Positions 1-64,000 of a stretch of 64,000 nucleotides of DNA are shown one piece after another. Location of the stretch: NCBI RefSeq assembly GCF_028858725.1, contig NC_084790.1, positions 3,354,001 to 3,418,000 on the forward strand, read 5' to 3'. Positions within the stretch are counted from its first letter, which is position 1; each line of letters starts with the position of its first letter. This stretch comes from Colius striatus. Taxonomy: Eukaryota > Chordata > Aves > Coliiformes > Coliidae. The translations under genes were made by a program, and so were the position numbers. The notes under the pieces are model-generated. The model made no database searches, was not told the DNA's origin, and worked only from the letters and a program-made list of their open reading frames with translations.

Positions 1-223
1 AGGGTGAGCTGTGCTTTTACCTGCTTTTTTTGGTTCCTTGGGATGTTTGCTGTGATTCTGGATGCTTATGGGAGACAGTATTGCCTTGGCACTTTATGGT
101 GTTACTTGTGAGCTCACTGGGTGTGCTGGTTCTACACTGCTCTGAGGGCATTGTTGTTTGATCATTTGCCTCTTGCTTCTAAGGTAGGTTGTTTAAAATC
201 CCATCTTCATGCTGTGATTTCAG

Positions 224-3200
224 GAGCTGGGCCTGATCCGCAAACCAGCTTCCTTTATGACAAGCATCTGTGACGAGAGAGGTCAGGAACTGATTTATGC
301 TGGGATGCCAATCACTGAGGTCTTCAAAGAAGAGATGGGAATTGGAGGGGTTCTGGGCCTGCTCTGGTTTCAAAGGAGGTGAGGCAGCTTTTGGGAAAGT
401 TCACAGATTCTTTGAAGTTCTTCTTAGTTTTCTTTTTGCTTAAAAGTTTATTAATAAACAACTCCAGCATTCATTTATGAATGTAGATTCACTGGAAATG
501 CCATCTCTGTATTCCCTCTGCTGATACCACATAAGCATTTTGAGGCTTCATACAAGGATGTTTTAGTCTTGGGATGAAGTTTTATGCAAGTTTTGTGGTA
601 CACTGAGGCAATTCTTCCATTCTAGGCCCACTTCCCATTCTGGCTGTTGTAATTGTCTCCTCGAGCCCGGAGAGACTGAGGGAGTTAACAAACATTTGTT
701 AACCAGTCTACAGGGAAACTGAGTGTCAAAAGTTTGCTGCCTTCATTGGATGGTGCTTTTGTTAAAGGCTGTCTTGGTAGTAGCTGGAAGCTCTGGCTTG
801 GCAGAAGAGGATGAACAGAACCGTAGCACAGCCTCATGCCTCCCCTCAAGGGGATCCCCAGAGCTCACTGATGTCTGTTTGCAACTCAGCCTACCAAACT
901 GACCCTCAGGTGTGAGCTAAACAGCTCCTGTCGGAGCTGAATAAAAATGTGATGTCTGAGAAAGGTTCCAGGATGCCCTGATGGGTATGGTGACCCTACA
1001 GCTCCCTTTCTCTGTTCTGCTTCTTTGAGGCGTACACCTAAATCAAAAGTCACTGCCATCATGTGTCTTTTTATGCATTTTTCATTACAATAAATGACTT
1101 CAGTCTCTTTCTTGCTCAGGTTACCAAAGTATGCCTGCCAGTTCATTGAGATGTGTCTGATGGTAACAGCAGATCATGGGCCTGCTGTGTCTGGAGCCCA
1201 CAACACCATTGTCTGTGCAAGAGCTGGGAAAGATCTCATCTCAAGTCTCACTTCAGGCCTTCTTACTATCGTAAGTACCTGATCTCCAGAGGATTTGGCT
1301 TTGTTACTCATTACTCTGTCTAGGTTTCATTACTATAAAATTAACATCTAGATTGGGTTGCAGAGCCATGGACAGGTTGTGTCTCTTCATAGAACCATAG
1401 AATGGTTTTAGCTGGAAGAGACCTTTAAGCTCACGGAGTGCAGCCTTTGTCCCAGCCCCATCAACCACGAAACCATTTTGCTCAGTGCAACATCCACCCA
1501 GCTCTGAAACCCCTCCAGGGACTGTGACTCCAGCACCTCCCTAGGCAGCTGTTCCAATGCCTGACAACCCTGTCAGCAAAGAAATTCCTCCTCACATCCA
1601 GCCTGAACCTCCCCTAGCGCAACCTGAGGCTGTTTCCTCTTGTTCTATTGCTTGTTACCAGGAAGAACAGACCCACTCCCACCTCACTACTATTTCCTTT
1701 CAGGTAGTTGTAGAGAGTGAGAAGGTCTCCCCTGAGCCTTTCAGATCCCTCAGCCCTTCCTCATCTGAGACATGCTCCAAAGCCTTTCCCAGCTTGGTAG
1801 CCCAGCCTCTGGATCCTCTCCAGCACCTCCATGTCCTTCTGGTAGAGAGGGGCCCAGAACTGGACACAGGATTTGAGGTGCAGCCTCAGCAAAGGCGAGT
1901 GCAGGGAATGATCAACTCCCTGCTCCTGCTGGCAACACTCTTCATGAGCCAGGCCAGGATGCCCTTGGCCTTCTTGGCCACCTGGGCACGCTGCTGGCTC
2001 CTGTTCAGCCCACACTGGCAGGTCCCTCTGTGCCTGGCAGCTTTCCAGCCGCTCCTCCCCAAGCCTGTAGCTCTGCTGGGGGTTGTTGTGGCCCAAGGGC
2101 AGGACCCGGCTCATGGCATTGGCCTTGGCCCAGCCATCCAGCCTGTCTGGCTCTCTCTATAAAGCTTCGCTACTCTGAGGCAGATCCACACTTGCACCCA
2201 GCTTGGTGTCAGCTGCAAACTCCTTAAAGGTGCACCCCATCCCCTCATCCAGATCATTGATAAAGATGTTAACCAGGAGTGGCCCCAGCACTGAGCTCTG
2301 GGGGACACCACTCATGACCAGCCCCAACTGGATTTAACTCCACTGACCACGACTCTTTGGACTCAACCATCTCACCAGCATTTCACCCAGAAAAGTGTGT
2401 GCCCATCCAAGCCAAGAACAGCCAGTTTCTCTCAGAGAACACTGTGGGAAAGAGTCTTAAATCGTAGAATCACAGAATGGTGGGGGTTGGAAGGGACCTT
2501 TAGAGATCATCCAGTCAAATCCCCCTGCCAAAGCAGATCCCACCTAGATCAGGTCACACAGGAACGTGTCCAGGCAGGTCTTGAAGACCTCCAAGGATGG
2601 AGCTTCCACACCCTCCCTGGGCCAGGGCTCCCTCACTGAAACAGTGAGATAGCTTTTTTTCTTATGTTTAAATGGAACTTTTTGTGTTCCAGCTTCATCC
2701 CAGCACCCCTTGTCCTGTTGCTAGATACCATAGAAAAACGAGTTGCCCCAACCTCCTGCCACCCACCCTTTAGGTATTAATGCCTGACTAGTGTTAAATG
2801 CCTTCACTTGCACTTCAAATTTCTGTTCAGCTTCTGACAGTTTGATGCTCTGTGTTTAAAAACCTAGTCCATTTTTTTTTTCAAGCAAGCAGGACTGTTT
2901 TGATAGTGCCTCATTTAAGTCTAGAAGTATTCTGTAGAGGCCATGTTGCTGTCAGAACTGTACCTATGTGGTTGCAAGACTGACAACTGAAGATGTGACT
3001 AAAACAGAGTTAAGGCTGCATTTCTCTGCATCCTCTATCTCTAGGGGAAATGCATTGGCTGCATACTGCCACTTCAGTTGTAAACAAATGCTTTATCTCA
3101 GATGCCTGCCTAACTTGAGTTTCATGAAGGCCAGTGGCAGACAGGCAGATGGGGAAGATAATCTTGTGTTTGTCTTGTACCTGAACTGTGGAGTCCTTTG

Positions 3201-4829
3201 CTGTAATTCCCTTTGTGTGTTGCACCCAGGGTGACCGGTTTGGTGGAGCACTGGATGCTGCAGCCAAGACATTCAGCAAAGCCTTTGACAGTGGGATTAT
3301 TCCTATGGAGTTTGTGAATAAGATGAAGAAAGAAGGCAAACTGATCATGGGCATTGGACACAGAGTCAAATCAGTAAGAAAACTGCATTGGTACAATGGT
3401 TTTTATGGAAGTGTTGGGGAGAGAAAAAAGGAAAGAAAATGAGCTTTCAGAGATGTTTATTGACTGAAATTATCCTAAACTTAGCAAATTGTACCACTTA
3501 TGGCAAGTACCTGTATAAGAGGCTGCATCAGTGATGCTAATGTCTTCTTAACTTGCAGATAAATAACCCAGACATGAGAGTTCAGATTCTGAAAGACTAC
3601 GTGAAGCAGCATTTCCCTGCCACCCCACTGTTGGATTATGCACTTGAAGTGGAGAAAATTACAACTTCCAAGGTGAAGTGTACTAGTATTTAGCTCCCCT
3701 TGAGCACTCTTCCTTACTGGAGGAAGAATGGTGAGGGGTTAATGTTGTATTTTAATTGTACTGCTTCATGAATTGTTGCTGGGGTTTTGTTTTCCTGCGG
3801 TGCAATGACAGTTTGAGGCTGAAGACATTTGTTAGCAGGAAAATGCTGAACAAAGCAAAACACGTTATCTGTGTCCACTGTCCACACTGGAGCTGCTGTG
3901 TTCTGTGAATCTGAGCATACCTGATGGGCTGTGACAGATAATCTCAGTGGGTTGAACCAGATGCAGTTTGGGGCTGTTTTCCCATCATTCACGTTAAGCG
4001 TGGCTGTTGCTCAAGCTGCTGAACAGCTTTCTCTGTTGCTAGTCTTTGGTGCTTAACTATTACAGGCAACCTTCAAATTACCCTTGAGGATGGAAGTTGC
4101 CAGGTGACTATCACTTGTTGCTGTTAACGTCTTTTGTTTCATTTCTTACAGAAACCAAACCTTATCCTGAATGTAGATGGCATCATTGGAGCTGCCTTTG
4201 TTGACCTGCTCAGGAATTGTGGCTCTTTCACCCGGTAAGTATGTAGTGGGCTGTTTCTCTTGGATCGTGGCCCTAGAAGAAGGGGAGACATACTGCCAGC
4301 TCATGTGGGGCCAGGGTTTCAAAAGGGTGTTGTGAAAGAGATGTAGCCTGGACTTGGGGGCAGAAAGCTTTCACATGAATTCATGTTGCTACAAAGGCTA
4401 CAGTGGACTCTGATCCTTTGTAAGATTGAATCCTGAAACAGACAAGGAACTATTTAATTCCTGTTCTCTTTTGCAGAGAGGAAGCAGATGAGTATGTTGA
4501 TATCGGAGTTCTCAATGGCATCTTTGTACTAGGCAGGAGCATGGGATTCATTGGTAAGTTTGCCATATTCCTGCCCCTTCCATCCTACTGGGGGATGCCT
4601 TGTCCCTGTGAACACGAGACAAATGTGAACCCCTGGGGGACTCAGACTAAGCTGCTACTTGTTAGGAATCCAGACATCAAAGTTGTGACTAGGAGGAAAA
4701 GCAATTTTATAACATTAAAACACTATCCTTTTAGGACACTACCTGGATCAGAAGAGATTGAAGCAAGGTCTGTACCGTCACCCATGGGATGACATATCCT
4801 ATGTTCTACCAGAGCACATGACCATGTGA
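224..4829 (+). CDS. ACLY: ATP-citrate lyase, C-terminal seven exons (5' part outside window)
   Basis: Cytosolic enzyme that splits citrate with ATP and CoA into acetyl-CoA and oxaloacetate, feeding lipid synthesis and histone acetylation. Exons: 224-378, 1120-1270, 3230-3373, 3559-3672, 4152-4234, 4477-4553, 4735-4829 (stop TGA 4827-4829); all have AG/GT borders and sum to 819 nt, so the last 272 residues are encoded. They match the citrate-synthase-like C-terminal module of human ACLY almost residue for residue. Visible motifs include [19 protein letters not shown] and LNVDG, which carry the conserved His and Asp residues of this citryl-CoA lyase fold, and the final YVLPEHMTM. The ATP-grasp and phospho-histidine parts lie upstream, outside the window. 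The first bases (AGG then GTGAGC) look like the donor of the preceding exon, but at most three exon bases would be visible. Confidence 0.97.
1388..2459 (-). mobile_element. CR1 LINE, older copy (ORF2 end plus 3' UTR), antisense in an ACLY intron
   Basis: Read on the plus strand this begins with the reverse of a CR1 3' tail (ATAGAACCATAGAATGG) and runs into reversed reverse-transcriptase ORF sequence (CTGAGCTCTGGGGGACACCA, CTCCACTGACCACGACTC). It is truncated at its 5' end, as most CR1 copies are. The open frame of about 200 codons on the plus strand at 1557-2162 is an antisense shadow. Confidence 0.85.
2463..2780 (-). mobile_element. CR1 LINE 3' fragment, antisense
   Basis: The plus strand shows TAGAATCACAGAATGG, GGTTGGAAGGGACC and then the CR1 3' UTR in reverse, including TTGTCCTGTTGCTAGATACC. 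It belongs to a different CR1 subfamily from the copy ending at 2459 and abuts it directly, so it probably landed at the truncated 5' edge of the older copy. Confidence 0.85.
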
Positions 4830-5580
4830 GAACCTGCAGTGTTGCCTCAAGATGACAGAAGCCTGCACAGAGGACAGCCACAAATGGGACTTTGATGTAT
4901 AAAGGCCATTGGTACATAGACAGTGAGCTGCCTGGTCAAACTGTGCAAAGCAAGTGTTTTCTAGTAATAGAAACTTACTCTAATAAGAACCAAAACTGGT
5001 GATATTCTGTATGTTACCTGCTGTATTTAATACTGTCTCTCACCCTTTTATTTTGTCTACCTGTTTCATTATATTTCCAGAAGGATTTTAGGGGATTGAG
5101 TGGCGAGGGAAGGAGGGGGAAGTTTACTCCTAGGCTCAGTCTTACTGAACTTGTGAAAGATTTAGTCTGGTAACAAGCTGTAACTTTTCTTGATAGAGGG
5201 GAAAGTACCCATCCTTCCCGTAAGCCACAACTTGATCTTTTTTGTTGTTGTTGTTGTTTTTTTTTCCAATTTCAGTTCTCATCTTAAGTCTGATTGTATC
5301 CTGAATAGTGGGACCACTGCTGATGTATAACCAATGTTATAACCAAACTCTGGTGTAGTAATTTAAAGTGTAAAGTTGTAACATAACTGCTGTTAAAACT
5401 GTGAAACTACATGTATTCCAGTGTCTGTATTTATGCAAACACCTTCCATTTACTGTTAGATTGCTGGTATACGGAGTGTCACTCATTCTCTGCAGCTGCA
5501 ACAATAATCTCAGTAACTTCAGCATCCTCCTTGTCTGTGTATTGTAACCAAACTCAAATAAATGATACACTACTAATTTA
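4830..5580 (+). other. ACLY: ACLY 3' UTR
   Basis: Non-coding stretch from the ACLY stop to just past a canonical AATAAA. It holds a short GTT-rich tract followed by a T run at about 5239-5266. No competing open frame resembles a protein. Confidence 0.75.
5557..5562 (+). terminator. ACLY poly(A) signal AATAAA
   Basis: Canonical hexamer 728 nt after the ACLY stop, followed by a T-rich downstream element (TTTTTTTTTG at about 5584). This is the first canonical AATAAA I see after the stop, so it is the likely transcript end. Confidence 0.7.
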
Positions 5581-5599
5581 TGCCTTTTTTTTTGCCACT

Positions 5600-6005
5600 T
5601 CTGACTTCTAAAAGTTTATCCTAAATGATGTCCAAGGGGATGTGGGACAAGCTGAGACATCAGTCACTTAACAGAATACCCAGCCTCAAAGCCATTACTG
5701 CTCTCATGGTTTGTGTTCTAGTTGACTTAAAAGGGGGAGGGAGCCACAAGCCACCCACAACCACCCTCCAGCTTTATCCTGTCATGTGCCTATGCCCCAC
5801 CATAGTCTTCACCATGCAGACAGCACCTAAGGCACCAGGGCCATCCCAATATGGAGAAGGACTGGGTGCAGTTAAGGAGATTATAATTCAGAAATCCAAA
5901 TGGATCATAACTCACTAAAGGACTCTGCATCAGACCCACTTGCCTCTTCACACAGAGAAAAGGCAATAATGTGCCACATATGATAGAGCTCACTCTTTTT
6001 TGCTT
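5600..6005. other. Spacer between ACLY and the KLHL11-side CR1
   Basis: About 400 bp with no recognisable gene, RNA or repeat. Open frames here are short and resemble nothing known. Confidence 0.5.
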
Positions 6006-6009
6006 ATCC

Positions 6010-6733
6010 TGAAGGACAAGGGCAGAGTCCTGCAGCTGGGGAGGAACAACCCCACGCATGATAGGCTGGGGTTGACCTGCTGGAGAGCAGCTCCAGGAGA
6101 GAGACCTGGGAGTGCTGGGTGATAATAAACATGAGCCAGTAACGTGGCCTCGTGGGCAAGAAGCCAATGGCAGCCTGGGGGCATCCAGCAGAGTGTGGGC
6201 AGCAGGGCCAGGGAGCTTCTGCTCCCTTTTGCTCTGGAGTCCTGGGGCCAGTTGTGGGCTCCCCAGCTGCAGAGGGACAGGGAAGTGCTGCAGAGAGGCC
6301 AGCACAGGGCCAGCAAGATGCTCAGGGCACTGGAGCATGTTCCTGCTGAGGAAAGGCTGCGGGCCCTGGGGCTGCTCAGGCTGGAGGAGACTGAGAGGGG
6401 GATCTTGTTAATATTTACAAGTATCTAAATGGTGGGTGTCAGGAGGTTGGAGTGGCACTTTTTTTGTTGTCTCCAGCGGCAGGACAAGGGGTGATGGACA
6501 AAAACTGGCACACAAAAAGTTCTCTTTCAACATAAGGGAAAACACTTTCACTATGAGGTGAAGGAGCCCCGGCCCAGGCTGCCCAGGGAGGGTGTGGAGG
6601 CTCCTTCGGAACCCGCCTGGACACGTTCCTGTGTGACCTGATCTGGGGGGACGTGCTTTAGCGGGGGGGGGGTGGACTGGATAGTGTCTAAAGGTCCCTT
6701 CCAACCCCCACCATTCTGTGATTCTGTGATTGT
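6010..6733 (+). mobile_element. CR1 LINE, sense copy upstream of KLHL11
   Basis: A sense CR1: ORF2-derived 5' part (CAGGGCCAGCAAGATGCTCA, GGGCTGCTCAGGCTGGAGGA), the 3' UTR, and the diagnostic tail CCTTCCAACCCCCACCATTC followed by tandem TGATTCTG units ending near 6733. It lies just before the CpG-rich KLHL11 promoter. Confidence 0.9.
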
Positions 6734-6739
6734 GTGTCC

Positions 6740-7032
6740 TGACGGGGCTACGGCGCTCGGCAGCGGGAGCTCCCTCAGGGCAGCGGCTCCCGCCTGGCCC
6801 CATCCCGCCTTTCGCCTGAGGCCGGGAGGGGGGGCTGCTGCCCTTGCCGCGGTGCTCGCTCAAACCCCTCCTCTGCTCACTGGGGAACACTCTGTCACCC
6901 TCCTTTTCCCCTCGGGTGACGGAGACCGGCCCCGCACGGATCGCGCCCCGGCCGCCATCGTCCCAGCGGCGGCAGCAGCGGGCCGCCAGGGGGCAGCATC
7001 GCGCGGCGCACGCGCCCTGGCCGTTCCCCGCC
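6740..7032 (+). promoter_or_regulatory. KLHL11: KLHL11 CpG-rich promoter and 5' UTR
   Basis: High GC and CpG density begins right after the CR1 tail and continues into KLHL11 exon 1. No TATA box is apparent. The start ATG at 7033 sits in a good context (CCCGCCATGT). The transcription start cannot be placed from sequence alone. Confidence 0.5.
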
Positions 7033-9187
7033 ATGTCGGACAAAATGGCGGCGGCCGCTGCTTCTCCTCAGCCGCAGCCGGGCCCCGGCCCGCCGGCCCT
7101 GGAGGCCGAGAGCGGCCTCCCCCGCGGCGGTGGAGGCGGTGGGGTGGATGGGGAGGCTGAAGCGGAGGAGTTCGGGTGTCCGGCTCACTGCTCCGACCTG
7201 GCTTGGCGGCAGAACGAGCAGCGTCGGCACGGCCTGTTCTGCGACATCACTCTGGCGTTTGGCGGCGGGCGGCTCGGGGCGGCCCGCGAGTACCGGGCTC
7301 ACCGCTCCGTCCTGGCCGCCGCCACCGAGTACTTCACTCCTCTGCTGTCGGGGGACTTCGCGGAATCGCGTTCGGGACGTGTGGAGCTGCAGAAGTGGAG
7401 CTCGGAGAGCGGTCCCGACCCCGACACGGTGGAGGCCGTCATCGGCTTCATGTACACCGGCACCATCCGCGTTAGCCCTGGCAACGTGCACGAGGTGCTG
7501 GAGATGGCGGACAGGTGAGTGTGGCCCAGGGGAGGCGGGGGTCGGTTGGTCGCCAGGCCGCAGCATCAGCCCCGTTCGTATGTCCTGCAGGTTTCTGCTG
7601 ACGCGGTTAAAAGAGTTCTGTGGAGAGTTTCTGAAGAAGAAGCTCAACCTCTCCAACTGCGTCGCGGTTCACAGCTTGGCCCACATGTATTCCTTGAATC
7701 AGCTGGCCCTCAAAGCTCAGGATATGATCAGGAGAAACTTCCACAAAGTTATCCAGGACGAGGAGTTCTACACTTTGCCCTTTCACCTCATCAGAGATTG
7801 GCTCTCGGACTCGGAGATCACGGTGGACTCTGAAGAAATCCTCTTTGAGACAGTTTTGAAGTGGGTTCAGAAAAACCCCGAGGAGAGAGAGAAGTACTTT
7901 GAAGATCTCTTTAAGCTGCTTCGATTGTCCCAGATGAAACCCACTTACCTTACTCGCCACGTCAAATCTGAAATGCTGGTATCAAGCAATGAAGCCTGCG
8001 TTAAATTAGTGTCTGAAGCTGTGGAGAGTCATGCCTTGAGGTCTGAGAACCTACAGTCTGGTAACCTACAACATTCCACTTGTCCCGTAGCATTGTTGCC
8101 ACGTTTTGGACAAAACATGGACGTCATTATGGTGATTGGTGGTGTGTCGGAGGGAGGAGATTACTTGAGTGAGTGCGTAGGATATTTCATCGATGAGGAT
8201 AGGTGGGTAAACTTACCACACATACATAATCACCTTGATGGGCACGCTGTTGCTGTGACAGAGTCTTATGTTTATGTGGCAGGCTCCATGGAGCCAGGGT
8301 TTGCCAAGACTGTAGAAAGATACAACCCAAACAGAAATATTTGGGAGCAGGTTTCAAATCTGATAACCAGAAAGCATTCTTTTGGCCTTACTGAGGTTAA
8401 AGGGAACTTGTACAGTATTGGTGGACATGGCAATTTCAGTCCTGGCTTCAAAGATGTGGCCATTTATAATCCTGAGCACGACAAATGGCTTAACCTGGAG
8501 TCGGCACCAAAGATTCTTCGTGATGTCAAAGCTGTCTCTGTAGAAGACCGGTTTGTTTATGTTGCTGCTCGTACCCCGGTTGACAGTGACAGTGAGGATG
8601 GGTTGAGGGCAGTTATTATCAGATACGATGCTGAAACGAGGCAGTGGCAGGACGTAGAGTCTCTGCCCCTCATCGATAACTATTGCTCTTTTCAGATGTC
8701 TGTTGCTAACACAAACTTCTACCACACAGCATCGTGCTGCCCCAAGAGTTACCCCATAGATAACGAGGAAGCCACGGTAAAGATCTCTGGCAGGGCCTCG
8801 GATGAAATACTTGAAAGCTTACCCCCAGAGGTGCTTAGCATTGAAGGAGCAGCTATTTGTTATTACAAAGATGATGTTTTTATCATTGGGGGGTGGAAGA
8901 ACAGCGATGATATAGACAAGCAGTACAGGAAAGAGGCCTATCGTTACTGTGCTGAGAGGAAGCGCTGGATGCTTTTGCCTCCTATGCCTCAGCCTCGCTG
9001 CAGGGCCACAGCCTGCCACGTGAGAATTCCTTTCAGGTGCTTGCAGGGAACGCAAAGATACCCCATGCCACAAAACTTGATGTGGCAGAAAGATAGAATA
9101 AGGCAAATGCAAGAAAGGCAGATGCAGGAAATACACCGACACTCCCTGAGCTTACGGAGAATGCCGCGCTCGCAGATCGAGTGCTGA
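7033..9187 (+). CDS. KLHL11: Kelch-like protein 11 (BTB-BACK-Kelch), two exons
   Basis: Substrate adaptor of CUL3-RING E3 ubiquitin ligases. Exon 1 7033-7514 and exon 2 7591-9187 (stop TGA 9185-9187) give 692 aa; human is about 708. The start is the ATG in CCGCCATGTCGG; a second ATG lies four codons on. An Ala/Pro/Gly-rich leader (about 1-45) precedes a BTB domain (about 68-172: [24 protein letters not shown]), a BACK region ([38 protein letters not shown]) and a Kelch propeller ([50 protein letters not shown]). The single small intron after the BTB-coding exon matches mammalian KLHL11. The C-terminus has RQMQE twice in tandem where human has one copy, and ends SQIEC as in human. Confidence 0.97.
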
Positions 9188-12100
9188 GCTTCTGAAATGC
9201 CTCGTGAATCTAGGAGGCAAAGTGCTAAACCACTTCCTTAGGCTCGATATGTCTTTATAAGACACAAGGGCGTGGTTTGGATTCAGTGCATAAAAACAGC
9301 GGGTTTTAGGTATTTAAGATGGTCAGAAGTCGAGGGTGGATGGGAATCGAGAAACTGTGTGAGTCTGACAGTATTATTTCATGGTGCCCACGGAAGAACT
9401 GTATCCTGAAATGGGCCGAGAAATGTTACTTCTCTCTTCAGATCTTTGCTTTCATGGGGTTCTGTAGAGTTACTCTCTAACAGCTCTATTATGAAAATCA
9501 AAGGTCTCTATCTTAATAATTTAGTGGTTACATTTGTGTGTGCTCGACAGCACCCGTTTTATTTGCACTTAATAGATTGACATTCCTTTGGTCCTCTCCT
9601 CCTCAGTGACTAAACTCCACATGTTATTGGTGTTAGTGTACTTAGCTTTCCCAAGTTGGAGGCGAGTGCAATAGTTGTACCTGTATATGAAAAGCACAAT
9701 CTTTCCTTATAAAGTGACTTCAGGATGTTTCTATGTGTATTAAATATTTTGTATCTGTGTGTTGTAGAGAGGCTGCAGAGTCCGTTTATAAACGGATGGC
9801 TGGAGGAACACAAGACACTTGCTAAGACAGAGAACTTGAGGTAGCAGATTTTTTTTCAGTTGTGTCAGAAGATTCTCTGAGTTTGTCATCAGCAGCTTCA
9901 TTAGAAACTTGGGTCAGCAACCAGCCTGATGAAAGGAGTGAAAACCAGCAAAGTAGCCACCCACCAACAGTGACTGTTCACTTCTGGCAGTGTGGATTAG
10001 TAAGAACGAGATTATTTCTCAGTAATAGGTTGAAACCTGACTTGTAGACCCTTTCCCAAATATTGCACATGTTTTAATTCTAGTGAAAAAGTGATGAGAA
10101 CAACCCCCACAAGCCTGTTTCCAACCTGACTTTGACAATCAGTACCCTTTGCCTTGGGTGTGCTTTCCTGAGAAACTTCTAGTAGCTGTGCTGCAGCGCT
10201 CCTTAACAATTCAGCACTTGGTGTATTCCTCCTGAAAGGAGATAGCTGATGTTTCAGGGTCTCAAAGCATTTGAATTTCCCCACCTAAGGTACAATTTAA
10301 GCTAATTTAAATGCTTTTTGGTGTTTTGAGGTGGTTTTACACAGACCAATGCCCCAGTTGGCTTTGGTTTGCTTCCTGCTATGCTCCCAAGGAACAGAAT
10401 GTGGAATCTTTCCTTTGGAGTATCATTGCCACTCAGTTCACTGTCTTGCCACACACTCCTCCTCCCTGTTACTCCAGCAGGGTTTAGGTTATGAACAGAT
10501 TTGAGTACCTCCTTTTCTTCCCCATCCTTCCCTTCATTTGAATGTTCCAGTTTTTCATGTGCAGCCTAACTCAGGATCTTAGGGAAGGGAAAGGGAGGAG
10601 TAACCAGGGTGTTCCACAACTTACACAGATAAATGTTGGAGAATCTGTTTACTATCTTGGGTTAATGTGATAGTTTGCTGGTGTTCTTGATATGGGCAAC
10701 TTCTTTGCAAAAGAACTTCTCAACAGTTTGGAGTTTTTGTTTTGTTGTGGTTTGACTTTTTTTAATTGTTTAGCTTTCTGAGCTGATACTTCTCATTTTC
10801 TAATTCAGCAGGCAACCTAGATCATATCTGAAACACTGGGTAAGTCTTTCAACCATGTAGTGTATAAAGGTTTCTCTGATGTGTATGTTGCTTAATGCTC
10901 CACTTTGCAGTTCACTTGCCGCTTTTTGTATCAGTAACTTGTCTTTTTGTAACAGAAGAATATAGCCTTGTTTTAAAACAACACAAACCCCACTATTGAC
11001 AAACAAACCTTGAAACTCTTAACAGCTTAGTCTCAATTTGTATTCTGTTTGCCTGTTGGATTGCTGTGCAAGGGCAGATTAAATTGTATGATGTTGGCCC
11101 AATGCAAGAGAGGAAGTGGGTGATCTTGTTCAGGTTTAAGGCTGATGTTCAGAAGTGACTGTTACCAAACAGGCTCATGCAGGCCTGTAAGTGAGAGGTT
11201 TGTTAGTGGAGTTTGGCCCATGAACCCTTGCAGACTTGGCTGGAGCAGAGTAAGCATCACTACAGCAGAGTTTGGGAGTAGAAGTGTGAAAATGCCTCAC
11301 AGCTTTAGTACTAAATCTGTTGATACAGTTTAGACTTGTGGGAGCTGATTTTAAGATACTTCACCAGAGGCAGCTGAGAAGATTTTGCATCCTCCATCCC
11401 TCTGACTTTGCTATAGGGATTTACTGGGCAGTTAAGGGCAATAGTACCACCACAGCTCTGTCAGAGCCCTCTTGTAGCCTGTCAGCAAATAGGGACAGTT
11501 TGTAGGGAGAAACACCAAGATGATTATTCCAGTTGGAACATGAACTAAATAGCTTAACGTGTGGCAGCATGTAGCAAAGTTAGACACGAGAACAAACTTA
11601 TTGCAGTCTTCCTAAGCAGAATTGATCCTGTACTTACCATGAGAACTTCTGCTATACAAGCTCTGTAGTTTACTAAAGACATTCCACACCACAACAACGT
11701 CAGAGGCGTGTGTTGTCTGGCCAGCTTAACTTGGGAATGCCAGCCAGTGTGGTATGCACTGTGTCTCCATATGCTGTTTGCATGGGGACTGATGGGCACT
11801 GCTCTTTTGTTATGCCAGTTCTGTGGAGTGTTTAAGTAGTTACTTTGGGGTTTTTTGAGCCTTGAGGTTTTAAGTGGACCAATTGCATTGCACATGGTTT
11901 GTAACTGACGAGTCTTAACTATCCATAGTATGACACATGTAGGTGTTTAGAAGAATTGCAATGTTGACTCTGGCTGTAGTTTAGCCCACTAACCTGTGAA
12001 ATGCATATCAAATTCCTCGTGGCCCTTGACTGCCACAGCTTGCTGAGTGTTTATAAAAATCCCATAAACAAAATCCTGGGAGTTCTTTTCAGCATGTTTA

Positions 12101-12930
12101 CAGTGGCTGGTGAATTGTCAGTAAGATCCTAGTGTGTGCTCAGTAAGTGTTGGAAGGCTGACTTCTGGCCTTCCTAAGGTAAGGGAACATCAGGTGGAGG
12201 TTTTTCCTCCTCCTGATGACAATCACACCGCTGTACCTGTACTGAATACCTGCCACAAAGTGCATGTTTCCTGTCCTGTCTTTCTGTTAGTGGAATAGGA
12301 CGCATCCTGCCTGGCGCTCAGCGGTCGCTGTAGTCATTTCTTGGTGCCATATGTGTACAATACTATTTTCTAGCTGCCTGAATACTCTTGTTAGTATGTT
12401 TAGTTTCTGTGTGTCTTTTAACTCTTTTGCACATGGTAGGGTACCACTCCAGAAGTCAAAAGAGACCGTGCCATCTTTTTAGCATGCGTTATATCTACAC
12501 CAAGCGTTCTGCTCTCCTGTTTCAATATGAATTTTCTCCACTGCAGTAAGTGTTAAAGTCAGAACAATTGGCTCGAGACCTAAAGTGGAAGTCTGACAAA
12601 ACAGGTGCTGAGGATGTAACCCTGTTACTAATATGAATGTAAAGCATGGAACTAACGAGGTGCTTGAAGACCACTAATAGATACTCCTCGTAGGTCCATG
12701 TCTCTGTGGATCACAGCAGCTGCACTCTCCTGTCAATAGTAATGTAGCCTTCAGCAGATTGCTTTGGGGAAGCAGCACGCCTGTCCTTAACTCCCAGTAA
12801 GGTAAAGTAGTACGTGTGTATAGGACATTTAAAACAAACCCTACTGGAATGTTCTTCACCTTAAATACACTGTACTAAAGTCTATTGTAAGGATTGAATT
12901 GATGAAAATAAACCTTTTATTTCTCTAGTA
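9188..12930 (+). other. KLHL11: Probable long KLHL11 3' UTR
   Basis: About 3.7 kb of AT-richer DNA with no recognisable coding sequence and no CR1. Candidate poly(A) hexamers are ATTAAA at 9739-9744 and 11078-11083 and canonical AATAAA at 12907-12912. Mammalian KLHL11 also has a long 3' UTR. Which hexamer is used cannot be told from sequence. Confidence 0.5.
12907..12921. terminator. Back-to-back poly(A) signals for KLHL11 (+) and KLHL10 (-)
   Basis: AATAAA at 12907-12912 on the plus strand and TTTATT at 12916-12921 (AATAAA on the minus strand) are three bases apart. They lie between the converging ends of KLHL11 and KLHL10 and could terminate both transcripts. Confidence 0.5.
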
Positions 12931-13112
12931 TTCTGTTGTACCTTCTGTTTTCTAAGCTGCTGCGTAGGCTGTGGCTGACGCTCGTGTTTTGCAGTGCCAC
13001 AGAGTGAAAGTTTCAAATACTAACCATTCTTTTGGTCTGAATCAATTGCTTTATAGAACAACTGGATACACGCACTTGCTGCTCAGAAGACCACTTCAGC
13101 TAAGTGGAGCCG

Positions 13113-13118
13113 TTTATT
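13113..13118 (-). terminator. KLHL10: AATAAA overlapping the KLHL10 stop codon
   Basis: The minus strand reads GAATAAACGG, so TAA is both the stop codon and the middle of a canonical poly(A) hexamer. If used, the 3' UTR would be only about 20 nt. The hexamer at 12921-12916 is the more conventional choice. Confidence 0.35.
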
Positions 13119-16100
13119 CAGACAGGCTACGTGTTGAAAGGCTCAAACAGATTTCCTTGGGAGAGTTCTCCATGAAGGTGTCTCGTTTGCTGACGTAGTC
13201 CCTGACATTAGGCAGACCTGGCACCACGCAGCAGCTCAGAGCACTGCGGTTTATGCTCATGTCCTGAATCTCGTACCACTCGTTGGTCCTGTCGTAGTAA
13301 CACTCCACAGTCAACGTAGTGGAAAAGCCATTAAAGCCACCAGCCACAAACAAAATGTCATCCACCGCTTCGATGCCGAAGTTGCTGCGAGGGCTGAACA
13401 TGTGAGGGATATCGTTCCACGTGTTGGAATCGGGGCTGTAAGCTTCCGCGCTCCAAAGCCGTCTGCTGCCGTCAAACCCTCCGACCTGGGAGTGACAAAG
13501 GGACAAGAACGTGGTCTTTCCTCAGGCTTCGTGCATGGTAAGGTGGTGACTGGTCCTGCCTGGCTGGCTTCAGTTCGAGCATTGCTGAGCATGGGATCTC
13601 AAAACACCATGTGTGGCATCTTGCAGCTTGCTCCCTTGTTCTTTCTGGAACTGCTAAAAGTATCCTGAGCAACGGTCAGATTTTACATTTCTACAGTGCA
13701 AGTGCAGTACATGGGCAGGGTAAACAGGACCAAGCAGGTGTTCTGTGCTGCTGATGCTGTTGGCAGCAAGTCATTGCTGCAGCTGATTAAAAATTGCCCA
13801 CACTTCTTTCACAGCAAGAAATGTGCAGGTGATAATATTGAGGAAATGGGCTCAAGTTGCCCCAGGGGAGGTTGAGATTGGAGCTGTGGCAGAACTGTTC
13901 CCCTGAGAGGGGTGCCAGCCCCTGTGCCAGGCTGCCCAGGGAGCTGGGGGAGTGCCCAGCCCTGGAGGGATCCCAAAGCCATGGAGCTGAGGTGCTGAGG
14001 GCCAGGGGCTAGTGGTGGGCTGGGCAGGGCTGGGACTTGATCTCAAAGATCTTTTCGAACCAAACCAATTCTATGGAGGTGTATTGAGCATTCTGGCTTT
14101 AAATCTCAACAAGCAAACGTCCAACCTGAAAACTGAGGGCATGGAGGTGAGCAAAACTGAGTAGCACGAGTGGTGGGTGTTTGGCAGTGTGCTCTTACCG
14201 CATACACTTTGCCTCTGTACGCGATCACTCCCACTCCACTCCGTCTGCTTCTCATCGAGGTTATAAGGGACCACTGTCTGGTCATGGGGTTGTAAGCCTC
14301 AGCTGTCATCAAACACTCATGTCCGTTGAACCCGCCACAGATATACACCTGTTGGCAAGAGAGGAAGAGTGAGCAGAGCAATTACACGTGTGTGGTGGGG
14401 CTGGATTTTGGGGGTGTGGGAGGGGGAGTGTTTTGTTTTTAATGGGAACGGTCCTGTCCTGGATTTGAAGCACAAGTGCACTGAGTGATGCAGGACAGGA
14501 AGACTAGGCCCTATGTTTCCTGAACTGCATGAAGCAGATAGGCACTGTGTTTCGCTGTCTGGTAGAAAGTGAGCTCGTGGTGGTGAGCAGCTGTGAGGAG
14601 TTTTGGCACTGCTGCCTGTGTCTCTGCTACACCAGGCAGTTGCTGCCTCTTAGATTTGCCTCTGTAGCTCCAGGATTTTATTAATAAGGTTGATGTGAGC
14701 TTTCTTCCTCTTTATTTTAAATGCTTCATCACATTAAAGGCAGCATTTGACACCTTTCCTGCTCACATAGCTCCTCTTTTCTATCTAGATGACAAGCTCA
14801 GAGTTGTAGCTGTTTGTTGTGAGGCCAGTAGGCTGACAGAGGTTCTGGGCTCCCCAGCTCCAAAGGGACAGGGAACTGCTGGAGAGAAGCCAGCACAGGG
14901 CCAGCAAGATGATCAGGGCACTGGAGCATGTTCCTGCTGAGGAAAGGCTGTGGGCCCTGGGGTTGTTCAGCCTAGGAAGAGAAAGCTGAAGGGGGAACTC
15001 ATCAGCACAGGTGCCTAAAGGGTGGGTGTCAGGAGGATGGGGTGACCCGTTTTTCTGTAGTGTCCAGTGACAGGACAAGGGGTGATGGACAAAAGCTTGA
15101 ACACAAAAAGTTCCACTGAAACACAAAGAGAAGCTTTTTTGGTGCTGAGGTGAGAGAGCCCTGGCCCAAGCTGCCCAGGGAGGGTGTGGAGGCTCCTTCT
15201 TCCTAACCTGCCTGGACACATTCCTGTGCCCCCTGACTGAGGGGGCTTTAGCAGGGGGGTTGGGCTGGATGAGCTCTGAAGGACCCTTCCAACCCCCACC
15301 ATCCTACTGTGGGATTCCATCAGGCACATAACGCAGTAAGAGACTGAGCTCTGTGAAAGTCCCTCCCTCACTGTGTGCGGTATGAAAGCCCAGGCCCTTG
15401 CACACCAGAGTTTGTTTGGTTCCTGCTCAGTGCCCTTCAGCCTTGCTTGCCCTCCAGCTTCCAGTGACCTCAGGGTGCATTCACCTTGCCGTTGAGCGCA
15501 GTGGCGCTGGCATCACTCCTCTGCTCGTGCATGGGGGCAATCAGCGTCCACTGGTTGGTCTCTGGCTCGTACTTCTCGGCCGTGTTGAGGCGCACGTGCC
15601 CGTCAAACCCTCCCATGGCGTAGATGAAGCCGTCGAGCACGGCCACGCTGATGTAGCAGCGCCGGGCGTGCATGGGGGCGACTTGCTGCCACGTTTTGTG
15701 AAGCAGGTTGAACCGCTTGACGTTGTTGAAATAATCCATGCTGTCAAATCCTCCGATGATGTAGATGAAGCCTTTTAAATAAGCCGCCCCATGATAGGCG
15801 ACGGGATCTTCTCCCATATCCGTGAGGGTCATCCAGTTGTCTGCGCGGGTGTCGTACGTCTCGATGGTGTTGATCGGGCTCCCTTCGCTCCAGCCCCCGA
15901 TGGCAAAGAGGACGGCAAAGGGCAGTCGGCGCCGGCTGAGCAAGCTGGCAGATTTGGAGCAGGGTGTGCCTTGCCCGTTCAGATTGTACATACAGGTTAG
16001 TGTGCTGATGATGAGAGCTTTGCACTCCTCATTGCCCTGCACGTAATTGTGCTTTTTGATGTTTTTCATGAAGTTCTCTTCATTTACCAGAACCAGTCGA

Positions 16101-17819
16101 ACCTGAGAAAGGCAAACAGGGAAGGTTAGGATATTAACACAGACGGTTTACACCTTGGCACCCTGTGTGGATCGCCTCAGTGCTGGGTGGCTTTGCTTTC
16201 AGGCTACAGAGTTGTCTAAAGCTTATTAGAGAACCAGAGAATTAAATACATAGTCTTTAGCTAGTCCAGAAAGAGGTGTGCACTTGATTTCATGGCAGGG
16301 AGCCTGCCACTGCCTTGGCATGGACTGAACTGGCTCTAACACCCGCTCTGTGCCTAGTATAGCTTGCCCAGGCAGCTGCTCATAAACTTTGTAGAGATAA
16401 CCTTGTCCCAGGTGAACATGGGGCCTTCCTGGATGTGAGGAATAATTAAAGCTCTAAACATGAGGAAATGTGCACTTAAAAGGTTTGCCCCAGCCTCCAG
16501 TGCAGGATCTTTAGCCCGTGCCCCAGCAGAGCACTAGCCTAATGGTCTGAAAGCTCCTTAGTCTTTGTTAGGAGGCTACAATTCCCCACAGTCTTAGAAG
16601 CAAAGCCAAGCAGCTCTGGCTCAGCTGCCTCATGCCTGGCTCTGCAGAGCAGAGCACTGACCTTGCTCAGCAAGACTGCGATGTGCTGCTTCCTGTTCTG
16701 TGGGTCGTGAGAAATCCACTTCACGACAGCTTTGAACACGGTCTCCTCGTGTATCACGTTGAGCTCATCCTGCTCAATGATGCGCTCGAGGTCGCTGATG
16801 GAGAGATCTACAAACTCTGGAGACTCCTTGGCTACGTCCTCAAAGTGATAGAGGATGAACATAAAGGCTGCTTCTTGCAGCTCAGGAAGGTAGTAGTAAC
16901 TTGTGAGTCGGAAGATGCCAATGCAGTTTTGCAAGCAGAGCTGGGATTTTAAGAAGCTGCAGCACAGCCTGACGAGGCCAGTGACATTGAACTGGTCTGC
17001 AGCAGTTAGCAAACTTTGGACGTTGTCCTCAGTGACCAGCACTGACCTGTTGTAGGCATACTCAATAATGAGCTTCATCATTTCGGGTGAAACACCAGGG
17101 ATTTTATACACTTCCTTCTCTGAGTTATTCCAGCTGCTGGTAAACAACGACCTGAAAGAAAAAGCCCCAAAGCAGTGCTGGAGGAAAAACCAGCTTTGCC
17201 TGTGTTAAACCCTGACCCCATTGCCCTGTTGCTTTCCCCAGGCACCAATTTGGGCACTGGCAGGAGCCAGGGCAGGAGGCCACACTGGGTATTAATTAAT
17301 GTTTTACTAGCTGATTGTTTTAAAAAGGAGTCACAGCCTCTGGCTGTGGACAGAGAGCAGTAAGAGTGCTTCAACAAGAATACCAGAGAGTAATGGTGCA
17401 TGGGGATGGAAAACCTGCTGCCTCATGGCCAGTTAGCCAGGCTGGCTGTGCTCTCAGCCCTGCACCACATCTGAGGTCTCGTCAGACACCACTTTCCAGG
17501 ACTGCTGTTCTAGGCTGTGGATTGATTCTGGTGCCCAGCCCAGTTCCAGGAGTATGGGGAACTGCTGGATGGGAGTTTTAGTGCAGGTGTGAGCACTGGA
17601 GACGCACTAAGGCAGCATGAGCCAGGCTACGAAATACTGCTTGTCCCTAAACCCTCTTGTTTCAGGCACTCACCTGAAATAGGCACTGCAGGTGCAAAGG
17701 ATGTTCTTGTGAGCACTGAACTCAACACCGTCCACAGTGATGATCACATCACAGAGTTTCTTTTCCAGGCGAAGCTCATTGAAAATGTTGCAAGCCATAC
17801 CACTCATCTTCCTCTCCAT
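13114..17819 (-). CDS. KLHL10: Kelch-like protein 10 (BTB-BACK-Kelch), five exons
   Basis: CUL3 adaptor of developing spermatids, needed for male fertility in mouse. Exons in transcript order: 17819-17674, 17151-16662, 16102-15485, 14348-14199, 13485-13114 (146, 490, 618, 150, 372 nt; stop 13116-13114), giving 591 aa; human has 608. Features: BTB ([40 protein letters not shown]), BACK ([33 protein letters not shown]) and six Kelch blades ([60 protein letters not shown]). The ATG chosen ([10 protein letters not shown]) aligns with an internal Met of human KLHL10; the 16 human residues before it have no counterpart I can see, and a 3' splice-like CTACCCTCAG sits just before the ATG. The exon 2 donor is GTCAGT. 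Introns 3 and 4 each hold a CR1. Confidence 0.95.
13840..14078 (+). mobile_element. CR1 3' fragment in KLHL10 intron 4
   Basis: Contains GGGCTCAAGTTGCCCCAGG, CCCTGGAGGGATCCCAAAGC and a decayed tail (AACCAAACCAATTCTATGG). It is one of seven copies of a GC-rich CR1 subfamily in this window, and antisense to KLHL10. Confidence 0.85.
14838..15317 (+). mobile_element. CR1 copy in KLHL10 intron 3
   Basis: Sense CR1 with an ORF2-end segment (CAGGGCCAGCAAGATGATCA), the 3' UTR (GGTGGGTGTCAGGAGGATGG, CAAGCTGCCCAGGGAGGGTG) and the 3' end GACCCTTCCAACCCCCACCA. Same subfamily as the copy at 6010-6733. Confidence 0.88.
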
Positions 17820-18655
17820 GTCTGAGGGTAGATACCTGGTGAGCACCAAGGCATGCCCACCTTGAAGCCTGAGGTGTGCTGGGACGTGTTTCTCCCTGAG
17901 GTGCTACAGGGATTCTTCAGAGTGCTTTTGCATTGCCTGGTTGCTATGGAGACACTTCATAAAGGGGCAGGGGGGCAGCTGGGGCCGGTTACCACTGCAG
18001 CAGTAACCAGCTTGGATGGGCAGGCAGCAGAGTCCTGGCACTTGCCAACCCCAGCCAAAGGATGCTGGGCTCTGGATCTATATGTTGCCAATGGCTGCTC
18101 TGAGCCAAACCAGCCTTTTGATTCCTCTGCAGCATTCAGATAGTGTTTAGCCTTGATATAAAGCTCAACAAATGGTGAGCACTGACTGCCCTCGTACTAG
18201 CTCACTCCAGAGGAAACTGAGATGTCAGTGATGAACCCACGAGTGCTCTGTCACTGCCACGTCTGCTGCCGATGTGGAGGGATGGAGGAAGCAGAGTTCG
18301 GGGACGGGCAGCCCTGTCCCGACTCCTCTCTGGCTTGGCTCACGGCCAGCTGCTTTTCCTCTGCGCTTTGGCTGTCTGTAGCTCACACGTGTGCCGGGGA
18401 GCACCTCCGTGAGGGTCTCACTGCGGGAAAACACTTGGGGCATCTTTTTCACATCCGTGTTCGTGTGGAGTTGTTTGGGTTTTTTTTTTTTTTTAAGCTA
18501 AGCGAGTTTTTGCGGTGACTCTCGAGGCCGTGCGAGGGGGGAAAAACACCGACCTTTACCATTTAACCCTTCGCCTCTCCTTTCTCTTTCGCCTTCCCGC
18601 CTCGGGGCGTGTTGCAGAGGAAACGCAACGGCGGTTTCGGACAAGGGGCGGAGCG
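17820..18655. other. KLHL10 5' flank towards the NT5C3B minisatellite
   Basis: Spacer of the head-to-head KLHL10/NT5C3B pair. It should hold the KLHL10 promoter but I see no TATA box in a convincing place. A T run lies at about 18480-18494. No gene or transposon is recognised. Confidence 0.4.
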
Positions 18656-18659
18656 GGCA

Positions 18660-19519
18660 GCCCCGGGCACCCTCCGAGCACTCCCGCTCGGGCTCCGGGG
18701 AGCGTCCGGCACCCTCCGAGCACTCCCGCTGCGGTCCGGGGAGCGTCCCGCACCCCCCTGCGGCATCGCTCCGGCCCCGGGGGGCGTCCGGCACCTCCCT
18801 GCGGCATCGCTCCGGCTCCGGGGGGCGTCCGGCACCCCCCTGCGGCATCGCTCCGGCCCCGGGGAGCGTCCGGCACCCCCCTGCGGCATCGCTCCGGCCC
18901 CGGGGAGCGTCCCGCACCCCCCTGCGGCATCGCTCCGGCCCCGGGGGGCGTCCGGCACCCCCCTGCGGCATCGCTCCGGCCCCGGGGGGCGTCCCGCACC
19001 CCCCTGCGGCATCGCTCCGGCCCCGGGGGGCGTCCGGCACCTCCCTGCGGCATCGCTCCGGCCCCGGGGAGCGTCCGGCACCCCCCTGCGGCATCGCTCC
19101 GGCCCCGGGGGGCGTCCCGCACCCCCCTGCGGCATCGCTCCGGCCCCGGGGGGCGTCCGGCACCCCCCTGCGGCATCGCTCCGGCCCCGGGGGGCGTCCG
19201 GCACCCCCCTGCGGCATCGCTCCGGCCCCGGGGGGCGTCCCGCACCCCCCTGCGGCATCGCTCCGGCCCCGGGGGGCGTCCGGCACCCCCCTGCGGCATC
19301 GCTCCGGCCCCGGGGAGCGTCCGGCACCCCCCTGCGGCATCGCTCCGGCCCCGGGGAGCGTCCCGCACCCCCCTGCGGCATCGCTCCGGCCCCGGGGGGC
19401 GTCCGGCACCTCCCTGCGGCATCGCTCCGGCCCCGGGGAGCGTCCGGCACCCCCCTGCGGCATCGCTCCGGCCCCGGGGGGCGTCCCGCACCCCCCTGCG
19501 GCATCGCTCCGGCCCCGGC
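18660..19519. repeat. CpG-rich minisatellite, 41-bp unit, 19 in-register units plus two diverged upstream units
   Basis: From 18759 the motif TGCGGCATCGCTCCGGCC recurs every 41 bp with no length change: starts at 18759, 18800, 18841 and so on to 19497, the last unit partial. Units differ only at four sites (C/T after CTCCGG, G/A in GGGG-GCG, G/C in GTCC-GCAC, C/T in CACC-CCC). Two diverged units carrying GAGCACTCCCGCT precede the array (about 18667-18752). The unit has no stop in any frame, so very long but meaningless open frames run through on both strands. The array ends about 80 bp before the NT5C3B start codon, inside its CpG-rich promoter or 5' UTR. Confidence 0.95.
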
Positions 19520-19601
19520 AGCTGCAACGGCCGCGGCGCCGCCCCCGCGCCGGCTCCTCCTCGCGGCTGCGCGGCCCCGGCGCGGCGCAGAACGGAGCGA
19601 G
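19520..19601 (+). promoter_or_regulatory. NT5C3B: NT5C3B proximal promoter / 5' UTR
   Basis: GC-rich, TATA-less DNA between the minisatellite and the ATG at 19602. With the array it forms a CpG island of roughly 1 kb. The exact start site is unknown, so part of the array may be transcribed. Confidence 0.4.
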
Positions 19602-22600
19602 ATGGTGAGAGCGGGGCCTGTGGGGCTGGGGTCGGGCGCCGGGAGCCAGGCCCGGCGGTTCTAAGGTGCAGGGTGGCGGGAGAAGCGGGCGGGGGGGGAG
19701 GCAAAGGCTGGCGCCGAAGGAGAGAGGACCCTTGGAGGGCAGGGCTGGAGGGAGGGTCGGTGGGTTAGGGGGAGGAGGAGAACGCGAGCATCCCTCTCCA
19801 TCCCGGAGAGGGTGCAGCGGGAGCTGGAGGGCGTCGGTCCCCAGGGACGGTGTCCGTTGGGAGTGTCGCTGAACGAAGGGGGCTTTTGCCTGTAGGTGCC
19901 TGAGCTGGAGAAAGCCACAGTCCGGATACAACAGCCGGAGCGCGTGATGGGGATAATCCGGTCCATCAAGGAGCAGGGGATGAACAAGCTGCAGGTACTG
20001 GCCCTTTCTGGCTCCTCTGTGATGGGTCTGGCCCGGCTGAGAGCTGCTGATGAGTTGCTCTCACCTTCTGTCCTTGTCTTCAGCTGCCGTCGCTTCCTCA
20101 GCCCTCCCAGCCACGTGCAAGGAAGCACCTTCTTACATCTTTTGCGGGTGGAGAGGGAGAAACCCCAGACAAGACAAGAGGGAGGAGGGGGCTATTCTTC
20201 TTGCCAAGGCCCTGGCTAACGAGCTGTCCGTGGATGGGGCTCTTTCTTCCCTGTTATGCAAGCTATAAATATGAGCCAATCCCCAGACACTCCCCTCCGC
20301 CCCCTCCACCCACAGCAGTAAGTCAGCAGGATTAAGCCATTTGGTGCTGATAAGAGTGGTGGGGTGGGAGGGGTGCTGGCTGTCTCAGATGCAGACATCT
20401 GCTTCACGGCTGGCAGGAGCATCAGCACCCGTTGCTGCGAGTCTGCACGCTCAGATGGGACCTGCCAGGGCTGGATTTGCATCCTTGCAAGCTGGCAGCA
20501 CCCTTGGCCAGCCACAGCGAAGGCACAGCCCCTGTGGGTCATGCACAGATTTGGTATTGTCTCCCCTTCCAGGTCATTTCTGACTTCGACATGACGCTGA
20601 GCAGGTTTGGGTGCAACGGCAGGCGCTGCCCCACTTCACACAGTGAGTTGAAGCTGTTGTTTGGACTGGTGCTAATTCCATTTGCTTTCTGTGTTTGTGT
20701 TCTCAGGCTCTGTGGCTCCTGTTATCCCCTGCCTTCCTCCTTTGCCAAGCCTGACCATTTCCTCCTGTTCTCCCAGTGCAGCTCAGGGCCTTGGCTACTT
20801 GCAGCAGCAGCTGCTGACCCCCAGGCAGCCCATAACTCATTGCAGAAACTCTCTCCTGCTCTTGCTGCCTCTTCTAATGCATTCATCCTGCAGCTTGCCA
20901 GCATTGGTGCTGCTCTTTCCCAGCCGAGCAGTGTCCTGCTGCAGGTTCAGTGGGAGCTGAACTCTCAACTGCTGTGTTGAGACCCCACAGCAAGGCTGTG
21001 CTTGGGTCAATGTGCCACACACGGCTCATTTTTGGGAAGGGCTGGCACTGGAGAGCTGCCTTTTAGAAAGCCTTTTCACGTTTCTGGGCTACAACAGTGG
21101 CATTTTATTGTCTTTTACAGATATCCTTGATAACAGTCGTGTTATCAGTGAGGATGGGAAGAAGAAGGTAGGTGCTGATCTGTAAGGCACTGCTGCTTGG
21201 CTCTGTTTTTCATCCCTATCACCATCGTCAGGAGGTTGTACTGGCTCTTGTGACAGCTCTCCAAGCTGCACCTCGCTTCCAGAGCAGAGAATGGGGCAAG
21301 TGTCCAGGCTGCATTTCAGCCAGAGGACATAGAAGAAGAAGTTAAAAAGGGAAATCTAATTTGCATGCTCAGCTGTGCACATTTTTGGTATGGTAAGAGG
21401 AGGAAGAGTCGTGTGTGTGTGCATCTGCACGTGCAACATTTGCAGCAAGGCGAGAGTCAGCCAGGCTGCTAGAGGGTTAATGCTTCCTCCCCACAGCTCC
21501 ACATTTGCCCAGAGTGCAGTTGTTTAGTGAAAACAGTTTTGGTTCTGTTTCCCATTAGGAAAGTGTGATGCTTTGGAGGAATTTAGAAGTGCTTTTGTTG
21601 TTGTTTACAGCCTCTTTAGAAATGATGCTCACTCCCTTCTTTATCTGTACGACCCTCCAGCTGAAAGATCTGCTGCACCATTACTATCCCATTGAAATCG
21701 ATCCCAACCGGACCCTGGAAGAGAAATGTCCCCTCATGGTGGAGTGGTGAGTGTTTCTCTGTGATGAGCTTCACCTTGTCCTGGCAATTTCTTGCCTGAG
21801 GACTATAAACCACAAGGCTTGAACTGCCTCTAGACTCAGTGGCAGTCCTGGGAAGTTTTAGTTGGTGTTTTTCTGACTGCCTTAAGGTTGCTGCCTAGGT
21901 TGGACTTGGATGATCTTGTAAGGTCCCTTCCAACCTGTAAGGTTATGTGATTCTGTGTGAAGCTCACTCTGCTGCCTTTCCCTAGGTGGACCAGGGCCCA
22001 CGAGCTGCTGTCACAGCAGAGGATCCAGAAGGGCGACATAGCCCAGATCGTCAGAGAATCAGATGTGATGCTGAGGTATGGGCTCAGGGTTTGTCTCCTG
22101 CCACTGCAAGAGGTCTCCTTGTGTTCACCCTGACCTGGGCATGCTGCAGATGCAAATCTGCCTTCCTTCCTGGGGCTGAGCTCTAATACAAAGAGCTAAA
22201 AGTCAGTGCCAAGAGCAGCAGCCTGAACTCACTGCCTGGCTGCTCACTGCTGACTCCTTCCTTCTCCCTTGAGTCTTGGCAAGGAGAGGCTGAGGGGGTG
22301 GGTGATGGGCAGAGCTCTCTGTTTGCAGGGCTGGGTAGGAGAGCAGCATGTAGCTCCCTTCTTCCAGGAGAGAATTTCACTGCAACTGCTGGGCCTTATC
22401 CAGGCCCTTGGCTCAGCATCAAGTTTCACCCACAGTACAAGGGTATTGCATGAGAACTTACTGCTGGAGTTGGCCTTGGCAGCAGTGGTCCTAAAACCAG
22501 CTCAGGGAGCCTTAGTTGGAGTGAGCTGCCAGTCACAGAGAGGAGATGGTGCCGTCTGTCTGTGTTTTTATGAGCCCAAGTTCGCTTTCTGCACAGAAAT

Positions 22601-25063
22601 GGTGTCCTGGCAGGCTGAGACTGTCTGATCATCCTCACAGCTAGTCTGGTCTGTTACACCAGGTTTCTGAGTGAGTTGGCAGCACCTGCTCTCCTGGAGA
22701 TGATGTGCAAACTGCTCTTGTGCTGCGTGTTCCTGTGCAGCTCCCTGCTCAGGTCCCTGCTCCCAGGAGAGATCTGGGCTTCTGCTGCACACCCCTTGCA
22801 CAGTGACCACCACAGAAACCCTGGTGCCACAAAAACCTCCTGCTTTTTGCAGAGCTGACGTGTGTATTTCTGTTTGGGAAGGCCCAGGCAGAAAGAGGAG
22901 CCTTGTAGCTGGGCTGAGGGTACAGCAGTCACCTCTCTGCCAGCTGGGAGGGGGTAATGCAACACTCTGTAACAGGCATTTCTGCTCTAGGGACGGGTTC
23001 AATGAATTCTTTGATCAGCTGCATAAGTACAACGTCCCCCTGTTCATCTTCTCTGCTGGAGTTGGTGACATCCTTGAGGAGATCATCCGTCAGGCCAATG
23101 TCTTCCACTCAAACGTCAACGTGGTGTCCAACTACATGGACTTTGATGATAAGGTGAGTTTCTGCATCATGGATGTGTGGTGTCATGAGTTACCAGCTGC
23201 CTGGTAACCTTTCCCAAAGTATTTGATCCCTGCAGATGGAATTGCCCCTTTGCTGGGTCACGGGAGGGCTCTGAAGGTTGGTCATGCCCTCCCATCCCAT
23301 CTGCCTGCAGGGACTGCAACCTGCTGCCACCATAGCAGTTCTCTGAACATCAGCCCTGGGGGGTGTTGGAGGTTCCTCTGCCCTCAGCAGGAGCTGGATC
23401 AGCAGTGAGAGCGAGCAGAGGACAGAGGAGGTGGGCTGACAGATTACAAGAGCAACTGAGCATCTGCTCATGGTCTCGGGGGCTCCTCACTTTTCAAACT
23501 GGTTTTGTGGTGGCAGAAGGGGCACTGCTGCCTCTGTGTCTCACTGTGTGCTCCTTCCTGGGGCTGAGTGAGGATGGAGTTAACTGACTGCAGAGGTTTC
23601 TCCTGATCTGAAGGCCAGATGTCTTTTATAGCAGTTTGGGAGGCTTTTGTTGATGTACTAAAGCCTGAAAAGTCCCAATGCACACTAGAAAATTGCACGT
23701 CTCTCACAATGAAGCCCTCTGTTCCCACGGGTGCTGTGTTGGGACAGGCAGTCCTCAGCGAGCATGGGACAGTGTGACAGCCCTGCCTTCTGCAAGGGCC
23801 TTGCTCTGCCTCAGGCATCCCCTCACTGCAGCTTTCAGTGGCCTCTGACCAGCTCCAGAGCAACTCAGAGCCCCAACCAAGCCCTCTGGCACCTCCATCC
23901 TTTGGGTGTGTTCTCCCCACCTGGGAGGTGTTGGCCCCAGGGGGACTCCTGGGGACTGTCCCCAGGCATTTCGTGGCTGCTGGGTTTCCAGACTCCTTGG
24001 GGATGTCTCCAAGATGAGAGCTGGTGCTCCATGAGCATCGCCCCTCTTTTCCTATCCCAGAAAGAGCACTGAGGCTGCATCACAGCAGAGGGATCGCTGT
24101 GGGATCAGTCTGTCTGTCTGTCCTGTCTGCACAGGGAGTCCTGACTCGTTTCAAGGGACCTCTCATCCACACCTACAACAAGAACAACAGTGTCCTGCAA
24201 GGAACAGAGTATTTCCAGCAGCTGAGCACGAGGACGAGCATCATCTTGCTGGGAGACTCCATGGGTGACCTGACGATGGCAGATGGGGTTCCCAGCGTGG
24301 AGAACATCCTCAAGATCGGCTTTCTCAACGACAAGGTGGGTGTGAGAAGCAATTGTCTCACTTCCCTGCCAGCCTTCCCCAGGGGAAAAGCCTGAGGGAC
24401 AGCAGAGAGAGGCAGGTGGCTGCCTGAGTGATTTGAGGGGTGTAAGAGATTCATATGATCTCCCATGGGTTGTGTGGAGGGAGCTGGGGGATACGTACTG
24501 AGCTCCTGATGGACCTGGGGCATTGCCAGGGTGGTTATTGACCTCTCTTTTCCATAGCATCTCTTCTCCCTAGTAACAGATGATAGGACAAGAGGAAACA
24601 GGCTCAAGTTGCCGCAGGGGAGGTTGAGATTGGAGCTGGGGCAGAACTGTTTCCCTGAGAGGGGTGTCAGGCCCTGTACCAGGCTGCCCATGGAGCTGGG
24701 GGAGTGCCCAGCCCTGGAGGGATCCCAAAGCCGTGGGGCTGAGGTGCTGAGGGCTGTGGGTCAGTGGTGGGCTGGGCAGGGTGAGGGCAGGGCTGGGACT
24801 GCAGGAGCTTCAAGGGCTTTTCCAACCAAAATGATTCTGTGATCAGAGAGGCTGTGGGTACAGCATCTTCACTCTCAGCTGGTGTTGTTTACAGTCCTCT
24901 CCTCTCTCTGTGGCCCTCTCCTCCCCACCCCATCCCCATGGCCACACTGCAGGTGGAAGAGCGGAGGGGGAAGTACCTGGATGCCTACGACATCGTGCTG
25001 GAGAGCGACGAGACGCTGGATGTGGTCAACGGGATTCTCCGGTACGTCCTCACTGAGACATGA
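19602..25063 (+). CDS. NT5C3B: 7-methylguanosine phosphate-specific 5'-nucleotidase (NT5C3B), nine coding exons
   Basis: HAD-superfamily cytosolic nucleotidase; family members dephosphorylate m7GMP and CMP, clearing cap-derived m7GMP. Exons: 19602-19604 (ATG only), 19896-19994, 20573-20642, 21121-21167, 21661-21746, 21986-22075, 22991-23153, 24135-24335, 24953-25063; 870 nt, 289 aa, close to the human length. Motif I is SDFDMTLSR (nucleophile Asp38, acid/base Asp40); the late HAD motif is [14 protein letters not shown] (Asp227, Asp231); SNYMDF and [15 protein letters not shown] are also typical. NT5C3B is preferred over paralogue NT5C3A because of synteny with KLHL10 and FKBP10 and the short N-terminus without a leader. 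Exon 1 supplies only the initiator Met, spliced directly to GTG. Confidence 0.95.
21895..21957 (+). mobile_element. CR1 3' tail fragment in an NT5C3B intron
   Basis: Only the 3' end remains: GGACTTGGATGATCTTGTAA, CCCTTCCAACCTGTAAGG and TGTGATTCTGTG. It lies about 30 bp before the exon starting at 21986. Confidence 0.75.
24560..24845 (+). mobile_element. CR1 3' fragment in the last NT5C3B intron
   Basis: Sense copy of the GC-rich CR1 subfamily: CAGGCTCAAGTTGCCGCAGG, GGGCTGGGCAGGGTGAGGGC and the tail TTTTCCAACCAAAATGATTC. It ends about 108 bp before the final exon. Confidence 0.88.
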
Positions 25064-26015
25064 GCTGGAGAGGCCCCTCAGCCACACACCCGGGCAGTAA
25101 ACATCCTTCTCTCAACAAAGCTGGAGTAGATCTGGTACCTGCTGGCCTCCATCCTGATGCTGGGCAGGCTCCCTGCCCTGTCTCTCCTGTGTTGTGCTCA
25201 TCACTAACCCGCTTCCGTCAGCCCTGGGGAGGGAGGAGTGAGATGGAGGAAACTTCTCCACTCCCTTTACCCAACTTGTGCCCAGCTCTGCTGCTTCCCA
25301 CTCAGACTTCATCCCTCTCAAATTCTTGGTCTCCAACACGGCCTGAGGCCACAACAAACCGTTTCATCTTTTCAGGCAGAGATGTTTTGCTGCAGTGGCC
25401 AAGTGCAGAAATAGAGATGGTTTGCTGTGGCTTGAGGACAGACCCATTTTTGACAGACCCTTTTTTGACAGGCCTATTTCCTTTCACTCTTTTTTCCTGT
25501 CTAAGTAAACAACTCTCTCTCGTTCTGTTTTCTGTGGGCTCCAAAGTGCCTGGACTGAGCTCTGGTGCATGGCACTGCTGGGCATAGCATCACTCAGCCC
25601 CGTGTCCCCCATAGAAACCCTGCTGCTCCCTGGCCCCTACATCCCAGCTCTCCTGTCCCTTTAGTCTATTACAGCTCTTGCTGTAAAAAAAAAAAGGCTT
25701 TTCCAGCCTTGTCTGCAGGCTCCTGGAGATAACCTGATGCTGCTGCACAAAGCAGGAAGCTTGTCTGCTGAGGATCAGGCAGAGGGGTTTGGGTGGCAGC
25801 AGGCTGGGTGCTTGGAGTGGGTGTGGATGGTGGAAGAGAGGCAAAAGGCAGCATTTTGTTTTTTAAAGGAGGGTTTTAGCTAACCACATTCCTGTTTTAA
25901 ACTGCTGGGCTGACCCTGGGCTCTCAAAGCAGCAGTAGAAAGAAGCCTTTTATTTCTGTGTAACCTCTGGTAGTGTGAAGAGTAAAACTGTGACAGCTCT
26001 GATTCAGAATGGGTC
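25064..26015 (+). other. NT5C3B 3' flank / 3' UTR
   Basis: No canonical AATAAA close to the stop. Variant AGTAAA occurs at 25096-25101, and the first canonical AATAAA is at 26375-26380, beyond a CR1. The 3' UTR length is therefore undetermined. No other gene seen. Confidence 0.4.
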
Positions 26016-26017
26016 AA

Positions 26018-26335
26018 ACTCATAGAATCAGAGAGTCATTTTGGTTGGAAAAAACCTTTAAACCCAAGCCCTGCCCTCACGCTGCCCACCCCACCACTAA
26101 CCCACGGCCCTCAGCACCTCAGCTTTGGGATCCCTCCAGGGCTGGGCACTCCCCCAGCTCCCTGGGCAGCCTGGCACAGGGGCTGACACCCCTCTCAGGG
26201 AAACAGTTCTGCCCCAGCTCCAACCTCAACCTCCCCTGGGGCAACTTGAGCCCCTTTCCTCTTGTCCTGTCACTTATTACTTGGGAGAAGAGACCAACCC
26301 TCACCTCACTGCAGCCTCCTGTCAGGAGGGTGAGT
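26018..26335 (-). mobile_element. CR1 3' fragment between NT5C3B and FKBP10, antisense
   Basis: The reversed tail TAGAATCAGAGAGTCATTTT is followed by the reversed body of the GC-rich subfamily (CAGGGGCTGACACCCCTCTC). Confidence 0.85.
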
Positions 26336-27851
26336 GAATGTGACTTCTAGAAGTGCAGGTTCCATTCTTGACTAAATAAAAACATTGGCTAAAGCTGACC
26401 CCTGGGCAGTTTGTTCCCAGCACCATGGGGCTGGAGCTGCTCTCCTCCACTCCCCAGCTCCAGGTCACCCCTATCTCTTCCCCCCACAAGCCATCACCAA
26501 CTGCTCCCACACCAGAGCTGGAGCACAACCCACCTTTGCTGGAGGATCCCAGGAGCAGGAGTTTGGTTTCTGTCTCTCCAGCCCGACCCAGCAGGTGCTG
26601 GAGCCTGAAACCCCCCCGGGCAGGAACACCCTGCTCCACTCCCCAGACACGCAGGAATGTTTCCTGGCAGAGTAACCTGACACGAAGGCCAGCTCCTAGG
26701 AAACCAGTAGGCATTATTTATTAGGTGCAAGGTAGAAGTCATTGTTGGAGGGGGTTCTCTCACACCCTTTGCACTGTTTTCTTGCATTGCTTTTTTTATC
26801 TCTACAAGTCACACTGTGCCAAAGCTTTTCGAGACAGTGGGAGGCGATGGAGCTGTGCTGGTCACAGCTGGCAGACCTGAGAGTGACCTGAGAGTTAATT
26901 AGCTGCATTAAGGCATCAGAAGAAAACTGGGCTGATTTTTTTTTCTCAGTCACTGAGGGCTGTCAGTGCAGGGTGGAGGGGTTGAGGGGGGAGGATGCTG
27001 CTGCTGCTCCCTGAGGGCCAGTATGGGAGAGGTTTTTCTGTTTTCCTTCTCCCAGCTGGTGAGGAGTTTGCCAGGTCTCAGCCCTGCTGCCTCAGAGGGC
27101 CCAGGCTTTCTGGAACAGCAGATGCACATGGGACCTCAGGGGTTTTGCCCTGGGAACCCGAGCCCCCTCCAGCCTCTTGTCCCAGGGAGGATGGCAGCAG
27201 GGAGCAGAGGCTGGGCCAGCAGCAGGGACCTGTATGAAAGGCTTTGCTTTATTTCCCCTTTAAAGAAGTTTGTATGTGTGTATAAAAGCCCAACCCAACC
27301 CTAAACTACAGGCTGCTGTGGTAGAAGTGGAAGGGAAGACCCCCTCCTCTCCTGCCTGCCTGCCCCAAGAGGCAGCACGGGCAGGCGAGGAGGCTGGAGG
27401 ACAAAGGGGTTTGGGGAGAGGATGCCACTGCCTCACCCCTTCTGTGGGGAGCTGAGAACAGGGGGGTCAGAGTGGAGTCTGGCATCAGAGCAGGGCAGGG
27501 CTCCAGAGTCTGGCCCTGGCATCCTCAGTCCTGCTCCACAGCAGAGCCAGGGCCGGGCAATGTGGGGAAACGGGGGTGCTGCCGTCCCCACGGGGTGTGG
27601 AGACTCACAGGAACGTGGGTGTTTCCCACCTTCTTGCATGGGTTTACTAGCTGGAGGTTGGTGAGGTTTCCTGCCCAGGAGAAACACTTAAAATCCCCTC
27701 AGTTAAATAGTTTGGGGTGTGGGGTGGGGGGAGTGGGGGAAAATCTGCCCCTGTGTGAGGCTGGGGAGAGGCAAGGGTAGATCCCCAGGGTAGACCAGCC
27801 ATGGCACGGCCAGGACAAGTCCTGTCTTCAGGAGAGAGTGGGGTCTGCTCC
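26336..27851. other. Spacer and probable FKBP10 3' UTR
   Basis: TTTATT (AATAAA on the minus strand) at 27248-27253 and 26717-26722 are candidate FKBP10 poly(A) signals, giving 3' UTRs of about 0.6 or 1.1 kb. A plus-strand G-rich tract lies at about 27715-27745. No gene recognised. Confidence 0.4.
26375..26380 (+). terminator. Candidate distal NT5C3B poly(A) signal AATAAA
   Basis: Canonical hexamer about 1.3 kb after the NT5C3B stop, just past the CR1 at 26018-26335. Use is uncertain. Confidence 0.3.
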
Positions 27852-30800
27852 TCAGAGCTCCTCGTGGATCTTCTCCTGGTCCTCATCTGACTTGAGCTTC
27901 AGCTCCTCGGAGGTGATCTTCCCGTCCTGGTTGCGGTCCTGGTTCTTGAACATGTCAGCGATGACTTTCTCCGGGTCGGAGCTGGGCATCAGGCGGCCTT
28001 TTCCTTCAGCCACCTGGGTCTTGATGAAGGTGGAGAACTGCAGCAGGGAGAGAGGAGAGATGTTGGCTTTGCTCCACGCAGCTGGCACTGGGCATGGAGG
28101 GCAGAGCAAGGATGAGCTGCCTGTGGGTATCGCTGCCTGGTCGCAGCTCTGCCTGCATCCAGCAGCGATGCTCTGCGGTGAGATCATCTTCTTGCACAGC
28201 TCTTCAGGCTTCCAACTGCCTGGGGACAGCTGTGGCCTTTGGGTGCTGCTCCTTGGGGTGGGATCCCCTGTGCCCTGTTACCTCCCACACCCCATAAGCC
28301 CATGGTCTTGCAGCCCTCGGGGGGCCTTTGCTCACCTCGTCAGCAGGGATCTCCCCATCCTTGTTCAGGTCCATTTGCTCATAGAGGCTCTCTGGGGGCT
28401 CCCCGTGCCAGATGAAGAGGTAGCCCTCGGGAACCCCCTCCTCCATGGAGATCAGCTCCACCTCGAAGCGCAGCACAGCACTGCCTGGCACTCCCCGGGC
28501 TGAAACAACAAGCAAAGGCTGCTGCATCCAGGAGGCGAGCTCAGCAAAGGGCTTGGCTCTGATGGTGGAAGCTCCCAGACCCTCACTGAGGTGAAGGAGC
28601 CCACAGAACCCCCTGGTTTGCATGGTGTGGGGCACCTACCTCCGCTCTCCCCGTGGCCCAGGTGAGGGGGGATGATGAGCACTCGCCTCTCCCCTACGCA
28701 CATGTCGAGGAGGCCACTGTTCAGGCCCTCGATCACCTTGTTGGTCCCCAGAGTCACCTCCTGAGGCTTCTCATAATCGTGGCTGCAGGGGGAACAGAGA
28801 AAAAGACCACACAGCTGAGAAAGCCCCTCGGACCCCGTGCCTCGGAATCCCATGCCTTCCTCCTGCCAGGCTCCAAAATCCCACACTCTCCATCCTGCCA
28901 TGCCCTGGAGTTCTGCACCCTCCATGCCACCACCACCCCAAAACCCCATCCCATCCATCCTGCTGCGCCCCCAAATCCCACACCCTCCACCCTGCTGCCC
29001 CCTGGCCACGCTCTGCTGCTGCCCCATCGCACAGAGCTGATGCTCTCGGCGCTCCTCCAGTGCCCATCCGCTCCCCTCCTCCCCCACCCAGCTCAGCACC
29101 CGCCAGGATTCGGCCCTGGCAAGGAAAAGTGTGCTTGAGGCCAGCCAGAACGCACGAGGAGAAGAGCTTGGTGCCATCCAGCAAGGAGCAGTTGTAGTGG
29201 TAGCGGACGAAGTCTCTGTGTCGGGTGGTGAGGTTGCAGCCCTGGGGCCGGTACACGGTCTCGATCTCCACTGGGTCAGCAGGGTTGTGGAAGTCGATGA
29301 CGTGAACGTCAAAGATGAGCACGGCTGAGCCAGGAATTTTATCCCCTGGAAGAGGAGAGCTGCTGAGAGAGCTGCTGAAGGAGCTGCTGGACCACCACGG
29401 GGATGGTAAACCCTTCTCTGCTTCTTCCCACGCTATGTCTATCCCTCAGAGCCTTGGCTCTGCACATGTTGCTGTGTTCCCCCGTCCACGATGTCCAGAG
29501 CACCAGGGATGGTGGTAGCCCCTGGGGGGAGGAGCTGGTCCCACTTGGCCAGCACTTTCCTAATGCCAGACCCGTGGTGTGTTGGTGCACAGGGACAGAG
29601 GAGGGGATGTCACAGCCCTTTACCTGCTCCATTCTCCCCGTAGGCCAAGTGTGGGGGGATGAGCACCCGCCGCCTCTCTCCCATGCAGACCCCTTGCAGG
29701 CCCTGGTCCATGCCAGGGATGATGTAGCCCTTCCCGATGTAGGTGTTGTAGGTGTGATTGCGGGAGTAGCTGCAGCGAGAGAAGCCCCCATTATGCATTG
29801 ATCTTCCCCATTGATCCCCCCATGCCATCCCACCCCTTCCCCCAGCCTCTGCCCTGCTCCCCCAGCAGCCAAACCTTGCTTCTAAGGATGCAGCAAACAG
29901 GCATTGTCCTTTTGTTTCAGCCTATTTCATGCCTGTTTCCACCCTCTCCGCCTCCTCCCTGATTCACAGCAGGTTGCTGAGCCTGGGGAAGGAGGGGGCA
30001 CACACCTGGAGTCGAAGAGGGTCCCGTCCATGAGTGTGCCATTGTAGTGGTAGCGGACAAAGTCCCCGGTCACAGCCCTGCGCTTGCAGGGCTCCGGCAC
30101 CTCCAGGTGCTCCAGGGAGATGCCATCCTTGGGGTTGTGGAAGTCCACCAGCAGCACGCTGAACACCAGCGAGGCCTGTGGTGGGATGACAGTGCCTGGG
30201 GAGGGGACACGGGTCAGCCAGGACAAGGGTCCTTGATGCACCGTGGGGGGCTCTGTGCAGAGCTGGGAGGGAAAGGGTCGGTGCCCAACTCACCGTAGCC
30301 CTTCTCCCCATAAGCCAGGAATGGGGGGATGATGATGCTCCTCTTCTCTCCAGCACACATGCCCAGCAGCCCCTGGTCCATGCCCTTGATCAGCCAGCCA
30401 GTGCCCACGTAGGTGTCGTAGGTGCTGTCCTTGCTGTAGCTGGTGGGGAGGAGTGGGAGGGCAGGGGTGGCTCTGGGGCCACACCAGCTCCCCCAGTCTG
30501 AGCACTGCCATGTGGGAGGGTGGTTTGAGGGGAGTCACAGAGCTGCATCAGCTCTCACTGGGCCTCAGTGTCCTGACCCAGCTCAGTGTCCCCTGGTCCA
30601 CCCCCAGCATCCCCATCCCCAAGGCAGAGGGTGCACCCAAGCTCCGGTGCCTGCAGGGTGCACCCCAGCGCCTGTGCCCGTACCTGGAGTCGAAGGGAGT
30701 GCCATCCAGCAGCGTCCCGTTGTAATGGTACCGCACAAAGTCCGAGTTCTCCACCGTGCGGTTGCAGCGCTCGGGTTTGGACAGGCTGGTGATCTGCAGC

Positions 30801-33452
30801 TTGTCCTTCTTGTTCCAGATATCCAGCATGACAACGTCAAAGTACAGGGTGGCATCGGGGGGGATCAGCCCCGCTAAAGGGGTGTCAGCAAGGACAAGAG
30901 CATCTTAGGTAGGACCAGCACTGAGCTCAGGTAAGACAAGGGCTCTGTCCCCTAAAGCCTTCCCAAGCTTGTGGCTGCTCGGTGCTGTTGGCTACATGTG
31001 ACAGGCCCTGGGAAAGCAGCAGAGCCCAGGGGGACAGGAGTCCTCATTCCTGGGGAAGCCCTGCTTAGGTACCACTTGCCCTGGCAATGGAGCTGCCCCT
31101 CACCAGCACTTGCCAGCTGAACACCGTCTGCACTAACGCTGACCCCAGGGCTTGCTCTCTCCAGCTCCCCACCATGACCCCTAACCCACACCAGTGCTGC
31201 CATGACCCCGTAGAATCACAGAATCACTTTGGTTGGAAAAGCCCTTGAAGCTGCTGGAGTCCCAGCCCTGCCCTCACCCTGCCCAGCCCAGCACTAACCC
31301 ACAGCCCTCAGCACCTCAGCTCCACGGCTTTGGGATCCCTCCAGGGCTGGGCACTGCCCCAGCTCCCTGGGCAGCCTGGCACAGGGGCTGACACCCCTCT
31401 CAGGGACACAGTTCTGCCTCAGCTCCAACCTCAACCTCCCCTGGGGCAACTTGAGCCCGTTTCCACTTGTGCAATCGCTCATTACTGGTAAGAAGAGACC
31501 CTTACCCACGCCGATGCTGCCGTAGCCCAGGTGCGGGGGCACGATGAGGTGACGCCGCTCGTTCACGCACATGCCCTGCAGCCCCCGGTCCATGCCCGTG
31601 ATCAGCCTCCCGACGCCCACCACACCGGCCACCGTGGCCCCTCGGTCGTAGCTGGGGCGAAGGGACAGACCCGTCAGCGAGGCAGCAAAGGGTGAGACCC
31701 CCCAGAGCTGATGGTGCTGGGGGTGCTCGGTGCCAGGGCTGAAGGCTTGGGGTAGATCCAGAGCCAAACCATGAACCCTGCAAACGCTGAGGGATGGTGC
31801 AGTGCTCCCAGGTGCCTGTGGCGGTGGGGGGTTTAGGGCTGCCCCCTCCCCAAGGGTACAGGTAACCCACCACAGCCAGTGGGTCTCTGTGCTGCAGGCA
31901 GAGCTCACAGCTCAAACACATTCATCCTGATGGGATCCATCCTGCACTGCCCAGGCTGGAGCTACCTCCCATGGCACCAGTCAGGGCTCACACCCAGCAC
32001 CCCGGAGGCAGAAGGGTGAAGATCCTTCTGGGTGCAAAGGAGGGGAATGATGCTTCCCGTTGGGACCAAACCCATCAACACCTCCTCCAGCTCCTGGGCT
32101 GGAGGCTGGCAGCTCCGTGGCTTTCTGCTGCCTCCAAATCATTTTGCATATGGCACATTTGGAGCTTTATGCAGCGAGGAGGAAAGGAAATGTCCCAGGT
32201 CTCATTTTCAAACTGCGAATTCTGACTTTATTTTCTAGAATAACTCCAAGAAGCAACCGGGGCCATTTCAGATAAAGTGAAATCCCTCAACCCCCTTGCT
32301 GTGAAGCTGATGCTTTCTGTAGTGGGCAGGACAAGGAGTTATTTCAGCAGCTAATGTCCCCAGGCCCCGGGGCATGCAGCAGCAGCAGTGGCAGCACAGG
32401 GCTCAGTTACTTTCTCCCCCATTCATCCTCACAAGAAAGACATTTAACCAGAGCACAGTCTCCCATTGCTTTCCAGGGCTCTGAAAAACGCCTGTCTTAA
32501 AAGTTTTTGTTCCTGCACTGGGCTGGGGCTGAGCCTCAGCACAGCCCAATTTGTTTCCAGATTCTCCCCCTGCTCGTGGTGGTGCAAATCAAGGGCTGCA
32601 CCAGCATAAGCACCAATTTACAGGCAGCACCGGAGGAGCAGGATCGATGCACAGGCTCGGGAAAACTGAGACCAGCCAGAGAGAATCCTCTTAGGTAACA
32701 AATGGGTTTCGCCACTGCCACGTTTCAAAGTGCTCCGAGCGTTGTCCCAGCCTGTGCAGCACATGCAAATACATGTTCCTGAGTGAAAAACGTCTCGCTT
32801 TGGGCCAAATCCTGACCATTCTCACGGCGAGCACTCGGGGTTGAGCCCGTGTGGGCACTTCAGGCACCCGCGGGGCTCTGCAGGCTCCCGGTGGGCAGGG
32901 GGCTGCTCCCAAACCCGGGGTGGGCAACACGGGCACCTGGGAGCTGACGGCAAGGGGCAGGGAGGGGGCTACAGCCCCGGGACAGGGAGCTGTGCTCAGC
33001 GGCTCGCTTGGAACCACATCGGGCTCCCCATCCTCACCCCACACACCCACCGAAAGCACTTCTGGGGGTGGGAGCTGAGGGGACCGGGGGGGGGGAGGGG
33101 CTGCCTGAGGGGCCTCTGCGCTTGGTGACCACTGGCCCTCGGGGATGCAGTGAGGGAGGGGGAAGCATGCACGAGGGCTCCTATGGGGGGGATGGCATGC
33201 AGGGACCCCCCCTCCTGCAGCGCAGTGCATTCCGTAAAGAGCCCGGGGGCTATACCTGGAATCAAACTTTTTGCCATCTTTAAAGGTCCCATTGTAGTGG
33301 TAGCGAATGAAATCGCCCATCTGGACTTCCCGCAGGCAGATTTTTGGGATATAGTATCTATCTATCACCACATCTTCCAGGGGTCCCGGGTGACCCAGCC
33401 CCGGGGATCCCCCCAGGATGCTGAGGAGGAGGACGAGGCTGCCGGGGGACAT
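27852..33452 (-). CDS. FKBP10: FK506-binding protein 10 (FKBP65), ten exons
   Basis: ER peptidyl-prolyl isomerase and collagen chaperone; human loss causes osteogenesis imperfecta and Bruck syndrome. Exons in transcript order: 33452-33256, 31651-31506, 30873-30684, 30439-30294, 30195-30006, 29769-29624, 29345-29156, 28782-28640, 28499-28336, 28037-27852; 1698 nt, 565 aa (human 582). Order: signal peptide ([15 protein letters not shown]), four FKBP domains each with a FVRYHYN-type or FIRYHYN motif, a DGT or DGK turn, GMDQGL/GMDRGL/EGLNSGL and a PPHL/PPFL AYG-type end, then two EF-hands ([24 protein letters not shown]) and the ER-retention tail HEEL. NGT/NCS sequons recur after YHY. Exons 3, 5 and 7 are 190 nt and exons 2, 4 and 6 are 146 nt (exon 8 is 143), recording tandem domain duplication. 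An in-frame ATG 93 codons upstream (33731) is discussed in the findings. Confidence 0.96.
28840..29030 (-). repeat. Degenerate C-rich repeat in an FKBP10 intron (G-rich in the transcript)
   Basis: Irregular repetition of CATCCTGC, CACCCTCC and AAATCCCACA motifs on the plus strand. The FKBP10 transcript therefore has many G runs here. Confidence 0.5.
31211..31500 (-). mobile_element. CR1 fragment immediately downstream of FKBP10 exon 2
   Basis: The reversed tail (TAGAATCACAGAATCACTTT) and body of the GC-rich subfamily run to about 31500. FKBP10 exon 2 ends at 31506, so only about five intronic bases separate donor and repeat. It is in the same orientation as the gene. Confidence 0.85.
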
Positions 33453-33760
33453 GGCGCTGAGGCTGAGGCCGGCGGAGGAGAGGGGAGGGAAGGCGAGGAG
33501 GTGGGGCCATCCCGGCCGCCCCTTCCAGCGGGACGAGCCGCCAGCCCAGCCCCAGCCTGGATGGAATTTCTGTACACGTGGACCCCGGGCCTGGGCTCGG
33601 CAGCCATGAACCCCCCGACAGCCGCGCCCGTGGCATCGCCGGCACGGTTCCCCTCCACCCGACGGCACCGAGGGGCCGGCACGGAAAAGTCGCAGCGGCA
33701 AAGCTCCAAGTCGGGACGGCTCTGGGTTCATTTTTTTTCCCCTTTCTCTCTTTTATTGGC
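33453..33760 (-). promoter_or_regulatory. FKBP10: Putative FKBP10 5' UTR and promoter
   Basis: On the minus strand GCCAATAAAAGAG (about 33760-33748) combines a CCAAT box with an AATAAAAG TATA-like element about 300 bp before the ATG. This would place transcription start near 33.72 kb. Prediction only. Confidence 0.3.
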
Positions 33761-34849
33761 AGTCCCTCCTCCGAGGCAGAAGCTGCCACAGCTCCTCGGA
33801 AGCGCGTCTGTGCAGCTCGCCCGGGTCCTAGCGCTGCCGCTGCTCCTCCACGCAGCCTCTGCCTGCTGCTGCCGCTCGGGCACAGCGAATGCAAGGAACT
33901 AACGGGTTTAACTAACACCTAAAATCGGTCTGCTGCTGGCAGACCTTGTATTGAATGGCCGTGGTTACAGATGTGAAGCTACCCCTCTGGCAGTCCTGCA
34001 CGGGTAGGAACGGCGCTGAACACACACGTAACGTGTTGTGGGCACATCCCTGCTCCCCCAAACTCATCTGCAAGACGGGCCCCATGGTGAGAGCCCGGCT
34101 GGGGACCCTGAGCTGCAACGTGGAGTCTCCAAGGCCCAGTGTTACTGGTGAGAGCAAAGGCTCAAAGAGCTCTCAGGTCCCTCTGAGCCCAGGCTTGGGG
34201 GTGCTCTGCAGCTCCCCAACACACTGCACCAGGGCTGAGCAACCTCAGAAGGGCTCAGAGTAGCTTAGGGAGACTCTCCACGGGGCACATTGGGGTCAGG
34301 GCCTGGCTGTGGGGCAAGTGAGCACACACTGAGAGGTGCCGGTGTCACAGCTCGCTGCTATCGAGCTGCTCCTTTGCAGGGAGGTGCTGTGCACCCCTAA
34401 CGACCTCTGCTCTGCAGAAAGAAGCTTCAGCGGCGTCCTGGCTCCTGCCCCACGCTATGACCATCCCTCAGTGCCACTGTCCAGCCGGCGACAAAGCGCT
34501 GGGCTTGGGCTGGGGCCAGCGTGGCCTGGCGCGGTGCAGCCCTGGGATCTGGCGCGGCACAGTGGTGTGGCCTCCGGCTTGGCACTAGCCAGCAGCAAGG
34601 CCGGGCACAGCCGAGCTGGGGGGTCCGGCCGCCTGCCCAACCGAGTGCAACCCGCAGCACCCGGCGGCTGCAACCCTGAACGCCTCACCGTGCACAGCCC
34701 CGGGGCCGTGCAGCACCCCCCACCCCGCTGCCCGGGCTGCACCCCAAGAGCGTTTATGTGCAGGGGCACGTGTCCCCGAACTTGACTCCCGCATCCCTCC
34801 CCGCACACCGCCGCGCAGACCCGCACTAAGACCCTGCGCGCCCGCCCCC

Positions 34850-34944
34850 GCGCTTGCCGCCCGCCCCTTCCCCCGCCGCCCGCCCCCCTGCGCGGAGCGG
34901 AGCCGGGCGCTGCGCGGGCAGTGCGCGGGGAGGAGGCGGCGGGG
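34850..34944 (+). promoter_or_regulatory. P3H4: P3H4 GC-rich proximal promoter
   Basis: A run of GC boxes (CCCGCCCC, CCGCCCGCCCCCC) and high CpG directly before the ATG. TATA-less. It is the far half of a divergent pair with FKBP10; about 1.5 kb separates the two start codons. Confidence 0.45.
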
Positions 34945-37900
34945 ATGGGCGGCGCGGCCCTGGCGCTGCTGCTGCTGGCGGCTGCGGGGTTGTGCGCGGC
35001 GCAGTACGAGGAGTACAGCGTGCGCGGCTTTCCCGCGGACGCGCTGGAGCCGCTGCAGCGCGCTTACGCGCGGGCGCTGGCTCAGTACGCGGATGCGCAG
35101 TGGGCGGAGAGCGCCCGGGCGCTGGAGGCCAGCCTGCGGCTGCACCGGCTGCTTCGCGACAGCGAGGCGCATTGTCACCGCCGCTGCGCCCAGCCCGCGG
35201 CGGGGGACCCCGCCGAGGAGCCCCCCGCGGAGGAGGATGGCGCGGCGTGGGAGTGGGAGCGGGAGATGCAGCTCTTCGGGCAGCTGCTGCGCCGCGCCGG
35301 CTGCCTGCGCGCCTGTAAGCGCGACCTGCCCGTCTTCCAGATGCGTTACCCCCCAGCGCAGACTCTGCGCGACTTCCAGCGCCGCTTGCCCTACCAGTAC
35401 CTGCACTACGCGCTCTTCAAGGTGAGGCGGGGGCGCGCAAGTGCCACGCAACGTGGCTGGCGGCGGTGGGAGGGGAGTGGGGGGAGTCCGGTGCCTCTGT
35501 CCCGTGTCGGTCTGGTCTGCACCTTTTGTCCTGCGCCCCTCCGTCCTGCCCCTCCATCCTAGCCCGCCCCCCGTCACACACCCCCATCTGCAGCCCCCCA
35601 CATCCTGCACCCCTCATCCTCTATCCACTAACTCCTCTTCAACACCCCCACTCTACATCTGTCCGCCCTGCATCTCCATCCTGTGCCCTCATCTGCACCC
35701 CCAGCCTGCAACCCCCTGATCTGCACCCCCCAAACCTACTCCCTGCCATCCTGCACCCTGCTTTGCCATCCTGCACCCCCGTTCCTGCTCTCCCTATCTG
35801 GCATCTCCCCCTGCCCTCCCCCCAGCTCCTCCATCCTGCCCCTGCGCCGTGGCACGTCGGCATCATCTGGGACGCATCAGGCAGGACGTGAGGGGTGAGC
35901 CTGGGACGGGGGGCCCAGGTGGTTGTGTCCCACCACCCCACCTTGTCCTGCTCTGGTCCCCCAGAGTGCCTTTGGCCAGGCAGAGTTGCCTGGGGAGGGC
36001 GATGTAGGAGCTGCCCCAGCCAAGGGGCCCAAGCTGGCAGGTCCAGTGCCCCTGTGATTGCTGCAGGACACGTGTCTGGATGCTCCATTGGGGAGAAGCG
36101 CTCGATTGGGCTCACGGTGCAGACGTGGAGGGAAGTTTCATAAGGCATTGCCCCCAGGGTGACTCTCCTTTGGCCAGAGTGGCTCTGGCAGGGGACATTC
36201 CCCTCCCCAGGCTCCCATGCTGGTCGGGGTCCCGCTCTGTGCCACTGGCTGGCTGCCGGGGCTGATGCTGCTTTAGTGCTTAGTGCTGCTGCCCTGCTCA
36301 CCTGGCAGCAGCGAGGGACAGCCTGGCCTAGATCCTTAATGCTTTTTCCTCTTGCTTGGTCTGGCCAGAACCCATCTCATGGACACTTAGTTCAGCTTCT
36401 CCCCCCCTCCACCCCCAGTCTTCCAACCGGAGAGCTCAGAAAGGAGCAGGGCAGCAGGGGCAGCTCACCCAGGCTGGTGGCAGTGCCCAAGAGGAGCAGC
36501 TGCCTGGATCAAATCCACACTGCATGAAGCAAACCCACACCACGTGGATCGTTGCTGGGTCAGTGTGGGGGCCCATGAGGGGCTGAGCTGTCCCCACACC
36601 CACCATGGGCACAGATTGATGTGGCTGCACTTATCTCCATTGTCCATGGTCCCTGGTTTTGTCTGTTACTGCAAGTGGATGATTTGGCTCAGGGCTGGTG
36701 GCACCATGGGTGCCAGGCTGTTCCCTCCCAAGCACCAGCCTTCTGGCCAGTAGTCCCCAGGGACTGGCTGAATGCTGAGCTCCCTGTAGCAGTAGCAGCC
36801 ACCCAGGTTGCCTTCACAGCAGGCAGCTGCATCAGCTCTTCCTCTCTCCCCAGTCAAATAAGATCGAGAAAGCGGTGTCTGCTGCCCACACCTTCCTGCA
36901 GAAGAACCCCAAGCACGAGATGACCTTGAGGTACCTGAACTATTACAGGACGATGCTGGACGTGGATGAATATCTGGTTGACCTCGAGGCTCAGCCCTAT
37001 GAGGTGAGGATGGGCCTCATTAATATTTACAAGTATCTAAACGGTGGGTGTCAGGAGGTTGGGGCAGGAAATCTAGAGACAGGACAGGGGGTGATGGGAT
37101 GAAGCTGGAACACAAAAAGTTCCATTTAAACATAAGGAAAAACTATCTCAGTGCTGAGGTGAGGGAGCCCTGGCCCAGGCTGCCCAGGGAGGGTGTGGAG
37201 GCTCCCTCCTTGGAGGTCTTCAAGATCCACCTGGACACATTCCTGTGTGACCTGATCTGGGAGGGACCTGCTTCTGCAGGGGGGTTGGGCTGGATGAGCT
37301 CTAAAGGTCCCTTCCAACCCCCTCCATTCTGTGCTTCTGTGGTGGCTGGGGCAGGACAGGGGCTCCCTGGGGCTCACTGTGTGCCTGGCTGCCAAAGCCT
37401 GGTCCTGCCAAACCCTGAGGGAAGTAGCTCTCCCTTGCTGGTCGCACGCCTCCTGTCACCAAATATGCATCTCTGTGGGGCCTGTGCTGGGGCTGCAGTC
37501 TCCTCGGCGTGAGCAGGGCAGGTTGGTGCTGCTGGGTGCCTAGAGGGGAGCTGAGCAGTGCCTGTTTGGTCCCTGGCAGCCGATATTCGTGCGGTCGGTG
37601 AAGCTGTACAACAACGGGGACTTCCGGAGCAGTGCAGCCGACATGGAGCAGGCGCTGGCCGAGTACTACAAGTCATACGAGGACTGCCTGGCCAGCTGTG
37701 AGGGTGCCTACGAGCTCCAGGAGTTCAAGGACTTCTACCCCGCCATTGCAGGTGACTGGGCAAGGGCCGGAGGGGTCAGTGGTGTCGGAGGGGAAGGGGG
37801 GCTGGGTGCTGATGGGGCACAATGGCTGTTGTTTCCCCACTCCAGACCACTTTGTGAGTGTGCTGCAGTGCAAGGTGGACTGTGAGACTGAGCTCACCCC

Positions 37901-39183
37901 CAACGTGGGTGGCTACTTTGTGGAGAAGTTTGTGGCCACCATGTACCACTACCTGCAGTTCGCCTACTACAAGCGTGAGTGCCTGTGCGATCCGGGGGTG
38001 GTGGTGGTGGTGGGGAGCTCTGCCCCTGGGTCACCCCAGGGTGTTGGGGGTGCCTGGGCAGGGAGGATGTCACCCCTCTCTGCATCACCTGCTCCCTGCA
38101 GTGAACGACGTGCGGGACGCGGTGCGCAGCGTCTCCAGCTACATGCTCTTCGACCCGGGCGACGCCGTCATGCAGCAGAACTTGGTCTATTACCGCTTCC
38201 ACCGCGAGCGCTGGCGCTTGCAGGAGGAGGACTTCGAGCCTCGGCCGGTGAGGACCCCCCCAGGCCCACCCCCCCCACCCCGTCCTGTGGCTCTGCCAGC
38301 GGTGGAAGGGCTGATGTGTCCCCTGCTCCCTCCCTCCCCGTGCCCAGGAAGCCGTGCGCTACCACAACCGGACGGCTGCGCAGAAGAAGATGCTGGACTT
38401 TGCCAGGCAGTACCTGCAGGCTGATGATGAGGTAAAGGATGGCCCCAGCACAGAATCGTAGGATCACAGGATGGTAGGGTTGGAAGAGACCTTTAGAGCT
38501 CATCCAGTCCAACCCCCCTGCAGAAGCAGCTCCCACCTAGATCAGGTCACACAGGAACATGTCCAGGTGGGTTTGAAGAGCTCCCGAGAAGGAGCCTTCA
38601 CACCCTCCCTGGGCAGCCTGGGCCAGGGCTCCCTCACTGAAACACTGAAATAGTTTCTTCTTATGTTTAAATGGAACTATTTCTGTTCCAGCTTCACCCC
38701 ATCACCCTTTGTCCTGTTGCTAGATACCATAGAAAAAAGTGCTGCCCCAACCTCCTAACACCCACCATTTAAATATTGGTAACTGTTAATGAGATATCCC
38801 CCCTCAATCTCCTCCAGACTAAACATTCCCAGGTCCTGCAGCCTCTCCTCACCAGGAAAGGCAGGTGCAGCCAGGGGTGCTTTTGGGGGTGCTGAGCAGT
38901 GCAGTAGGGTGCTGGGGATACCCCGGGGCAGGGCTTCTTGCTCAGGTCCCACCTCTAAATTAGCCGTGGAGAAGAGGCTGCAGAACGGGCTGCTGAGCCC
39001 CACAGCCTCCTCCTGCCCCATGCTCTGCTGCAGATGGAGGTGGATGGTGACGAGGGGCCGGAGACGTGGGATCTGCCCTCCGACGGCGAGTTCGAGGGCG
39101 AAGGTGACTACGAGGAGGGCTTCTTCGCAGAGTGGTGGCAGGAGCCCAAGACCAAGGGGGACAAAGATGACCAAGGTTCCTGA
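34945..39183 (+). CDS. P3H4: Prolyl 3-hydroxylase family member 4 (SC65/LEPREL4), seven exons
   Basis: Non-catalytic leprecan-family protein of the ER; in mammals it works with P3H3, lysyl hydroxylase 1 and cyclophilin B in collagen lysine hydroxylation. Exons: 34945-35421, 36854-37003, 37580-37751, 37846-37974, 38102-38247, 38348-38431, 39034-39183; 1308 nt, 435 aa (human 437). The start [19 protein letters not shown] is a signal peptide followed by [11 protein letters not shown], matching human QYEKYSFRGFP. Conserved blocks: [50 protein letters not shown] and [15 protein letters not shown]. The acidic C-terminus ([18 protein letters not shown]) is shared with human. There is no 2-oxoglutarate dioxygenase domain, as expected, and no KDEL-type tail. 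CR1 copies sit just past the donors of exons 2 and 6. Confidence 0.96.
35560..35830 (+). repeat. C-rich imperfect tandem repeat in P3H4 intron 1
   Basis: Many variants of CATCCTGCACCCC and ATCTGCACCCCC in loose tandem, almost free of G runs on the plus strand. No strict period. Confidence 0.6.
37006..37345 (+). mobile_element. CR1 3' fragment directly after P3H4 exon 2
   Basis: Begins within a few bases of the donor (exon ends 37003): CTCATTAATATTTACAAGTA and GGTGGGTGTCAGGAGGTTGG, ending CCTTCCAACCCCCTCCATTC. Sense to the gene. Confidence 0.9.
38449..38855 (-). mobile_element. CR1 3' fragment directly after P3H4 exon 6
   Basis: The reversed tail (AGAATCGTAGGATCACAGG) starts about 18 bp after the exon end at 38431. 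The body extends to CTCAATCTCCTCCAGACTAA and CAGCCTCTCCTCACCAGG. Antisense to the gene. Confidence 0.9.
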
Positions 39184-39995
39184 TGCCTGGGCCAGGGGCC
39201 GTGCTGCAGGGTGTGGGGGTGGCTGCAGCTCGTGCACCGGTGCCACCAGGTTCCTTCTTGTTTGCAGAGACCCAGTGAGGAGCCAGGCGAAGAGGCAGCT
39301 GGCTGCGATGGAGCCAGATGGTGGTGGCCCTGTGATGCCATCCTGGGGATACTGGGCTTCAGATTCCTGCCAGCTGCCGTGCAGAAACTCGGGCTCGAGG
39401 GGAAGGGCTGATGCTGCCCGGTGTCGTCTGGACATCTGCTGCCCTGAGCGCAGCCTGATTTCCCTCGGTGGAGCACTGGCACTGCCAGACCACCCTGCCT
39501 GTCCTACAGCTCCCTCCTGGGCCATCCCTGATGTCCCCAAGGAGTCCTGATCAGTGACAGTGCTTCGTGCCACTGGGGTTTACTGTGTTCCTCCCAGGAC
39601 CTGTGGATGGTGCACCAGGACTGACCCTTGCGTTGTCTCAAGGGGTCTGGGAGGCTGCCCCTCCTCTAGGAGCAACGCACCGTGCTGCTGGAGCTGGGTC
39701 CTGCTCCTCCTCAGGGCTTCCTGGAGCTCATACCCTGGTGCCCCCAGCCTCTCAGCCTACCTGCCAGCCCCCAGAGCCCGAGTTGCCTTTGGAGCTCACG
39801 GCCCGGTGCTGCAGTGGGGCTCCCGGTGTGGCTGCAGCCCGGTGAGGCTGCGTTGCCTGTGCCCTGCATGTGCCTTGAATTTTCAGCACACCAGCCCTCT
39901 GTAGCCTTAAGCTCTGTTAATTTAATACTTCCTGGTGTTTTTTAAAATATATTTACTGGTGCTGAACTTTTAATAAAACTCAGACCAGTGTTTTC
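39184..39995 (+). other. P3H4: P3H4 3' UTR
   Basis: Non-coding from the stop to just past AATAAA (39972-39977), which is preceded by the AT-rich TTTTTTAAAATATATTTACT. Confidence 0.75.
39972..39977 (+). terminator. P3H4: P3H4 poly(A) signal AATAAA
   Basis: Canonical hexamer 789 nt after the stop codon, in TTTAATAAAACTC, at the end of an AT-rich patch in otherwise GC-rich DNA. Confidence 0.75.
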
Positions 39996-42230
39996 CCAGC
40001 TGCCTCCACCTCGGGGCTCCCTGGGGCTGGGGTGTGCTGCTGCTGTGGGAGCTGCAGAGGCCCTGCCACGGGAGGGGAAGGGATGGACTGGGGGGCTGAA
40101 TGACCCCATAAAATGGAGGAGACACCCCAGAAGGGCTGGGGAAGGCCTGTGGGGCTGGAGAACCTTGGACTGTGAGAGTAGCCAGGCCCTTGTGAGGCTG
40201 AGGTGGGTCGTGACTACATTGCGACCCATGTGGGGCTCTGTGACTCCCCTCACTGTGCAGGAGAAGCTGACAAGTGACATGAGGTGGCTGCAGAGGGGTT
40301 GGGGGCAGCATGCCTTAGCCCACTGCGGTGTTTGAGATGCGAGATGCATCATCTGCTTGTAGTTTTGGGCAGGTGCATCATACTGCTGCTGACCCAGAGG
40401 GTGCAGCCTGCATCCCCCATGCTGGTCCAGGGTGGCAGAGTGGCACGATGCCCCGTCCCACTGGCATCAGGGCATTTCATAGCCCGTTCTGGAGGCTGCC
40501 ATGGCTGCAGGCAAGCCTGTGCCTGCCCTGGGCATGGAGTGTTGGGCAGCACGGGCACCTCGCTCCTCCCCATGCCTTCCTGCTCCCCGGGGAAGTTTGG
40601 CTTCGAGGACTGAAACCCAGAAGCTGAATCACGGCGTTTGCCCCCAGGGAGGGAAGGGAAGAGGAGGGGAGGGAAGGAAGGGGGCATCAGGGAGGCTGCC
40701 AGCACCCTGCCCTGCCCTGGAGCTTCCATTTGCCAGAGCTTTCCCAGCTCTACCCTCCCTGTGCGGGGCTCGGCATAGGGCTGGGGGCGAGCCCCTAGAC
40801 CCATGCGCAGGCCTCAGGGCTTGGGGCAGAGCTAAGGGGAGGTAGTGCTGGCAGCGAGAGCTTGGGAGGGACAGCCTGCCCTGTTCCCTGGGAGGAGCAG
40901 GGTTTGTCACGGATGGCTCATGGCCACGGTGGGGAGGGGAGCACCAGCCCCATGGGGTGTGGCTGGTGCCTGGATCAGTGGGAAGCTCTCAGCTCAGGGC
41001 GCTGGCGTTGCATTCCGGGGGGCAAAGGCTTGTTTATCTTCCCAACAGGCTGGGCAAGGGTGGCACAGTGCCCATGGGGCCTCCACCCTGCTCTGACACG
41101 TGCTTGGGCACGGCATCCCTTTGCCAGCAACAAACTCGCACTGGGGCACGTGGCTCCTCACTTCCACCTCTCTGCCCCTCGCAGCCCTGGGACGGGGTGT
41201 GCTGGGGTCCCTCCCCTGTGCCCACCTGCAGCTGCTTCCAGCTGGGTCTGGCGCTTCTGGTGTGACTCTGGCAGTGGCTATGGCTGCAAGCAGGGCCACC
41301 ACCCCCTGTGGCACGCAGGGCTGACGTGATGAGCTTCTCTGGCTCCCCTGACCTTGACTGAGAAGTAAGAGATGACTTTTTTGGGCATCTCAGCTGTGGT
41401 GTGCCGTGTGCCCCTCTCCTCGTGCTGGGAGGGCTCTGGCTGTGCTTTGCATCCCCCCCACTCTGTACATAGCAGTGAGATCCTGGTTGGTTTTGCAGGG
41501 ATGTTGGAGGTTCCAGCTCCTGCCTGCCCCCAGAGCTGTGATTTCCTGACTGGGTCAGGCCAGCAGCTGGATGCATCAGAGGACTGAGCAGCAGTCAGTG
41601 CAGGATCAATCCAGAGCAGAGCTCTCCTGACACCTAGACCTGGGGGGCTGGAGGACTGGGGATGCCCACCATGGTCTGGGGTGTGCCCTGGCATCGAGTG
41701 CTCCTTGGTGACGCGGGTGCTGGGTGGTGAAGGCTTCACCTGGGGCCTATGAGGAGCAGGTGAGCTGGGACGGGACGCGGCAGCAGCACCCGGCCAGACC
41801 AGTCTGTCAGGGATGGAAGTGACACAGGCTTCCATCAGCAGCCCGAGCCCTTCCCCAGCAGCTTTTGCTTCCACTGCCGGGCTCTTGCCTCAGTTTCCCA
41901 ACTCGGGCAGCATGCAGCCCCTAGCCAGGGGGGGTGGGTGACGCTCCAGGACCAGACCCTTCCCCACTGTTGCCATGCCTGGGCACCCATCGATGCCAGG
42001 GGATAGAGAGTGGCATCGCAACCGGGAAACCGGGAGTGGCGGGGGAGGCGGCTGCCGGAGGAGTGTGGGCAGGGGGGCGATGCGCAGGGGCGAGAGCGTG
42101 GGAAGCCCGGGCTGCCCCGCAGGGGTACCAGCACCCCACGTGTCGGGGGGCTCCCCCGCACCCCCATCCCGGGAGTGGCCTCGGGGGTCCCTGCGCCCCA
42201 CGGCCGCGCGCGGGGGTCCCGCCGGAGGGT
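39996..42230. other. P3H4-JUP spacer
   Basis: GC-rich spacer of about 2.2 kb. I see no gene, RNA, CR1 or tandem repeat; the numerous open frames reflect low stop frequency at high GC. Confidence 0.5.
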
Positions 42231-42239
42231 GGGGGGGGT

Positions 42240-42540
42240 CCCCGTGGCCCCGCCCCCGCCACACCCACTGACGTCATCCAGGTGGTTCCCCCTCGCGCCG
42301 CCGCGCCTTTTCCCCGCCCGCCGCCTCGCCCCGCCCACTGCTCCCCGCTGCCCAATCACCTGCCGGCGAGGGGCGGGGCGGCCGCGCCCCCGCCAATGGA
42401 CAGAGGATAAACACGTCCGTTGTGGGCGGGGCTGGCATTGACGGACGTGCCGGCTGTCCAATAGCGACCCGCCCAGGCGAGGCGAAGGGGCGGGGCCCGC
42501 GCTGTGGGCGGGGCGCGGCGCGGGGCGCTGCTCGCCTTTT
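42240..42540 (+). promoter_or_regulatory. JUP: JUP CpG-island promoter with CRE, CCAAT and GC boxes
   Basis: Palindromic CRE TGACGTCA at 42269-42276; CCAAT at 42352-42356, 42393-42397 and 42458-42462; several GGGCGGGGC boxes between 42340 and 42520. CpG density stays high to about 43.1 kb. No TATA box at a usual distance. Non-coding exon 1 follows. Confidence 0.65.
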
Positions 42541-42593
42541 GTTCGGGCAGGAGCGCGGCGGCCGCAGAGCCGCGGAGGGGACGCGCCGGGCAG
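42540..42593 (+). other. JUP: JUP non-coding exon 1 (5' limit estimated)
   Basis: The GC-rich leader ends at a strong donor, GGGCAG then GTGAGC (exon end 42593). It would join the acceptor at 52390/52391, seven bases before the start ATG. The 5' end is a guess. Confidence 0.45.
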
Positions 42594-45500
42594 GTGAGCG
42601 GGGCTGGGTCGGGCCGGGGAGCGCGGCAGCCCAACAGCCCCCCCCGGGCACGGGCAGCGCTGCGGCTGCGCGCGTTCCGCCGTGCTGGGGAGCGGCTGCG
42701 TGCGGGGCTGGCAGGAACCAGGTGTCCGGTGCGGTGCAACGCTGGGGCTGCCCCAGCTGGGTCCCGGCGCTGAGCTTCCCGCAGGCGGCGGAGCCGCGTG
42801 CTCCCCGTGAGCCCGGCTCGTCCCGCGTCATGGGGCCGGGGCGAGGCCCGTGGGGCTGCGGGCGGCCGAGCCCAGCCTGCGCGGATCCGGTCGGGCGGGT
42901 CCCCCGGGGGCGCGTCCCCCGCGGGCGGCCGCGTTTTGTCCCGGTTTCTCCCGGCCCCGCTGCCCCGCCCCGCCCGGCGCCGCAGGAGTTTGCAAGTTGT
43001 GATCCCCCGGCCCGCAGCCCCGGTGTGAAGCGGCGGCTCCGTCCCCGGCACCGCCCGGGCGCGCTGTCGGAGCCGCCGCTCCGTGGGTGAGGCGGCGGGG
43101 CGGTGTCGGGGCTGCGGGCGAGGCCTCGGCATGCGGCTCGCCCGAGTGGCCGTGGGGCTCTCGGGTGAGCCGTGGCTGCTGTGTGCCGCGGCCGGCGTGC
43201 CCCGAGCCCTGCCCGGTGTCCGCACGCTGCTGCCGTGCCCGCTCGGGGCTGCCGGCTGCTTTCCCAGGCTACGGTGGGTGGGGGGGTTGGAGGGGGTCGA
43301 GAAGGGATCGAGGGGGCTTGGTGTCACCCGGGCACCCCCACCGTGGTTTGGAAGAGTGCTGGGCTCCGCGCAGGGGAGGGGGTTCCCAGCTGAGCCCCCC
43401 GCGGGTGGCTGACGGCGGTTTATCCAGGCAAGGTGAGGGGAGCGAAACTCTGCCTTTTTGTCTGGTATTTGGAGAGGAGAGAGCGCTCTAATTGCGTTAG
43501 CTGAGTGATTAGCTTAATTAATCAGGTTTACAGATGAAAGGGTAGTACTGAAATGTTGCTGGGAGTTGCCCTGGGAAGGAGACGTAGGCTGTCTTGTGAG
43601 CAACTTGAGAGACATTTGTGCCGCGGGAGGAGAGGGAATGGCTGCTGAGACGGCGCGGCCACCCCCTAGGAGTGGTCCCGGGTGATCCACGTCTGTCGTG
43701 CCTGCATGGGTGAAGGCTGCAGCCTGCACCCCCTCTTGCCAGCCCCCTACACCACCTCCCTCAGCTTTCCTGCAGTGCTGTCGGGGTGCCTGGGCGAGCC
43801 CCATGCCTGGGGTGAAGCTTCCCGTTGTCTTCCCTGTGCTGGAAAGGTGGTGGGGGCTGGAGACACCCCAGAACCCAGCTGGGTCTGTCCCCTGCCATCG
43901 CTGCACCTCTTGCTCCAGCCCACGTTGTGCTGCTTTTGGTGCTTGGTGCCAACCCCAACACCCGGTTGTCTCGGGTCCATCTGCCATCGGGCTGGCGGGG
44001 AGCCGGGGGCGAAGCGTGTCGCTGCCAGCTGCCGCGGGGAACGGGGCTGGAGCCGTGCCGGGAGTGTGCTCTCGGGGCTGTCATCCACATCCAGGGGGGT
44101 GCAGTGCCCCAGGGGTCTGCTGCAGGGTGTGTGGCCCGGCTGGTAATGGGGCTGGGGAGATTTTTAAAGGCTGATGTGTTATCAGAGTTGGCTGGAAGGA
44201 GTGTAGAGTAACCCAGTGAAACAGCCTTTGCAAAACTGAAGCCTGTAATTGTTCATCGCTCTGGAGGGTTTCCATAAAGTGTCATGAAAAACTCATTTTA
44301 CTGTTAATTTGGCTGAAACAAGTTGGCCATTGGGATGGGAATGTGCAGAGATCCTGGCGTCGGTGGCCGAGGAGCGTTTTCTCTTCCAGGGCTGTCTCCT
44401 GTGTGGGTGCTGGGGAGATTCGAGTCCCCACGGCTCAGGGGGCTTGCGGGGTGCTGGGGGAAGGTGGGGTGGCTGTGGCAGGGCCCTCGCTTCCAGACAA
44501 TGGTGTTTACAGCCTATTGTCTGTGCGATGTGGCGTGTCCTCACCGGCTCCAGGAAGCGTGTTGAGCCGGGCTGCTGGGGAGGGGGAGGCTGTCAGGGCT
44601 GGGCACGCCAGGGACTTGTGCACTGTGGGGAAGCATCGACCACCTCAGCAATGCAGGTGACTCCTGGCTTGGCTGCAGCCAGGGACCCTTTAGAGAATTT
44701 CCCCTTTGGTCCCAGCGCTGTTGCAGTGTTCTATTCAAATGCTGTGCTAATCCCATTAACTCTCTCCCCTTTACTTCCCCCACCTGAAATCCTTAATCAG
44801 CTCTAGCAGCTGGGGCGGGCGGCTGTGGTGCAGCCACACGGCTTTTTCGGCTGAGGCTGTTCCTGTGATGATGGTTTCCTTTCAAGGCTGTGGTTTGGTG
44901 TGGGAGCTCTTGGATGGGATTTGGCTTTTTATTGCACTTCCAGATCTCAGGGGTTTAAGAAGGTTGCTCCTGCTTGCTCACAGATGGCAGAGCCTTCGGA
45001 GCCAAGGAGCTGCTCTAGGCACTCGCTTTGCAGGCTGGGGGAAGTGGAGGCTCTTTGCAAAGAACTTGCAAGGCTTTAATTGTAGCATCTGTACTGAGGC
45101 TTAACGTTCATCTCGAAGGTTTAAATTAGACTGGCTTCTAATTAACAGGAGTTTAAAAGAAGTTCAATTCCTATTAAAGCAGCTAGAGTCTACCTTGGAC
45201 TTGAGCTTTTACCTTGGTTTCAGCTGGTGCTTTCCCACCTTGTCAGGGTGTGTGCAGCACCCAGCATCACCCAGAACTGGAGCTTGGGTGGTGGCTCTCA
45301 GTCCCATGGGAGTGTGGGAAGTCCCAGGTCGATCTGGGTGGGTGGAAGCAGCTGGGACAGCAGCTCAAGAGGGCACCAGGACTGCAGCGTTGCCTTGGAT
45401 CCCTGCAGTATTCTCTGCTTTGGGAGGGTTGTTTTTTAATCCCCCTTTCCCCATGGACACTGTTTGGTGAAGCAATGGAGGATGGTGGGAGGGTGTGAAG

Positions 45501-48500
45501 ACACAGATCCTCCCTCTCCAAAGAAACCTTAGAGCTTGACCAGGCACCTAAATCCATTCTGTGTTTAAACTGGGGTGTTTTGGGGGCTGCACAGGCTCCC
45601 GTGTGCCTTTGCTGAGGGCAGAGCTCCTCACCCCTTCTGCTTCCCACCTCACGTCTCTGCAGGAGGAGGGGAAAGATGATGTTTCTAATTAGGCAGAGGT
45701 TTGAAATACCCTTCTAAACATGCCAGCCCTGACGGCTTTTGCTGTGGCTGCTGACAGGCCCAGAGGCGTTTCAACACGCCTGGGTCGCTCGCTGAAGTCG
45801 CTTTGCAAACAGGGCAGGATTCTGGGGCTCGTCGGGCAGCCCCATGACGGCTGCGCTCGTGTGAACCGAGCGAGTCCTCGGGCTCCTTCCGAGATCCTGA
45901 GCAGGAGCTGGCTGGGTGGAGGTGGAATGCTCGGTGTTTTCCCAATATCCCACGCCTGGGTGATCACACCCGCAGCAGAAGGCGAGCGAGCAGCAGTGCC
46001 CTCAACTGAGGCGGGGTGGGGGGAAACCTGCTCTGGCGCTGGAGAGGGGTGCAGACCCCGTGCTGTGGGATGCACCGTGGGTCCCATGTGGCTTTTGGGG
46101 GAAGGAGGGGGGTGGATGGGGTGGGTAAAGCACATGTGCCTGTCTAGGAGAGGGAGAGACCTTTGGCTGCTGTAAGGAGCCCTGCTGTAATCGCTGTGAC
46201 GCGCGGGCAGAGCCCCAGTGACAAATCATTAACTTGCTCCGACAGGCCGGGTGCTGACGGGTGTTGGTGATAATTTCTTGTGAAGCGTCTGAACTTTACA
46301 GATGTAATGCAATGGGATGGAGAAATTAAGCTGGGGCTCAGCAGCCCTACGTCCCCTCCCCGCTGCCTCAGCTCCTCTGGCAGCAGCAGCAGGACCAGGT
46401 GGCAAAACCCTGTGTTTCTGGACACCGTGACTGGAAGCTGGGAACAAACAGCCTGCGAGCCTCAAAAGCCTAAATTGAAAGCCTGTGATTATAACGTTCT
46501 TAAAGGACAACTTGTTCTTTGTGTTCTTTAAAACAAAATGTTGGGTTTTTTTTCCCCTTTAAAATCCAGATGGAGTTATTGTGATTAATTGCACCATGAC
46601 AGTTCTCCTCCTTTCCATGGATCAGTGTTCTCATCTTTCCCAGCAGTGTTTCTAACCAGATGAGCAAAGTTTAGCTGGGGAGGAGGTGTGCCCATATGGG
46701 TTCTCTCAGTGTATCCATGGATGGCAGTGGTTGTGCCAGCAACTGGGGGATGCAAAGAGAGGATGTGCACTGCCAGAGACCTCAAGCTGGGTCCTGAGCA
46801 TGTGAATGTCCCTGGCAAAAACCCTCTCTGGGGCTGGGTGTCCTTCCCTGTGGCTTACCCTGTGTGGACAGAGCCAGCTGGATGTGACACACAAGCTGTG
46901 AGATGGGACTTGATTTCGAATCAAGGCTGTTGGATCCATGCTGGTGCCCAGCAGTGCAGCGCATGTGGGGCAGGGAGGTAACACTGGGCGAGCTTGGGGT
47001 GTGCAGGGCATGGCGTGGGCAGCGAAGCTCCCTGGGGAAGCCCAAGCTGTGGTGCAGCAGATGGTGCTTTGGCACAGCTCTTGCACAAGTCTGGGGCATC
47101 CAGCAGCTCCTGGATGTGGGAGGGTGGGTGCCATGCCCAGCGTTGTGCATACTCTCATAGCATGAGAGCACTTCATGGATAATACCATGTCATTTTGGGA
47201 TGTGAAGTGCCAAGATATTACAGGCTGGACTTGGCATGTGCTGGAGCTGTCAGTAGCCATTAATTTGGGTGCAGGCAAGGCCCTTCTAGAGGTTTGGGGA
47301 ACGTGCTGTGCTTTGAAGGAGAGCAGCAGCCGAGTGGAGTGGGTCACAGTGGGGTGGCTCTGCCGCAGGAGCCTGGTCTTGCCATGCTCAGGGGGATGTA
47401 ACACCCCCAGAATAATAGAAGTGGGGGCTTTGCACGGTGCCTTTGGCAGCTCCAACTTAACCCCAGCGGGAGCAGCTGAAGAATAAATGAGGTTTTAGAG
47501 CCTCCTCCAGTGAGGGAGCTCAGGTCTGAAGAGGCTCTTGCAGCCCTTGCTGCCTTCCCCAAGTGACCTGAAGTTGTTGGAGCTGGTGGAGTGGTTAGAA
47601 GCCGCCCTGGATGTGCAAGTGATGGCAAACAAAGGCCACGGGCTCCTTTGTGTGCAGGGCTGGGGCGGCCTCACACTGATACAACTCACCTTCCAACAAG
47701 AGGCCAATCTCCTGTTGCCCAGCTCCTCATTAAACTTCAAGCTGCTCTAGTTCCCCTTTGAATTCTTCCACTTACCTTTACTGTAAAGCCCCATTGAAAG
47801 GGCTCGTGGTAGCCAGAATCTGACTCCAACACTTCTCATTGACGCTGGTGAGGTCTTGAAAACCTCCTTTCTCTGCCTCCTCTTGCTGTGGTGTTCCTGT
47901 GAGGGATCCTCTTCAAAGCCACTGAGGCTTTTGTACGGTGCTGGGTCTGTCACAGTGTCTGCAGGAGCTTTGTTAGCTGCTGCCCTTGATGCCACGGTGT
48001 CATTTCTGGGTGCCTCTGGGCATGGGGCTGCATGTGGTGGGGGAGCACTGAGCCCCAAGTGCCTTTGCCCCTTGGATGGCTCTGATACTGCCCAGGCTGC
48101 TCTGCCCTGGCCTCACTAATTCCCCTTGACTGCTGCGGGAGGGACCGGAGATGGTTTGTGTATAGCCTAAGTGCTTCTAAAATAGAGTCTTTTCTTGCAT
48201 TGCATTTGTTGAATTGCTTTAACTGCCTCTTTCCATTTCTTGAAAGCCTAAGTGACTGTAATTGCAGTCCCTCCAACGCTTCCTGCCACTGAGCTCAGCC
48301 CCTCACACGATTCAGCTCCTGGCTGGGGGCACCTCCAGTGCTCTGTTCCCAGATGTCTGCAAGGATGGGGCTCTGCAGAGGGCCGTGGCAGCCCCTCAGC
48401 TGCTACCCCATGCTGCTCCTGGCTGGGTGGTGGTGTGCTCAAGATGCCTCTCGTGCCCCTGCTCCCGTGTAGCCCCTACCTCGACTGGGGATACGGGTGT

Positions 48501-51500
48501 GCTCTGTGCTCCCCCTGCCTCTGCTTACTTAGGGGCGACTCCCCGTTGGGGTCGTGGCTGCTCACCCCAGTCCCTGGGCAATAGCTGTTTTTGCATGAAG
48601 CAGCATTCATGGCTTCCCCAGTGGTGGGGTTTTTTTTGGGGGGGGCAGCTCAGCCACACGTCCGTTGGCTGTGTCCTGCCTGCGTGAGGCTGAAGGCTTC
48701 TGCTAGCAGCTGGAGAGAAAGGCTGGTCAGGCCCAGGGCTGCGTGTTTGCTGGAGACTTCCTCCTCAGACAGCGTCTCGTGGGGGGTTGATGCTGCCTGG
48801 ACGCTGATCAAATGGCTGTGGGGGTGGATGAGCCATTGGCCGGTGCCTTACAGCCGCAGGAAGCTTCCTCTGCCCTCCCCAGAGTTCCTGCCTGCAGGAA
48901 CTGGTGGGAGAGGGATTAACCTTCTCCTGCCTCTCTCCTGTACGGGGGTGGCTGAAGCCTCTGCCTACCCCATGTCTGGCCCTTTTCCCCAACCTGGTGC
49001 TGGGAGCAAGCTGCAAGCCCTCCCCCAAACCTGCTGCCCCTCTCTGTGGGGTCCCCTACATCTGCCTCTCTGTTTCCTGGGATATTTCTCACTGTTGCCA
49101 GGAATAGATGCTGTTTTCCCCGGGTTCCTGGCTCTTGGGCAGGCAGGGGGGCGCTTTGCTGTGCTCCACTGCCTGATCTGGTTAATAAGAGCCTGGTGGG
49201 AAGGAGATAAGCGCTGGGCTCAGCAGCAATTGCCCTGTTGACAGGCCTTGTTGAGGAGGGGTCGGGAGCCCACCTAGGCATCCCCCATGTTTGTGGCTGA
49301 CCTCTCCAGAGCAGATATTTTTCATGTGTGCCCCAAATACCCCCTGTTTCTCCTTCCTGCATGAACTACTGCCCTTCCCTTTGCTGCTGGCAGGGGTCTT
49401 GCCCCACTGCAGCCATTCCCCTACCCAAAGCATCATTGTTGAAGGGCTTGTGCTGCAGGTGAGCCTTGATGTAACCCTCATCCCCTGGCCTGAGGACCTG
49501 CCTGTCTCCAATCCTGCTGAGGAGGAGGGAGGACAGCTGAGGACAGAGCCCAGCTATAGAGGGTGGGGGAGAAGCTTGTATCAGGCCTTCTCTGAGTGAT
49601 GAGCAGAGGACACTTGACTCAGGGTTCAGAAAATGTCACTGCTCACCACTGGACTGTCTGACATTTGCTCCAGTGGCCCCATCACCTTGGATGCCTCCCG
49701 TGGTGGTGAGCAAATGCCCAGGGCTGCTGGCAGGGTGATGCTCCAGGGGAAGGAAGGACTGTTGTGTTTAATGAGATGCCCCTGTTCCCTTTCTGGGGCA
49801 TTCCTGGGGAGGGAGAGTCCGGTGAGCTGTGTGACACCCATTCCCCCATGGCCCCTCTCACCGCTGCAGTGCTCAGGTGGGTCTGGCAAGGTGCTCAGTA
49901 GCTTGACTCATTCTCCTGCTTGGGGCTTGTCTGGGCCAGATCACCTGAGCTTTGTGGCTGGGTTGTGAGGAGCTTTGCTAGCTTTTGATGTCCCAGGGGT
50001 GCTGGCAGTGCAGACAGAAGGGGTGGCAGGGGGTGGCTCATAAATAAGGCAGGGCTCTGTAGGAAGCTGGTGTCTGAACTGAATTCATGGAGGTCTGAAA
50101 AATTAAGAGCAAATAAATTGTAGAGCAGATGTTACCAGTCAACCAACAATGCAAGCAACACCAGCCTCTCCTGCCAGCTCCAGCTTGGTTCCCTGCTCAT
50201 GCTGGGGTGGGGGCTTGGGTGCTTACACCCTCTCTGAGATGCATGGAGCTTCCCTGCCCTTGGCTCTGCCCTCCCCTTGTCCATCCCTGCCTGGGTGTCC
50301 TTCCCTCTGCAGCCCTGCTGTTGAGGCTGTGCATCCCAGCTCCTAGCTGGGATGGGACATGGCTAACACCAACTCCTGCAGCATGGTGACTCTGCTGGTA
50401 CCAAGAGACCTCTGTGCTTCCTCAGGCATGGTTTGGCATGGCTTGTCTCAGGCTTCCCAGCACCATTTGGAGGCTCAGCTGGGAGGAGTTGCTCTTACAA
50501 ACACCCATGCAACAGCTCATGAGTACACGCAGGGGTGTGTGGCACCATGGCACTCCCAGCTTGGCACAGGGACTGTCCTGACCAAACCCTGCTCTGGGGT
50601 GGGGAGCAGAGCTGGGCTTGCTCCTTGCCCCAGGCTCTGTGTGTCACACACCCAACGGAAACCTTGGCTCCTGCCCGCACCAGGCTGTGGGAATGATCTG
50701 CCCTCGCTGGCCTCCATTACCGGGTCCCTCTCCTGCTTCCTTATAAACATGCATTATGCACAACCCATTAAAGCCTGAGCAGCACTTAGTCTGCAGATTG
50801 CTGCTTGACAGCTCAACCCCCCCCGCCCCAAATTGACAGGAGCAGTGGCTCCGGGAAGGTGGCTGGGGGTGGGGGGAGGATGGAGGATGCATCCAGCCAG
50901 GGGGATGGGGGTCCTGCCTTCAGCCCAGCCTCTTCTCCCTGAGAAAATACTTGTGCCTGGGCTGGGATTGTGCTTTTTTTTTTTTTACCTCTTGCATGAG
51001 CAGCAGCAGCCTGTGCTGCTTCCTTGGGAACAGCCGGCAGCGCTGGGACGAGCCGGGCCAAGCCCGTGCGCGCTGCCGCGCCGCGTCCTCAGCCACCACC
51101 CGACGCCCTGAGTCAGCCACCGGCGTGGCGAGATGCTAGTGCTGGCGAGGGGCTTGTCCCCCCCTTTATTTCCCCTCCACCACCTCAAGGAAAGCGCTGG
51201 GGCCTGAGGCTGCAGCACCAGCCTGGCTGGTCCCTGCCAGCCCCGAGCTGTGCCGGCTGTTTGGAGCGGAGCCAGGGGCACACGGCCACCCTGGTCCAGC
51301 TTGCTGCATGAATCAGTGCTGGTGGAGGTGGTAATTATGCCTCTTGTTTGCAAGTGTGGTTGCTGCTGTGCCCAGCTACGCCGAGTGGCAGCTGCTCCCT
51401 TCGCCTCTTATCTCCTCTGAAACTCTGACTCATCGCCAGCCCTGCTCAGCTGGAGGAAGGGGCAGAGATCCTGGGGGTGCCTGGGCGGTGGGTCAGCAGC

Positions 51501-52390
51501 GTGGGGCTGGCTGGATGCTGTCTCTTTCCCTCCCCTCCTGGCCATTCCTGGAGGGGTGGATGCAGGGGGCTGATGACTCACAGCCCTGCAGCATCTGCCT
51601 GCCTCGATGAGCTCAGGGGTTAACCCGTGAGCCATCCTCCTGCATCCCCAAATTAAAGACAAGGGAAACCCAGCCCTGCTCAAAAAGCAACCTCAGCTGG
51701 TTTGTCCTGAGTTTTGGGATGTGCTGGGCTGGCTGCCTCGTCCTGGCACCCTGCAGCCACGGCGTAGTGCTCAGCACAGGGAGCACCCAGCCCCATGCCA
51801 TGCCCTGGGTGCTTGTGGTGCTGAACACCCACGGGGGAGCTGAGTGATGGCTTTGCCTGGTTACCTTTAGGTGCTTTAGGAGTGTCCCACAGGGCTTGGA
51901 GCTCTTTGTTCTTGGAGCTCTGGGTTGTCCCCAGCGCTCTGCCAGCTCCTCTCTCTGGAAATTAGTCTTTAAAAACCTCATGGGCAGCAAGAAGGGGGCT
52001 CCTGACAGTGAGGTCCCTCTGTGTGAGGCAAAGCCCACTCACACCTTTGCCACTGGGGCGCTGGGATGTGGTGAGAGGCGGCGGGTGCTGGCGCTGGGCT
52101 CAGCCGGTGCTGCGCGGTCTGCGCCGGTTGCAGCCGTGGTTCATGTCTGAACACGAGCAGCAAAGTGCTGAGCTGTGGGTTCGTCGTCCTGGGGCTGCCT
52201 TTCATCTCGTGTGGGGGAGGAGGAGGAGGGCAGATAGTGATCTACTCCATCTGCTCCGTGGGCTGCGCAGGGGCCGTCTGCCACGTCAGGGTCTGCCACG
52301 CCGGGGTCTGCCATGTGAGAAGGGCAGGACTGTGCTGTGGCAACCTGGACTCTGCCAGAGGTGTTAACTTCTCCTCTCCCTGCCCTGCAG
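42594..52390 (+). other. JUP: JUP intron 1
   Basis: A 9.8-kb intron with no CR1 recognised. The first 550 bp continue the CpG island. AT-richer islands that resemble conserved non-coding elements occur at about 43490-43545, 44150-44320, 44690-44800, 45060-45180 and 46480-46600. Five TGA(C/G)TCA sites lie between 49615 and 51580, and three 15-bp repeats of GTCTGCCACG type at 52276-52318. Confidence 0.55.
49615..51580. promoter_or_regulatory. Cluster of AP-1-type TGA(C/G)TCA sites in JUP intron 1
   Basis: Perfect heptamers at 49615-49621, 49904-49910, 51109-51115, 51426-51432 and 51574-51580. About 0.24 would be expected by chance in 2 kb at even base composition. AP-1 is a common driver of epithelial genes, so an enhancer is plausible but unproven. 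Confidence 0.35.
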
Positions 52391-52397
52391 AGCAGCC

Positions 52398-60478
<8,081 letters not shown>

Positions 60479-60666
60479 CCCCCCCCCCCAACCCCTGCAG
60501 ACCCCCAGGTCAGTACCCCCAGGCACGCACTGGCAGGGGCCAGGGCTGCAGGTGCTTACCCAGGGCACACTCGGGCTGGTGCAGGGCAGGGGGCTGGAGG
60601 AGGCAGAAGTGGCTGCTGGTGCCGTGGGTCAGTATCCTTGTCACTCCTGAAAGGGGATTGTAGCGA

Positions 60667-61215
60667 GGTGAGGGTCAGTCTCTTCTCTCTAGTAATGCAT
60701 GATAGGAAAAGGGGAAACAGGCCTCAAATTGCCCCAGGGGAGGCTGAGGTTGGAGCTGATGCAGAACTGTTTCCCTGAGAGGGGTGTCAGCCCCTGTGCC
60801 AGGCTGCCCAGGGAGCTGGGGCAGTGCCCAGCCCTGGAGGGATCCCAGAGCCGTGGAGCTGAGGTGCTGAGAGCTGTGGGTCAGTGCTGGGCTGGGCAGG
60901 GTGAGAACAAAGCTGGGACTCCAGGAGCTGAGGGCTGTGGGTTAGTGGTGGGCAGGACTGGGACTCCAGGAGCTGAGGGCTGTGGGTTAGTGGTGGGCAG
61001 GACTGGGACTCCAGGAGCTGAGGGCTGTGGGTTAGTGGTGGGCTGGGCAGGGTGAGAACAAAGCTGGGACTCCAGGAGCTGAGGGCTGTGGGTTAGTGGT
61101 GGGCAGGACTGGGACTCCAGGAGCTGAGGGCTGTGGGTTAGTGGTGGGCTGGGCAGGGTGAGGGCAGGACTGGGACTGCAGGAGCTTCAAGGGCTTTTCC
61201 ACCCATTGTGACTCC
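60667..61215 (+). mobile_element. CR1 3' fragment within the JUP 3' UTR
   Basis: Sense copy of the GC-rich subfamily (CTCTAGTAATGCATGATAGG, GAGAGGGGTGTCAGCCCCTG, tail GCTTTTCCACCCATTGTGAC). Its interior has been expanded in tandem (60895-61175), making it about twice the length of sister copies. Confidence 0.88.
60895..61175 (+). repeat. 45/61-bp tandem repeat grown from CR1 sequence
   Basis: GCTGAGGGCTGTGGGTTAGT recurs five times in alternating 45-bp and 61-bp units; the long units add GGCAGGGTGAGAACAAAGC. Sister CR1 copies have this segment once. Confidence 0.88.
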
Positions 61216-62180
61216 ATGGGCTTGGGGGGCTCTGGTCTCCTCCACAACCCCCCCATCCTCAGTCCAGTAACAGGAGCACTGTCCTGCTGCACACAGGTGT
61301 TTTCTCCATACAGAAGAGGGTGGTCCCAGAGCTGAGCGTTCACAAGAAGGACTTGGGAGACAGAAGTGCCTGAGAAGACAAAACTTTTCATTCCCACAAG
61401 AGGTTTTGTTCTATTCAATCTTGTGTTTTTTGTTCTTCGCCGTGGGTCTATGGAGAAAGTCTTTCCTCCCTGGGACTGCTTCGAGCACCTACTGCCGCAT
61501 CCAGCATCCAAGATACTGTTTCTGAAGCTTTAAAACACACAAACCCTGTGCACCCTTTAGCGACCTTTCATTGGCAAAAATAGTCTTTTCTATGAATATA
61601 TATTTCTTTTTTGTTTTAATGTTTAATATGGTGCCAACGGCTTTCGCCGTCTCTTTTAAGTTTGTGCTTTCTAACCTCCCCCCACTCTTTGTTATGCGTG
61701 TTAGTGTTTTAGGAAAGAAATCTTAACACATGGGAAACCCCTTTGCTTCCTGCAAACTCACACTTAAATCAGGCCAACCCCGAGTTTGCTGAAAACAAAA
61801 GGGCTCCTTGTGTCCCAGGACCTTCCTTTAGCCATCGGGATGTCTGTGGTTTTGTTTCTTTCCAATCAGCTATTGGGGATATTATTCTGTGTACCTACCT
61901 ATCCTACCAGTATCAGTAGAGGAGTGACTCCAGAGTTAGGAACTGTGTCCTTGTACCGATCTTTGTTGCACATTTGAACCCCTTTCCCTTCCTTTTGGTG
62001 AGTGGTGTGTTTCCGTCCCCTCCTCCCTTACCTAACACACTGTTTTTTCTAAGGAGGCTCTAGATCTGATGGTGGTGTAATGCTTCCACCAGAGAGGGAT
62101 GGACAGTTACTGGAGTGTGGGTCAGGAATGGAAGATTTTATTATTTCTGTAAGTTGTTTTTTGTATAGACCAAAGCAAAG

Positions 62181-62186
62181 AATAAA
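62181..62186 (+). terminator. JUP: JUP poly(A) signal AATAAA
   Basis: Canonical hexamer in CAAAGAATAAAATAACACC, following a T-rich UTR end; about 1.7 kb after the stop. Confidence 0.7.
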
Positions 62187-62205
62187 ATAACACCCCCTCC
62201 CCCAG

Positions 62206-63950
62206 CCTCCTGTTGCCCAGAGACTGTTCATTTATCAGCTGGGAGAGGGTGCCGAGTCCCCTTGGTGATGGTGGCCATCACCCTCCTCAGGCCTGGTGGC
62301 AGTGGCTCCTTTCTGTGGGGCTGAGTGACTTCATTTGAGCTCGTTTCCCATGCTCTGCACCCACTTTGCGTGGCTGAGGGCCCTGCCCTGTGCGGTGGGG
62401 ATGATGCTCAGCAAGCACAGGCCACCCACTCGCAGCCCCACGCCACCCGCTGCAGCTCCTGCGCCCAGACTTTCCTCGCCCGTCACTGGGTCATTAGCAT
62501 GCCAGCACCATCCAGGCATCTGTCTGCTCTGTCAGGAGGTAAAAACTCCCAGTAATTAAGATGTTTATTTGTTAGGCAGCATGACTGGTGTCTCTGCTGC
62601 TGCACAGAGCTCAATTTAACAAGCTCTGGGGGATAAAGGCTCCGGGAGCGAGCCTCTCTGATTGATGGAGCCACGAGAGGCCAGGTTAAAACAGTGATTT
62701 CCTCAGTCAGAGCTGACTGTCTCCTTCCACAGCGTGGCTGCAGAGCGGGAACAGATGGCAGGAGGAAATGCTCTCTGCTGAAATGTGAACTCTTGACAGC
62801 TGCACCTGGGGAGGGCGATGGGGAAGTGGCACCATGCGCCAGGCAGGGATCGTGCTGGGAGCTGGAAACTTGTCTGTTTGCAAAGTTACCCACCAACTTC
62901 AGGGCCTGACCATCTGCTCTGTGGCCTCCTTGGCACGGAGATAGGGCTGGGGACAGGCCCCCAGGCTTTCTCATGGCACCCTTTGAGGAGGTACCCGCAA
63001 GCACAGGGCTGTGGGTCATGGTGCTGGGGGGGTGGAAAGGCCAGTCATACCCCCATCCCTGGTGCGTTTGTGCTTCTTCCCTGTGCATCCATCCTATGAG
63101 GGACAGCTTGAGGTTGGGCAAAGGTGGGGGATGTGGAGAGAAGAGTTGGGCTGAGCAACGTCTGTGCTGTAGTGACTGAGGCTGCCGTGGTTGCTGCATC
63201 GGTTTGGTGAGATACCCACCAGCATGACCTGGTGAGGCAGCTGGAGAAGCCATGACATGGTCCCTGATCTCTTAGCTGCAGTTTCTGCCCACTGTAGCAC
63301 AGCTTCTTCTGGCAGAACAGAACACTAATCAGCCTGACACGGCTGCTACCAACGTGGGGAGATGGAGGGAGACAGAGGGATGTGATCAAAGGGAGCTGGG
63401 AACAAGTCACAGCCGTTCCTGCTCGCTGGCAGCATCAGCCCCTCTGTCCTCACAAGTTTACTCAGCTCCATTGCTGTACCTGGTCATGCCATCGGGGAGA
63501 TGGGGAGCTGAGGGGATGGGGAGGGGGATGCCCACCACCCATGGGGCCTGAGGTGCTGCAGAGTGCAGCAGGACATGAAGGTTTGTGCATCCACCACGGT
63601 GTGCCACGGTCAGTCCGGTAGCAGTCGGGGCGGGTGCAAGCCGAGGACAAAGGCAGCAGGAGCTGGGAAGTGGGACTGGCTCCAGGGCTGTTCCACCAGC
63701 TCAGGGAAACATCCTGCACCGAGCTCAGTGCTGTGGCCTCAGCCAGGCCCCCGTGCAGCCCTGCTTCCTGCTGCAGCCTGTGCCAGCACCAGGGACCAGC
63801 AAAACAACAGCTGCTTCCCGGGCAGCCCCGGCAGGGCACGGCCAGCTTCCGGAGGGCAACGGGGCCAGCGTGGCTGGCGTGATAAGGCTGGGAGGCCAGT
63901 CAGGGCTGCTGCTCTGGTTGCTGCCAGAACAAGATGGATCAGTGACAGGC
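62206..63950. other. Spacer downstream of JUP
   Basis: No coding exon, RNA or CR1 recognised. An AT-richer patch at about 62545-62715 might be a conserved element. HAP1, which follows JUP in human, is not visible here. Confidence 0.5.
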
Positions 63951-63956
63951 AATGGG

Positions 63957-63990
63957 TATAAGCCCCCTGTGCTGTGGGGGTGGTCCAGTC
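63957..63990 (+). promoter_or_regulatory. TATA-like core promoter at the window edge
   Basis: GGGTATAAGCC at 63954-63964, with a GATA motif (TGATAAGG) about 80 bp upstream. Transcription would start at about 63985-63990. By human gene order the next gene could be gastrin, but nothing coding is in the window. Confidence 0.3.
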
Positions 63991-64000
63991 TCTCCAGCCA

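Follow-up and report, generated by a model that had tools for sequence, protein, structure and literature searches.

The window analysed here, a stretch of 64,000 nucleotides of the Colius striatus genome, contains, just upstream of the presumed start codon of NT5C3B, a minisatellite whose core consists of 19 copies of a 41-bp unit. We regard this array as probably a locally born, homogenised minisatellite of a CpG island, which is turned over by recombination in an island likely to be unmethylated in the germline, and which is near neutral in its effect. The repeat is real, but of an ordinary kind; as it stands, it is one more GC-rich minisatellite. A previous, sequence-only reading of this DNA had placed a CpG minisatellite at the promoter of NT5C3B; a location at the 5′ end of this gene is supported, the array and the presumed ATG being held by one CpG island (Table 1). 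The claim of the same reading that the array forms the NT5C3B promoter found, as worded, no support (see below).

Table 1. Features in and around the array, in the coordinates of the window.
Feature	Position	Strand	Basis or remark
Presumed KLHL10 start codon	17817..17819	-	open frames further along encode BTB, BACK and Kelch domains
X-box-like (RFX) site GTTGCTATGGAGAC (121 bp before the presumed KLHL10 ATG)	17940..17953	.	pattern scan
CpG island holding the array (GC 0.74, CpG o/e 0.84)	18286..20015	.	CpG island scan
GC-box just left of the array	18646-18651		pattern scan
Fringe left of the core, two diverged copies of 42 and 41 bp	18666..18707 and 18708..18748	+	pairwise alignments
Minisatellite core, 19 x 41-bp unit, 4 variable columns, 6 CpG per copy	18740..19518	+	TRF and unit cutting
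Stretch from array to ATG, 83 bp	19519..19601	+	GC-box and pyrimidine run; likeliest start-site region (inferred)
GC-box between array and ATG (GGGCGG)	19539-19544	-	pattern scan
CTCCTC pyrimidine run	19554	+	sequence of the 83-bp stretch
Presumed NT5C3B start codon	19602..19604	+	gene model inferred; splice-donor-like GTGAG directly after; coding would resume at 19896

When TRF was applied to the 64-kb window, it reported a single array at this place (18685-19518, with a period of 41, 20.3 copies, 94% matches, and 0% indels), the score of which, 1445, is the highest of the 21 TRF rows in the window. The cutting of the assembled sequence into 41-base steps, counted leftward from 19518, gives 19 copies in register and without indels, which is the number of in-register copies given by the sequence-only reading; the start that it gave, 18759, lies 19 bases downstream of 18740, where the first good copy begins. 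The variation is confined, again as had been said, to four single-base positions of the unit, namely columns 3 (G in 12 copies, A in 7), 10 (G in 12, C in 7), 16 (C in 16, T in 3), and 37 (C in 18, T in 1), with the rest of the columns constant. There are only six distinct unit types, and the mean pairwise identity of the 19 copies is 96.7%; this uniformity supports the earlier suggestion of amplification or homogenisation. The unit is indeed CpG-dense: six CpG are kept in every core copy (114 in total), and the array has a GC content of 84% and a CpG observed/expected ratio of 0.86-0.87. With a unit of 41 bp and 19 good copies (20.3 by TRF), the array belongs to the minisatellites, which are defined by tandem units of approximately 10-60 bp. 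Its right end is abrupt, the final copy differing from the consensus by one base, and the distance from there to the ATG at 19602 is 83 bp, in agreement with the approximately 80 bp of the sequence-only reading.

A search of the window for an 18-base core of the unit, with up to three mismatches allowed, gave 20 matches where shuffled sequences would lead one to expect 0.05; 19 of these are exact, and all 19 are inside the array. The other one, a match with three mismatches at 7239, was judged to be due to chance rather than to a relative of the unit elsewhere in the window. A second minisatellite was reported by TRF at 60862-61195, where 45-bp units are nested in periods of 106 and 151 bp, and where two of the 45-bp rows have 100% matches.

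To the left of the core, pairwise alignments revealed a fringe of two diverged copies, which are cut in another phase than the core copies, and the second of which extends 9 bases into the first core copy. These two copies are closely alike and share parts of the core unit, from which their mid-portion differs by several substitutions and small indels; their CpG counts are 6 and 5. The description of the array as indel-free is therefore limited to the 19-copy core, since the two left copies (18666-18748) carry indels as well as substitutions. Taken with its fringe, the array has the look of an older edge beside a homogenised core, and its diverged copies are probably older remnants.

The order of the variants contains a hint as to how the array may have grown. 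Across the 19 copies, column 10 reads CGGGCGCGGCGGCGGCGGC, with a C recurring at every third copy from the seventh onward. The longest period-3 run in this column had a permutation p of 0.0013 (0.0047 when periods 2-5 are allowed), and the contrast between lags 3, 6, and 9 and the other lags had a p of 0.0015 (0.007 for the best of periods 2, 3, and 4), values which are to be read with the knowledge that period 3 was chosen post hoc, after inspection. The signal rests mainly on column 10, the multiples-of-three contrast without this column having a p of 0.11. Whole-code lag-3 tests using all of the columns gave p values of 0.07 and 0.08; when the maximum over lags 1-9 was taken instead, p was 0.06. 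The longest repeated block of unit types in the 19 copies was not longer than expected by chance (p 0.35). This order suggests, as a hint, that the array may have grown partly in blocks of three units (123 bp).

The island is 1.7 kb long and is one of six islands of at least 500 bp in the window. Short GC-rich tandem arrays are also present at 34839-34929 and 42892-42927, inside two other CpG islands (34486-35605 and 41986-43550). With respect to the core copies, the three columns that vary by a transition all lie outside CpGs, while column 10 is a G/C change inside a CpG, which it shifts by one base. The chance of finding none of three transitions at a CpG would be about 0.007 with a tenfold CpG hypermutability and 0.35 without it, for copies that are not independent. 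Since the variants are few, CpG retention is a weak test; it agrees, on few events, with an island that would be unmethylated in the germline.

NT5C3B is a nucleotide-recycling gene. The UMPH-1 pyrimidine 5′-nucleotidase domain was found in two of the three plus-strand downstream open frames that were scanned; the first downstream open frame, 19896-20219, had no domain match in the Pfam scan. A query pieced together from the exons matched seven PDB sequences, the first of which was 7zee, a 7-methylguanosine phosphate-specific 5′-nucleotidase (E 3e-93); the next five were cytosolic 5′-nucleotidase III (best 2bdu, E 1.6e-78), and the last was 4nv0, again a 7-methylguanosine phosphate-specific enzyme (E 3.5e-50). 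The PDB matches and the UMPH-1 domain fit the identification of the downstream gene as NT5C3B. The domain scan also found an FKBP-type domain to the right of the NT5C3B region, which fits FKBP10, and BTB, BACK, and Kelch domains on the minus strand to the left of the array, which fit KLHL10. We take both KLHL10 and FKBP10 to be neighbours of NT5C3B, as in the human gene order.

KLHL10 is a testis gene. That it is divergent to NT5C3B, as the sequence-only reading proposed, is supported by the minus-strand BTB/BACK/Kelch frames and by the presumed ATG, the presumed start codons at 17819 (minus) and 19602 (plus) being 1783 bp apart. That the array affects KLHL10 is less likely, given that 847 bp separate its left fringe from the presumed ATG of this gene, which has an X-box-like site 121 bp upstream. 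This site is the sole match in the window to the stricter of two X-box patterns and is a candidate KLHL10 element of its own. According to titles and abstract openings, RFX2 is a regulator of spermiogenesis; in this RFX2 literature, among the matches listed, KLHL10 is not mentioned. A near-palindrome (17987-18008, minus strand GGTTACTGCTGCAGTGGTAACC) is also present upstream of KLHL10 and could be a second factor site.

Could the array be a working part of the NT5C3B promoter? Each unit might add a binding site or open chromatin, such that the copy number would set expression. The position of the array, 83 bp before the ATG and within the CpG island, is in favour of this, and human promoter VNTRs with factor sites that affect expression have been described (PMC8096271). 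However, in a scan that used strict patterns, and which would miss looser or weaker sites, the array had no match to the promoter patterns tried (including GC-box, SP1, NRF1, ETS, CRE, YY1, CCAAT, ZBTB33, and the CTCF core). GC-boxes are present on both flanks of the array and none is inside it, and it is on these grounds that the array cannot be said to form the promoter. The 83-bp stretch would suffice for a compact TATA-less core promoter. We infer that the array, because it is in the CpG island, is promoter-side rather than the promoter itself; that it is a length-tunable part of the promoter is unlikely.

Several known systems resemble the array in part. The human CSTB gene (EPM1 dodecamer) also has a GC-rich, CpG-bearing tandem repeat in its promoter region, but the CSTB unit is 12 bp long and is present in 2-3 copies in healthy individuals and in at least 30 in disease (PMC10814315), whereas the array here has a 41-bp unit, 19 good copies, and no known effect. 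In humans, common minisatellite VNTRs are over-represented in CpG islands and in the 1 kb upstream of genes, the same location class as that of the array; the difference is that polymorphism has been demonstrated for them, whereas a single sequence is considered here (PMC8096271). Hron et al. 2026 (PMC12954441) describe, as “sequence stuttering”, the tandem growth of blocks that are tens to hundreds of bases long, likewise in GC-rich DNA: On chicken dot chromosomes, local tandem expansions are found in introns, the intron lengths vary between individuals, and recombination or meiotic gene conversion is one possible cause. These expansions are intronic, whereas the present array is found at a promoter and, if the inferred gene model holds, outside introns; neither “promoter” nor “CpG” occurs in the main text of that paper. 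By analogy, a process like the chicken intron expansion, but inside a CpG island, would account for the array without a special function. A stronger version, in which the array would be a promoter-side counterpart of stuttering, with PRDM9-free island recombination growing unmethylated multi-unit blocks and promoter length shifting fast and tuning NT5C3B, is distinctly unlikely. Among the literature matches listed, no title or abstract opening reports a repeat in the NT5C3B promoter, which is no proof of absence; to judge by title and abstract opening, nothing in the literature that names NT5C3B and KLHL10 together is about the array repeat.

The folding and G-quadruplex tests revealed no structural cause for the array. 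No G-quadruplex motif was found on either strand with loops of up to 7 (18700-19518) or up to 12 (18740-19518), and the idea of a G-quadruplex-forming minisatellite was rejected, four G-runs with short loops being found on neither strand; motifs of this kind are present a short way downstream of the array, on the plus strand (within 19613-19772). An unusual single-strand fold was rejected too, since DNA folds of four two-unit stretches were no stabler than those of shuffled sequences (z 0.12, 0.14, 1.78, and 0.06). Inverted repeats of at least 20 bases were sought in 17800-19950, where there are two pairs, both 75% complementary and neither in the array.

Another question is whether the length or uniformity of the array could be an artefact of assembly, that is, a collapsed, expanded, or over-polished repeat. 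The tandem-repeat-filled non-coding parts of certain GC-rich chicken genes were missed by Illumina sequencing and are poor in PacBio data (PMC6792250), and the copies here vary at four columns only. However, the six unit types are interspersed along the array, diverged fringe copies flank the core, there is no N anywhere in the window, and the very stable secondary structure blamed in PMC6792250 was not found in the array. An artefact is, on balance, very unlikely.

Finally, it is scarcely credible that the array is transcribed and translated, either as an N-terminal repeat extension of NT5C3B or as an antisense repeat protein: stop triplets are absent from the array in all six frames, five of the listed open frames, 313 to 477 aa long (two plus, three minus), run across it, and one on the plus strand, 18609-19664, shares the phase of the NT5C3B ATG, but open frames are expected at 84% GC, each frame cycles through three readings because 41 is not a multiple of 3, the units have no ATG on the plus strand, and the two of the five crossing frames that were scanned had no Pfam match. 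A minus-strand ATG, from GGCATCGC, is present in all 19 core copies (18740-19518). With this ATG in each copy and no stop triplets in the array, composition by itself can be enough to produce long antisense open frames.

For a homogenised CpG-island minisatellite, the reading that we prefer, the following origin may be proposed. A 41-bp piece of the island would have been duplicated in tandem, and unequal exchange or gene conversion would then have amplified and homogenised the core, perhaps partly in 123-bp blocks. Since germline methylation is probably absent from the island, its CpGs would not decay. Birds have no PRDM9, and their CpG islands draw meiotic recombination, which, as the presumed driver, would supply the exchange. 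In the zebra finch, an enrichment near CpG islands is seen for crossovers and for non-crossovers alike, which is what the lack of PRDM9 would lead one to expect (PMC12047795), and in the chicken, minisatellites are commoner on chromosomes 16, 21-23, 25-28, LGE22, and LGE64 (PMC4992247). The array would be tolerated because it would lengthen the island on the upstream side of a compact core promoter, presumably located within the 83 bp that precede the ATG. Individuals probably differ in copy number, and its effect on NT5C3B would be little or modest. If the length does vary, the array would offer a natural test both of whether CpG-island recombination without PRDM9 drives the growth of promoter repeats and of whether the length of a promoter repeat matters for a gene such as NT5C3B.
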